Assembly (NCBI GenBank): GCA_017881245.1
Contig: JADGRC010000061.1
Location: forward strand, 1 to 46,974
Direction of reading: 5' to 3'
Source: Pseudomonadota bacterium
GTDB lineage: Bacteria > Myxococcota_A > Polyangia > Fen-1088
DNA: 46,974 bases
The notes beneath the pieces are model-generated. The model was given only the letters and a program-made list of their open reading frames with translations, was not told the DNA's origin and made no database searches. The translations under genes were made by a program, and so were the position numbers. Positions 1 to 46,974 of the stretch are shown here, piece after piece; positions within the stretch are counted from its first letter, which is position 1; every line of letters begins with the position of its first letter.

Positions 1-804
1 ATCGACTACATTGAGGCGGGGGATATCTATCAGGCCAACATCACCCAGCGCTTCCAGGCGCCGCTGCCGCCGGAATTCGTCCAGGACTCTCCGGGAAGAA
101 CCGCTGCGCGCCTCTCGCTCTATGACGCGCTGCGCCGGCGCAATCCTGCGACCTTCGCCGCCTTCCTGGACTTCGGCGCCACCGCCTTGCTGTCCTCCTC
201 GCCGGAACGGTTCCTGCAACTGCAACAGGGCCGGGTCGAAACCCGGCCGATCAAGGGCACCCGGCCGCGCGGGAACGACGCTCGGTCGGACGCCGTCGCC
301 CGCGGCGCGCTGGTGGCGGCGGCCAAGGATCGCGCCGAGCACGTCATGATCGTCGACCTCGAACGAAACGATCTCGGCCGCGTCTGCGAGACAGGGAGCG
401 TGGTCGTCGATTCGTTTCTACGTCTCGTGGAACTGCCAACGGTGTTTCACCTGGTGTCGACGGTGCGCGGCCAACTGCGCCGCGAAGTGGGCCTGCCGGA
501 ATTGCTTCGGGCGACGTTTCCCGGTGGTTCGATTACCGGAGCGCCCAAGCGGCGCGCGATGGAAATCATCGAGGAGCTGGAACCGGTTCGTCGCGGCGTT
601 TATACGGGCACGACTGGATGGTTGGGCGCGGCGGGAGATATGGACCTGGCGATTGCGATCCGAACGGCGACCGTAGCCGCGGGCAGGGTGTCGTTGTCGG
701 TCGGCGGTGGGATCGTGGTCGATTCCGATCCCCGGGCCGAGTGGGAGGAGACCGAGGTCAAGGCGCGCGCGTTCGTGGACCTATGTCGACGGGGACTCGG
801 ATGA
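1..804 (+). CDS. pabB: Aminodeoxychorismate synthase component I, 3' part (cut by window edge)
   Basis: The open frame runs in from base 1 and stops at the TGA at 802-804, so only the C-terminal 267 residues are here. The ORF track starts it at an internal ATG (187), but the upstream in-frame sequence encodes the conserved GDIYQANITQRF stretch of the chorismate-binding domain. Also visible are SPERFL, PIKGTRPRG, IVDLERNDLGR and FPGGSITGAPKRRAMEIIEELEP. The Lys in PIKGT is the residue that separates PabB (nucleophilic Lys) from anthranilate synthase TrpE (PIAGT), which favours p-aminobenzoate synthesis for folate. The enzyme aminates chorismate using ammonia from a PabA glutaminase, which is not visible here. 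It converges on lgt with a 47-nt gap that shows no clear terminator. A C-terminal PabC fusion is ruled out because the protein stops right after the synthase domain. Confidence 0.93.
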   Translation: MDYIEAGDIYQANITQRFQAPLPPEFVQDSPGRTAARLSLYDALRRRNPATFAAFLDFGATALLSSSPERFLQLQQGRVETRPIKGTRPRGNDARSDAVARGALVAAAKDRAEHVMIVDLERNDLGRVCETGSVVVDSFLRLVELPTVFHLVSTVRGQLRREVGLPELLRATFPGGSITGAPKRRAMEIIEELEPVRRGVYTGTTGWLGAAGDMDLAIAIRTATVAAGRVSLSVGGGIVVDSDPRAEWEETEVKARAFVDLCRRGLG

Positions 805-851
805 CGTTGACGATGTCGGCGGGCGTGTCGTGGTGTTGGAACAATGGGACG

Positions 852-1820
852 CTACCGCCGGGCCGGATGCCCCCGACGTCCGATCACCACGGCAGCGACC
901 GCGATCAAGACAACCACACTCGTTAGCTGGGAGACCGACAGCAAGAGGGGGTCGCTTGGGGGCAACCCCAGCGCCAGCGCGGCGCGCGGCCAACCCCATT
1001 CCACGAGATAGCGCCGCGAACTGTCACCGCGGAAGAGCTCCACGATGAAGCGCAGGACGGCATAACCGGCCGCATACGACAGGATGAGGCCACCCGGTCG
1101 CCGTTGTCGCCCGCGTTTTGCGCCCGATGATCGCTCCGAGGCCTCGTCGCTCACGCGCCACCTGCGCCGTAGGCCCAACAGAAGTAAGAAGATCGCGACC
1201 TCTCCCGCGGCTTCGTATAGCTGCGTTGGGTGTAAGGGCGGCGTTGCTCGCGCGCCGGTTGAAAGAACCCCCACCGCCTGTAGTTCGTCGAAGGCGACAC
1301 TGCCTGAAGGGAAGGAAACCGCCCACGGCCCCGGACAGATCTTGCCGAAGCAACACCCCGCGAAGAAGCAACCCAATCGACCAAGCGCGTGGCCCACTGC
1401 CAGCGTCGGCGCCGCGAGATCGCCTACCCGCCAGAATGACCAACCCTCCCGGCGACAGAAGAACAGCACCACCAACCCCGTCCCGAGCGCCCCCCCATAG
1501 AACACGAAACCGCCTTCCCAAAAACGCAAGATCGCGCTGCACCCCATGATTCTCCCGCTCGACGATCCGGGCGACCCAAGACACGCGTCGGCGAATTCAC
1601 GCGCGTTCAAGACCACGAACGCCACGCGCGAGCCGACCAGGCCGGCGATGATGCTCCAGAACGAGAGGTCGAGCAGCCGCCCGCCGTCAAGACCCTGGCG
1701 TCGTCCCTCCCGCCAGAACAAAACGATCCCGACTGCAAAGCCCAAGCCCACCAGGACACCGTACGTGTGCAACCCCACCGCAAAGCCGGCCAGGTGGGCC
1801 GAGAACAGTGTGGGGTGCAT
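852..1820 (-). CDS. lgt: Prolipoprotein diacylglyceryl transferase
   Basis: A 322-residue polytopic inner-membrane protein that transfers diacylglycerol from phosphatidylglycerol to the lipobox Cys of prolipoproteins, the first step of lipoprotein maturation. The family signature GRLGCFFAGCCFG (about 147-159) holds the essential Arg. HPTQLYE and RFIVELFRGD lie further on, and several hydrophobic helices are evident. The WEGGFVFYGG loop has Tyr where E. coli Lgt has His103; as I recall, Tyr is also common there in other bacteria. A charged insert after residue 220 (SDEASERSSGAKRGRQRR) makes it slightly longer than typical. It lies 63 nt downstream of ileS on the same strand, so they are probably co-transcribed. 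In many bacteria the ileS neighbour is lspA instead. This window encodes at least three lipoproteins that would be substrates. Confidence 0.95.
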   Translation of the reverse strand: MHPTLFSAHLAGFAVGLHTYGVLVGLGFAVGIVLFWREGRRQGLDGGRLLDLSFWSIIAGLVGSRVAFVVLNAREFADACLGSPGSSSGRIMGCSAILRFWEGGFVFYGGALGTGLVVLFFCRREGWSFWRVGDLAAPTLAVGHALGRLGCFFAGCCFGKICPGPWAVSFPSGSVAFDELQAVGVLSTGARATPPLHPTQLYEAAGEVAIFLLLLGLRRRWRVSDEASERSSGAKRGRQRRPGGLILSYAAGYAVLRFIVELFRGDSSRRYLVEWGWPRAALALGLPPSDPLLLSVSQLTSVVVLIAVAAVVIGRRGHPARR

Positions 1821-1883
1821 GAAGAGAAGTCTACGCTGCCCTGGTCAGCGCGCCCGCGCTGGACGCCAATGGCGGCGGTTTCC

Positions 1884-4784
1884 TCAGGACGGCGATGGGG
1901 GCGACGCGGGCACCGCGGCGGCGCAGCGCGGGCACAGATTCGGATCGCGCGGATCGACGGCGGGTGGACCCAGCCGCCGCCAGCAACGGGGGCACGCGGG
2001 ATAGGGCGATGCCTCCACGGTGATCTCCGTGTCGCCGGGGGCGTCGTCGTCGGCGATCTCCAGGCCCGACACCACGCAAAGCTCGATCAAGTGATCGCGG
2101 TTCCACTCCCAGTGCGGGCGCTCCGCGGCGCTCGGGCGCACACTTACCCGTGCCTCAAGCGACTTGTGGCCGGCGGCGCGAAAAGCCTCGAGCGGGCGCA
2201 GGATGGCTTCGCGGCGTGGCCGGATCTCCTCGACCCAGCGGCGATTCGGATTGCCCATGTCCTTGCCGGCGTGGAAAATCTCGCTCCGCACGCCGCCATG
2301 AACGTCGAACGGCTCTCCCGTCGTGCGCGTGATCTCGTCCGCCAGATCCTGCGCGGTGAAACACAGGATGGGCGCCATCCAGGTGGCCAGCGCACGCAGC
2401 ATCTCGTACAACGTGGTCTGAACGCTTCGGCGGGCGGGCGCCCCCGCCGCCTCGCAGTAAAGGGCATCCTTGACGGGATCCAAGTATTCGGCCGACACCG
2501 TGATCGCGAAGTCCGTCATGAGGCGCACGACCTCGTGAAAGGAAAATCGGCGGTAGGCCTCGAAGATCTGGTGATCGCGCTCGCGCACCAGGCCGAGCGT
2601 CAACAGATCCAGCTCGCGCAGGTTTTGATCTTCCAGGCGGTCGCGACCAGGGACAAAATCGCCCAGGTTTGACAGCAGATAGCGACACGTGTTCCGGATC
2701 TTTCGATATGACTCGCCAAGGTGGTCGAGGATCGCCTTCGAAAAAACGATGTCGCCCTGATAGTCGGAGGCCGCCGTCCACAAACGCAACAGCTCGGCGC
2801 CGTTCTTCTCCATCCACACCGCGGGATCGACGTAGTCGATCTTGGCACCGGCGGCGCGCGCCTTCGCGATTTCGGATTTCGAGTAGACCTTGCCCCGTTC
2901 GTCCAGGACCCAGCCGTGTGTCAACACCGCCTGGTAGGGGGCCTGTCCGCGCGTCGCCACCCCGGTCAGCAGAGACGAATGGAACCACCCCCGGTGCTGG
3001 TCGGCGCCTTCTAGGTACAGATCGACTTTGTCACCCGGTGGCACCAACTGGCCTTCGCAAACCGCGGCCCACGATACGCCCGATTCAAACCACACGTCGA
3101 CGATGTCGCCACCCTTGCTGAAGGCGCGCCCGTCGCAGTGGGGACAGCGCACGCCCGGCGGCAACAGGTCGGCGGCCGGCCAGTTGAACCATATATTCGA
3201 GCCGTGTTCGGCGAACAGCGCGGCGACGCGATCCATCTGGGCGGGATCCAGGGTGACGTGTCCGCAACCGTCGCAGCGAAACGCCGGAATGGGTACGCCC
3301 CACACGCGCTGGCGCGACAGGCACCAGTCGGGGCGCGCTTCGATCATGCCGCGGATGCGATTTTCGCCCCAGGTCGGGATCCATTGCGTGCTCGCGATCT
3401 CCCGCAGCGCGCGGTGGCGCAGCGACTGCGCGTCCTCCGCCGTTCCAAGGCGCGCGAACCACTGCTCGGTGGCGCGGAATATCACGGGTTGCTTGCAACG
3501 CCAGCAGTGCGGATAGGAATGCTTCACCGTCTGACCCGGTTTGTTCAACAGGAAACCGCGCGCGGCCAGTTCGTCGACGATCTTGGGGTTGGCTTCGAAA
3601 ACCGATAACCCCGCCCAGCGATCGACCGCCGCCGTCAGACGACCGGCTTCATCGACGGGCGCGTAGATGGGGAGTCCATGCGCGCGTCCGACGACATAGT
3701 CATCCGCGCCATGGCCGGGCGCCGTGTGTACGAGGCCCGTGCCGGCCTCCAGCGTCGCGTGTCGCGCGAAGTACAGCCGATATTCGCCACCACGTGATTC
3801 GGGTACGCCGTCGGAGCCGAAGCGCGGCGGAAAAAGCGGGGCGTAGCGCGTGTTCTCGAGACGTGAAAACGCCTCCTTGGGAATCGACACCCAGGTCGTG
3901 GTCGGACAATCGAGGCCACAGGCCGCCAGAAACGAATCCGCCAGGCCCCGCGCGACCACCAGGTATTCGACCGAGCCCGCGCGCGCGATCGGGAGCGCGA
4001 CGTAATCCAGCTCGGGGTTGGCGACGATGGCCAGGTTCGCCGGCAATGTCCACGGTGTGGTCGTCCAGATCACCAAGGCAGCCGGTTTGCCGGCGAGCTC
4101 GGGCAGCGCTGCGCCGAGGCCTTCGTCCATGGGAAACCGCACGTAGATCGACGGCGAGGCGTGATCGGCGTACTCGATTTCGGCCTCGGCCAGGGCCGTG
4201 TTGTGTACCAGGCACCAGTGGACCGGCTTCTTGTCGCGATAAATGAGGCCCGCGCGGGCGAACCCGGCCAATTCGCGAACGATGGTCGCTTCGTACGATT
4301 TGGATAACGTCAGGTACGGATCGTCCCAGTGGCCGAGGCACCCGAGGCGCTTGAACTCGCCGCGCATGACGTCGACGAACTTCAAGGCGTGGGCCTCGCA
4401 GCGGACACGGAACTCGGCCGAACCCAGCCGAGCCTTGGCTTCTTTGCCACCCAGTTCCTTCTCGACTTGCTGTTCGATGGGCAGGCCGTGGCAATCCCAA
4501 CCCGGGCGAAATATCGCGCGCCTCCCCATGATGAGCTGCGACCGCACCACGATATCCTTGAGGACCTTGTTCAGAACCGTGCCGTAGTGAATCCCGCCGG
4601 TCGGGTAGGGGGGGCCATCGTGCAGGATGAACGTCGGCGCTTCCTGGCGCGCCCGTTCGTCCAGAATTCTTTGGTATTGCCCTTCCCTGGCCCAGCGCGC
4701 CAGCCATTCGGGTTCCCGTCGCGCCAGATCGGCCCGCATGGGGAAATCCGTCTTGGGGAGATTCAAGGTTGCTTTCCAGTCCAA
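1884..4784 (-). CDS. ileS: Isoleucyl-tRNA synthetase with noncanonical class I signatures
   Basis: Charges tRNA-Ile and edits misacylated valine. I place the start at TTG 4784, giving MDWKATLNLPKTDFPMRADL, the usual IleS N-terminus, with 966 residues. The ATG at 4889 used by the ORF track would add a 35-residue Arg-rich extension unlike the family and would leave only 29 nt to the divergent deaminase. Visible parts are the Rossmann entry GPPYPTGGIHYG (HIGH equivalent, about 66-69), the CP1 editing motif WTTTPWTLPAN, WCLSRQRVWGVPIP, a KMSKS-equivalent KVYSKS (about 630-635) and the C-terminal zinc motif CPRCWRR...LCPRC. Both catalytic signatures are altered: HIGH reads HYGT and KMSKS reads VYSKS. 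Overall length and domain order are intact, so it should be the functional enzyme. It is first in an operon with lgt. Confidence 0.96.
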   Translation of the reverse strand: MDWKATLNLPKTDFPMRADLARREPEWLARWAREGQYQRILDERARQEAPTFILHDGPPYPTGGIHYGTVLNKVLKDIVVRSQLIMGRRAIFRPGWDCHGLPIEQQVEKELGGKEAKARLGSAEFRVRCEAHALKFVDVMRGEFKRLGCLGHWDDPYLTLSKSYEATIVRELAGFARAGLIYRDKKPVHWCLVHNTALAEAEIEYADHASPSIYVRFPMDEGLGAALPELAGKPAALVIWTTTPWTLPANLAIVANPELDYVALPIARAGSVEYLVVARGLADSFLAACGLDCPTTTWVSIPKEAFSRLENTRYAPLFPPRFGSDGVPESRGGEYRLYFARHATLEAGTGLVHTAPGHGADDYVVGRAHGLPIYAPVDEAGRLTAAVDRWAGLSVFEANPKIVDELAARGFLLNKPGQTVKHSYPHCWRCKQPVIFRATEQWFARLGTAEDAQSLRHRALREIASTQWIPTWGENRIRGMIEARPDWCLSRQRVWGVPIPAFRCDGCGHVTLDPAQMDRVAALFAEHGSNIWFNWPAADLLPPGVRCPHCDGRAFSKGGDIVDVWFESGVSWAAVCEGQLVPPGDKVDLYLEGADQHRGWFHSSLLTGVATRGQAPYQAVLTHGWVLDERGKVYSKSEIAKARAAGAKIDYVDPAVWMEKNGAELLRLWTAASDYQGDIVFSKAILDHLGESYRKIRNTCRYLLSNLGDFVPGRDRLEDQNLRELDLLTLGLVRERDHQIFEAYRRFSFHEVVRLMTDFAITVSAEYLDPVKDALYCEAAGAPARRSVQTTLYEMLRALATWMAPILCFTAQDLADEITRTTGEPFDVHGGVRSEIFHAGKDMGNPNRRWVEEIRPRREAILRPLEAFRAAGHKSLEARVSVRPSAAERPHWEWNRDHLIELCVVSGLEIADDDAPGDTEITVEASPYPACPRCWRRLGPPAVDPRDPNLCPRCAAAVPASPPSPS

Positions 4785-4918
4785 GGCGCGGCGGATACTA
4801 CCAAATGTCGCGGCGACCAGACGCCGGGCGCGTCGCGGCCGATCCGGGGACGTCGGGAACGCCTGCCTGGTGCTTCGACTTTGGGACACCAGGTCGCGTA
4901 CACTTCACCACAGCAGCC

Positions 4919-5371
4919 ATGCAGCGTGTGTCCTGGGACCAGTACTTCATGAACATCGCGGCCGTCGTCGCGTCGCGCTCGACCTGTCCGCGGAAGTTCG
5001 TCGGGTCGGTGATCGTTCGCGACCGCACCATTCTGTCCACCGGATACAACGGATCGATTCGCGGGATGCCCCACTGTAGCGAAGAGGGGCACATGATGGA
5101 GAACGATCACTGCGTGGCCACCATCCACGCGGAAGCGAACGCGATCATCCAGGCGGCGAAGAACGGCGTAATGATCGACGGTGGCGCTTGCTACGTGACC
5201 GCCAGTCCGTGTTGGAATTGCTTCAAACAGCTGTCGAACGGCGGCATTCGCCGGATCGTTTTCGGGGAATTCTACCGGGACGAACGGATCTTCTCGGTGG
5301 CGGCGCGGCTGGCGATTGACCTGGTGCATCTCCCTCCTGACGGCACGGGGACCTTACCCAACACTCCGTAG
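4919..5371 (+). CDS. Deoxycytidylate (dCMP) deaminase family protein
   Basis: A 150-residue zinc-dependent deaminase, most likely converting dCMP to dUMP for thymidylate synthesis; ComEB-type proteins share this fold. The ATG at 4919 gives MQRVSWDQYFMNIAAVVASRSTC, the normal family beginning. The ORF-track start at 4769 adds 50 unrelated residues that overlap the ileS start. Zinc and catalytic residues are visible as HAEANAI (His plus the proton-shuttling Glu) and PCWNC (two Cys). YNGSIRGMPHC matches the dCMP deaminase substrate loop rather than cytidine or guanine deaminases. It is divergent from ileS across 134 nt that should hold both promoters; I could not pick out convincing -35/-10 boxes there. 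Confidence 0.92.
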   Translation: MQRVSWDQYFMNIAAVVASRSTCPRKFVGSVIVRDRTILSTGYNGSIRGMPHCSEEGHMMENDHCVATIHAEANAIIQAAKNGVMIDGGACYVTASPCWNCFKQLSNGGIRRIVFGEFYRDERIFSVAARLAIDLVHLPPDGTGTLPNTP

Positions 5372-5457
5372 GTTTGCCGTGGGGCGGGCCTTTCGTCGGT
5401 CGTTTTCGGACATTTCCCCTTGATTTTGAGACCCGCGTCGTCAACCTTTGAAGGTCG

Positions 5458-6195
5458 ATGACGCGTCTTCCGTTTCTGGCGCTCGCGCTTGTTTTTGTGT
5501 CCGGTGCCCCCGCACTGGCCTTGGCGCAGCCTGACAGCGAGGACAGTGGTGACGAGACCGCGGGCGGCAGGGCCGAGTCGCCAGCGTCGGATTCCGTGGC
5601 TAAGTCGCGCGATTCCGGAAAGCAGAGTCGACGCCGCAAGAACAAGGTCGTCGGCCACGCGGTGCCCGATTCGCAGCTTCGCACGACACCGTTGCCCTTG
5701 CCGTCCGGGCATGTTCAGCTTTTTGGATTGGCTTCGAAAGAGGAAGCTGATCTCGAGATCTTCAACGACGATGGTTCGTTCGACGTCGATGAATTGCACC
5801 AGGCCGACCACATGTTGCGGTGCAAACGGACCGACACCGAGAAGCCGATCGATCCGCGCCTCATCGTCATCCTGTCGTACGTGTACGACCATTTCCAAAA
5901 GCGCTTGGAGGTCGTCTCGGGCTTCCGGAACCAAAGGAAGCAAACCAGTTTTCATTTCAAGGGCTCCGCGTCCGACATTCGGATAGAGGGTGTTCCTCCG
6001 AAGAAGATCGTTCAGTTCGCGTCGACGCTGGACACCGGGGGGATGGGTATCGGCCTTTACCCGCGGGCTCACTTCGTGCACATTGATGTTCGGCCTCTGC
6101 CCAGCTACCGCTGGATCGACAACGCGCGCCCAAACCCGAATTCGCCAGACAAGCGACCTCCGCGCGGTTGGAAGCGCAAGAAACTTCAAAGCTGA
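5458..6195 (+). CDS. Exported DUF882/M15-type murein peptidase-like protein
   Basis: A 245-residue protein with an N-terminal signal peptide ending near ALALAQ and a charged low-complexity linker (about 24-62). A C-terminal domain of the DUF882/peptidase M15 (YcbK-like) type follows. The zinc-site motifs are visible: TSFHFKGSASDIRI (HxxGxAxD) and HFVHIDVR (HxD), with SGFRNQRKQ upstream matching the conserved SGYR-like segment. The family includes D,D-carboxypeptidases acting on peptidoglycan, so a periplasmic role in wall remodelling is likely but substrate specificity cannot be read from sequence. A GAAGG ribosome-binding site sits just before the ATG. The gene is convergent with the cytochrome gene over 36 nt. 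Confidence 0.85.
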   Translation: MTRLPFLALALVFVSGAPALALAQPDSEDSGDETAGGRAESPASDSVAKSRDSGKQSRRRKNKVVGHAVPDSQLRTTPLPLPSGHVQLFGLASKEEADLEIFNDDGSFDVDELHQADHMLRCKRTDTEKPIDPRLIVILSYVYDHFQKRLEVVSGFRNQRKQTSFHFKGSASDIRIEGVPPKKIVQFASTLDTGGMGIGLYPRAHFVHIDVRPLPSYRWIDNARPNPNSPDKRPPRGWKRKKLQS

Positions 6196-6231
6196 ACTGC
6201 GTCTCGCTTTTCGTCGGCGGGCGGCCGGGCG

Positions 6232-6759
6232 CTATGGGCCAGCGCCCGATTCGATCCAGGCGCGAATGCTGCGGATCTCCGATGGTGGCAGCGGTTTTCG
6301 GGGCGGCATAGCGGGCTTGTCGTGCCGCAAGATTTTGCGCATCAGAAGGCTGGATCTTGCGTTGCCGGGCATAACCACCGGGCCTCGTTCCCCGCCCCGC
6401 ATGACCGCGTCATAGTCATCGAGGCGCAGGCCGCCGGAGGCCTCGTCAGGGCCGTGGCAGCGGACACAGCGCTCCCGAAAAACCGCCGCCACGGTCTCAT
6501 CGAACCGCTCGCGCGGGGCGACCCGGAGAACAGCACCTTTTTCGAACGGCACGCGTGGGCCGACCCGGGGGACAGCACCTTTTTCGAACGGCACGCGTGG
6601 GCCGACCCGGGGGACAGCACCTTCATCGAACGGCACACGAAGCACGACCTCCACGCCGCTGGCGCTCGATTTCGGCGTGGCAGCCAGTGCCAGAATCAGG
6701 ATCAGAAGCGCGGCGATCCGGCCGGCTGAGGACGCCGGATGAGAAACGGCAAGGGGCAT
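6232..6759 (-). CDS. Small planctomycete-type cytochrome c (single haem)
   Basis: A 175-residue exported protein with a hydrophobic leader (about 14-33) and one covalent haem site, CVRCH. The surrounding sequence fits the planctomycete cytochrome c (PSCyt1-like) pattern: FRERCVRCHGPDEASGGLRLDD, then GGERGPVVMPGNARSSLL, then MPPRKPLPPSEIRSIRAWIESGA; the Met of KPAMPP is a plausible distal ligand. Between leader and haem domain lies a spacer built from about three copies of a 14-residue unit (VPFEKGAVPRVGPR), encoded by a 42-bp tandem DNA repeat. The role is presumably periplasmic electron transfer. No PSD1 or other partner that often accompanies such domains is adjacent. A possible -10 box (TACAAT on the minus strand, 6770-6775) lies only about 10 nt upstream of the ATG. 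Confidence 0.85.
   Translation of the reverse strand: MPLAVSHPASSAGRIAALLILILALAATPKSSASGVEVVLRVPFDEGAVPRVGPRVPFEKGAVPRVGPRVPFEKGAVLRVAPRERFDETVAAVFRERCVRCHGPDEASGGLRLDDYDAVMRGGERGPVVMPGNARSSLLMRKILRHDKPAMPPRKPLPPSEIRSIRAWIESGAGP
6501..6639 (-). repeat. 42-bp tandem repeat inside the cytochrome c gene
   Basis: About 3.3 head-to-tail copies with exact 42-nt spacing: the CGAAC marker recurs at 6501, 6543, 6585 and 6627. The two central copies are identical and the outer ones are diverged. 42 nt is a whole number of codons, so the repeat encodes a 14-residue periodic spacer without breaking the frame. Confidence 0.95.
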
Positions 6760-6862
6760 ACGTGCGGGGATTGTAGTCGTTCTCCTCTTCGACTGGTTTC
6801 TTGCATTTCGAATCTTGGTCCTTTAGCTTGCCTGCGGACCTTCGGGCTTCCTTGGCGCGAAC

Positions 6863-9292
6863 ATGGGGCAGCAACGACAACTCGATCTCGACGGCGTGGC
6901 CAAGAATGGACCCGCCTCTTCGGATGGTCGTTCCCGACGCAAGGCCGGAGGTGGTCGGGGCGGTGGTGCCGCGGGCGGTGGTGATGACGGCGCGGGAGGA
7001 CCCACACCACCCGCCGACACGTCGCTCTCCGATGAGGCGCAACGTCGCTATCTGAACTATGCCGTCAGCGTCATCACGGCGCGGGCGCTGCCCGATGTTC
7101 GTGACGGGCTAAAGCCGGTGCAACGGCGGATCCTGTACGCGATGCACAACAACCTGCACCTGTATCCCGACGCGCGGTTTCGCAAGAGCGCGACGATCGT
7201 CGGCGAGGTGCTGGGCAAGTTTCACCCGCACGGCGATTCGTCCTGTTACGAAGCCATGGTCCGAATGGCGCAGGACTTTTCGTTGCGATATCCGCTGGTC
7301 GACGGCCATGGAAACTTCGGCTCTCTCGACGGAGACAGCGCGGCGGCGTATCGATACACGGAAGCGCGGCTGGCCCCGTTGTCGACGGAGCTCTTGGATG
7401 AAATCCGACAGGGGACGGTCGACTTTCGTCCGAACTATGACGGCACCACCGAGGAGCCCATCGTCCTGCCGGCCCGCATCCCGCAATTGCTGGTGAACGG
7501 GTGCACGGGCATCGCCGTCGGGATGGCGACGAACATTCCGCCGCACAATTTGAAAGAGGTGTGCGACGCGGCGATCGCTCTGATCGACGATGCGTCCCTG
7601 GAGACAAAGGATCTTCTGAAGTACGTCAAGGGTCCGGATTTTCCGACCGGCGGCCAGATCACGAATTCGAAGAAGGAGCTGCGGGACATCTACGAGACCG
7701 GACAAGGTGGCGTTCGGGTCCGCGGTGAGTGGAAGACCGAGCAGGAAAAACGGGGCGGCGAGCAAATCGTCGTCACGTCGATCCCCTTCGGCATTTCGAA
7801 AGCGACGCTCGTCGAGAAGATCGCCGACGTCATCATCGCTAAGAAGCTGCCCCTGCTGCTCGATGTGCGCGACGAGTCCACGGCGGAGGTGCGAATCGTG
7901 CTCGAGCTCAAGGTCGGCGCGGACGCGGCGCTGGTCATGGCGTACCTGTATAAGCACACGCCGCTGGAGCTCGGGTTCCACGTCAACATGACCTGTCTGG
8001 TGCCAACGGCGAACCCGGAGATCGCCGGGCCGGCGCGCCTGGATCTGAAGGCCATCCTGCGCGAATTCCTGCAGTTCCGGGGCGAGGTGGTGACCCGCCG
8101 GTTTCAGTTCGAGCTCGCCGAGCTGAGCAAGCGGATCCACATCCTGCAAGGTTTCGTCACCATCTTCGATCTGCTGGATGAGGCGATTCGCATCATCCGC
8201 AAGTCGGAAGGCAAGAGCGACGCGGCGGCCAAGCTGATGGCTCGGTTTTCCCTGGACGCGATTCAGGTTGACGCCATTCTTGAGTTGAAGCTGTACAAGC
8301 TCGCGCGCCTGGAGATTCACGCTATCGAGGAAGAGCTCCGCGCCAAGCGTGCCCGCGCCAAGGAGATCAAGGCCATCCTCGACGACAAGAAGAAGTTGTG
8401 GAAGGTCGTCCGAGGTGAGCTGGCCGACGTCACGGAGCGTTTCACCGACAAGCGGCGTACCAAGATCGGAGGCGGCGGGGGCGAGGACGTCGAGTTCGAC
8501 GCGGAAGCGTTTATCGTCGACGAGGAGGTCACGGTGATCGTCTCGCGGGACGGCTGGTTGAAGCGCGTTCGCGAGGTGAAGGATCTATCGGCGACCCGGC
8601 TGCGCGAAGGCGACGCGATCCTGTTGGCCGCGCGCGGCGGGACCAAGGAATCGCTGGCTCTGTTCTCGAACCTTGGAACCTGTTACGTCATGCGCGTGAA
8701 CGATGTCCCCCAGTCCACGGGCTACGGCGAGCCGGTGCAGAAGCTTTTCAACTTGCGCGATGGCGAGCGCATCGTGGGCGGCGCCATGCTGACCGCCGCC
8801 CAGGCGCCGGCGGGCGCTGTCGCTGTGGCGGCGTCGAAACGCGGATACGGTCTGCGCTTCAGCCTGGATGCGCATCGCGAAGTTTCAACCCGCGCCGGCC
8901 GTCGGTTCGCGAAGCCGGTCGAAGGCGACGAGATCGTGGGCGTGGCCATCGCGCGCGCGGCCGATGTCGTGACGGTTGTGACCGCGCAGGCCCGGGCTCT
9001 CGTGTGTCGTGCTGACGAGCTTCCGGTCCTGGCGAATCCTGGACGAGGCGTCACCTTGATCAAGGTGGATGACGACGACACGGTGATGGCGTTTGGCATT
9101 GGGGCCAAGGCCGACAAGGAGGTCCTGATTGCCGAGACCGATGGCGGCAAGAAGATCCCCGTTGGGCCCGGTCGATATTCGGTCACGGGACGTGGTGGGC
9201 GTGGTCACCAACTGGGACGCAAGATCAAGATCGCGCGCGTGACCTTTCCCGAACCTGACATTTCGCCAACCCCGTCGACCGGCTTGAACTAG
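6863..9292 (+). CDS. parC: DNA topoisomerase IV subunit A
   Basis: An 809-residue type IIA topoisomerase A subunit. The winged-helix/tower region begins at [16 protein letters not shown] (about 55). The catalytic tyrosine is Y165 in [10 protein letters not shown]. The quinolone-determining stretch reads [20 protein letters not shown] rather than VYDTI is the ParC form, and the Ser and Glu targeted by resistance mutations are present. No GyrA-box (QRRGGKG) appears in the C-terminal beta-pinwheel region, again supporting ParC. With ParE it decatenates daughter chromosomes. The first about 52 residues are a Gly/Arg/Asp-rich disordered extension not typical of the family; the next in-frame Met is inside the core, so the ATG at 6863 stands. 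parE starts on the next base after the stop codon. Confidence 0.92.
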
Positions 9293-11212
9293 ATGGCCAC
9301 GCCGTCGTCAAGCGACTACACGTCGGAGCACATCACGGTCCTGGAAGGCCTGGAGCCGGTTCGTCGCCGACCAGGCATGTACATCGGCGGCACCGACAAT
9401 CGGGGCTATCACCACCTCCTGTGGGAGATCGTCGACAACTCCGTCGACGAGGTCATCAATGGTTACGGTTCGCACATCCAGGTGACGCTCCACGCGGACC
9501 ACCGGTCGGCCACCGTCGTGGACGACGGTCGGGGCATTCCCGTGGACATCAAGAAGGAATTCAAGAAGTCGGCGCTGGAACTGGTCCTGACCACGCTGCA
9601 CGCGGGCGGCAAGTTCTCGTCCGCGCAGTACCAATTCTCGGGTGGGTTGCACGGCGTCGGGTCGTCGGTGGTCAACGCTCTGTCCGAGGAGCTGGTGGCG
9701 ACGGTCAAACGCGATGGGGCGGAGTGGCAGCAGAGTTACAAGCGGGGCAAGGCCACCGGTAAGATCGCCAAGGTCGGCGCCGCCCGTGGCACGGGTACGT
9801 CGATCCTCTTTCGCCCCGATCCCGAGATCTTCGGAAAGCAGTCCTTCGACGCGGAGACCATCCGCTATCGACTGGATACAAAGGCCTTCCTTCACAAGGG
9901 CCTGAAGATCACGTTTCGCGACGAGGCCGCGAAGACCACCGAGGTTTTCGAGCACGCCGGCGGAATAGCGGACTTCTTGACGAAGCTCATCGCCGATCGG
10001 GGTAAGGCACCGACCGTCCCTCAGGTCGTGTACGTCCAGCGTGACGCGGAACAGGGCTTTCGTCTGGAGGCGGCGCTCCAGTGGACCGAATCGCCCGATG
10101 AGACGCTGCGGTCCTACGTCAACGGAATTCCAACGACGCAGGGGGGGACGCACGAGCAAGGGCTGCGTGCCGCCGTGGTCAAGGCGATGCGGTCGTTCAT
10201 GGAGACCGCCAACCTGGTGCCAAAAGGCGTCACCGTTTCGGCCGAGGACATTCGCGAAGGCATCGTCGGTGTCCTTTCCATCTACATGCAAGAGCCCCAG
10301 TTCCAGGGCCAGACCAAGGAGCGCCTCGGCAGTCCGGAAGTTCAAGCCCAGGTCGACAACATCGTCCGCGCGGCTCTGGAAAAGTTTCTGTTGGAAAACC
10401 GAACCGCCGGCGCGGCCATCGTCGAACGTGTCGCGCTGGCCGCGAAGGCCCGCGAGGCGTCGCGGGCGGCATCACAGGCCGTGTCGCGCAAGACGGCGGT
10501 GTCGCACCGGTTGAATTTGCCCGGCAAATTGGCCGACTGCTCGTCGACCGACCCGGCGAAGAGCGAGCTATTCATCGTCGAGGGCGACAGCGCAGGCGGG
10601 TCCGCCAAGCAGGGACGGGAGCGTCGAACCCAAGCGATTCTGCCGCTGCGGGGCAAAGTGTTGAACACCGAGCAGGCCTCGCTGCAGAAGGTTCTGCTCA
10701 ACAAAGAGCTGCAAGATGTCGTGTCGGCCCTGGGGTGCGGCGTGGGCGCGGACTTCAAGATCGAGCGTTTGCGGTATCACAAGATTGTCCTGCTCATGGA
10801 CGCCGATTCCGACGGTCACCACATCGCGACGCTGTTGTTGACGTTCTTCTACCGCCATCTGCGACCTTTGATTGAACAGGGCTACGTGTATCTGGCGCAA
10901 CCTCCGCTGTTCCGTATCGACCACGGCAAGGAAACCCACTGGGCACTCGACGAGGCGGATCGGGAACGCATCGTGGCGGGTCTGCCCAAGAACGCCAGGC
11001 CGGAGATCATGCGCTTCAAGGGCCTCGGCGAGATGCAGCCTGAAGAACTCAAACGCACGACGCTGGACCCCGCCACGCGCCGCTTCTTGCGCGTCACGAT
11101 CGTCGACGGCGCCGAGACCGACCGCGTCTTGGGCGAGCTCATGGGCAAGGACGTCGAGGCGCGCTTCAAATTCATCATGGAACGCTCCGCGCAGGCGGAT
11201 CTGGATATATAG
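9293..11212 (+). CDS. parE: DNA topoisomerase IV subunit B
   Basis: A 639-residue GHKL ATPase subunit. Motifs in order: [11 protein letters not shown], the ATP-site helix [38 protein letters not shown], then the TOPRIM metal site [21 protein letters not shown] and DADSDGHHI. The C-terminal FKGLGEM and closing EARFKFIME segments are standard. Length lies between E. coli ParE and short GyrB, and no large GyrB insert is evident. The ATG directly follows the parC stop codon (TAG-ATG, zero spacing), so the two subunits are almost certainly translationally coupled to give equimolar A2B2 enzyme. GyrB cannot be fully excluded from this subunit alone; the call rests on linkage to a ParC-like A subunit. 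Confidence 0.9.
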
Positions 11213-11275
11213 GGGTTGGCGATCACGGCGGATGGCCCCATTCGGATGGTGACCGCCGAGACTCGCAACTTCGAC

Positions 11276-13009
11276 CTATTTCCGCGGCGGCTTCGTTGAA
11301 ATCCACGCGCGCGACGTCGCGACGGATTCCGCGTACGCGTCGACGCTTTGTGATCGTCGTTCCGCGGACCAGCCCAAGACGTCGCCGAGGACGGACGCCG
11401 CGCGCGCGACGACGCCCATCCCTTGGTCCCGCGCATCCCGGAAGACGGGAATACGGCGGCGCAAGACGTCCTCGACTTCGGTGACCAGCTCGTTACGCGC
11501 GGCGTGCAGGACCTCGGCCCATAGATATGGCAAGTCCGGATCGATTCGCGCCGACAGGTCCACGGGGGTCACGGCGGGCAGGTCGACCACCGTTCGCGGC
11601 GCCGATCGCGCCCGCTGAGATTGCGACCAGGGTTCCGACATGCAGGCGACGACGCGCCCCGCGCGGGAGCCGTACGATTGACGTAGGTGGCGTTCGACGT
11701 CGGGGGCCAACTCGACCTCGCCGAGCGAGACGCGCGCCGGATCGGCGTTACCTCCAGGCAGCGGGCGCTTCCCGGTCGAACAGGGCGCCACGGCGTCCTC
11801 GTAGCCGCGATCCCGGGACAGCTCCACGATCCGGTCGACGGCCTCCTCGGCCATGCGGCGGTAGGTCGTCAGCTTGCCGCCCACGATCGTCAAGAGGCCG
11901 TCGGGCTCGATCAGGATCTCGTGCTCCCGGGACGTCGCCGAGACCGTATGGGCGGGCACTTCGACGAGGGGGCGCAAGCCCGCATACGTCGACACCACGT
12001 CGTCGGGCGTGACCGCGACGCCCGGGAACCCAGCGTTCACCACGTCGATCAGGTAGTCCACGTCCTCGGCGCGGGCCGCGATCACGTCGCCGGGGCGCGG
12101 CGGACGGCGGGTTTGCCCCGGTGGGCTCCAGTCGGTGTCCGTCGTGCCGACAATCGTGCGCCGCCCCGCGGGCAGCATGAAGACCAGGCGGCCGTCGCGT
12201 GGCGAGCGTAGGACGGTGGCGCGCCCTCCATGAGGCATCCTGGCGGCGTCGAGCACCAGATGAACGCCCAGGGTCGGGCGCAGGTTGTGACGTCCGCGGT
12301 CGAACGCGTCGGAGAACGGACCCGTCGCGTTCACGATGACGCGCGCTCGAATCGTCAGTTCGACGCCGGCGGCGCGATCGCGTGCCAGGGCGGCACATGC
12401 GCGTCCGCGCCGATCGCGCACGAGCTCGGTCACCGTCACGCGCGGGGCTACGACCGCTCCCGCAACCGCGGCGTCGAGGATGGTCTCCAACACCAGCCGA
12501 GCGTCGTCGGTCTGACAGTCGACATAGAGCTGCGCCCCCTGCAATCCCGCCTTGCGCAACAGCGGTGACAATGTCGATACCTCTACGCGCGATACGCGTC
12601 GACCCCCGACGGGGCGCCGCCATAGCGCCAACCCGTTGTAAAGCGCGATTCCCGCGCCGAGCACGTTCAGCCGGGGGGCCAGACCCTTGTACGCCGGAAA
12701 CAAGAATTCAATCGGGCGGCACAGGTGCGGAGCCGTGGCCATCAGGCGCCGCCGCTCGGAAAGAGCCTCGAACACCAGTGCGAGATCGCCGTACTGCAAG
12801 TACCGCAGTCCGCCGTGAATCAATTTCGACGAATAGCTGGATGTCTCACCGGCGAAGTCGCCCCGATCCACCAATGCGACCCGGAATCCGCGCAAGGCGG
12901 CGTCGCGCGCGATACCGGCACCCGTGGCGCCACCGCCGACCACCAGGACGTCGAAGGAGTCGTCGTTCAGGCGCCGGAGTGTCTGCTCGCGCGCGGAGGC
13001 CGCGATCAT
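11276..13009 (-). CDS. glpD: FAD-dependent glycerol-3-phosphate dehydrogenase
   Basis: A 577-residue respiratory enzyme oxidising sn-glycerol-3-phosphate to dihydroxyacetone phosphate and passing electrons to quinone at the inner membrane. The FAD-binding motif VLVVGGGATGAGIARDAALRG begins near residue 21, followed by the family signature SSKLIHGGLRYLQYGDLALV. ATGPFSDAF and the conserved VGTTDTDW and IVGGKLTTYRRMAEEAVD blocks follow. The C-terminal DAO_C domain ends in a region with QGMGVVARAASVLGD. Its ATG overlaps the aspS stop (ATGA, 13006-13009), so translation is probably coupled. No glpK, glpF or glpR is nearby, so the coupling to a tRNA synthetase looks like operon packing rather than pathway clustering. 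Confidence 0.94.
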   Translation of the reverse strand: MIAASAREQTLRRLNDDSFDVLVVGGGATGAGIARDAALRGFRVALVDRGDFAGETSSYSSKLIHGGLRYLQYGDLALVFEALSERRRLMATAPHLCRPIEFLFPAYKGLAPRLNVLGAGIALYNGLALWRRPVGGRRVSRVEVSTLSPLLRKAGLQGAQLYVDCQTDDARLVLETILDAAVAGAVVAPRVTVTELVRDRRGRACAALARDRAAGVELTIRARVIVNATGPFSDAFDRGRHNLRPTLGVHLVLDAARMPHGGRATVLRSPRDGRLVFMLPAGRRTIVGTTDTDWSPPGQTRRPPRPGDVIAARAEDVDYLIDVVNAGFPGVAVTPDDVVSTYAGLRPLVEVPAHTVSATSREHEILIEPDGLLTIVGGKLTTYRRMAEEAVDRIVELSRDRGYEDAVAPCSTGKRPLPGGNADPARVSLGEVELAPDVERHLRQSYGSRAGRVVACMSEPWSQSQRARSAPRTVVDLPAVTPVDLSARIDPDLPYLWAEVLHAARNELVTEVEDVLRRRIPVFRDARDQGMGVVARAASVLGDVLGWSAERRSQSVDAYAESVATSRAWISTKPPRK

Positions 13010-14808
13010 TCCTTCAGCGCGATGTGCAGTTCATCGAGTTGCTTGGGCGAGACGACGGAAGGGGCATCGGTCAGGAGATCGGTGCCCTTCTGAGTCTTCG
13101 GAAAGGCGATGACGTCACGAAGGGAATCGGCGCCGCACAAAAGCATGGCCAAGCGATCGACGCCGGCGGCGATTCCACCATGAGGTGGCGGTCCGTAGCG
13201 GAAGGCCTCCAGCAGGAAGCCGAACTTCGCGCGCGCGTCTTCCTCGGACAAGCCAAGCGCTCGAAAGACCCGCGCCTGAACGTCGGACTGATGAATTCGG
13301 ATCGAGCCCCCCGCGATCTCGTTGCCGTTCAAGACGAGATCATACGCTCGGGCGCGAACCGAAGCCGGGTCGCTCTCCAGGCACTCCAGGTCCGATGGAA
13401 ACGGCGACGTGAACGGATGGTGAGCGGCCACCATGTGTCCCCCCTCCGCCTCCTCGAACAGCGGAAAATCCGTTACCCAGGCGAACCTCCATTGTCCCTT
13501 GGGGATGAGGCCGAATTTGTCAGCCAAGTGCAGGCGCAAGCCTCCTAGAACCGCGTTCACCAGTTTCTTCGAACCGAACTGGAAGAACAGCAGATCGCCC
13601 TCTTCGGCGTTCGCCGCGGTGTTGATGTCCGCGCGCAGCTCGTCGGTGATCGTCTTCATGGGGGATTGCGTCCAAGCCCCGCCCGCCGCCACGCGAGCGC
13701 GCGCGAGACCCCGCGCCCCGAAGCCCTTGACGTATTCCTCCAACTTGTCGAGATCGGCGCGCGACATCTTGGACGCGACCGCCGCGGGTAGCTTCCAGCC
13801 CTTGACGATGTTCGTGGGGCCGGCAATCGCGGCGCGCAGCAGTTCCACGCTTCCGCCCTCGTGCTTCCGGACCGCGCCCGTGAGGTCGAACAGCGGCAGG
13901 TCGAATCGCAAATCGGGCTTGTCGGAGCCATAACGCCCCATCGCGTCGGCGTACGTCAGTCGGGCGAAGGGTGTGGGGAGCGTGACGCCGAGGACATCCT
14001 TCCACAGCGACGCGACCAGTCCCTCCACGATTCGGTAGACGTCTTCCTCGACGACAAAGCTCATTTCAACGTCGATCTGGGTGAACTCCGGTTGGCGGTC
14101 GAGGCGCAGGTCCTCGTCGCGAAAGCAACGGACAATCTGGAAGTAGCGATCGAACCCAGCCACCATGAACAACTGCTTGAATATCTGCGGCGACTCCGCC
14201 AATGCGTAAAACTGTCCGGGGTTCATGCGCGAGGGGACCAGGAAATTCCGCGCGCCTCCCGGCGTGTACTTGACCATGAAGGGCGTCTCGATCTCCGCGA
14301 AGCCGTTCTCCGCCAGGTGGCGACGCGCGGTCTGATAGATCTGCGAACGAATCAGAAAATTCTTCTGAAGACTGGGGCGGCGCAGATCCAGATATCGGTG
14401 CTTCAGACGGATAGTCTCGTTGGCGGCGTCGTCGCCAATTTCGAACGGCGGTGTTTCGGACCGAGAGAAAATCGTCAAGCGGTCGGCTCGCACTTCGATG
14501 TCGCCGGTGGCCAGGTTCTTGTTCCGGTACTCGCCCCGTTCCTGTACGACGCCCGTCACGCCCACGCAAAATTCGTTGCGCAGCTCGCCAGCCAGCGCGT
14601 GCGCTTCCGCGTTGACGTGCGGTTCGAACACGATTTGGGTGATCCCTCCCCGATCGCGCAGATCGATAAAGACGCAGCCACCGTGATCGCGACGGGCGGC
14701 CACCCAACCAAAGAGAACGACGGATTTGCCTGTTTCGGAGGAGCGGAGCGCGCCGCAGTCGTGAGATCGCTTCAGTTCGGACAAGAACGTGGGTTGCGGA
14801 TCGGACAT
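13006..14808 (-). CDS. aspS: Aspartyl-tRNA synthetase, probably non-discriminating (Asp/Asn)
   Basis: A 600-residue bacterial-type class II synthetase. The N-terminal OB fold contains VLFGWVAARRDHGGCVFIDLRD. The catalytic domain shows RHRYLDLRRP-like motif 1 (LKHRYLDLRRPSLQKN), motif 2 YFQIVRCFRDEDLRLDRQPEFTQIDVEMSFV, the GAD insert, and motif 3 GGIAAGVDRLAMLLCG. The anticodon-reading loop has His-Gly-Gly (RRDHGG) where discriminating enzymes such as E. coli AspRS have Leu-Gly-Ser. His at this position marks AspRS enzymes that also charge tRNA-Asn, which would imply a GatCAB amidotransferase pathway in this organism. That inference could be checked by looking for asnS and gatCAB in the genome. 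glpD overlaps its stop codon. Confidence 0.95.
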   Translation of the reverse strand: MSDPQPTFLSELKRSHDCGALRSSETGKSVVLFGWVAARRDHGGCVFIDLRDRGGITQIVFEPHVNAEAHALAGELRNEFCVGVTGVVQERGEYRNKNLATGDIEVRADRLTIFSRSETPPFEIGDDAANETIRLKHRYLDLRRPSLQKNFLIRSQIYQTARRHLAENGFAEIETPFMVKYTPGGARNFLVPSRMNPGQFYALAESPQIFKQLFMVAGFDRYFQIVRCFRDEDLRLDRQPEFTQIDVEMSFVVEEDVYRIVEGLVASLWKDVLGVTLPTPFARLTYADAMGRYGSDKPDLRFDLPLFDLTGAVRKHEGGSVELLRAAIAGPTNIVKGWKLPAAVASKMSRADLDKLEEYVKGFGARGLARARVAAGGAWTQSPMKTITDELRADINTAANAEEGDLLFFQFGSKKLVNAVLGGLRLHLADKFGLIPKGQWRFAWVTDFPLFEEAEGGHMVAAHHPFTSPFPSDLECLESDPASVRARAYDLVLNGNEIAGGSIRIHQSDVQARVFRALGLSEEDARAKFGFLLEAFRYGPPPHGGIAAGVDRLAMLLCGADSLRDVIAFPKTQKGTDLLTDAPSVVSPKQLDELHIALKE

Positions 14809-14948
14809 GCCGCCGACGTTAACACGAACTGTTTTCGCCGGCGGATGGCATCAGCATTCGCGCGAAGGGTTCGCACAGGCCGCGCGTGCGCGGTGCGATT
14901 TCACCGATCGCGCTTGCCGAGCGGCCGGCTGGCATCTAACTTGGAGTT

Positions 14949-15905
14949 GTGCGTCTGCGGGTCCTGTATCACGGCAATTGTTTCGATGGCTGCAGTTCGG
15001 CCGCGATTTTTTCGCGCTTCTACCGTGAGAAGGTAGCCCGCGATCCCCTCGAGGTGGTCTTTCGGCCGCTTGAGCACAAGGGTGACGCCCAGCCGTTTCC
15101 TGCGGATTGCTTCGACGGCGATGAGAACGTCTGCGTGGATTTTCGGTACTCGCAGGATCCGCGCCTGAGCTGGTGGTTCGATCATCACGCGTCCGCGTTT
15201 CAGCTGCCCGGGGACGAGGCGCATTTTCGCGCGGATGCCACCGGCCGGAAGTTCTACGATCCAGCGGCGAAGAGCTGCGCTAAGTTCGTGTCGCGCATCT
15301 TGTCGGGCCAGTTTGGTTGGGATGCGTCGTCGCTGTCGGAGCTGATCGACTGGGCGGAGATCATCGACGGGGCGTTGTTCGCCGACGCGCAGACAGCCGT
15401 CGAGTTGCGCGAGCCCGCCCTGCAACTGATGACTTGGATAGAGAACAACCGAGACTTGGCGCTCGCGGATCGTTTCATCGGAGATCTCGCGTCACGTCCC
15501 CTGGCCGCGATTGCCGCGGATCCTTACGTCGCGGGCCCGCTGGGGCCGCTCCTCGCACAGCACGCCAAGAATATCGAAGTCGTGCGCGGCGTGGCGCGCC
15601 TGGACAAGGGCGTCGTGTTTTCCGATCTGGCCGACAGCGGCGCAACCGCGTTCAACAAGTTCATCGCCTATTATCTGTTTCCGGAGGCGCGGTACGCGGT
15701 CGCGGTGACGTTGGGCACGCGCGCGAAGGTGTCGGTGGGCTGTAACCCCTGGTCCACCGTGCCGCGAACGCATGAGATCAACAAGATCTGTGAGCGCTAC
15801 GGCGGCGGCGGGCACCCCGTCGTGGGCGCGGTGTCCGTTCCCAAGAACGAGATCGAGCGGGCACGTCAAATCGCCGCCGAAATCGTGGCCGAGCTTCAGC
15901 GCTGA
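14949..15905 (+). CDS. DHH-family phosphoesterase
   Basis: A 318-residue protein with the DHH/DHHA1 layout. YHGNCFDGCSSAAIF carries the first metal-binding Asp (DGxxSA), CVDFRYSQ the second, and WWFDHHASAF the namesake DHH triplet. The C-terminal RYGGGGHPVVGAVSV is the GGGHxxA-type substrate-binding loop of DHHA1. Relatives include nanoRNases/pAp phosphatases (NrnA), c-di-AMP phosphodiesterases and RecJ. The absence of CBS, PAS or RecJ-specific domains leaves an NrnA-like cytoplasmic oligonucleotide or nucleotide phosphatase as the likeliest role, but substrate is not determined. The start is GTG at 14949; a GGAG lies only 2 nt before it, so the start is not certain. It ends 16 nt before a strong inverted repeat. 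Confidence 0.85.
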   Translation: MRLRVLYHGNCFDGCSSAAIFSRFYREKVARDPLEVVFRPLEHKGDAQPFPADCFDGDENVCVDFRYSQDPRLSWWFDHHASAFQLPGDEAHFRADATGRKFYDPAAKSCAKFVSRILSGQFGWDASSLSELIDWAEIIDGALFADAQTAVELREPALQLMTWIENNRDLALADRFIGDLASRPLAAIAADPYVAGPLGPLLAQHAKNIEVVRGVARLDKGVVFSDLADSGATAFNKFIAYYLFPEARYAVAVTLGTRAKVSVGCNPWSTVPRTHEINKICERYGGGGHPVVGAVSVPKNEIERARQIAAEIVAELQR

Positions 15906-15921
15906 GGCGCGGACAGCGCTC

Positions 15922-15985
15922 TAGAGCACCGCTCTCGAAATTGCGTCACAGCCGAACGTGACTCTATTTCGAGAGCGGTGCTCTA
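15922..15985. terminator. Bidirectional hairpin: 20-bp perfect inverted repeat
   Basis: The left arm TAGAGCACCGCTCTCGAAAT (15922-15941) and the right arm at 15966-15985 are exact reverse complements, separated by 24 nt that hold a further GTCAC/GTGAC stem. It sits between the convergent DHH and aminopeptidase genes, and the aminopeptidase TAG stop is the last three bases of the right arm. There is no U-tract, so classical Rho-independent termination is not proven. Each arm also contains a smaller AGAGC-ACC-GCTCT palindrome. Confidence 0.7.
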
Positions 15986-18625
15986 ACGGCGGCGGATGGG
16001 AGCGTGTGGGCGTGAACGTCCACCGCGGCGGGTGGTGGGGCGCGCGCGCTTGGGGGGACGGGGGCCTCCGTCCCCGCCTTTGCGGGAGCCCGACGGCGGG
16101 GTGGCCGGCGGTTCCTTGGCGGCACCGGAACCTTGACCTTCAAGACCGTCGATCCGTTCGCGCAGTCTGGCGGCATCGGCTCGCAGGCGCTCCAACTCCT
16201 CTTGCAGCCGCGTGACTTGTTCGGTCGTGCGCGTTCCTTCCCGCAAGTCGGTGATGGCTTCCCGCATGCGACGGCTGGCCCGAGCATCGAGCTCACCCAC
16301 CAGGGCCCGTTCGATCGCGGGGATAGCGCGTCGATCGCCCAGGCGCACCAGCGCCATCGCGACTTCGGTGCGGACGCGAAAGTCGCGATCAGAGAAACGA
16401 TCCTCTAGGAATTCGCGCACCGGGCGCGGCGTCGCGGTCCCCTGCGCCAGTTCGGCCAGCGCGACGATCAAGGCCTTGCGGGGTTGAAATGGCCCGCCTC
16501 CCCGCCACGCGCCCCGCAGCAGGGGAATCGCCCGCTCGTCACCGGTGGCGCCCAAACCCTCGATGGCGCGGCTGCGAACGATATCTTGATACGACCGGCG
16601 GCTCATCAAACCGGGCAACAAATCCAGCGCGTCGGGCGCGCGGGACTTCCCGAGCGCCAGGGCCGTTTCGGCCTCGACGAAGACGCTCGGATCCCCGGCG
16701 CGTAACCACGCGCTCAGGGCGGCACCCGCGCGCGGATCGCCCCGAAACTCGCCGAGCGCCGTCGCGACCGCCCGACGTACGCGCGGATGCGATTGCCCGC
16801 GGGCGTCGAGAAGAAAATCCAGCGCATCCTGTCGCGCGGTCCGTCCGAGGGCCCGCGCGACCGCCGCGCGAACCGCCCAAAACGGATCGCCCGCCAGGGC
16901 TTTCCCGAGTGCCTGAATTCCCTCGGGCGCCGGTGCCTCGGCGAGCGCGCGCGCCGCGAGGATGCGATCGATTCCCAGCGTCGCCGCCTCGAGCTGTCGT
17001 CGCCACAGCGGGCGCGGCTTGTCCATCTTGATGGTCTTGAGAATCACGTCGCCCGAATCGAACACCACCTGGGTGGGTCGTTCCGGGAACCGAAACTTGA
17101 ATACGTGTGATCGCTCCGAAATGGCGATTGTCTCGTCCTTGATCGAACCCGCGACCTCGAATCTCACGCCGACATCGAACCTAAACAACGGCGTCTCGTC
17201 GGAGATTTTTTGTTTTTGCTCGACCCGAAGGTGGCCAACCCCTTGCTCGGTGTCCCAGGTCCATGTGCACGCCAGATCGGGATGCCCGGCGCGCGCGACC
17301 CACCGATCGAAGAACGGATCCAGGTTTCGCCCCGTGACATCCTCGATTGCGCGTGACAGATCGCGGGTCTCGACGGATTTCTGGGCGTGCCGGGTGGCAT
17401 AGTGCCGGATGGCCTCCCAGAAGGGCTCGTCCCCCAACATGTGCCGCACCATGTGCAGCACGCGACCACCCTTGTCGTACAGGTGCCCATCGAACAGGTG
17501 AATAGGCTCGTCGTACTGTCGGCACACGATGGGGCGCTGGTATCGACCGGCCTCGCCAAAGTAGGTCTCGGCGTCCGTCAGCAATTCGACGTCGGCCTCA
17601 TCGCGCCCCTTCGCGTGTTCGCGCCACACGTACTCGAAATATGTGGCGAAGCCTTCATTTAACCAGGCCTCCGACCATTCCCGGCAGGTCAGCAGGTCAC
17701 CCCACCATTGGTGGGCCAGCTCGTGCGACACCAGGCCGTCCACGTCGTGGTCCAGCGCCGCCCGTTCGTCGAGCAGCACGAGATCGGTCAGCGTGGTCGC
17801 GCTGGTGTTCTCCATTCCGCCGAAGATGAAATCGGATACGGTGATCTGGCTGTAGCGGCGGTGCGGGTAGGGGACACCGATGCGAGCCGAAAAATGATCG
17901 ATCATTTGCGGCGTGCGCCCGAAACTGCGCCGGGCGTCATCCTCCCGGCCGGCGGGAACATACGCGAACACGTCCACGCCGGTCTCCGGGGCGCGGGCAG
18001 CGATCTCGACGAACGGACCGCATACAATCGTGACCAGGTAGGGCGGGTGTGGAAGGTCGAGGCCGTAGTGCCAGCGGATGCGCCCATCCGGGAGCACGGC
18101 GCGGTCGCGCAGATCGCCGTTCGAAAGCAGGAAGTTTCCGGCGGGCGCCGTCGCGATCACCTCGGTCGGTGCCTTCTCGATCGGCGTGTCGACGCACGGG
18201 AAGTAGTAGCGGGAGTCATCGTCCTGTCCCTGCGTCCAGCACTGCGGCGCCCGATCGGGGTGATCGGCGTCCGGGCCGATGAAGTAAAGGCCACGGCGCG
18301 GCTGACAGCGGTACCGCACCGTCAACGCCGCCTGCGCGCCGCGCGCCAGCGGTTTTAGCAGTGGGACGTACAACTTCTCGCCGTCGTACTGGAACGTCCG
18401 GATCTCCTGGCCATCCACTGCGACCGAATCTATTGTCATCTCGACCGCATCCAATGTGACGGACGCCAGGTGCTCGCGGCGCGCCTCCAGATGCAGCGTC
18501 GCCGCCCCAGTTAGTCGCCGTCCGACGAGGTCCAGGTCGACCTCCAGACGGACTTGCGCCGTCCGGAACGGACGGTCGGGGGTGAACCGCAAAGGGGTTC
18601 CGGGCGGCGAGAACCGTTTCGACAT
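15983..18625 (-). CDS. M1-family zinc aminopeptidase with C-terminal HEAT repeats
   Basis: An 880-residue enzyme with no signal peptide, so probably cytoplasmic. The N-terminal beta domain is followed by the exopeptidase motif GGMEN (about 268-272; the family GxMEN) and the zinc site HELAHQWWG (about 299-307). The third ligand is the Glu of WLNEGFATYFEY, and the transition-state Tyr is plausibly in HLYDKGGRVLHMV. After about residue 530 the protein becomes a run of HEAT-like helical repeats (for example DPFWAVRAAVARALGR, SHPRVRRAVATALGE, DFRVRTEVAMALVRLGD). Next come a short coiled coil (TEQVTRLQEELERLRADAARLRERI) and a Lys/Arg/Pro-rich tail. It removes N-terminal amino acids from peptides; the HEAT part resembles the C-terminal domain seen in some M1 enzymes, and the coiled coil plus basic tail is extra. 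Confidence 0.93.
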   Translation of the reverse strand: MSKRFSPPGTPLRFTPDRPFRTAQVRLEVDLDLVGRRLTGAATLHLEARREHLASVTLDAVEMTIDSVAVDGQEIRTFQYDGEKLYVPLLKPLARGAQAALTVRYRCQPRRGLYFIGPDADHPDRAPQCWTQGQDDDSRYYFPCVDTPIEKAPTEVIATAPAGNFLLSNGDLRDRAVLPDGRIRWHYGLDLPHPPYLVTIVCGPFVEIAARAPETGVDVFAYVPAGREDDARRSFGRTPQMIDHFSARIGVPYPHRRYSQITVSDFIFGGMENTSATTLTDLVLLDERAALDHDVDGLVSHELAHQWWGDLLTCREWSEAWLNEGFATYFEYVWREHAKGRDEADVELLTDAETYFGEAGRYQRPIVCRQYDEPIHLFDGHLYDKGGRVLHMVRHMLGDEPFWEAIRHYATRHAQKSVETRDLSRAIEDVTGRNLDPFFDRWVARAGHPDLACTWTWDTEQGVGHLRVEQKQKISDETPLFRFDVGVRFEVAGSIKDETIAISERSHVFKFRFPERPTQVVFDSGDVILKTIKMDKPRPLWRRQLEAATLGIDRILAARALAEAPAPEGIQALGKALAGDPFWAVRAAVARALGRTARQDALDFLLDARGQSHPRVRRAVATALGEFRGDPRAGAALSAWLRAGDPSVFVEAETALALGKSRAPDALDLLPGLMSRRSYQDIVRSRAIEGLGATGDERAIPLLRGAWRGGGPFQPRKALIVALAELAQGTATPRPVREFLEDRFSDRDFRVRTEVAMALVRLGDRRAIPAIERALVGELDARASRRMREAITDLREGTRTTEQVTRLQEELERLRADAARLRERIDGLEGQGSGAAKEPPATPPSGSRKGGDGGPRPPKRARPTTRRGGRSRPHAPIRRR

Positions 18626-18808
18626 GGGCGTCGACGTTACACGCGCGTCGCTGACGGTTCCAATCGTCGGCTGGGGCGCAGCTCGGGCGCATGCTTCTGA
18701 TGAGGCCGAACTGACCTCGACCGCGTCCTCGTCACGACGGGACCACGCGGACCACGTGGACTACGGGCGGATGTGGAAATTGTCGCGGTTGGGGACGACA
18801 ATCCCGCC

Positions 18809-19282
18809 ATGAGCGAACGGGCCCCTGTCGAACGGTCGTATCTGATGCGGGGGGCGACCCCACGCGAGATCTATGAAGTTGTCGTGGATTTCGAGGCGTA
18901 TCCGCGTTTGTTTCCCGAATTCAAGTCGGTGCGGGTGCTCGACCGTCGGCCCCCACTGGTGCGCGCCGAGTTCCGGGTGGAAGTGGTCCTCGCGGTTCGC
19001 TACGTGCTGGATCTGAAATGCGATGCGGATGCCCTCACCGTTGACTGGACGTATGTCGAGGGCGAAATCGTCGTCGATTCGGCGGGCGGTTGGCGCTTTA
19101 CGATCGATCCGGCCGGTACCAAGGTCGACTACCGGGCATCCGTGTTGGTGAAGGCGCCTCTGCCCGGTTTCATCGTTCGCAAGGCGACCGACGCCCTGGT
19201 CGCGGCGTCGATTCCCAGCATGTTCGCGTCAATCGATCGCGAGGTTCGGCAACGGCGGGGCGCGCGGGGGACCACGCCGTAG
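18809..19282 (+). CDS. SRPBCC-fold protein, Coq10/RatA-like
   Basis: A 157-residue single-domain protein of the START/SRPBCC superfamily, polyketide-cyclase/Coq10 branch. I use the ATG at 18809 (MSERAPVERSYLMRGATPREIYEVVVDFEAYPRLFPE). The ORF-track start 12 codons earlier adds sequence with no family match. The block ATPREIYEVVVDFEAYPRLFPEFKSVRVLD is the typical helix-plus-hydrophobic-pocket opening, and PSMFASIDREVRQR forms the C-terminal helix. Family members bind hydrophobic ligands (ubiquinone for Coq10) or, as reported for RatA, ribosomal subunits; the sequence does not decide between these. It is divergent from the aminopeptidase over 183 nt. That interval contains three tandem 9-mers (GGACCACGC-type, 18740-18766) but no clear promoter. 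Confidence 0.75.
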   Translation: MSERAPVERSYLMRGATPREIYEVVVDFEAYPRLFPEFKSVRVLDRRPPLVRAEFRVEVVLAVRYVLDLKCDADALTVDWTYVEGEIVVDSAGGWRFTIDPAGTKVDYRASVLVKAPLPGFIVRKATDALVAASIPSMFASIDREVRQRRGARGTTP

Positions 19283-19314
19283 GCTTGCCACCCTGGTGGC
19301 CGGCGCTCGCGTGC

Positions 19315-19740
19315 TCAAAGAACGTAGTACCCGGAGACGCGCCAGACGCCGTCCGAATCCAGCACCGACGTGACCGTCTCGACCGCGGAAGTCTTGTGTT
19401 CGAAGACGGTGTCGAATTTGATGACGACGTATTTCCCGTCGGGCGAGCCAGACAGCTTCTCGGAGAATTCGCGCGATTGCACTCTTCGCGAGACGAGCTT
19501 GCCGAGCGGTTTTCGTATCCCCGACATCGATTCTTCCCACTTGGTCCTGGGCACGATGGTTTTGAACACCTTGGCGCTCTGCGCCCAGGACTGCCCGTAC
19601 TTCCCCGCATCCAAATGTGTGAGCCATGATTTGGCCGCGCGTTGCGCAAGGTCCTCGGGTTTCTCGACTGCTTCGAGGCGCGCCCCGACCAGAGTTAGGA
19701 GCAAAACGATACCGGCCAACCGTCCTAACGTCATGGTCAT
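19315..19740 (-). CDS. DUF4019 family exported protein
   Basis: A 141-residue protein with a cleavable-looking signal peptide (hydrophobic about 8-20, ending near LEAVE). The mature part fits the DUF4019 pattern: AAKSWLTHLDAGKYGQSWAQSAKVFK, then TKWEESMSGIRKPLGKLVSR, then SPDGKYVVIKFDTVFEHKTSAVETVT and a closing GVWRVSGYYV. The function of this family is unknown; the fold resembles small NTF2-like periplasmic domains (inference). It is convergent with the SRPBCC gene over 32 nt containing a short GCCAC-CCTG-GTGGC hairpin, and it lies 57 nt downstream of the broken glutathione transferase on the same strand. Confidence 0.8.
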   Translation of the reverse strand: MTMTLGRLAGIVLLLTLVGARLEAVEKPEDLAQRAAKSWLTHLDAGKYGQSWAQSAKVFKTIVPRTKWEESMSGIRKPLGKLVSRRVQSREFSEKLSGSPDGKYVVIKFDTVFEHKTSAVETVTSVLDSDGVWRVSGYYVL

Positions 19741-19797
19741 TCCTCAACGGGCTGGGTGGGGTTTGAACGCCGCGGGACGCGCGACGACGGACATTCG

Positions 19798-20443
19798 TCA
19801 GTACGGCACGTACGGCGGTCGCGGATGGTTCACGAAGGCGCGCACGCTTGGGCGTTGCCATTGTGCGTCGGCGAACGCGCGCAGCTTAGGCGGAACCGTC
19901 TCGCCGTTCGCAATCAGGCGCTGGAGCATCATGGCCAGATCGGCGTCCGCGATGCTGAACTTGTTGAATAGCGACGTACGTCCTTCGGGGACGAAGGCCG
20001 ACGCGACGGCCAGCAGCTTGTCGGCGGCCGTCCTCCCGGCCGTCGACAACGGCTCGCGTGCGTGCTGGTAAAAAATCGTGTGTGTCGCGCGTTCTTCACG
20101 GATCGCCATCAGATCGCTGCGGATCCAGGCCATGATTTGGCGCGCCCGAGCGCGATCCGTGCGTTCGGCCGGCATCACCGCGGCGTACGCGGGGGGGGGG
20201 GAAAGTCTCATCCAGGTATTCGACGATTGCGCTCGATTCGGTCAGCCGAAAAGATCCATGCTCCAGCAGCGGCACGCGGGCGGTCACCGATCTTGCTCGA
20301 AACTCCGGGGTGGTTTGGGCGCGCTCGTGCAGGTTCACCTCGCGTGTTTCGAACGGCAAGCCCTTCTCGGTCAGGCACACGAACACCGAGAAGGCGTAGG
20401 GGCTGTTCCAGAAACCGTCGACATACAGAATCAGGGGATCCAT
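19798..20443 (-). pseudogene. yfcF: YfcF-like glutathione S-transferase, frameshifted at a poly-C tract
   Basis: Two overlapping frames together make one YfcF-type glutathione S-transferase. The N-terminal thioredoxin-like half (from ATG 20443: LILYVDGFWNSPYAFSVFVCL, VPLLEHGSFRLTESSAIVEYLDETFPPP) is in one frame. The helical half (DRARARQIMAWIRSDLMAIREERATHTIF, then FSIADADLAMMLQRLIANGETVP) is in the next frame and ends at 19798. The break falls exactly on a run of 11 C (coding strand) encoding FPPP; with 10 C the frame is restored and reads FPPPAYAAVMPAERTDRARARQI, the expected join. So this is a sequencing or assembly indel, a slippage (phase-variable) tract, or a recent pseudogene. The ORF-track start at 20211 of the second half is an artefact of the shifted frame. 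Confidence 0.88.
20191..20201 (+). repeat. 11-nt homopolymer (G on plus strand) at the yfcF frameshift
   Basis: The run of 11 G is flanked by TACGC and AAAG. It is the only place where the two halves of the transferase reading frame can be reconciled, by loss of one base (or gain of two). Confidence 0.95.
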
Positions 20444-20500
20444 GGGCGGTGAGAATAGTCCAACGTCCAGAATGGACCTAGGCGCATTCGGCGCCCTTGC

Positions 20501-21115
20501 TCAAAATTCGTAACCGAGCGCCACGCGGAACGGAAAGACCCGCCCGAGCCCCGACTGAGACTGCGGAGTGAAAGCCGAGCTGCGGTAAGTCCAGTATCGA
20601 AAATCGATTGCCAGTGGTTGCAGGCTGACGAACCAGCGACGAAAGGTGGCGGACAACTCGAGGCCGACCCCGCCCTCCATCCGAAGGAACCTACCGCCTC
20701 CGCTCACGAACAGGACTTCGCCACGCACCGCCGTGAAGATGGGTTCAAGGTCCAACCGTAGCTGGGAGCTCCACAGGTGGATTGGGTAGCCGAACGAGAT
20801 GAGGTCGATCCGGAAGCCGCGCGCGGAGTATGCCCCAAGGCTTTCCCATTGGTGCGCGATGGCAAAGTGATTGCGCACGTACGTGGTCGACGGAGAAATG
20901 AAGACCAGACCGAGGGCGTTGGTCGAAAGTTGATCGTTGGTCAGATCGCCGTCCTCGGTCAGGACGCGCGTGTAGGTCAGGCCCAGTCGAAACGGGGTGC
21001 CGACCGCAGTTGGTCGCGGCGGGGGAGGGGGCAGCTGCGGTTGCGACGGCGCCGACGGCTCGGTTGCCACGATGGCCAGAAGCGGCACCAACAGGATGAT
21101 TGCGGGAACGATCAT
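20501..21115 (-). CDS. Outer-membrane beta-barrel protein, unknown function
   Basis: A 204-residue protein not recognised as a named family. It has an N-terminal hydrophobic segment (IVPAIILLVPLLAIVA) that can serve as a signal peptide and a short Pro-rich stretch (about 24-35). The rest alternates hydrophobic/polar residues as expected for transmembrane beta strands (FRLGLTYTRVL, FRIDLISFGYPIHLW, VGLELSATFRRWFVSL). It ends in FRVALGYEF; a C-terminal Phe with aromatic/hydrophobic alternation is the outer-membrane assembly signal. About 8-10 strands seem possible. The ATG at 21115 is preceded, 8 nt upstream, by a 14-bp perfect palindrome instead of a normal ribosome-binding site. Confidence 0.7.
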   Translation of the reverse strand: MIVPAIILLVPLLAIVATEPSAPSQPQLPPPPPRPTAVGTPFRLGLTYTRVLTEDGDLTNDQLSTNALGLVFISPSTTYVRNHFAIAHQWESLGAYSARGFRIDLISFGYPIHLWSSQLRLDLEPIFTAVRGEVLFVSGGGRFLRMEGGVGLELSATFRRWFVSLQPLAIDFRYWTYRSSAFTPQSQSGLGRVFPFRVALGYEF

Positions 21116-21123
21116 TTTCGCGC

Positions 21124-21137
21124 GCTTGGGCCCAAGC
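21124..21137. promoter_or_regulatory. 14-bp perfect palindrome just upstream of the barrel gene start
   Basis: GCTTGGGCCCAAGC reads identically on both strands and ends 8 nt before the ATG at 21115. It occupies the place where a Shine-Dalgarno site would be. It could be a repressor operator or an mRNA hairpin affecting initiation; there is no direct evidence for either. Confidence 0.4.
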
Positions 21138-21224
21138 CCCTAGGTTCATACAACGACCGCGGGTTGTCGATGCCTTCAGGCGTCCGATGAACGCTCGCCC
21201 CTAAGTCGAGATTGGGCGGCTGTG

Positions 21225-21237
21225 TCGGCCCGGCCGA
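21225..21237 (-). terminator. Short GC hairpin after the small lipoprotein gene
   Basis: TCGGC-CCG-GCCGA lies 8 nt past the stop of the minus-strand lipoprotein gene. The stem is five base pairs and there is no U-tract, so this is a weak terminator candidate. Confidence 0.3.
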
Positions 21238-21244
21238 TCCGGAC

Positions 21245-21679
21245 TCAGTTCGCCGGGGTGAAGGACGACATCGCGAACGCACACTGAAAGATGGGCACAC
21301 AAGCCGGCGGCAAGGGGTTCGCGCAGGATTGTGCCGTGAGGCATTGTTCGGCTTGTGCAACGGTCGCCGCACAGGCGGTGGGAGCCGCGGCGATGCACTC
21401 GGCCTGACTCGCAGCGGCGTCCAGAGTATTGCCGCCCCCGCAGTCGATGGATTTGCCGTAGCCGCCAAAATGTGCCGCGGTAAAGTCACACAACTTCCCC
21501 TTCTCGTCGTTGGTGAGCGCGTCCAATCGTTTGGATCCGCTGACGCCGGACGTTGTGCTCGATGTGCCGGAATCCGAACCTGCGCCTCCGCTGCTGCCAC
21601 ACCCGAGAAGAACGATCCCGGCAAGTAGGGCAGAGGCGATGATGACACGGGAGGCGGGGGAAGTGGCGTTGCACGTCAT
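21245..21679 (-). CDS. Small Cys-rich lipoprotein, unknown function
   Basis: A 144-residue protein with a lipobox LLGC after a hydrophobic leader (ASALLAGIVLLGC), so it should be acylated by Lgt and anchored in the envelope. A Gly/Ser/Thr-rich tether follows (SSGGAGSDSGTSSTTSG). The mature domain contains a further eight Cys (LCDF, IDCGGG, ECIA, TACAA, QCLT, SCAN, ACVP, QCAF), spaced as in small disulfide-bonded myxobacterial lipoproteins. A strong AAGGAG site sits 5 nt before the ATG. Function is not recognisable; even Cys number and helical spacing suggest a disulfide-stabilised helical bundle (inference). Confidence 0.78.
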   Translation of the reverse strand: MTCNATSPASRVIIASALLAGIVLLGCGSSGGAGSDSGTSSTTSGVSGSKRLDALTNDEKGKLCDFTAAHFGGYGKSIDCGGGNTLDAAASQAECIAAAPTACAATVAQAEQCLTAQSCANPLPPACVPIFQCAFAMSSFTPAN

Positions 21680-21684
21680 GAGGG

Positions 21685-21690
21685 CTCCTT
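21685..21690 (-). promoter_or_regulatory. Strong ribosome-binding site (AAGGAG)
   Basis: The minus strand reads AAGGAG followed by 5 nt and ATG (21679). This fixes the start of the small lipoprotein and is one of the strongest Shine-Dalgarno matches in the window. Confidence 0.75.
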
Positions 21691-21765
21691 AAGTTTGAGG
21701 GTTAGAATTTGCTTGCCGCAATTAGAAAGGATTCGTGACGGTCTGTAAAGCTGTGGTCGCCGCTC

Positions 21766-22335
21766 TCACCTCCGCGGTCGGCCGGATACATGGGGATTGC
21801 CCGGGACGTAGAACCGCAGCTTGCGCGCGGCCCAGGCCCCGGCGTAAGCCACGCCGACGCGCGCCGAGCGTTTCACGCGCGGGCGCCCCGCGCCGTCGTC
21901 GGCCAGGAAGAATTCGCCCGCGCACAGGTCCAGGCCGTTTTCGCCGCGCGTGATTTGGAAACCCGCACACAACCTTCCGGGACCCGCCAGCGGGTGTCGG
22001 CTCTCGTCGGATTCGAATCCGGCGACGGGCTCGGCGCCCCGGATCAGGACCGCCCCCGCCACGCCGTCCTGTTCCGTGACGACGTTCATGCAGTGGTGCA
22101 TTCCGTACACCAGATAGACGTAAAGGAATCCCGGCGGTCCGAACATGATAGCCGCGCGCGGCGTGGGCCCGCGACGCGCGTGCGAGGCAAGGTCGCGCTC
22201 GCCCAGGTAGGCCTCGACCTCGACGACCCGTGCCACGCGCGTGGGCGAGCCGGGGCGAATCAAGAGCTTGCCCAGCAGGTCACGCGCAACGTCCATGGTC
22301 GGCCGCTCGTAGAATCCGCGCGGCAACGCGGACAT
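21766..22335 (-). CDS. DNA-3-methyladenine glycosylase (MPG/AAG family)
   Basis: A 189-residue alkylpurine glycosylase when started at ATG 22335 (MSALPRGFYERPTMDVARDLLGKLL). The ORF track extends 113 codons upstream, but that segment is out-of-frame shadow of the exonuclease gene. Family landmarks are the FYERPTMDVARDLLGK opening, the catalytic Glu in VVEVEAYLGERDLASHA, the DNA-intercalating/nucleotide-flipping region GFLYVYLVYGMHHCMNVV, GAVLIRGAEP, GPGRLCAGF and SARVGV. It removes alkylated and deaminated purines (3-methyladenine, hypoxanthine) to start base-excision repair. It lies 62 nt downstream of a PolB-type exonuclease gene on the same strand, so a small repair operon is plausible. 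Confidence 0.92.
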   Translation of the reverse strand: MSALPRGFYERPTMDVARDLLGKLLIRPGSPTRVARVVEVEAYLGERDLASHARRGPTPRAAIMFGPPGFLYVYLVYGMHHCMNVVTEQDGVAGAVLIRGAEPVAGFESDESRHPLAGPGRLCAGFQITRGENGLDLCAGEFFLADDGAGRPRVKRSARVGVAYAGAWAARKLRFYVPGNPHVSGRPRR

Positions 22336-22397
22336 CGTCGCGTACGCGGCGCGCGATCTCGGTGACCCTCGACCATGCCGCGGCGCCGCCGGCGTGC

Positions 22398-23129
22398 TCA
22401 CGGTGAATCGGACAGCAGCAGCCGGGTCCTGTCCGTCCCCTGCAGCAGGGCCTCGAACCTGCCGTCCTGCTCCAGCGCCGCGAACAGATCCGAGGCCGCG
22501 GTTCGGTATGCATCGCGCTGAAGATCGCCGGCGATCAACCTGTATCTCAGCAGTACGAAGGCCGTCTGCGCCACATCGGACAGGCAGTATCGCCGAAGGG
22601 CGTCCATCTGCCCGTCGCGAAACAGACCTTCGACCTGGGTCCCGTCGACGCCGACTTTTCCCGGCAAGCCGCAAAGCCGAGCCGCCGCGTCCAGCGATGT
22701 CATGCGCGCCGCCCCGAAATCGGCGATTACGTCTCCCAGATCCAGGTGCCCCTCCTCGCTAAAACGATACCGGGTCCCGTTGCCGCGGTAGTACCAGGCG
22801 AAATCGATCCCATGGCGGAGCGCGCGCAACGCCAGGACCGGCAGATCGAACGAACGACCGTTCCAGGTGACGACGAGCGGATTGTACTTCGTGATGAAAT
22901 CCGCGAAGTCGGAGATCATGGATGCCTCGGACTTGTCTTCGCCGATGATGCCGATGCGCTTGCAGCGCAAAGCTTCGTCCAGCCATATGACCCCGATGAC
23001 GATCGGCCGGCAAGCATAAAGAGGGGGAAACGGACGCTCGGCGCCGGGGGCGACATCGGGCGGCGTATACAGATCGGCGTCCGGGATGGTTTCGATGTCC
23101 AGGATCAGAGTCGAGCCGCTGTTGGCCAT
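22398..23129 (-). CDS. Predicted 3'-5' exonuclease, PolB-like (DnaQ fold)
   Basis: A 243-residue single-domain exonuclease (start ATG 23129, MANSGSTLILDIETIPD; an ATG 21 codons upstream is possible but its extra residues look non-conserved). The three acidic exonuclease motifs are visible: Exo I LILDIET (Asp11, Glu13), Exo II VTWNGRSFDLPVL (Asn-x3-Asp), and Exo III RRYCLSDVAQTAF (Tyr-x3-Asp). The family (DNA_pol_B_exo2) lacks a polymerase domain and its cellular role is unsettled. The downstream alkyladenine glycosylase gene makes DNA repair a reasonable inference. The region between this gene and the divergent DUF4266 gene (166 nt) should hold both promoters. It carries two direct copies of GGAACCGC, but I see no convincing sigma-70 pair. 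Confidence 0.85.
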   Translation of the reverse strand: MANSGSTLILDIETIPDADLYTPPDVAPGAERPFPPLYACRPIVIGVIWLDEALRCKRIGIIGEDKSEASMISDFADFITKYNPLVVTWNGRSFDLPVLALRALRHGIDFAWYYRGNGTRYRFSEEGHLDLGDVIADFGAARMTSLDAAARLCGLPGKVGVDGTQVEGLFRDGQMDALRRYCLSDVAQTAFVLLRYRLIAGDLQRDAYRTAASDLFAALEQDGRFEALLQGTDRTRLLLSDSP

Positions 23130-23295
23130 GGCGATCTCGATTGTACCGCTGGCGCCCCCAGGGCGATGACCGAGGTTCGGGATTCGGATCAACAGCAGGA
23201 ACCGCCCAGAGCCGCCAGGACGACCCGGAACCGCTCAAGAACTACCCGAGACGGCTTGCAGCCCGTCGCATCCCCACGGTACATATGCCCCCACC

Positions 23296-23541
23296 ATGCG
23301 TCACCGCCCCCGCCTCGGCCGCGCGTTGTTCGTGATGGCGATTGGGATGTCGGTGGCGACAGTAGGGGGCTGTGCCCACCAGCCGCCCGTGCAGCCTTGG
23401 CAGCGCGAGTACCTGTCGAAGCGTGCGATGCGCTTCGACGCCGATCCGTTGGAGATGCACTTCCGCCAGCACATGTTCGGTTCGCGCGAGGGGTCGGACC
23501 TGGGATACGGCCAGCCCGGTGGAGGCTGCGGCTGCAATTGA
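23296..23541 (+). CDS. DUF4266 small lipoprotein with Cys-rich C-terminus
   Basis: An 81-residue lipoprotein: the hydrophobic leader ends in VGGC (lipobox), followed by HQPPVQPWQREYLSKRAMRFDADPLEMHF and SREGSDLGYG. The C-terminus reads GGGCGCN. The DPLE / HMFGSRE / GGGCGCN pattern is the hallmark of DUF4266. The last two Cys at the extreme C-terminus suggest a metal site, a disulfide or a modification site; which one is unknown. Its TGA overlaps the TTG start of the DUF3570 barrel gene (TTGA, 23538-23541), so the two are probably translated together and act together at the outer membrane. Confidence 0.88.
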   Translation: MRHRPRLGRALFVMAIGMSVATVGGCAHQPPVQPWQREYLSKRAMRFDADPLEMHFRQHMFGSREGSDLGYGQPGGGCGCN

Positions 23542-24731
23542 CCTCGAAGTCGCGCGCTTATCTGGCGCTGATCGCGGTATTGCTCGTCGGCTCGCGCGAT
23601 GCCCGCGCGGAAAGCCGCGTGACCGTGCGCGGGCAGTACTATCGCGAACCGTCAACCCGTGTAGTTCAGCCGGTGGTCGAGATGACCGCCGATTTGCCTG
23701 CGGGTCTGGACTTGTCCGCCCATTATCTCCTCGACGCAATCACGTCGGCCTCCGCCGCGGCCGGTCCTTCGGGGGACAACATCTTCACCGAATATCGCAG
23801 CGAATCCGGCGTCGGGATCGGCAAGACCTGGTCGCGCGTGCGCGTCGGCGCTGCGTACAAATACAGCGGCGAATCGGATTACTGGTCGCACACCCTCGCC
23901 GCGTCGGTCGCGGTGCGCACGTGGCAGGACACGGGCACGCTGGCCCTGTCGGGCGGTCTCGGGTGGGATCAGGTGGGGCGGCGGCCGCAAGGCAACGCCC
24001 CGGTTCCGATGGCCGCGGCGGGAGCCCCCTGCGCGCCGAACGCGCTGCACACGTGTCCTCTAAACAGCGTCTTTGCCGGGGTCGGGTACAGCCAGGTTTT
24101 GTCGCCAACCTGGCTGGTGCAAGCGGGTTACGAGGTCGTCGTGCTGAACGGGTATCTCGCAAGTGCCTATAGGGCCGTGTCTCCCTACGGCATGGAGAAG
24201 GTTCCCGACAATCGCGTACGCCAGACTCTGTCAGCCCGCGCGGCCAAATATTTTCCGTGGACGCGCACCGGTGTTCAGTTGCACTACCGCTATTACTGGG
24301 ATCTGAAATGGGATGGATCCGACCCTCTGTTGGTCGCGCGGTCGGCGGTCATCGACGACCAGAGTAATCCGTGGCAAGTTCGGAGCCACACAGCCGAGGC
24401 CCGGGTTTTTCAAGCCGTGGGCGGCGATCTGGAACTGCGGGTGACGGGACGGTATTACTCGCAGGGCGCCGCGAACTTCTGGTGCGATCAGCGTCAAGAC
24501 CCCATGTGCTACCAGGGGGCGCAAATCTATACGAGCGACCCGAAACTGCAGCCGGTGGGTACCGTCTTCGTCGAAGGCAAGGTCTACTGGGAAGCGACGC
24601 GCTGGCGCGACCGGGAGTTCCTCGGCTGGTTCTCGGATGGAACGTTCGAGTTGTCGTATGGAATGTTTTTTCAGGATACAGCCTTCGCCACCGCCCATGT
24701 TTTGCAGACGGGCTATTCGTTGCCTTTCTGA
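23538..24731 (+). CDS. DUF3570 outer-membrane beta-barrel protein
   Basis: The 661-codon ORF in the track is the real gene plus about 264 unrelated upstream codons antisense to the exonuclease. The natural start is TTG 23538, giving LTSKSRAYLALIAVLLVGSRDARA-ES, a clean signal peptide with AxA cleavage, and a 397-residue protein. The mature part matches DUF3570: VTVRGQYYREPSTRVVQPVVEMTADLPAGLDLSAHYLLDAITSAS, then IGKTWSRVRVGAAYKYS and many amphipathic strands. It closes with HVLQTGYSLPF, an outer-membrane insertion signal. Four Cys (APCAPNALHTC, WCDQRQDPMC) lie in predicted loops. As I recall, DUF3570 and DUF4266 genes travel together, often with thioredoxin-like and ApbE flavin-transferase genes, which are not present here. 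Function is unknown; an envelope redox or transport role is inference. Confidence 0.85.
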   Translation: MTSKSRAYLALIAVLLVGSRDARAESRVTVRGQYYREPSTRVVQPVVEMTADLPAGLDLSAHYLLDAITSASAAAGPSGDNIFTEYRSESGVGIGKTWSRVRVGAAYKYSGESDYWSHTLAASVAVRTWQDTGTLALSGGLGWDQVGRRPQGNAPVPMAAAGAPCAPNALHTCPLNSVFAGVGYSQVLSPTWLVQAGYEVVVLNGYLASAYRAVSPYGMEKVPDNRVRQTLSARAAKYFPWTRTGVQLHYRYYWDLKWDGSDPLLVARSAVIDDQSNPWQVRSHTAEARVFQAVGGDLELRVTGRYYSQGAANFWCDQRQDPMCYQGAQIYTSDPKLQPVGTVFVEGKVYWEATRWRDREFLGWFSDGTFELSYGMFFQDTAFATAHVLQTGYSLPF

Positions 24732-24732
24732 A

Positions 24733-24746
24733 GCGGCGTTCGCCGC
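24733..24746 (+). terminator. Hairpin immediately after the DUF3570 stop codon
   Basis: GCGGC-GTTC-GCCGC begins 2 nt after the TGA. It is compact and GC-rich but not followed by a U-tract, so it is only a candidate terminator or 3'-end stabiliser. Confidence 0.35.
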
Positions 24747-24844
24747 CGTCGACGACGAACCCGGGCGGCGCGAAGGGGGGGCAGGGGGGCTACAAGCGGC
24801 ACGACGAGGGGGCGGATCTTCCGCTGGTGCGCTAGGCTGAAAGT

Positions 24845-25210
24845 ATGGCGGACCCCGGCCGGCCAGCATCGGACGGCGCAGCCGACGACGATCCCCGCGG
24901 CGTCGCGCCTCTGCGTCACCTGCGTGCGGCGCGGCTGCGAGCGCGTGCGGTGCGAGGTGGCCTCGTCAAATTGACGTTCGGCTCCGTGTTCCTGGTGGGG
25001 GCTTTGGCGCACGCGCTGTCCCCTGAACGTCATGAACAATCCAGCTTGTTCTGGATTACGTTGCTATCGCTGATGTCCACGGTCAACGTCGCCCTGGGAT
25101 TGCGGTCGCTCGCGCGGGTGCGTCGCTTGCCCAGCGGCTCCTGGATGCCGATCGCGGGGGCCTGGGGGTTACTGGCCGTGGCGTTGCTGGGACTGTTGTT
25201 GCGTCGATGA
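24845..25210 (+). CDS. Small inner-membrane protein, unknown function
   Basis: A 121-residue protein with a basic N-terminal cytoplasmic segment (about 1-38) and three hydrophobic helices: LTFGSVFLVGALAHAL, SLFWITLLSLMSTVNVALGL and AGAWGLLAVALLGLLL. No family is recognised. Its stop overlaps the SDR start (ATGA, 25207-25210), so the two are probably translationally coupled. The preceding 113 nt hold a G-rich stretch and the hairpin after DUF3570, with no evident promoter. Confidence 0.6.
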   Translation: MADPGRPASDGAADDDPRGVAPLRHLRAARLRARAVRGGLVKLTFGSVFLVGALAHALSPERHEQSSLFWITLLSLMSTVNVALGLRSLARVRRLPSGSWMPIAGAWGLLAVALLGLLLRR

Positions 25211-26094
25211 CGGTGGGTGTTCCATCGTCGGGGACTGGCGCGGCGCCGCCCATCGCCGATCGGCCGGTCGCCCTGATCACGGGCGCGTCGTCGGGCATCG
25301 GCCACGCGGCCGCGCGCAGGTTCGCCGCCCGGGGCTGGCGCGTGTTCGCCAGCATGCGCCGGCCCGAGAAGGGCGAAGCCCTGCGCGGCGAAGCGCGCGA
25401 GCGCGGCTGGGAGCTGCAAACCCCGCAGCTTGACGTGACCGACGATCTTTCGGTGGCACGGGCGGTCGGCGCGCTGCTGGAAGATACCGGGGGCCGGATC
25501 GATCTTCTGCTGAACAACGCCGGCTATTACGCCTACGGACCGCTGGAGGAGACGACCCCCGATGAGCTGCGCGCCCAGATGGAGACGAATCTGGTCGGCG
25601 TGCACCGGGTCACCCGTGCCGTGTTGCCCGCGATGCGCGCGCGCCGTGCGGGCCGAGTCATGGTGATGGGCTCCCTGTCGGGGCTACTCGTACTTCCTGC
25701 GGTCGGGCCCTACCACGCGTCCAAATGGGCGATCGAAGCTTGGACCGAAGCCCTGCGGTACGAGGTCAGCCCCTTGGGCATCAGCGTCGTGCTGATCGAG
25801 CCGGGGCCGTTCAAGACCGCGCTGCACGACAACGAGGTTAGGGCCCGTGCGCACACCGCGGAATCGCCATATGCGGGCATGGTCGCGGCCTACGAGCGCC
25901 AGGCCAGGCAGATCCGGCGCGCCGAGTTGTCGGCGCTGGTGGACACCATCGAACGGGCAGCCACGACGCGCCGGCCGCGCCTGCGCTGGCCGGTCGGACC
26001 GAACGTCATCTCGGCGGGTTACTTGCGACGGATCGTTCCGGATCGCATCTACGAGCTCATCATGCGGTTCGCATTTCGAACCCGCGCCCCCTGA
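25207..26094 (+). CDS. Short-chain dehydrogenase/reductase (classical SDR)
   Basis: A 295-residue NAD(P)-dependent oxidoreductase. The cofactor motif TGASSGIGHAAARRFAARGW starts near residue 20. NNAGYYAYGPLEE is the structural NNAG, the catalytic Ser is in VMGSLSGLL, and the active-site YHASKWAIE supplies Tyr and Lys. ASMRRPEKGEAL after strand 2 carries Arg where NADP-preferring enzymes have basic residues, so NADP is likelier. IEPGPFKTAL is the standard post-catalytic loop. Substrate cannot be deduced; the sequence style (retinol or 17-beta-HSD-like SDRs) suggests a hydrophobic alcohol or ketone. Confidence 0.9.
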   Translation: MTVGVPSSGTGAAPPIADRPVALITGASSGIGHAAARRFAARGWRVFASMRRPEKGEALRGEARERGWELQTPQLDVTDDLSVARAVGALLEDTGGRIDLLLNNAGYYAYGPLEETTPDELRAQMETNLVGVHRVTRAVLPAMRARRAGRVMVMGSLSGLLVLPAVGPYHASKWAIEAWTEALRYEVSPLGISVVLIEPGPFKTALHDNEVRARAHTAESPYAGMVAAYERQARQIRRAELSALVDTIERAATTRRPRLRWPVGPNVISAGYLRRIVPDRIYELIMRFAFRTRAP

Positions 26095-26108
26095 CACCGT
26101 TTGGTGGC

Positions 26109-26114
26109 TATACT
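26109..26114 (+). promoter_or_regulatory. Possible -10 box TATACT
   Basis: TATACT (5 of 6 to consensus) lies 22 nt before the ATG at 26137. No matching -35 is seen at normal spacing. If used, transcription would start near 26121, which excludes the TTG at 26101 chosen by the ORF track. Confidence 0.25.
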
Positions 26115-26136
26115 TAGAGGCAAGTTGTCTGCGGAA

Positions 26137-26925
26137 ATGCTTTCACCCCGGGACGTCGACCGGATCCTTCGACGCGCGGCCGAGATCGACAGTGGTCACG
26201 GTGGGATGCTCCGGGGACAAAACGACGGGGCGGTGGCGGTCGAGGAGCCGAGCATGACCGCGGACGAGGTGGTGCGGTTGGGGGTCGAGGCGGGCCTTCG
26301 TCAGGAAGCGGTCGTTGCCGCCCTGGTCGAGGTGCGGCGCGGCGTCTTGCTGGAGCCCGAATCCGGCGCGCTGGCACGCGCGCTTGGTCCAAGCCACATC
26401 GTCGTCACGCGCGTGGTGCCGGGGCAACCCGAGCCCGTGCGGCGGGCGGTGGAGCGGTTTTTGCGCGAGCAACTGATGACCGTGCGCCGCCACCACGGTG
26501 AGCGCGTCGAATGGGAGAGGGCGCAGGGGATCTGGCCGGGGCTGCTGCGGTCGCTCGATTTTTCGAAGCGCTACGGGTTCAGTCTGGTGAATCGGGTCGA
26601 GACCACCATCGTGGGCGAGGGAGATTCGACCGCCGTCACGTTCCACATCGACGTGAGCGAGATGCGCCGCGAACGGATCGCGTACATGGGTCTTCGTTCC
26701 GTGCTGGCGTTCGCCCTCATCGGGCTCGGCGGTACCGCCCTGATTCCAGGTTTCGGCCTCGGCGACGTCCTGGCGCTGGCGGGAGGCGGCGTCGCGGCCG
26801 GGGGCATCTTCGCGCTCGAACGGCGCCGCTATTTGGAAAGCCGCGAGCGCGTCATTCTCGCCCCCGAACGATTTCTGGATCTGCTGGTTCATCGCCGCCG
26901 CCCGCGTCTGCCGGAGGGCGAATAG
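26137..26925 (+). CDS. Conserved-looking hypothetical protein with two membrane helices
   Basis: A 262-residue protein not recognised as a named family (start ATG 26137, MLSPRDVDRILRRAAEID; the track used TTG 26101). The N-terminal third is helical and acidic with DSGHGGMLRGQ and PSMTADEVVRLGVEAGLRQEAVVAALVEVRRG, the latter looking like a SHOCT- or UBA-like helical hairpin. The middle is a likely alpha/beta domain with HIVVTRVVPGQPEPVRRAVERFLREQL, RVEWERAQ and TAVTFHIDVSEMRRERIAY. The C-terminal part has two hydrophobic segments (LRSVLAFALIGLGGTALIPGF; GDVLALAGGGVAAGGIFAL) followed by a basic helix. It precedes the quinone oxidoreductase by 44 nt on the same strand. Confidence 0.6.
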   Translation: MLSPRDVDRILRRAAEIDSGHGGMLRGQNDGAVAVEEPSMTADEVVRLGVEAGLRQEAVVAALVEVRRGVLLEPESGALARALGPSHIVVTRVVPGQPEPVRRAVERFLREQLMTVRRHHGERVEWERAQGIWPGLLRSLDFSKRYGFSLVNRVETTIVGEGDSTAVTFHIDVSEMRRERIAYMGLRSVLAFALIGLGGTALIPGFGLGDVLALAGGGVAAGGIFALERRRYLESRERVILAPERFLDLLVHRRRPRLPEGE

Positions 26926-26969
26926 ATGGGCGCGCTGTGGGCCGACGTGCGGATTGGGTGACAACCGAT

Positions 26970-27944
26970 ATGCCCAAAGCGATCGTCGTTCGTGAGTTGG
27001 GGGGCGCCGACAAGCTCCGCTACGAGGACATCCCGGAGCCGGTGCCGGGTCCGGGCGAAGCCCGCGTTCGCCACACGGCGATTGGGCTCAACTTCGTCGA
27101 CGTGTACATCCGGACCGGTCTTTACAAGAACCCTGGGTTGCCGTTCGTGCCTGGGCAGGAAGGCGCGGGTATCGTCGAGGCGGTCGGAGCCAACGTCACC
27201 GAGGTGAAGGTCGGTGATAGGGTCGCTTACGCGGGCGTCCTCGGCGCCTACGCCGACGTCCGCACGCTCCCGGCGGCGCGCCTGCTTCGCTTGCCCGACA
27301 GGATCGACGATCGGACCGCCGCGGCGATGATGCTCAAGGGCATGACGGCGGAATACTTGTTGCGGCGCTGCGCGAAGGTGCAGCCTGGCGACGCGATCCT
27401 TGTGCACGCGGCGGCTGGGGGAGTCGGCAGTCTCGCCTGTCAGTGGGCCCGGGCGCTCGGCGCGCGCGTGATCGGAACCGCCGGCGGACCTGACAAGGTG
27501 GCGCGCGCGCTCGCCAACGGGTGCAGCGCGGTGATCGACTACCAGCGCGAGGACATCGTCGCCCGTGTCCGGGAGCTCACGGACAGCAAGGGCGTTGCCG
27601 TGGTGTTCGACTCGGTAGGCAGGACGACCTTCAGCGCCTCGCTCGACTGCTTGCGCCCGCGCGGCCTGCTGGCCTTGTTCGGGCAATCTTCGGGAACGGT
27701 GCCGCCCGTGGATCTGTCGCTGCTCGGCGCCAAGGGATCGCTTTATGTGACGCGCCCGTCGCTGTGGCACTACATCGCGACGCGAGATGAGCTTGTCGAA
27801 TCGGCGGCGGCGCTCTTCGCCGTCGTCGCGAGCGGCGAGGTGCGCGTCGAGGTCGGACAGACCTTCGCCTTGAGCGACGCGGCCGCGGCGCACGAGGCGC
27901 TCGAACAGCGCAAGACGACCGGTTCGACCGTGCTCTTGCCTTGA
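26970..27944 (+). CDS. NADPH:quinone oxidoreductase (zeta-crystallin type MDR)
   Basis: A 324-residue medium-chain dehydrogenase/reductase without catalytic zinc. The ATG at 26970 (MPKAIVVRELGGADKLRYEDIP) is right; the track's 477-codon version adds 153 antisense codons. The GroES-like domain includes GLNFVDVYIRTGLYKNPGLPFVPGQEGAG, the quinone-oxidoreductase signature. The Rossmann domain has LVHAAAGGVGSLACQWARALG (AAGGVG) and VVFDSVGRTTFSASLDCLRPRG. QSSGTVPPVDLSLL and GSLYVTRPSLWHYIATRDEL are typical of E. coli Qor. It reduces quinones with NADPH. It is convergent with the Ser/Thr kinase gene across 44 nt with no clear terminator. Confidence 0.93.
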   Translation: MPKAIVVRELGGADKLRYEDIPEPVPGPGEARVRHTAIGLNFVDVYIRTGLYKNPGLPFVPGQEGAGIVEAVGANVTEVKVGDRVAYAGVLGAYADVRTLPAARLLRLPDRIDDRTAAAMMLKGMTAEYLLRRCAKVQPGDAILVHAAAGGVGSLACQWARALGARVIGTAGGPDKVARALANGCSAVIDYQREDIVARVRELTDSKGVAVVFDSVGRTTFSASLDCLRPRGLLALFGQSSGTVPPVDLSLLGAKGSLYVTRPSLWHYIATRDELVESAAALFAVVASGEVRVEVGQTFALSDAAAAHEALEQRKTTGSTVLLP

Positions 27945-27988
27945 ATGGCTCGGTCAAAAAACCCGCAGGAAAATAGTTCCCCGGACGC

Positions 27989-29560
27989 TTAGAACGACGG
28001 GACCGCCAAGCCGTCCGCGTCGTGAATCACGGGGCGCTTGGGGCGCGCGGGGCGGGGGGGGGCGGGTTTCGGACGCTTGTCCTTGTCCGCGGACCTGTCC
28101 GCCGGCGCCAGTCGTTCCAGCGCCAGACGTACGATCTGGTCGTGCGAAGGCTCGACGGTGATCTCCCGCTCTTTGTGATTTTCGGCTCGCAGAACAAAGT
28201 CCGAACCTTCCGAGCCGCGTGCAAGCTTCAGATCCAACGGCACGGCGCCGAGATCCTCGCCCTCGGGTTTGCCGTCGATCTTGCGGAACACGTGCGCGCT
28301 GGCGGGCTCGGCTTCGAACCTCACGCTGATGGTGGTAGGCACTGGCGGCGTTGCGGGAGGCGGCGTCGCGGGCTCTGCGAGCCGCGGCGCGGGAGGAGCG
28401 GCGCTCGTACTGGCGGTCGTGGACGATCCGCTTTTCCGCAAGACCCCGAACACGCCTACGGTCGCGACGGCAGCGAGCGCGATCCCGATCACGAGGCCTT
28501 TGCGGCTGCGTTTGGGGAATCCGTCGATGTCCCCCTCCAGTTCCGAGACCATCGAAGACAGCGTCGTCTGCTCGGGGGGCAGACCGCCGCTCGGCTGGGT
28601 CCCGTGCGGGCCCTGAAGGGTCGCGGGTTGCTGTCCAGCCAAACGTCGCGGGCGCGCGTCCGGCATTCCCTTCGACGCGGTGGCCCGCGTCCCCGGGATA
28701 TTCTCGTCACCCTGGCCGTTCAGGGCTTCGCGAAACGACCTCATGTCCGGGAACCGGTCGTCCAGTTCCTTGGACAATGCCCGGGCCACGGCGCGTACGA
28801 TGTGCGGCGGCGTCTGAGGCGCGAATTCGGCCAGCGAAGGCGCCGGTTCCAACATGTGCTTCGCGAACAGCTCGCCCACGCCTTCGGCGACGAACGGGGG
28901 CCGTCCCGACAACATCTCGAACAAGATGACAGCCAGCGAATAGATGTCCGTGCGATGATCGAGCTTGCCCGCGCCTCGGCACTGCTCGGGGGACATGTAA
29001 AGCGGCGTGCCCATCAACGATCCGGTCCTGGTTTTGACCGAATGCCCACCCGACTGGGCGGCGTCCCATCCGGTACTCATCTTGGCGACGCCGAAGTCCA
29101 GGATTTTGACGATTTGCCGGCCATCGTACGCCAACAGGTACACGTTGTGCGGCTTCAAGTCGCGATGAACGATTCTCTTGTCGTGGGCGGCCTGCAGGGC
29201 GTCGCAGATCTGTGAAACGATCTTCACGGCTTCGACCGGGGGCACCGGCCCCCGCGCGATGCGCTCGGCCAGCGATTCGCCCGAGAGATACTCCATGATG
29301 AAATACGGCTGCCCGTCGGTGGTCTGTCCAAAGTCGAGGATTTCAACGATGTTCGGATGCGCTATCAGGTGAATCGCGCGGGCTTCGTTGAAAAAGCGAG
29401 CGACCGTCTCCGAATCCTTCGCGAACGAGGTGTGCAGCAGTTTAATGGCCACCTTCCGGCCTATGACTGGATGTTCCGCCAGATAGACGACGCCCATCCC
29501 GCCCTCGCCGATTTGCTGGACGACCTTGTAGTTCCCGATGGTTTGGCCGGCGAGGCTCAC
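27989..29560 (-). CDS. Membrane-anchored Ser/Thr protein kinase with PEGA-like periplasmic tail
   Basis: A 523-residue Hanks-type kinase. The glycine loop is GEGGMGVVY (18-26), the ATP-binding Lys is in VAIK (K40), the catalytic loop is HRDLKPHN (D134), and the metal Asp is in DFGVAK (about 155). The activation segment runs TGSLMGTPLYMSPEQ. All invariant residues are present, so it should be active. After a flexible linker there is one transmembrane helix (LVIGIALAAVATVGVFGVL, about 355-375). A Pro/Ala-rich stretch and a PEGA-like beta domain (ISVRFEAEPASAHVFRKIDGK through EITVEPSHDQIVRLALERL) follow, then a basic Lys/Pro tail. It probably senses an envelope signal. It is 21 nt downstream of a PEGA protein gene on the same strand, a likely partner or substrate. 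Confidence 0.94.
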   Translation of the reverse strand: MSLAGQTIGNYKVVQQIGEGGMGVVYLAEHPVIGRKVAIKLLHTSFAKDSETVARFFNEARAIHLIAHPNIVEILDFGQTTDGQPYFIMEYLSGESLAERIARGPVPPVEAVKIVSQICDALQAAHDKRIVHRDLKPHNVYLLAYDGRQIVKILDFGVAKMSTGWDAAQSGGHSVKTRTGSLMGTPLYMSPEQCRGAGKLDHRTDIYSLAVILFEMLSGRPPFVAEGVGELFAKHMLEPAPSLAEFAPQTPPHIVRAVARALSKELDDRFPDMRSFREALNGQGDENIPGTRATASKGMPDARPRRLAGQQPATLQGPHGTQPSGGLPPEQTTLSSMVSELEGDIDGFPKRSRKGLVIGIALAAVATVGVFGVLRKSGSSTTASTSAAPPAPRLAEPATPPPATPPVPTTISVRFEAEPASAHVFRKIDGKPEGEDLGAVPLDLKLARGSEGSDFVLRAENHKEREITVEPSHDQIVRLALERLAPADRSADKDKRPKPAPPRPARPKRPVIHDADGLAVPSF

Positions 29561-29581
29561 GCGTTGTCCAAGAGGGTGACG

Positions 29582-30817
29582 CTAGAAATCAAATTCGGCC
29601 ACAATTCCACCGGTGGACGCGCCCGCGGTGGGGAAAATTCGCAACCCACTCCGCGCCTCTCGGTGGGAGTGTTCGTCGTCCTGATCGATGTACCCCTTGT
29701 ACAAGAAATATCCGCTCGCCACCCCCAACGCCGATCCCACGCCAATGCAGATCCACTGCAACGTCTGGTCGCGGTTGCCTTCGTCGTTCAGCGCGCTAAC
29801 GGTGTTCTTCTCCGCCGGGGTCAGGGCCGGGCGCACGACCCCTTTTGCGTTGCACAGCTGATTTCCCATGCAGGGAAACCGCCGGTAGGGATCCAGTTTC
29901 TTGTTGACGTCGGAGATGTCCAATCCGTACTTTATGCCGGCGCCAGCGCCCAACACCCCCGCGACGAACGTTACCCAGAACCCCGTGCGGTATCCGTCCC
30001 GCCCGCTTCCCGGACGCGTTTCGGTGGCGACCGCGAGAGGGGCAGTCCGGTTCGGTTCGGCCGAATCGGTCGCCTGCGGCGCGGGCTTCACTTCCGACAG
30101 CGCCGTGGTGGATGGTGAGGATAACGTCATGTTCACCGGGACCGTCTGTCCGGCCGCCAGCAGGAACTGCTGTTTGCCGGGGGCGTACCCGGGTTTCGAC
30201 ACAACCAACTCGTGCTTGCCGGGCGCGACGTCTGTGATGGCCAGCGGCTGATCCGCGGTGGCCCCCACCGGAACTCCGTCCAGCGCGACGACGGCGCCGT
30301 GGACATTGGCGGTGACCTGGATCGTCCCGGCGTCCACGGGCCGACCCGTCAATTTCGCCAGCCATCGCCCCGAGGCCGCCTTGATACCCGCGGGATCGGC
30401 GTTCCTCCTGGGCAGGGTCTCGGTCAACCAGAACATGATCCTGCCCCGCCGAACGTCGAACATCTTCAGCCAAACGGCGTAGTCATCGCCGGTCTTCTTC
30501 ACGCTGCCGTAAATCAGCTTCTCCGCGTCCAGGCTCTTACCCGCCAGCGTCATGCAGCCGGCCGCCTCGTCCGCGCAGGAAAATACCAATTTCACCTCGA
30601 CCAAATCTTTTCCCGACACGAGGCGCATGTCATGGGCGCCGGATACCCGCTGCCGCAATTGCTCGGACATTTCGTCCGTTACGGTCGCTGGGACGTCGAT
30701 GCCTTCCAGGCCGAGAACAGCGGTGGACGAGACTTCAGGTTGGGCGTAGGCGGATCGGGGAATCGCAACCCCGAGCGCCAGCGCAATCAGGCTAGGGACA
30801 AGCCAGTGCAGGCGCAT
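29582..30817 (-). CDS. Exported PEGA-domain protein, probable kinase partner
   Basis: A 411-residue protein when started at ATG 30817 (MRLHWLVPSLIALALGVAIPRSAYAQPE), which places a clean signal peptide at the N-terminus. The track's start 27 codons upstream would bury it. The first domain (about 30-145) is a FlgO/TolB-N-like fold: VLGLEGIDVPATVTDEMSEQLRQRV, DAEKLIYGSVKKTGDDYAVWLKMFDV. A PEGA domain follows: VHGAVVALDGVPVGATADQPLAITDVAPGKHELVVSKPGY. Two hydrophobic segments (FWVTFVAGVLGAGAGIKYGL; ICIGVGSALGVASGYFLYKGYI) flank a loop with two Cys (FPCMGNQLCN). The C-terminus ends in VAEFDF. This layout recurs in myxobacterial envelope proteins encoded beside Ser/Thr kinases (from memory). Promoter unclear: a TTGACA sits at 30856-30851 on the minus strand but its -10 (AAACAT) is poor. 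Confidence 0.75.
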   Translation of the reverse strand: MRLHWLVPSLIALALGVAIPRSAYAQPEVSSTAVLGLEGIDVPATVTDEMSEQLRQRVSGAHDMRLVSGKDLVEVKLVFSCADEAAGCMTLAGKSLDAEKLIYGSVKKTGDDYAVWLKMFDVRRGRIMFWLTETLPRRNADPAGIKAASGRWLAKLTGRPVDAGTIQVTANVHGAVVALDGVPVGATADQPLAITDVAPGKHELVVSKPGYAPGKQQFLLAAGQTVPVNMTLSSPSTTALSEVKPAPQATDSAEPNRTAPLAVATETRPGSGRDGYRTGFWVTFVAGVLGAGAGIKYGLDISDVNKKLDPYRRFPCMGNQLCNAKGVVRPALTPAEKNTVSALNDEGNRDQTLQWICIGVGSALGVASGYFLYKGYIDQDDEHSHREARSGLRIFPTAGASTGGIVAEFDF

Positions 30818-31014
30818 GAGAAGTCGAATGTTTCCGCAGGGAAGCGCCGCTGTCAAACGCGTCATCGGTTCGCGCATCGGTTCACGGGCATGCACCAAGC
30901 AGCTAACGCGGCGCTTCCTTCGGGTCCGCTGCTCGCCCGTTCCGCTCTCGGATCGCGTGTGGGTTTCGCAATCGGTTTTCTGACTAAGTTAGACGGCATG
31001 CTAGCGTAATAGTT

Positions 31015-32634
31015 GTGCGGCTTGGAGTCTCGGCAAAGATTTTCCTAGCCTACACGGTCTTGTTGATCGCGTTCGCTGGAAATGCGTCATTCACGATCTT
31101 TACGGTACACCGGGCGCGTCAGGGGGTTGCGGCGAATCAGGCCTACATGGACCTGCAGGGGTCCGTGGACGCGGCGTGGAAGTCCCTGAACGATTTCGCC
31201 GGGGCGCTGGGACGGAATCTGCGCAAGGAACCCAACCTGGCCCTCGCCGTGCGCATGGCGCGAAAACATCTGGACGATGGCCTGGGTGCGATCAATCGCT
31301 ACTTGGAGCGCGAACCAGGCAGTTTCAGGCGACCGGACTTCGAGTCCCAGCGGAGGCAGATCGAGGCGTTCAAGGTCGACCTGGATCGTATTACGGCCGA
31401 TCTGGGGAATCCCGAGGCCGGTGCCACCGACAAGGCCTGGCGAGAATTTGAAAGTCGATTCGCCAACCTCACCCGCGGAATCAATCGCATGCGCCGGCCC
31501 TTGCGGGGGGAGAGCGCGCAGATCGCCCAGCGATTGGCCGAAGACGAGGAGAACGCTCTTCAGATAGCTTCGGTGGTTGGAGGATTGGGACTACTGATCG
31601 CGGCCCTGGCGGCGGGGTTCATGTGGCGCACCTTGAGGCCGCTTGGGGTACTGCGCGCCCGGGCGCGGGAGATTGCCGGAGGCGAGTACGCGCGCCGCAC
31701 GGGCGTGAGTTCTCGCGACGAGATCGGCGATCTGGCGCGGGAGCTCGATGCCATGGCCGCCGCTCTCGAAGAGCGCGAACAAAGACTGATCCGTTCGGAG
31801 CGCTTGGCCACCGTCGGTCGCATGGCCGCCCAGATCACGCACGAGGTTCGCAATCCGCTCGCGTCGATCGGACTTTACGCCGAGCTGCTGGGCGACGAGT
31901 TCGGCGAGCGGCCGGAGGCGCGTCGGCTGGTGAACTCGATAACCAGCGAGGTTGACCGTCTGACCGAAATCACGGAGACCTACCTTCGTTTTGCGCGCCT
32001 GCCGCGGCCGAGACTGGAGAAGGAAGACTTGTCCGCCTTGGTCGCGTCCGTGGTGGAATTCGCGCGTGCGGAGCTGCTGCAGGCGGGGATCGTTCTGCAG
32101 ACCGACCTCGACCCCGGCGTCGAGGTCGCGGCGGACGAGAGCCAGCTGCGTCAGGCCCTTCTGAACCTCATTCGCAACGCACGAGAGGCCATGGAGCGGG
32201 GCGGACGGTTGACGGTGAGGGTGGCGGCACGGCCGGACGGTTTGGCCGAGATCGAGATCGGAGACACCGGCTCCGGAATCGCGCGCGAACACCTGTCGAA
32301 GCTGTTCGATCCTTTTTTCTCGACCAAGGCCAAGGGGACGGGATTGGGATTGGCGTTGGTGCAGCAGATCGCCGTCGAGCATGGGGGACGGGTGGACGTC
32401 GAAAGCGGCGGAGGCGATCTCGGGACCAATGCCGGCACGACGTTTCGTTTCCTGTTGCCCATGCTTCGCGAAGCAGTGCCTCTCGCGGGCAGCGGCGCGA
32501 TGGGCGAGGCCACCCCGGAGGCTGCCCCGTCCACCGCGTCTTTCCCGTCGCCTTCGGCCGGGGTAACGGGCAACGCGACGCCTACAGCGGTCGGATCGGT
32601 CCCGGCGGCGGCCGCCGCCGATCTTCGCGTCTGA
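31015..32634 (+). CDS. Orphan sensor histidine kinase (AtoS/NtrB-like)
   Basis: A 539-residue membrane kinase starting at GTG 31015. Two transmembrane helices (about 8-30 and 184-206) bracket a roughly 150-residue all-helical periplasmic sensor. HAMP follows (TLRPLGVLRARAREIAGGEYARR), then HisKA with the phospho-acceptor H276 in ITHEVRNPLASI, and HATPase_c with N box LLNLIRNAREAM, G1 DTGSGIARE, F box FDPFFSTKAKGTGLGLALV. The last about 55 residues are an Ala/Ser/Pro/Thr-rich tail. The THEVRNPLASI form is typical of kinases signalling to NtrC-type regulators, but no response regulator lies in the window. The 3' end overlaps the convergent TPR peptidase gene by 53 nt. Confidence 0.93.
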   Translation: MRLGVSAKIFLAYTVLLIAFAGNASFTIFTVHRARQGVAANQAYMDLQGSVDAAWKSLNDFAGALGRNLRKEPNLALAVRMARKHLDDGLGAINRYLEREPGSFRRPDFESQRRQIEAFKVDLDRITADLGNPEAGATDKAWREFESRFANLTRGINRMRRPLRGESAQIAQRLAEDEENALQIASVVGGLGLLIAALAAGFMWRTLRPLGVLRARAREIAGGEYARRTGVSSRDEIGDLARELDAMAAALEEREQRLIRSERLATVGRMAAQITHEVRNPLASIGLYAELLGDEFGERPEARRLVNSITSEVDRLTEITETYLRFARLPRPRLEKEDLSALVASVVEFARAELLQAGIVLQTDLDPGVEVAADESQLRQALLNLIRNAREAMERGGRLTVRVAARPDGLAEIEIGDTGSGIAREHLSKLFDPFFSTKAKGTGLGLALVQQIAVEHGGRVDVESGGGDLGTNAGTTFRFLLPMLREAVPLAGSGAMGEATPEAAPSTASFPSPSAGVTGNATPTAVGSVPAAAAADLRV

Positions 32635-35413
32635 GGCGAATCGGGCCGAGATCGCGGCGAATCTCGATGGCCTCATCGCCCTTGGCTCCGAGCGCGAGGG
32701 CGCGCTCCAGCGCGGACGCGGCTTCGTCGGGCTTTCCGATCGCGGCCAGCGCCCGGCCGAGGGCGGCGTGCAGCGCGGGGAAACCCGGTTCGATGAAGAT
32801 GGCCCGCGGCGCCGCATCGACCACCTCCGCGACACGTCCGCGCCGCGCCAGACCGAAGACCAGTTCCCTGGCCAGGTCCGCGTGTAGGGGTTCCAGGCGC
32901 AAGGTGGCCGCGATGGCACGCAGCCGATCCTCGTCGCGACTGCCGCGCCAGGCGGGATCGCCGAGCAGCTCGACCATGAGGCCGGTGGCTTCGGCGCTCG
33001 TGGGGTCAAAGGCGATGGCTCGTAACAGGTGCGCCTCGGCGGCACCAAGATCGCGGCGGTGAATCTCGGCGAGGGCCAAGCGAACCCGAACATCGTATCC
33101 GTCTCCGCCGATGCCGCCTTCGCCTTCGCCTCCATCGTTTCCGGCTGATACGGCCAGTAGCTTCAAGAAGGCCTCGCGTGCTTCGTCCGCCCGCTTTAGC
33201 GCGAGCGCGCGCTCACCGGTCAGAAACAGGATCGCGCGCCGGTCGAGGCCTCCGGCAGTGGCCAACGCAGTTTCAAGCGCGCGACCGGCGGCGCCGATGT
33301 CGCCGCGACGAAGTGCCGACAGCCCCACCCGCGCCTGCCAATCAGCGCGCTCCGCGGGCGACGCCACGGGGTCGACGCTCGGGCCGCCGGCGTGGCTCGC
33401 GTTGCCGCCGCGGGGCGGGAGCCGCGCTTCGGAAGGCAAGCGCAGTGTTTCGTTTGGCAACCGCAGCGTTTCGGTCGGAAGATACTGGCGATCGAATACG
33501 GAATTTCGGGCTGCGAGATCGGCGCGAAAGCCGCGCTCCAGATCGTCGCCGGAAACGCCCATGGCGGCCGCAACCACGCCCAGGCCCCGCGCGCCCGTCG
33601 CAAAACCGTGGAGCGCGCTCCGGATCCGGGCGAAACCAAAACCACGCTCCAGATACGCCAGGGCCGCGGCCGCCTCGGCGTAGGCGCGTGTGGCTTCCTC
33701 GGCATCGCGGGCGCGGACAAAGGCGTTCGACAGCGCGCCGAGCGGTGCCAACTCGCCGCGGTGGGCGGCGCCCCAAAGGTTGCGTTCGGCATGCCGGGTC
33801 CACTCGGCCCGCGCGCTCATGGTTTCCAACTCCGCCAGACCCTCCGTAAACCAGCGAGGAACCCGCGACCGTGACAACTCGATCGCGAAGGCGTGAGCCA
33901 ATTCGTGGGCCAGCACCATGCCCCAGTTCATCGTGCCATTCGTGGGGGACGAAGAGATGATCACGCGCCCGAAACAGACGGCCTCCACGCCGATTCCCGG
34001 CAGGCCGACGGTGCGGATCGCGAAGTCATCCGGGTTGGTATACAGCTCGAACACGATCGGGCCTTTGGGCTCAAAGCCGTACTTCGCCGCGTAGCGCGTG
34101 TAGGTTTCCTCCAGATAGGGCGCCACCACAAGCTCGATCGCCACTCGTGCGACGGGATCGATACGGAAAGAAAGGTGCTTGGTGGAAATGGTGCGCATGC
34201 GCGGTACGACTTTTTCGTACAGCTCCAGCAGGTTGTACGTTCGGGCATCGTAAGGGTCGCGTTTCCATGCGCGGCGGAGCGCCTCGACGCCCGCGGTTTC
34301 CTCCCCGAGACGCAAAAGCGTCGTGCCGAGGACCGACTGACAGCGCGCACTTCGCGGATCGGCCGCGGCGCATTCCTCCGCGACGGCGCGCGCGTCGTCC
34401 GTGCGCCGGTGCCTGATCAGGATGTCGGCCGTCTCGGCAAAAAAGTCGCCGTCCCCCGGATGAACCGCGGCGTGCGCGTCGCGTTCGCGCTGATAGCCTG
34501 CCTCGTCGTCCAGCAGCCGCGCGCGGGCGGCCGCGAGCGAGGCCGCCCGCGGATCGCGGGAATTCGTACGCCGGATCTCGGCCAGAAGGGCCGCCGCGGT
34601 GTCGAAGTCCTCGCCGTCCATGGCCAACTCGGCCCGCAAAGCCAGGGCGCCCGCGTGCCGGCGGTTGATTCGCAGGGCGGCTCCAAGCTCGTCCTCGGCG
34701 GCGGCCAGGTCGTAGCGCTTGCGCAGGAACACGGTCGCGAGGCCCACGTGCGCGTCGGCGTCGTCGGGATCGACGGCCAGGGCCGCGCGAAATGACGTTT
34801 CCGCTTCCGGGACCGCATGCTTTTCCAGGAACAGATAGCCCCAAAAAACGTTGGGTCGGGCGTCATGGGGAGCCGCGCGAACCGCCTTTCGTGACAGTTC
34901 GTTCGCTTCTTTCCAGTTGTCATCCAGGCGCACGATCGCCGCGACCGCCAGCAGGTCGTCCGCGTTCTTGACGTCGATCCGTCGCGTGCTCCAGTCGTCG
35001 TACGTCAGGGCCAAGAGTGGCTTTATGGCCTCGTGGTCGCCGCGCAGGGCCAGGACATCGCAGAGCGCATGGCGCAAGGACAGATCGCTCGGCGCCCGCT
35101 CAACGGCGCTCTCCAGGCGCTCGCGCGCTCGTTCGTAGTGCCCAAGCGCCATGTCGGCGCGCGCCGCTATGACTGTCGCCGGTGCCGCGGACCCGCGTCG
35201 CCCGAGGGATTCGGCCAGGCGCCGCGCGTCTTCATAGCGTCCGGATTTGAGGGCGGCAGCGGCTCGCGCGGTCGGTGCGTTCGGCGCAGCGGCGCGTCCG
35301 TCTCTGGCGCGCGCAGGGGCGGGCGCACAGATCCCCACGATGACGGCGGCCACGACGATCGAACCGAGGTGGCGCGATGGGCGTGCCGAGCGCGACAAGT
35401 GCGACGGAGACAT
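32582..35413 (-). CDS. Exported TPR protein with MA-clan metallopeptidase domain
   Basis: A 943-residue protein with a signal peptide (HLGSIVVAAVIVGICAPAPARA). The first half is a TPR array (for example YEDARRLAESLGRRG, YERARERLESAVERAPSD, VPEAETSFRAALAVDPDDADAHVGLA). A zinc peptidase domain of the MA-like type follows: HELAHAFAIEL (about 502-512) supplies two His and the catalytic Glu, and WFTEGLAELE the third ligand. A linker with the repeat ETLRLPN/ETLRLPS leads to a second TPR array with EAASALERALALG near the end. It is likely periplasmic or outer-membrane associated. The substrate is unknown; the TPRs could deliver protein substrates. The gene is divergent from the next gene across 62 nt. 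Confidence 0.88.
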   Translation of the reverse strand: MSPSHLSRSARPSRHLGSIVVAAVIVGICAPAPARARDGRAAAPNAPTARAAAALKSGRYEDARRLAESLGRRGSAAPATVIAARADMALGHYERARERLESAVERAPSDLSLRHALCDVLALRGDHEAIKPLLALTYDDWSTRRIDVKNADDLLAVAAIVRLDDNWKEANELSRKAVRAAPHDARPNVFWGYLFLEKHAVPEAETSFRAALAVDPDDADAHVGLATVFLRKRYDLAAAEDELGAALRINRRHAGALALRAELAMDGEDFDTAAALLAEIRRTNSRDPRAASLAAARARLLDDEAGYQRERDAHAAVHPGDGDFFAETADILIRHRRTDDARAVAEECAAADPRSARCQSVLGTTLLRLGEETAGVEALRRAWKRDPYDARTYNLLELYEKVVPRMRTISTKHLSFRIDPVARVAIELVVAPYLEETYTRYAAKYGFEPKGPIVFELYTNPDDFAIRTVGLPGIGVEAVCFGRVIISSSPTNGTMNWGMVLAHELAHAFAIELSRSRVPRWFTEGLAELETMSARAEWTRHAERNLWGAAHRGELAPLGALSNAFVRARDAEEATRAYAEAAAALAYLERGFGFARIRSALHGFATGARGLGVVAAAMGVSGDDLERGFRADLAARNSVFDRQYLPTETLRLPNETLRLPSEARLPPRGGNASHAGGPSVDPVASPAERADWQARVGLSALRRGDIGAAGRALETALATAGGLDRRAILFLTGERALALKRADEAREAFLKLLAVSAGNDGGEGEGGIGGDGYDVRVRLALAEIHRRDLGAAEAHLLRAIAFDPTSAEATGLMVELLGDPAWRGSRDEDRLRAIAATLRLEPLHADLARELVFGLARRGRVAEVVDAAPRAIFIEPGFPALHAALGRALAAIGKPDEAASALERALALGAKGDEAIEIRRDLGPIRLRREDRRRPPPGPIRPL

Positions 35414-35475
35414 CAGGGACGAGTTTGCGCCGTCACCGTGCTACGATCTAGCCGCGGATTCGAACGGGAGGGATA

Positions 35476-35991
35476 ATGACGACACCAGCGCAACGTCCGA
35501 GCGACACTGAACTCCGGCCGGAGGTGTTCGACGACTACAAGGCGTTCCTGAAGACCGCCATTCGCGAATACTACGACCGTGGGTGGAAGGCGCGGCGGGG
35601 CAACGTCATCGCGCTGTTGATCGCGTCGGGCCAGGCCATGTCGATGGCGGCGGACTCCGTTAAGGACGGCTCCGGACTGAAGAAAGCGGCGGTGGGCGCC
35701 GCGGGCTTCGTCGCTTTGCGGGTGGGCCTGCGGTACGCGCTATCCGGACCGCTGGGAATCGTGTTGACCGGCGCGGCAGCCGTGTCCGCCGTGGGTTACC
35801 TGTTGAAGAATCAGAAGGAAATCGGGGCCAAGGTGAGCGAATACAAAGGCTTGGTCGAGGCGACGCGCGCCAAGTTCGACGAGATCCAGGGCGGTTACCG
35901 CGGCGGCCGCTACGACGCTGCTGCCAGAAATCTCATGGTCGACGGTCTACTGCGCCGGTTTCTGGACGAAGTGGATCAAACGTCAGTCTAG
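35476..35991 (+). CDS. Hypothetical protein with central hydrophobic segment
   Basis: A 171-residue protein not recognised as a named family, with a good GGGAGG site 3-4 nt before the ATG. The N-terminus is soluble and charged (ELRPEVFDDYKAFLKTAIREYYDRGWKARRGN). The centre is Gly/Ala-rich and hydrophobic (LKKAAVGAAGFVALRVGLRYALSGPLGIVLTGAAAVSAVGYLL), long enough for one or two membrane passes. The C-terminus is helical and charged. The Gly/Ala hairpin resembles membrane-associated small proteins rather than an enzyme. The TAG stop is the beginning of a hairpin shared with the convergent zinc-ribbon gene. Confidence 0.65.
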   Translation: MTTPAQRPSDTELRPEVFDDYKAFLKTAIREYYDRGWKARRGNVIALLIASGQAMSMAADSVKDGSGLKKAAVGAAGFVALRVGLRYALSGPLGIVLTGAAAVSAVGYLLKNQKEIGAKVSEYKGLVEATRAKFDEIQGGYRGGRYDAAARNLMVDGLLRRFLDEVDQTSV

Positions 35992-36022
35992 AGGCCCCTT
36001 GCGGCGGCGAAGCCGCTCTAGA
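35987..36022. terminator. Bidirectional hairpin carrying both convergent stop codons
   Basis: Outer arms TCTAGA (35987-35992) and TCTAGA (36017-36022) pair with each other; the inner stem is GCGGC-GGCGAA-GCCGC (36001-36016), with an 8-nt bulge on the left. The TAG stop of the plus-strand gene (35989-35991) and the TAG stop of the minus-strand gene (36020-36018) are both in the CTAG of the outer arms. Confidence 0.6.
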
Positions 36023-36923
36023 TCAAAGACAGCGGTTTCAGACCCGAACGCGGGAAACGCACGAGGAGGCTGGCTCGCAAAACGTTCTCGATCTTGCCGC
36101 GGCCGTACTCCGGGTGGCTGATGATTTCGCCGGCTTTATAGCGTTCCTTCGGATTGAACACGCGCACCTTGTCGGCGGCCGCCACTTCCGCGCCGAGCGC
36201 CCTCATGATCTCCGCCTTCCGGGCCGCCTCCCGATCGGGCGCCTGGGTTCGGCTGGCGGTGGCCTCCGCGACTCCTTCGACCGCCTTCTTGCGTGCGGGT
36301 CCGGTGCGGTACGTGTGGCGCGAACCGCAAGACTGGCAGAGGACCTGCTTGGGCTCCACCCCCACCATTGCGATCACGTTGTGGGTCTTGGCTTCGCCAC
36401 ACTTGCCACACCAGGCTTCGACCTCGCCACCGACGCGCAGCCCGGCCGAAGGCGCGACACGATTGTCTGTCCAGGACACGCCCGTGATCCTGCGCTCGCC
36501 GACGGCGGAGGACCCACTCACCTGGCGATCGGGCGTACTCACCACCAAATTCGCAGGTATCCGCGGAAGGAGGGACGCCAATCGCCTGACATCGGCCACG
36601 CGACGGCCGAGTGCCCGTTCGGCGACGTTTTGCTCCGCCGCCGGTAGCGCCAACAGCAGGTCCTTGAAACGACGACCCATGTTCTCGACGGCCGCGTGGA
36701 CCGCCGCGATGAAATCGCGATCCTCTAAACGTTCCTGGGCAGCATGCACCTGCAGGGCGACGTCTCGAACCTCTTGCGTGAGTTGTTCCAGGGTCAGGGG
36801 CGGCAGGTCCACGCCGCGCAATTTTTCACGGTCGCCGCCCAAGCGCAACCCGCTCGGGCAAGAAATACCGCTTCTCCCCAACAATTCGACCGCGCGGTCG
36901 TTCGCGGGCCGTGCGCCTGACAA
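36018..36923 (-). CDS. Zinc-ribbon protein with CarD/DUF3553-like C-terminal domain
   Basis: A 301-residue cytoplasmic protein with three parts. Residues about 40-125 are helical (LTLEQLTQEVRDVALQVHAAQERLEDRDFIAAVHAAVENMG). About 165-210 is a zinc ribbon with WCGKCGEAKTHNVIAM and VLCQSCGSRHTYR (two CxxC knuckles). The last about 45 residues read YKAGEIISHPEYGRGKIENVLRASLLVRF, which resembles the beta-barrel of CarD-like and UvrD C-terminal domains that bind RNA polymerase. A linker rich in Ala/Arg/Glu lies between. A role in transcription or transcription-coupled processes is inference from the domain pair. No named family is recognised for the whole protein; similar zinc-ribbon plus 'GxGxVE' proteins occur in myxobacteria (from memory). 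Confidence 0.7.
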   Translation of the reverse strand: MSGARPANDRAVELLGRSGISCPSGLRLGGDREKLRGVDLPPLTLEQLTQEVRDVALQVHAAQERLEDRDFIAAVHAAVENMGRRFKDLLLALPAAEQNVAERALGRRVADVRRLASLLPRIPANLVVSTPDRQVSGSSAVGERRITGVSWTDNRVAPSAGLRVGGEVEAWCGKCGEAKTHNVIAMVGVEPKQVLCQSCGSRHTYRTGPARKKAVEGVAEATASRTQAPDREAARKAEIMRALGAEVAAADKVRVFNPKERYKAGEIISHPEYGRGKIENVLRASLLVRFPRSGLKPLSLI

Positions 36924-36991
36924 TAGCCAGGAAACGCGAGATTGCTGTAGGCTGTCCTGCCGTCAGACATTTAACCTAGCGAGGCGCCCCG

Positions 36992-39304
36992 ATGCCCCAG
37001 CTTCCTGTTCATTCGCTCCGTTCGGCGCTGATTCCAGCGGGTTTTCTTTTCGCCAGCCTGGCGTTGCCGTTGGCTCATGCGAATCAGGTAGCCCCGCCCG
37101 CGATGGAACCCGTGCCCGAGCCCTCTCCCCCGGCCGCGACTTTCCCCGAGCCCACCGTGCCTTCAGCGTCTCCGCCCCCGGCGCCACCATCGCCCCCTGC
37201 GCCTCCGCCCGCGCCAACTCCTCTTGCACCACCGGCCTCCCCGCCGCCCGACGCGACGATTCCCGCTCCATCGATGATGTCGCCCGGTGGCTCAGAGCCT
37301 GGCTCGGTGCCTGGCTCCGTGCCGCCGCGGCCAGACACGAGCTCGAGCGCGTTCAAGGATATGGATACCGCCACGAATGGGTCGGTTGGCATCGCGCCCG
37401 AGCAGGACACCGGCGAGACCCCGCGACTGGTCGAGCGGATCTTTCCGACGTTACCGTCGCTGACCGGGTCGATAGGCCTCCTACGCATGTCGACCGCCGA
37501 CGTGGGGCCGCTGCATCAGCTGCGCGTTGGACTTCATGGCGAGTATTTCGGGGCCAACGATTTCCTGATCGCCGGCGACGCCAACCAGCGGCTGGCGGGC
37601 GGTCTAGTCGCCGGGTTCACCTTGCGCCGCGATCTGGAGCTGTTCGGCGCGATTCTCAATTCCAGTAATCGAAATCAGCGCGTCCGAGACCCCGCCGTCG
37701 ATCGGGATCCCGAGTTGATCAAGACCTTCGGAGATCTGGTGCTTGGAGGTAAGTGGATCCTGCCGCTTTCGGCCGCCGCCACGTTTGGTGTCGAGCTGGG
37801 CTTGAAGTTCTTGTCGGGTGTTTCCGATCTGGCGGTGTCGCCCAGCTCGACCTCGTGGTGGCTGGGACCGCTGTTCACCTATGACATGCGCCGGGCCGGC
37901 GACATGCCACTGCGTTTCCACGCGGGGGCCAGCTTTTTCGCGGACAACTCATCAAACCTGCGCCATCTGTCCGGCGTTTCACGCAACACCAAGGAAGCGG
38001 CGATGTTCGCGTATGGCATTGCCCCGAGCCGCCTGCAATTCGCCTTGGCCGTTGATGCGCCGCTCGAAACGGCGTTGCCCCAGATCCCCATCGTGCCGTT
38101 CATCGAATACCACCTGGCGTACATCACGGCGGATGCGGACCGCGACTTTCAGGATTACATGAAGCCCAATTGCGATGGCACCGACAGTTCAAAGAAGCCG
38201 TGCGTCGACAACCGCGACCTGCAATGGCTCACGCTCGGCGCGCGCGCGGACGTCTATCGGGGCATCACAGTCGACCTGGGCATCGACATCCGAATTCGAT
38301 CGCCTGGATTTCCATACGGGCCTCCGTTGGCACCTTGGAACTTGATGTTCGGGGTTTCCTATCCCTTGGACGTGGATTCGCTGACTCGTCCCGTGGTCGT
38401 GACCCGGACCGTCGAAAAGGACGGGCCCTGGAAGACCGAAGGATCCTTGTCGGGCGTCGTGCGAAACGCACGGGACGGCGCGCCGATTCCCGAAGCCGTG
38501 GTGGCCGTCGCGGGCCACTCGCGCGCTCGCGCGGTCACGGATCCGGACGGCGGCTTCGCTACGGCCAACGTGCCGGCGGGCGTCGTCGACCTGGAGGTGA
38601 GCGCGACGAATTTCGAGTCAGCCAAGGTCTCGGTCAACGTCGTCGCCGGAAAATCCGTGGACGTTCCCCTCGGACTACAGCCCAATCCGCCCGTCGCGCG
38701 AGTCCATGGGCGCGTGACGGATGCGCGCGGTGCTGGCGTGCAGGCGTCCATCAAGTTCACGGGAGTCGAGATCCGCGAAACCAAGAGCGACGCGACCGGC
38801 GCGTACGCGTCGTCGTTGCCACCGGGGTCGTATCAGGTCAGCACGGAGGCGCCGGGGCAACCTTCAAAAATATCCCAGGTGGACCTGCTGGTCGGGCAGG
38901 ACAAGCAGCTGGATCTGGTGTTGCGCGTCGTGACACCCAACCCGAAGGTCGTTCTGAACGGTGATCAGATCACGATGAAGGTCCCGCTCCGTTTCGTGGG
39001 TACGACCGCCAACGCGACGGCGGCGACGGAGAAGCTTCTGGACGCCGTCGCCGATGTGCTGGACACGCACGGCGAGATCAAACACGTGCGCATCGTCGCC
39101 CACTGGGACAGCTCACTGCCAAAGGCGCGCGCCGTCGATCTGACCCAAGCGCAAGCCGAGGCGGTGCGAACCTACCTGGTCGGTCGCGGGATCTCGGACG
39201 CCCGCATGACGGCCGTCGGAGCCGGTTCCGACAAACCCCTCGTTCCAAACCTAACCCCGGCGAATCGGTCCCGGAATCGCCGCGTCGAGTTTCAGATCGA
39301 GTAG
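36992..39304 (+). CDS. OmpA-family outer-membrane protein with two carboxypeptidase-regulatory-like domains
   Basis: A 770-residue envelope protein: signal peptide (ending LPLAHA-N), a long Pro/Ala/Ser-rich segment (about 33-105), a beta-barrel of roughly 330 residues (HQLRVGLHGEYFGANDF ... PWNLMFGVSYPL) and two Ig-like carboxypeptidase-regulatory domains. These read GVVRNARDGAPIPEAVVAVAGHSRARAVTDPDGGF and GRVTDARGAGVQASIKFTGVE. A C-terminal OmpA domain follows (about 655-770, ending SRNRRVEFQIE). In the OmpA domain the usual TDxxG..N..LSxxRA signature is altered to HWDSSLPKARAVDLTQAQAEAV: the Asp is kept, but the peptidoglycan-contacting Arg is replaced by Gln. It may link outer membrane and wall only weakly. 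Similar chimeras occur in myxobacterial envelopes; a TraB-like or motility role is possible but unproven. Confidence 0.85.
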   Translation: MPQLPVHSLRSALIPAGFLFASLALPLAHANQVAPPAMEPVPEPSPPAATFPEPTVPSASPPPAPPSPPAPPPAPTPLAPPASPPPDATIPAPSMMSPGGSEPGSVPGSVPPRPDTSSSAFKDMDTATNGSVGIAPEQDTGETPRLVERIFPTLPSLTGSIGLLRMSTADVGPLHQLRVGLHGEYFGANDFLIAGDANQRLAGGLVAGFTLRRDLELFGAILNSSNRNQRVRDPAVDRDPELIKTFGDLVLGGKWILPLSAAATFGVELGLKFLSGVSDLAVSPSSTSWWLGPLFTYDMRRAGDMPLRFHAGASFFADNSSNLRHLSGVSRNTKEAAMFAYGIAPSRLQFALAVDAPLETALPQIPIVPFIEYHLAYITADADRDFQDYMKPNCDGTDSSKKPCVDNRDLQWLTLGARADVYRGITVDLGIDIRIRSPGFPYGPPLAPWNLMFGVSYPLDVDSLTRPVVVTRTVEKDGPWKTEGSLSGVVRNARDGAPIPEAVVAVAGHSRARAVTDPDGGFATANVPAGVVDLEVSATNFESAKVSVNVVAGKSVDVPLGLQPNPPVARVHGRVTDARGAGVQASIKFTGVEIRETKSDATGAYASSLPPGSYQVSTEAPGQPSKISQVDLLVGQDKQLDLVLRVVTPNPKVVLNGDQITMKVPLRFVGTTANATAATEKLLDAVADVLDTHGEIKHVRIVAHWDSSLPKARAVDLTQAQAEAVRTYLVGRGISDARMTAVGAGSDKPLVPNLTPANRSRNRRVEFQIE

Positions 39305-39360
39305 GGCAGGGCCCCGCCATTGCCCCACCCGGCGAGGGTTGTGGGTCGGTGTCAGCTCGG

Positions 39361-39375
39361 CCGCGGGCGGTTTTT
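39361..39375 (+). terminator. Weak GC-rich hairpin plus T-run after the OmpA gene
   Basis: CCGCGGGCGG is followed directly by TTTTT, 57 nt past the OmpA stop. The stem is very short, so this is a tentative Rho-independent terminator. It is the only GC-hairpin-plus-T-run I noted in the window. Confidence 0.3.
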
Positions 39376-39386
39376 CCGGTTCGGGG

Positions 39387-39392
39387 TATAAT
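39387..39392 (+). promoter_or_regulatory. Consensus -10 box TATAAT directly before a start codon
   Basis: A perfect TATAAT ends 6 nt before the ATG at 39399. Transcription starting the usual 6-7 nt downstream would begin at or next to the A of the ATG, giving a leaderless mRNA. No TTGACA-like -35 lies 16-18 nt upstream. Confidence 0.45.
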
Positions 39393-39398
39393 TGATTG

Positions 39399-40229
39399 AT
39401 GACGTTTCCCACAGCCCTCGAGGATTTCGGATTCGAGAAGACCAGACGCGCGGTGGCTGCACTGACGCTGAGTTTCTTTGTTTCGCTATACCTCATGCTG
39501 TCCTTTAACGCGCCGACCGGCTGGGGCGGCGCGTTCCTGGCCCTGGCGCTGTGTTACGCAGTCGCCTTCCTGGCGGTGACGGCCGAGTGGTTCTGGGGGC
39601 GCTGGTTCGCCGCTGGCCTCGGTTGGTCGGGCGTGATGGTGGCCGTCATGTCGACGGTGATGCTTGGATGGATGTGGCCGCTCGCGATCTATGGCGGGTT
39701 GCACGGGCTGGTGGTCGTCCTGCTGGCTGGAAAGCGGGTTGCGGCACTCTACGATTTGCAGGAGGGGTGGCGTCGGCGGTTCGCGATGGATGAGTTTGGT
39801 GTGGCTCGTCTCAGGAAGACCGTTACGCGGAGCGCGGCCTCCCTTCCGAGCATGATCCTGTGGGCGCTGGCGCCAAAAGCTCCGGGGCAGGGGATGCTTC
39901 ACGCAGCATTCTTGCTGTTGGCGGTCGGGGCGGGCTTGTTTGGAGTCGCAGCCGTGATCCGGGTGCGTGCCTGGGGTCTGCTGGCGTTGGCGGTCTCGGC
40001 GGCTTGCCTGCTAGCGCATGGGGCCCTGCACGTGTTCCCGGAGGTGGGAACGGCGGGCACGGGAGATCTTCCGACCATTCTTGGGGTCGCGTTTCAGCCG
40101 GTCTGGGGCGTGTACCCGGGCCTCGTCTCCCTCGTCACGATGTTTGGCACGCTGTGGCCGGCCACGCTGCTCGTCGCGGCCCTCGCTCCGTTCACCGCGT
40201 CCACACTGCGCTTCTTGCGCCGCTCCTAG
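39399..40229 (+). CDS. Polytopic inner-membrane protein, unknown function
   Basis: A 276-residue protein with about seven to eight hydrophobic helices (AVAALTLSFFVSLYLML; AFLALALCYAVAFLAVTAEW; GVMVAVMSTVMLGWMWPLAIYGGLHGLVVVLLAG; MLHAAFLLLAVGAGLFGVAAVI; GLLALAVSAACLLAHGAL; VWGVYPGLVSLVTMFGTLWPATLLVAALA). No family or catalytic motif is recognised. The ORF track begins at TTG 39396, but the ATG one codon later is better placed. No Shine-Dalgarno sequence is present, in line with possible leaderless expression from the TATAAT box. The TAG stop sits in the left arm of a hairpin facing hppA. Confidence 0.7.
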   Translation: MTFPTALEDFGFEKTRRAVAALTLSFFVSLYLMLSFNAPTGWGGAFLALALCYAVAFLAVTAEWFWGRWFAAGLGWSGVMVAVMSTVMLGWMWPLAIYGGLHGLVVVLLAGKRVAALYDLQEGWRRRFAMDEFGVARLRKTVTRSAASLPSMILWALAPKAPGQGMLHAAFLLLAVGAGLFGVAAVIRVRAWGLLALAVSAACLLAHGALHVFPEVGTAGTGDLPTILGVAFQPVWGVYPGLVSLVTMFGTLWPATLLVAALAPFTASTLRFLRRS

Positions 40230-40244
40230 CCTCCTAAGGCTAGG
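40225..40244. terminator. Hairpin overlapping the stop codon, facing hppA
   Basis: CCTAGCC-TCCTAA-GGCTAGG forms a perfect 7-bp stem. The membrane-protein TAG stop (40227-40229) lies in the left arm. It is placed between convergent genes, 50 nt beyond the hppA stop, and lacks a U-tract. Confidence 0.5.
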
Positions 40245-40293
40245 CTCCTTGCGCGGGGGCGATAGTCACCAAGACACACCCGCCGCGCTTTTG

Positions 40294-42783
40294 CTATCCC
40301 TCTCGCGCGGCCGCGGGCGTCGCGCTGGCCACGGCGGACTGCTCGGTCCCGATGCGCATGCCGTAGAACGAACGCCACACGAACACCGTGGAGACTACGA
40401 AGAAGACGCCGGCCAGGATCGCGCTCGTGGTTCGGCTCAGCTCCACGGATAATTCCACCGCCAACAAACCGAAGAGGGTAGTGAACTTGATGACGGGGTT
40501 CATGGCGACGGACGAGGTGTCCTTGAACGGATCGCCGACCGTATCGCCGACGACGGTCGCGGCGTGCAGCGCGGTTCCCTTCTCTTTCAGCTCGACCTCG
40601 ACCAATTTCTTGGCGTTGTCCCACGCGCCGCCCGCGTTGGCCATGAAGATGGCCTGGTAGAGCCCGAACAGCGCGATCGAGATTAGGTACCCGATGAAGA
40701 AATAGGGTTCGAGGCACGCGAAGGCCAACGTGCTGAAGAACACCGTCAAGAAGATGTTGATCATGCCCTTCTGGGCGTATTTCGTGCAAATTTCGACCAC
40801 CTTCTTGCTGTCGGCGATGCTGGCCTTCTGCGCCGATCCGTCGAGCTTGATGTTCGCCTTGATGAATTCGACCGCGCGGTAAGCGCCCGTGGACACCGCC
40901 TGGGTCGAGGCGCCCGTGAACCAATAGATGACCGCGCCTCCCGTGATCAGGCCCAGCAGGAATGGCGGGTGAAGCATCGACAGATTCTCGAGGCCGTTCG
41001 TCAGTCCCTGGGTGAGCGTCATGATGATGGAGAAGATCATCGTGGTCGCGCCCACGACCGCCGTGCCGATGAGAACGGGTTTCGCGGTGGCTTTGAACGT
41101 GTTCCCCGCGCCGTCGTTCTCTTCCAGTAGGTGTTTTGCGCGTTCGAAATTCACGTCGAAACCGTGATCCTTCTTGATCTCGGCCGCGACCCCCGGAATG
41201 CTCTCGATGACGGACAATTCATACACCGACTGCGCGTTGTCGGTGACCGGGCCGTACGAATCGACTGCGATGGTGACGGGACCCATGCCAAGGAAGCCGA
41301 ACGCGACCAGGCCGAACGAAAACACCGCCGGGGCCTTCATGATGTCGCCAAGCCCCTGCGTGCTGACGCCGTACGCGATCCCCATCAGGGCGACAATTAC
41401 GATGCCCATCCAGTACGCGCTGAAATTGCCAGCGGTCAGGCCCGACAGAATGTTCAACGACGGGCCTCCCTCGCGCGATGACGTCACGATCTCGCGCACG
41501 TGGATCGATTCGGTGGACGTGAAGACCTTGACGACTTCGGGGATGATCGCGCCCGCCAAGGTGCCACAGGTGATGATGGTGGACAGCTTCCACCACAGGG
41601 TGTTGTCGGCGGCCGGCCCCAAGCTGGGAATGAGGAGATTGGACACGACGTACGTCATCGCGACCGACACGAGCGACGTCACCCACACGAGCTGGGTCAG
41701 GGGTTTCTCGAAGTTCATCTTGTCGGCGGTGCCGAAGCGGCCCTTGACGGCCGCCTCGTTCAGCAGGAACGACATTCCGCTGGCCACTATCATCATGATG
41801 CGCATCATGAAGATCCAAACCAGAAGTTGTACCTGAACCGTGGGGTCTTTGACCGCCAGCAGAATGAAGGTGATGAGCGCGACGCCCGTAACGCCGTAGG
41901 TCTCGAATCCGTCGGCGCTGGGGCCGACCGAATCGCCCGCGTTGTCGCCAGTGCAGTCCGCGATGACGCCGGGGTTTCGCGCGTCGTCTTCCTTGATGTT
42001 GAAGACGATCTTCATCAAGTCCGAACCGATGTCCGCTATCTTCGTGAAGATTCCGCCCGCGATGCGCAACACGGACGCTCCGAGCGATTCGCCGATGGCG
42101 AACCCGATGAAGCACGCTCCCGCGTAGTCGCGCGGCAGGAACAGCAGGATGGCCAACATCATGACGAGCTCGATGCTGATGAGCAGCATACCGATGCTCA
42201 TCCCGGCCTTCAGCGGAATGGCGTAGATCGGGTACGGCTTGCCGCGAAGGCTTGCGAAAGCGGTGCGAGAGTTCGCGAAGGTGTTCACACGAATTCCGAA
42301 CCACGCAACGCCGTAGCTGCCCGCGATGCCAATCAGGCTGAACAGCAGGATGACCACGACTTTCGCTGGTTCGAAGCTCCGCAACACGCCGAAGTAGACG
42401 ACCATGATGCTGCCGATCAAGATCTCCAGCAGCAGGATGAACTTGCCCTGCGTGATGAGGTACGTTTTGCAGGTTTCGTAGATGAGATCGGAGATCTCGA
42501 GCATCGACTTGTGGACGGGCAGGTTCTTGAGGTGCCTGTAGATGACGAGGCCGAACGTCAGGCCGAGAAGACACACCACGATGCCCCCGAGGAGCAGCTT
42601 GCCGCCCGGGATGCCCCCCAGGAATGACACGCTGTCGAGGTCGGGCAGGATCAGGTTCGCCTCGCCGCCGTGGGAATCGTCAGCCGCCCAGCAGAGCGGC
42701 ACCGCGCCGAGCAGGGAGCCGAGCAAAGAGGCGAGCACGACGGCTGCTCTCGTGAACCGAACCGTCAACGAACGTACGCGCAT
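40294..42783 (-). CDS. hppA: Divergent membrane-bound ion-pumping pyrophosphatase
   Basis: An 829-residue membrane pyrophosphatase that couples PPi hydrolysis to cation export. Start ATG 42783 (MRVRSLTVRFTRAAVVLASLLGSLLGAVPLCWA) gives a signal-like first helix and a GGAG site 8 nt upstream; the track adds 29 spurious codons. About 16 helices are visible. Substrate-site blocks are divergent: IADIGSDLMK replaces DVGADLVGK, and NPGVIADCTGDNAGDSVGPSADGFETYG replaces the usual DNVGDNVGDCAGMAADLFE. VVGDTVGDPFKDTSS is near-canonical. GNTFKATAKP carries Lys at the position of K+-independent enzymes. The Glu that normally follows the DVGADLVGK block (ion gate) is not at the expected place. Proton versus sodium specificity cannot be settled. 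It lies 111 nt downstream of the ExbBD operon on the same strand. Confidence 0.9.
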   Translation of the reverse strand: MRVRSLTVRFTRAAVVLASLLGSLLGAVPLCWAADDSHGGEANLILPDLDSVSFLGGIPGGKLLLGGIVVCLLGLTFGLVIYRHLKNLPVHKSMLEISDLIYETCKTYLITQGKFILLLEILIGSIMVVYFGVLRSFEPAKVVVILLFSLIGIAGSYGVAWFGIRVNTFANSRTAFASLRGKPYPIYAIPLKAGMSIGMLLISIELVMMLAILLFLPRDYAGACFIGFAIGESLGASVLRIAGGIFTKIADIGSDLMKIVFNIKEDDARNPGVIADCTGDNAGDSVGPSADGFETYGVTGVALITFILLAVKDPTVQVQLLVWIFMMRIMMIVASGMSFLLNEAAVKGRFGTADKMNFEKPLTQLVWVTSLVSVAMTYVVSNLLIPSLGPAADNTLWWKLSTIITCGTLAGAIIPEVVKVFTSTESIHVREIVTSSREGGPSLNILSGLTAGNFSAYWMGIVIVALMGIAYGVSTQGLGDIMKAPAVFSFGLVAFGFLGMGPVTIAVDSYGPVTDNAQSVYELSVIESIPGVAAEIKKDHGFDVNFERAKHLLEENDGAGNTFKATAKPVLIGTAVVGATTMIFSIIMTLTQGLTNGLENLSMLHPPFLLGLITGGAVIYWFTGASTQAVSTGAYRAVEFIKANIKLDGSAQKASIADSKKVVEICTKYAQKGMINIFLTVFFSTLAFACLEPYFFIGYLISIALFGLYQAIFMANAGGAWDNAKKLVEVELKEKGTALHAATVVGDTVGDPFKDTSSVAMNPVIKFTTLFGLLAVELSVELSRTTSAILAGVFFVVSTVFVWRSFYGMRIGTEQSAVASATPAAAREG

Positions 42784-42843
42784 GGACAAATCTCCAGGGG
42801 TAAGGTGTCGGGCCGCCGTTCGGGCCCCGCAAAAAGAGGCGCC

Positions 42844-42849
42844 GTTATA
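42844..42849 (-). promoter_or_regulatory. Possible -10 box for hppA (TATAAC)
   Basis: TATAAC on the minus strand lies inside the 8-bp palindrome GTTATAAC (42844-42851), about 60 nt before the hppA ATG. No -35 match is seen upstream, so a separate hppA promoter is tentative. Confidence 0.25.
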
Positions 42850-42859
42850 ACACGGCCCC

Positions 42860-42882
42860 CCGCCACGCACCCCGAATGGCGG
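42860..42882 (-). terminator. Hairpin between exbD and hppA
   Basis: On the minus strand CCGCCA and TGGCGG (6-bp stem, 11-nt loop) lie 12 nt after the second exbD stop. There is no U-tract. It may terminate, attenuate or stabilise the upstream exbBD message before hppA. Confidence 0.4.
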
Positions 42883-42894
42883 ACGCGGTGACGA

Positions 42895-43443
42895 TCAGTC
42901 TTTCGATTTCAGAACCAACAGCCGGTAATTCGCGTATCCGGCCTGGCCGCATGAATACAAGACTTCCGTCAGCAGACGGTATGGGGTCGTCTGATCGGCG
43001 ATCAGCATGAGTTGGGCTTCCCACGGGACGCCGGTCAACTCGGCGACCTTCTTTTCCTTGCGGGCGTGCTTTTCCAGCACGTCGACGAGCGGGGTGATGT
43101 AGTACCCGTTTTCGCCGTCACGTTTCACCGCCGGATCCACCTTGCCGCCCGTGATCGGCGCGATTCCGTCGCCCTCGACCAAGATCACCTTCTTCGTCAC
43201 CGTCAGGGCGAGGGCCTCTTTCGGTTTCAATTGGGTGATGGAGCGGGGCACCTGAAGATTCGAATCAAACGTGATGGTGGACGACGAGCTGGCGAACGAC
43301 TTGAGAAGGAACACGAGGATGATGGTCATCATGTCCATCATCGGGGTGATGTTCAGGTCCTTGATGACCTCGGGCTCCGCCAGCTTGCGAGCGAAAGAGC
43401 GAATGGCCTTCTTGCCGGCCAGGCGGCTCATTTGCTGATCCAT
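42895..43443 (-). CDS. ExbD/TolR-family protein (second of two)
   Basis: A 182-residue biopolymer-transport/motor stator subunit. A single transmembrane helix carries the proton-coupling Asp (D37) in DLNITPMMDMMTIILVFLLKSF. The periplasmic domain (about 55-182) contains VPRSITQLKPKEALALTVTKKVILVEGD and ends in a TolR-like fold (LIADQTTPYRLLTEVLYSCGQAGYANYRLLV). Its ATG shares one base with the stop of the preceding exbD (TGATG at 43443), so translation is coupled. Two different ExbD-type subunits beside one ExbB is the arrangement of the AglR-AglQ-AglS gliding motor of Myxococcus; whether it drives motility, TonB-type uptake or cell-envelope work here is not decided by sequence. Confidence 0.88.
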   Translation of the reverse strand: MDQQMSRLAGKKAIRSFARKLAEPEVIKDLNITPMMDMMTIILVFLLKSFASSSSTITFDSNLQVPRSITQLKPKEALALTVTKKVILVEGDGIAPITGGKVDPAVKRDGENGYYITPLVDVLEKHARKEKKVAELTGVPWEAQLMLIADQTTPYRLLTEVLYSCGQAGYANYRLLVLKSKD

Positions 43444-43970
43444 CAGAGAATACCCGCCGAGAAGGCGACGTCGGGAAACAGCACCTTACCCGCATCGTCC
43501 TGGCGCATGGCATCCAGGGTCGCCACCACGATGTCGTAGGACGTATTCGCGTCGGCGTTGAAGTTGACCTTGGTCTCGGACACGTTGTCCGGCGCGGACT
43601 TGATCTCCAGCAGCTTCTTCGTCAACTGGGCATAGTCGTATTGGCCGTTGGGCAACTTGGCGATCACCGGCAGCACGCCCCCGGAGGCGGCTATCGTGAA
43701 TCCCGTCGCGCCTACGCTGACGGTCAGGTTCAACGGCGCCTTATCCGGCTTATCATCCGCCGCGGAGCCGCCACCGCTCGACAGCGTGGGGACGCTGACG
43801 TTGACGTTCCCGAGCGCGACCTGGTTCACGACGGAGGCCAGAAGGAAGATAATGATATTGGTGACGATATCCATGTACGGAACGAGGTTGATCTCGCCCG
43901 TCTCCTCTTCAATCTCCTCGTTGTGATCCTTCATCCGGCGCATCGCTGCGCGGACTTGGCCCCTGGTCAT
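43443..43970 (-). CDS. ExbD/TolR-family protein (first of two)
   Basis: A 175-residue stator subunit with an acidic cytoplasmic N-terminus (MKDHNEEIEEETGE) and one transmembrane helix bearing the conserved Asp (D34) in EINLVPYMDIVTNIIIFLLASV. A periplasmic domain follows with a Gly/Ser/Asp-rich tether (SSGGGSAADDKPDK) and a C-terminal alpha/beta fold (NTSYDIVVATLDAMRQDDAGKVLFPDVAF), the usual ExbD/TolR organisation. It lies 59 nt downstream of exbB and overlaps the next exbD by one base. The two ExbD proteins differ clearly in sequence, so they are probably distinct subunits of one complex rather than a recent duplication. Confidence 0.88.
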   Translation of the reverse strand: MTRGQVRAAMRRMKDHNEEIEEETGEINLVPYMDIVTNIIIFLLASVVNQVALGNVNVSVPTLSSGGGSAADDKPDKAPLNLTVSVGATGFTIAASGGVLPVIAKLPNGQYDYAQLTKKLLEIKSAPDNVSETKVNFNADANTSYDIVVATLDAMRQDDAGKVLFPDVAFSAGIL

Positions 43971-44029
43971 CGCCGTGCCTCTCGCGTCATCCGGGTTTAG
44001 CCTCTACCCGTCCGTCCGTCAGCCGCCAC

Positions 44030-44668
44030 TTAGGCCTTGGCCGTTCCTTGGGCCGATTCGGCCAGAAGGTTTTCCAGTTTCAAGGCGAACGCTTCCAGAT
44101 CGCCGACCTGCTTCTTCGAAGCCGATGACAGCACCGCGTGAGCAATGATGCAAGTCACGGCGATGCCCAACCCCATCGCGGTATTGTTCAAGGCCTCCGA
44201 GATGCCTTTGGCCAGCAAGGCGGAACGTTCTTCCGGCTTGGCCGCCGAAACGGCACCGAAGGCGCGAATCAAGCCGACGACCGTTCCCAGAAGTCCGACC
44301 AGAGTCGCGATGTTGGCGATCGACCAGAGAATCTGCACCCGTTTCTTCAAGAGGGGCGTCACATCGACCAGGGTTTCCTCGATGGCCTGGGCGACCGCTA
44401 TCTCACCGCGGTGCATGCGCTGCAGCCCGGAACGCGCGACCTGGGCCACGGGCGCTTCGGTGGCCGAACAGAGCTTCACGGCCCGATCGATGTTGTTGGC
44501 GAGGACCAGTTTTCGGATCTGTTCTAGGAAGGCCCTGGCATTCACGGAACCTTTTCCGAGAAAGAAGATGGCGCGATCCGCGATCATCGCCAGCGCGATG
44601 ATGGACACCACCAGGTTGACGTACATCAGGGTGCCGCCTTGCTCTAGGAACTGGGCAAGTCCTTGCAT
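44030..44668 (-). CDS. MotA/TolQ/ExbB proton-channel protein
   Basis: A 212-residue inner-membrane protein with three helices: TLMYVNLVVSIIALAMIADRAIFFL (about 13-37), WSIANIATLVGLLGTVVGLIRAFGAV (about 115-140) and EALNNTAMGLGIAVTCIIAHAVL (about 158-180). The long cytoplasmic loop after helix 1 is standard for the family. The Thr/Ala-lined helices 2 and 3 (TLVGLLGTVVGL; ALNNTAMGLGIAV) are the family signature for ion conduction with ExbD/TolR/MotB. At 212 residues it is TolQ/AglR-sized. A GGAGGA site and an upstream sigma-70-like promoter make it the first gene of the exbB-exbD-exbD(-hppA) unit. No tonB, tolA, tolB or pal is in the window. Confidence 0.92.
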   Translation of the reverse strand: MQGLAQFLEQGGTLMYVNLVVSIIALAMIADRAIFFLGKGSVNARAFLEQIRKLVLANNIDRAVKLCSATEAPVAQVARSGLQRMHRGEIAVAQAIEETLVDVTPLLKKRVQILWSIANIATLVGLLGTVVGLIRAFGAVSAAKPEERSALLAKGISEALNNTAMGLGIAVTCIIAHAVLSSASKKQVGDLEAFALKLENLLAESAQGTAKA

Positions 44669-44672
44669 CTAA

Positions 44673-44678
44673 TCCTCC
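44673..44678 (-). promoter_or_regulatory. Ribosome-binding site of exbB (GGAGGA)
   Basis: The minus strand reads GGAGGA followed by 4 nt (TTAG) and ATG at 44668. It is strong and correctly spaced and confirms the exbB start. Confidence 0.7.
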
Positions 44679-44787
44679 GCGTGCGCCGCGCGCCGCATGC
44701 TACTTGTGAAAAATGGAAGTTTGAAAGGTCAGAAAAGTTTGGATTTAGGTTGGGTTCAGTGCTGTCGAAGCTGCCTGTGTGCTTGTG

Positions 44788-44803
44788 CAGACCATTAGGT
44801 CTG
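44788..44803 (-). other. Leader hairpin upstream of exbB
   Basis: CAGACC-ATTA-GGTCTG is a perfect 6-bp stem with a 4-nt loop (on the minus strand the loop is TAAT). It is directly abutted by a GGCC-TCG-GGCC stem (about 44803-44813). It lies just after the predicted transcription start. Function unknown; it could stabilise the mRNA or bind a regulator. Confidence 0.4.
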
Positions 44804-44817
44804 GCCTCGGGCCACGT

Positions 44818-44845
44818 ATCTTATAGACGTGTCCCATGGTGTCAA
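44818..44845 (-). promoter_or_regulatory. Sigma-70-like promoter for the exbB operon
   Basis: The minus strand has a perfect -35 TTGACA (44845-44840), a 16-nt spacer and TAAGAT (44823-44818, 4 of 6 to TATAAT; an overlapping TATAAG is 2 nt upstream). Predicted start of transcription is about 44811, leaving a leader of about 140 nt before exbB. This is the best promoter match I found in the window. Confidence 0.55.
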
Positions 44846-45007
44846 GAACGTGCGTCGTCGGTTTCCGCAACGGCATCGCGATTTCGAATCGGTTCCGTGT
44901 GTGTGTGGCGGCGTCGGATGGCTTCGGATAAGCCCGCCGAAATTACGCTCGATTGTTCCGGGTTTGCTGCCGCCGATGGAGCGCGACGTCCCGTTACGAT
45001 CGTCGAA

Positions 45008-46396
45008 TCAGTTCGCCGGGATCACGTTCGACAGCACGAACACGTAGTCTTGGTAGTCGCCGTTACCGGCTTCCTCGACCGCCAACAGGTAGCTGTTGGG
45101 GACCACGGTGCCCGCGGCGTCCTTCAGCGGATAGACCTTGGTTCGGTGCACGTTGGCGGGCGAGTTGGGGGCGTCCTCGGAATAGTCGTAGTCGCCGTTG
45201 GTCGGCGTGCCGCCGGTGTCGTATTTCCCACTCATTTGGTCGCTGTAGACCCAGATCCCGAAGGTCGCACTCGCCGGATCGAAAGTCGTCGAACCAGTGA
45301 GCGGGGGCAGCATCATGCGGGCCTTGTCCGATGTTTGTCCATCGGCCATCGATGCCATCGTGGCAACCATGTTACGCATCGTCGGACTGCCCATGGGGTA
45401 CCAGCCGTAGGGCATGGGTCCCTTCGGAGAGAAGCGCGCGAGGGCTTGCAGATTGGGCATCCCGGTCGGACCCTTCTTGAAAAGCGGGGCCGCGATTTCA
45501 TCGGTACCCGCCTCGACCTTGGGGAGCGTGGACGGAGAGCTCCCGGTATTTGGGTTGGCATTGTTCTGCGCCATTCCGACATTCAACTTGAATCCGAGCA
45601 TGGTCAGGATCTGGCCGAGCGTTATTTCATGCGTGAGCGTCGTCAAAAGGACGCCCCAGACATTTGCCTGCGCGGAGACTGTCCCAGCCGTAGCCATCAA
45701 TGTCGCGGTCAGAACCGTACCGCCACTGTTCTGGGCCGGTGCCGTGCCGGTCGCGGCGCCAGAGGTCATGAGCTGAACCGTGACCGAGAGATCGGCTCCC
45801 GCCGCCAACATGGCGGGCAGAGCCGGCATCCCCATGATCTGAAAGGCGCCTTTATCCGTTCCGCCCAACGTGAGCGCGGTGATCATGACCGGAGCGGCTC
45901 CGCCGTTGTGAACCTTGAGCGCGTCTGTGACGGCTGGCGTGGCGACGTCACGTACTCCGGTCAAGATCGCGCCGTTCTGCCACGGGGTCACGATGGTGAG
46001 TGCCCCCGCGGGTCCTGCTCCGCCGGAGCCGGTCGCGCCGCCCGTCCCGCCAGCGCGCCCGCCCGCCGTCGAGCCACCCGTTCCGGGGCCACCGCCACCC
46101 GTTCCGGGGCCGCCACCTCCCGTCGCGGGCCCGCTTCCGCCGCTAGCGACGCTGTTTCCACCGGTCTGAGGGCCACCGCCGCTGCTGCCGACTACGCCGC
46201 CGGAGCCCGTGGCGCCCCCCGAGCCGAGGGCTCCGCCCGTCCCAGTCGAGCCTCCCGAACCCGAGCCGGTGGCACCGCCGGTCGCGGTTCCATTTGCCCC
46301 GCCCGTGGCGCTGCCGGAGGACGATGAACATGCCTGAAGGCAGGCGACGAATGCGGCCAAGATCGCGGTTCGGGTCGGGGACAACCGAAGGGACAT
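45008..46396 (-). CDS. Glycine-rich surface lipoprotein with choice-of-anchor-like domain
   Basis: A 462-residue lipoprotein started at ATG 46396 (MSLRLSPTRTAILAAFVACLQAC), where a GGAGGT site precedes the ATG by 4 nt; the track's start adds 38 spurious codons. The lipobox is LQAC. A very long low-complexity tether follows (about 24-135), made of G, T, S, A in patterns such as GGATGSGGSTGTGG, typical of myxobacterial lipoproteins. Next is an Ig-like segment (VHNGGAAPVMITALTLGGTDKGAFQIMG, about 165-260) resembling ASPM/HYDIN-type or choice-of-anchor domains. The C-terminal about 200 residues (DGQTSDKARMMLPPL, ATFGIWVYSDQMSGKYDTGG, YLLAVEEAGNGDYQDYVFVLSNV) resemble no family I can name. It is a likely cell-surface or spore-surface protein. 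Confidence 0.82.
   Translation of the reverse strand: MSLRLSPTRTAILAAFVACLQACSSSSGSATGGANGTATGGATGSGSGGSTGTGGALGSGGATGSGGVVGSSGGGPQTGGNSVASGGSGPATGGGGPGTGGGGPGTGGSTAGGRAGGTGGATGSGGAGPAGALTIVTPWQNGAILTGVRDVATPAVTDALKVHNGGAAPVMITALTLGGTDKGAFQIMGMPALPAMLAAGADLSVTVQLMTSGAATGTAPAQNSGGTVLTATLMATAGTVSAQANVWGVLLTTLTHEITLGQILTMLGFKLNVGMAQNNANPNTGSSPSTLPKVEAGTDEIAAPLFKKGPTGMPNLQALARFSPKGPMPYGWYPMGSPTMRNMVATMASMADGQTSDKARMMLPPLTGSTTFDPASATFGIWVYSDQMSGKYDTGGTPTNGDYDYSEDAPNSPANVHRTKVYPLKDAAGTVVPNSYLLAVEEAGNGDYQDYVFVLSNVIPAN
46010..46320 (-). repeat. Low-complexity GC-rich DNA encoding the lipoprotein tether
   Basis: Irregular reiteration of GGC/ACC/GGT-type codons (for example three GGxGGGGPxTG units near 46080-46125). 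It spawns long spurious ORFs on the other strand, including the 554-codon one in the track. Such tracts commonly vary in length between strains. Confidence 0.7.
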
Positions 46397-46554
46397 GGGA
46401 ACCTCCATGAGATCTAACGTTCGTCCTCGCCGGACGGGGCAAGCACAGTATACCGAGGGCCGTGCTTTCGACCCTTTCAGGAGCGTCGCGCATGGCCGGT
46501 GGGGGGGCATCGGGTATGCCGCAGTCCGTCGCGGTCTGGCGATGGGACGCTCCC

Positions 46555-46574
46555 TGACTCATTTCTGACTCATT
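46555..46574. promoter_or_regulatory. Direct repeat TGACTCATT x2, 11-bp period
   Basis: TGACTCATT occurs at 46555-46563 and 46566-46574, one helical turn apart, about 160 nt upstream of the lipoprotein start. The spacing suits an activator or response-regulator dimer bound to one DNA face; no such regulator is identified. Confidence 0.35.
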
Positions 46575-46650
46575 CAGACGAATTGCGGATGCTGCCGTCG
46601 CCAAGACGCGAAAATGGCCGAGGCGGAATCATCCGCCCCGGCACCAAATT

Positions 46651-46694
46651 CGCTCGCTCGCTCGCTCGCTCGCTTGGTTGGTTGGTTGGTTGGT
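46651..46694. repeat. Compound tetranucleotide microsatellite (CGCT)6(TGGT)5
   Basis: Six perfect CGCT units (46651-46674) run directly into five perfect TGGT units (46675-46694), followed by one CGGT. It lies 11 nt beyond the stop of the AhpD-like gene, in non-coding DNA. Such arrays are slippage-prone. Confidence 0.95.
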
Positions 46695-46704
46695 CGGTCG
46701 TCAA

Positions 46705-46974
46705 TCAGCGAGAAGCGGTGTGCGCCTGTGCCTTTTTCTCCGCCCCTTTCGCCTTGGCCGCGGCGGTTGCGCTTTTCACCAGGCGCTCGATGTCCTTGCG
46801 GAACTGGGCCTCGTCGACCTGCATACCGTTCAGCAGGGTGCTCAGATCCCGCGTCAGCGACGCCATGGCGATGGCTTCACCGATTTCCGCGTCGGTCGCG
46901 CCGTTCAGCTTCGCGAATTCCGTATGTGCGATGATGCAGAATCGGCAGGGGACCTGGGAAGCGACGGCCAGCCC
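46705..46974 (-). CDS. AhpD-like carboxymuconolactone decarboxylase family protein, 3' part
   Basis: Too short for the track's minus-strand list but readable: 89 residues enter from the window edge (GLAVASQVPCRFCIIAHTEF) and end at a TGA at 46707-46705. CRFCIIAHTEFAK matches the CxxC-x-x-x-H active-site helix of AhpD/CMD proteins, which act as alkylhydroperoxidase-type thiol peroxidases. GATDAEIGEAIAMASLTRDLSTLLNGMQVD is the following conserved helix pair. A Lys/Ala-rich C-terminal tail (KSATAAAKAKGAEKKAQAHTASR) is appended. The N-terminal part lies outside the window, so overall length and whether it is a true AhpD or a CMD paralogue are unknown. Confidence 0.85.
   Translation of the reverse strand, partial: GLAVASQVPCRFCIIAHTEFAKLNGATDAEIGEAIAMASLTRDLSTLLNGMQVDEAQFRKDIERLVKSATAAAKAKGAEKKAQAHTASR

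Follow-up and report, generated by a model that had tools for sequence, protein, structure and literature searches.

The closest described relatives of the gene pair analysed here are the DUF3570 clusters of Meheust et al. (2021, eLife, PMC8238504). That study shows that ApbE flavinylates the Chlorobium luteolum DUF3570 at two [S/T]GA[S/T] sites, and that the gene clusters of DUF3570 also contain DUF4266, ApbE, thioredoxin-like proteins and, in many cases, DsbD. It also reports that the CXC of DUF4266 is conserved, suggests that it may undergo redox cycling, and mentions iron-transporter genes in some DUF3570 clusters; in the passages searched, DUF3570 is not called an outer-membrane barrel. 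For another, model substrate, about 50% of flavinylation was left after a Gly-to-Ala change in the motif (reviewed in PMC12052999), and at -167 mV the reduction potential of CGC peptides is close to the value of PDI (PMC4316792). An earlier note on our locus had proposed the pair as an undescribed envelope system, which was not borne out, as both the ApbE flavinylation of DUF3570 and the redox proposal for CXC are found in PMC8238504. The pair is real, well conserved and mostly described before; what is new is a branch of DUF3570 that lacks the glycine of the flavin motif (henceforth referred to as Gly-less), its association with ApbE, and the location of the site, presumably on the outer face.

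The window (the whole 46,974-nucleotide stretch of DNA that was analysed) is one contig (C262) of a 6.17-Mb metagenome-assembled genome of 534 contigs (G000), taken to come from a relative of myxobacteria, and it contains the following features:

23296..23541, + strand: gene of the small DUF4266 lipoprotein, 81 amino acids (ATG start, TGA stop; PF14086 match)
23371..23373, + strand: Cys26, the predicted lipidated cysteine (VGGC, lipobox-like, by the lipobox rule)
23518..23538, + strand: C-terminal GGGCGCN of DUF4266 (GCGCN invariant)
23538..23541, + strand: TTGA overlap of the DUF4266 stop and the DUF3570 start (translational coupling; AATTGA kept in the own-family type III loci read)
23538..24731, + strand: gene of the DUF3570 outer-membrane beta-barrel, 397 amino acids (TTG start; PF12094 match; barrel model)
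23538..23609, + strand: signal peptide predicted at barrel residues 1-24 (putative cleavage between ARA and ESR)
23733..23753, + strand: DAITSAS at the position of the ApbE motif, mature residues 42-48, Ser for Gly (motif Dxx[ST]GA[ST] from PMC8238504 and PMC12052999)
24030..24056, + strand: C141 and C149 (mature numbering), CX7C, in predicted long loop L4 (AlphaFold2 model)
24483..24509, + strand: C292 and C300 (mature numbering), CX7C, in predicted long loop L7 (AlphaFold2 model)

The sequence and the Pfam matches agree with the coordinates and the reading as a lipoprotein/barrel pair that the earlier note had given. The DUF4266 profile (PF14086) matches the lipoprotein with E=4.3e-20 and 72.8 bits (curated cut-off 27) over 50 of its 50 model positions, and the DUF3570 profile (PF12094) matches the barrel with E=3.6e-25 and 89.1 bits (curated cut-off 25). 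The lipoprotein combines an N-terminal signal with a C-terminal CXC. Its TGA (23539-23541) overlaps the TTG of the barrel frame (23538-23540), as had been claimed, and the further loci of this type read in the host's own family (L018, L019, L021, L022, L025 and L027; L128 is the L021 contig) all have this AAT-TGA/TTG overlap. Compared with the same-genus locus L018, dN/dS of the window copies is ~0.17 for DUF4266 and ~0.08 for DUF3570, and thus both genes are under purifying selection. Exonuclease, glycosylase, SDR and membrane-protein genes flank the pair in a synteny that is kept in the host's own family, with no functional link between these flanking genes and the pair being evident.

Among 241 genomes of the host's class, DUF4266 was found in 157 and DUF3570 in 159, and every one of the 157 DUF4266-positive genomes also had DUF3570, so the expectation that the two families occur together held. 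The second expectation, conservation of the terminal cysteine pair, held as well, since the pair is essentially invariant: GCGCN ends all 84 DUF4266 tails first read, a set taken from the best profile scores and hence a choice that favours tail conservation. Starting from DUF3570 instead, a same-strand ORF ending in CXC was present in 55 of 58 loci, many of them already in the earlier set; the exceptions comprise a fragment and a single locus that entered the count twice. A further 80 loci from other phyla were retrieved by the GGGCGCN pattern, and their tail conservation is therefore by construction. In an alignment of 37 sequences the invariant DUF4266 residues are H59, E65, G77, C78, G79, C80 and N81. 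Divergent tails do occur (GGGCGCTN, GGGCGCSN and GGGCACGN). Four genomes (G040, G160, G202 and G154, at loci L107, L121, L102 and L127) carry a divergent DUF3570 with motifs like DIVTSASADALDAVSSAS, and there the accompanying DUF4266 tails end in CGCTN, CGCSN or CACGN.

The common partners had been described as absent, and within the window this is correct: no ApbE, thioredoxin-like or DsbD gene was found there, and the local cluster is minimal, as had been supposed. It does not hold for the genome, which has a single ApbE (contig C126) and three more DUF4266-DUF3570 pairs on contigs C150, C342 and C58 (L009, L010 and L011). The C150 DUF3570 keeps SGAT; those of C342 and C58 are Gly-less and have C..CH-type neighbours. 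The C342 pair, a paralogue, lies near genes for a DUF2271 protein (VTGAT), a TlpA-like protein, a DsbD-thioredoxin protein and CHxxCH proteins. Since the C150 DUF3570 (SGAT) and the C342 DUF2271 (TGAT) are canonical ApbE candidates, the presence of ApbE in this genome is no proof for the window barrel. Neither a thioredoxin gene nor ApbE was found next to the type III pairs, the class to which the window pair belongs; thioredoxin-like genes stand beside 60 of the relatives' loci, and DsbD in several. No gene for a multihaem cytochrome or haem-binding protein was found next to the window pair. Type III pairs also occur in other families (L031, L032, L036, L039, L044, L071, L078, L081, L088 and L185), where a secreted protein of ~650 amino acids with a weak DUF2271-like start often lies directly upstream on the same strand; the L036 copy has a CFVATAAYGS segment near its C-terminus. 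We considered this protein as a DUF2271-like flavin partner and rejected it, the flavin motif being missing in 12 of 14 copies and no copy lying near the window.

The canonical DUF3570 motif is Dxx[S/T]GA[S/T]. The window barrel contains no [S/T]GA[S/T] and has DAITSAS, of the form DxxTSAS, at the place of the first one. Throughout the Gly-less classes the glycine is replaced by Ser, Asn or Ala. In type III, the window form, which extends over many Myxococcota families, Ser (once Thr) takes its place; type II, present in Myxococcota and Proteobacteria, usually carries a tandem of two Gly-less motifs. D42, A47 and the hydroxyls at 45 and 48 are kept in essentially all Gly-less sequences, and R63, E88, D90, R202, R227, D231, R281 and Q285 are about equally conserved across all types, a comparison in which the pattern placed four canonical sequences (L086, L087, L095 and L097) in type III. 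Judged from these conserved residues, the Gly-less site is maintained and shows no decay, and the idea that the window motif was simply lost was dropped, as the remaining site residues are invariant. Two loci of Pseudomonadales/Gammaproteobacteria (L175 and L177) have an intermediate DUF3570 with both SGAS and DVVTTAS and with an ApbE gene immediately downstream; they could help to date when the glycine was lost or gained. In four Proteobacteria Gly-less clusters (L258, L261, L264 and L265) a protein with an HZS_alpha domain (hydrazine synthase alpha-like) and CxxCH motifs occurs with an SH3-barrel protein, an OMP, a TlpA-like protein, DUF4266, DUF3570, a TPR-like protein and, frequently, ApbE; these genes form a conserved operon, of which no description was found in the literature searched.

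AlphaFold2 models the window barrel with 16 strands (pLDDT 88.9, pTM 0.86), and the canonical Chlorobium DUF3570 likewise as a 16-strand barrel (pLDDT 91.3, pTM 0.88). The flavin-motif position is alike in the two models, at the end of strand 3 and the start of loop 2, and both Chlorobium SGAS motifs (residues 55-58 and 71-74) lie in this strand 3/loop 2 region. The connections on the motif side are long and the opposite turns mostly short. N-in/C-in is the usual rule for outer-membrane barrels, and with it the long connections place the motif site presumably at the long-loop, extracellular mouth, a placement that rests on the topology of the models. The four cysteines pointed out before are real and fall in the two predicted long loops L4 and L7; among the type III loci read, this four-Cys pattern is confined to own-family members and was consequently rejected as a feature of DUF3570 as a whole. 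The best Foldseek matches of the window barrel are generic porins (OprD/OccK, OmpG and similar), with TM-scores of 0.37-0.53 on query length and 7-11% identity among the top 50, and a sequence search of the PDB with the window barrel gave no match.

Outside Myxococcota, ApbE lies within 6 kb of 38 of 45 canonical loci compared with 3 of 24 Gly-less loci, a contrast that speaks against flavinylation of the Gly-less site and at first suggested its loss, but that is partly an artefact of the 6-kb flank: in half the genomes ApbE is 6-21 kb off. Whole-genome searches found ApbE in all 20 genomes outside Myxococcota with a Gly-less gene, in 10 of them within 22 kb (6-21 kb) of that gene where 0.57 would be expected at random positions, and in five of them ~6.3 kb upstream on the same strand. 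In four of the genomes (G242, G247, G253 and G256) there is in addition a canonical cluster next to which lies an ApbE of its own; G258 too has a canonical cluster, the second ApbE being 15 kb away. In the eight extended Gly-less clusters that were read with crude gene calls, no protein with D..[ST]GA[ST] was found. With ApbE close by in 10 of 20 genomes against an expected 0.6, and with no canonical motif found in the clusters read, ApbE probably still accepts the Gly-less site as a substrate. In a FastTree phylogeny most ApbEs of canonical clusters form one group (split support 0.98), outside which fall the ApbEs of Gly-less clusters and of Myxococcota, together with three canonical exceptions, L182, L175 and L177, the latter two having SGAS in a DUF3570 that is otherwise type II-like.

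Among 112 genomes lacking FMN_bind and DUF2271, ApbE is present in 64 of 70 with DUF3570 and in 9 of 42 without, as raw counts uncorrected for shared ancestry. In the host's own family ApbE occurs in 8 of 8 pair-positive and 0 of 10 pair-negative genomes, which is a clean but single contrast, several of the genomes also holding canonical copies. Seven genomes picked among ApbE-positive Myxococcota (G196, G229, G139, G040, G160, G190 and G204) have only Gly-less DUF3570 and no FMN_bind or DUF2271, yet keep one ApbE; G195 shows the same pattern, apart from an incidental DFPSGAT. In G153 (96% complete, 20 contigs), which has a type III pair, ApbE was not detected. The literature searched yielded no report of a flavinylated DxxTSAS or DxxSSAS motif. 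Weighing these patterns, we put the chance that the window barrel itself is flavinylated slightly above one half.

The pair likely serves as an outer-membrane module for electron transfer by thiol and flavin. More specifically, we see an even chance that it is a stand-alone module of the DUF3570/DUF4266 kind, with a flavin on the barrel and a cycling CGC. The barrel would most likely carry one FMN, covalently bound to Ser48 of D42-A-I-T-S-A-S48 at what the model suggests is the long-loop, extracellular mouth, and the single ApbE encoded on another contig would attach it while the barrel is still in the periplasm and not yet folded into the membrane. The DUF4266 lipoprotein at the outer membrane would present its flexible Gly-rich tail, the Cys-Gly-Cys of which may cycle between dithiol and disulfide. 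We infer that the tail contacts the barrel and that electrons would pass from periplasmic donors of the thioredoxin/DsbD type to the CGC tail and from there to the barrel flavin. A bolder form of this proposal is a haem-free electron wire, in which the tail would thread the 16-strand lumen so that CGC reduces the FMN at the mouth, and a separate ApbE lineage would have co-evolved for DxxSSAS/DxxTSAS; this form we hold to be rather doubtful.

The Gly-less barrels could instead be unflavinylated, the mouth residues forming a flavin-independent site for ligand passage or docking of the DUF4266 tail, the flavin being an addition of the canonical branch and the pair a flavin-free thiol/transport module. 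Replacement of the canonical glycine throughout the Gly-less classes would fit such a module, as would the ApbE that adjoins mainly canonical genes, the type III pairs adjoined by neither ApbE nor thioredoxin, and the genome G153 without ApbE. However, the D, the A and the two hydroxyl residues of the motif are kept in essentially all Gly-less sequences, 10 of 20 genomes have an ApbE inside the extended Gly-less cluster or close to it with no canonical motif found there, and ApbE is retained in the Gly-less-only Myxococcota genomes; we consider a flavin-free module unlikely, if a serious contender. A metal site is another use to which the CGCN tail could be put: His59, Cys78, Cys80 and the C-terminal Asn/carboxylate would be the ligands of Cu(I), Fe or Zn, with the pair handling metal at the outer membrane. 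The invariance of His59, Glu65, Cys78 and Cys80 in the 37 aligned sequences and the iron-transporter genes of some clusters (PMC8238504) speak for it, whereas the recurrent neighbours examined included no recognisable metal-transport family, and the divergent tails CACGN and CGC[TS]N indicate that the geometry varies. Thiol redox is favoured over metal because of the recurrent thioredoxin-like and DsbD neighbours in relatives, which point to thiol exchange and leave the metal site improbable.

The exactness of the last five residues, GCGCN with the terminal Asn included in 84 of 84 tails, would also suit a recognition tag or a target for covalent modification by another enzyme, with no redox or metal group of its own. 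Besides ApbE, no recurrent modifying-enzyme family was recognised near the pair, and ApbE requires Ser/Thr, neither of which the conserved tail contains, and such a tag seems very improbable. That the pair is just a porin and a structural lipoprotein, neither of them active in redox chemistry, we hold to be hardly credible: the fold-search matches are ordinary porins and the loop Cys pairs could be simple disulfides, but the charged network and the motif are invariant across phyla, flavinylation has been demonstrated within DUF3570 (PMC8238504), and relatives have ApbE, thioredoxin and CxxCH-protein neighbours.

If the thiol/flavin reading is true, DUF3570 would be an outer-membrane barrel whose outer face bears a covalent flavin, a location undescribed in the literature searched. 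ApbE would then recognise a wider motif than the Gly-Ala consensus from which its substrates are listed, and surveys based on [S/T]GA[S/T] would overlook a class present in two or more phyla. GCGCN, being almost totally conserved, offers a small, easily mutated handle on the putative meeting of thiol and flavin carriers in the envelope, and G153 is a natural test case for the flavin-free alternative.

Compared with the DsbD-type cluster of PMC8238504, the window has the same two families, the same pairing, the C-terminal CXC and the same motif position in the barrel sequence. It differs in that genes for ApbE, thioredoxin and DsbD are missing from the surroundings of the pair, in that the barrel has a single Ser-for-Gly motif, DAITSAS, in place of two [S/T]GA[S/T] motifs, and in that it is of a Myxococcota type that the text of the paper does not describe. 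The Gly-less clusters of Burkholderiales and Gammaproteobacteria share with the window the Gly-less motif, the invariant network and a DUF4266 immediately upstream; in contrast to the window pair, which stands alone, they mostly have two tandem motifs, are accompanied by CxxCH and thioredoxin partners, and frequently have ApbE at a distance of less than 22 kb. With monomeric porins such as OprD/OccK and OmpG (PDB) the window barrel has in common the outer-membrane beta-barrel with long loops on one side, and it is set apart from them by low TM-scores, 7-11% identity and no sequence match in the PDB. In porin-cytochrome conduits, e.g. MtrCAB, electrons cross the outer membrane through a barrel. 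The window pair would work alike if electrons traverse the outer membrane via its barrel, except that it has no haem-binding gene, the barrel is smaller, and the putative cofactors are a flavin and a thiol.
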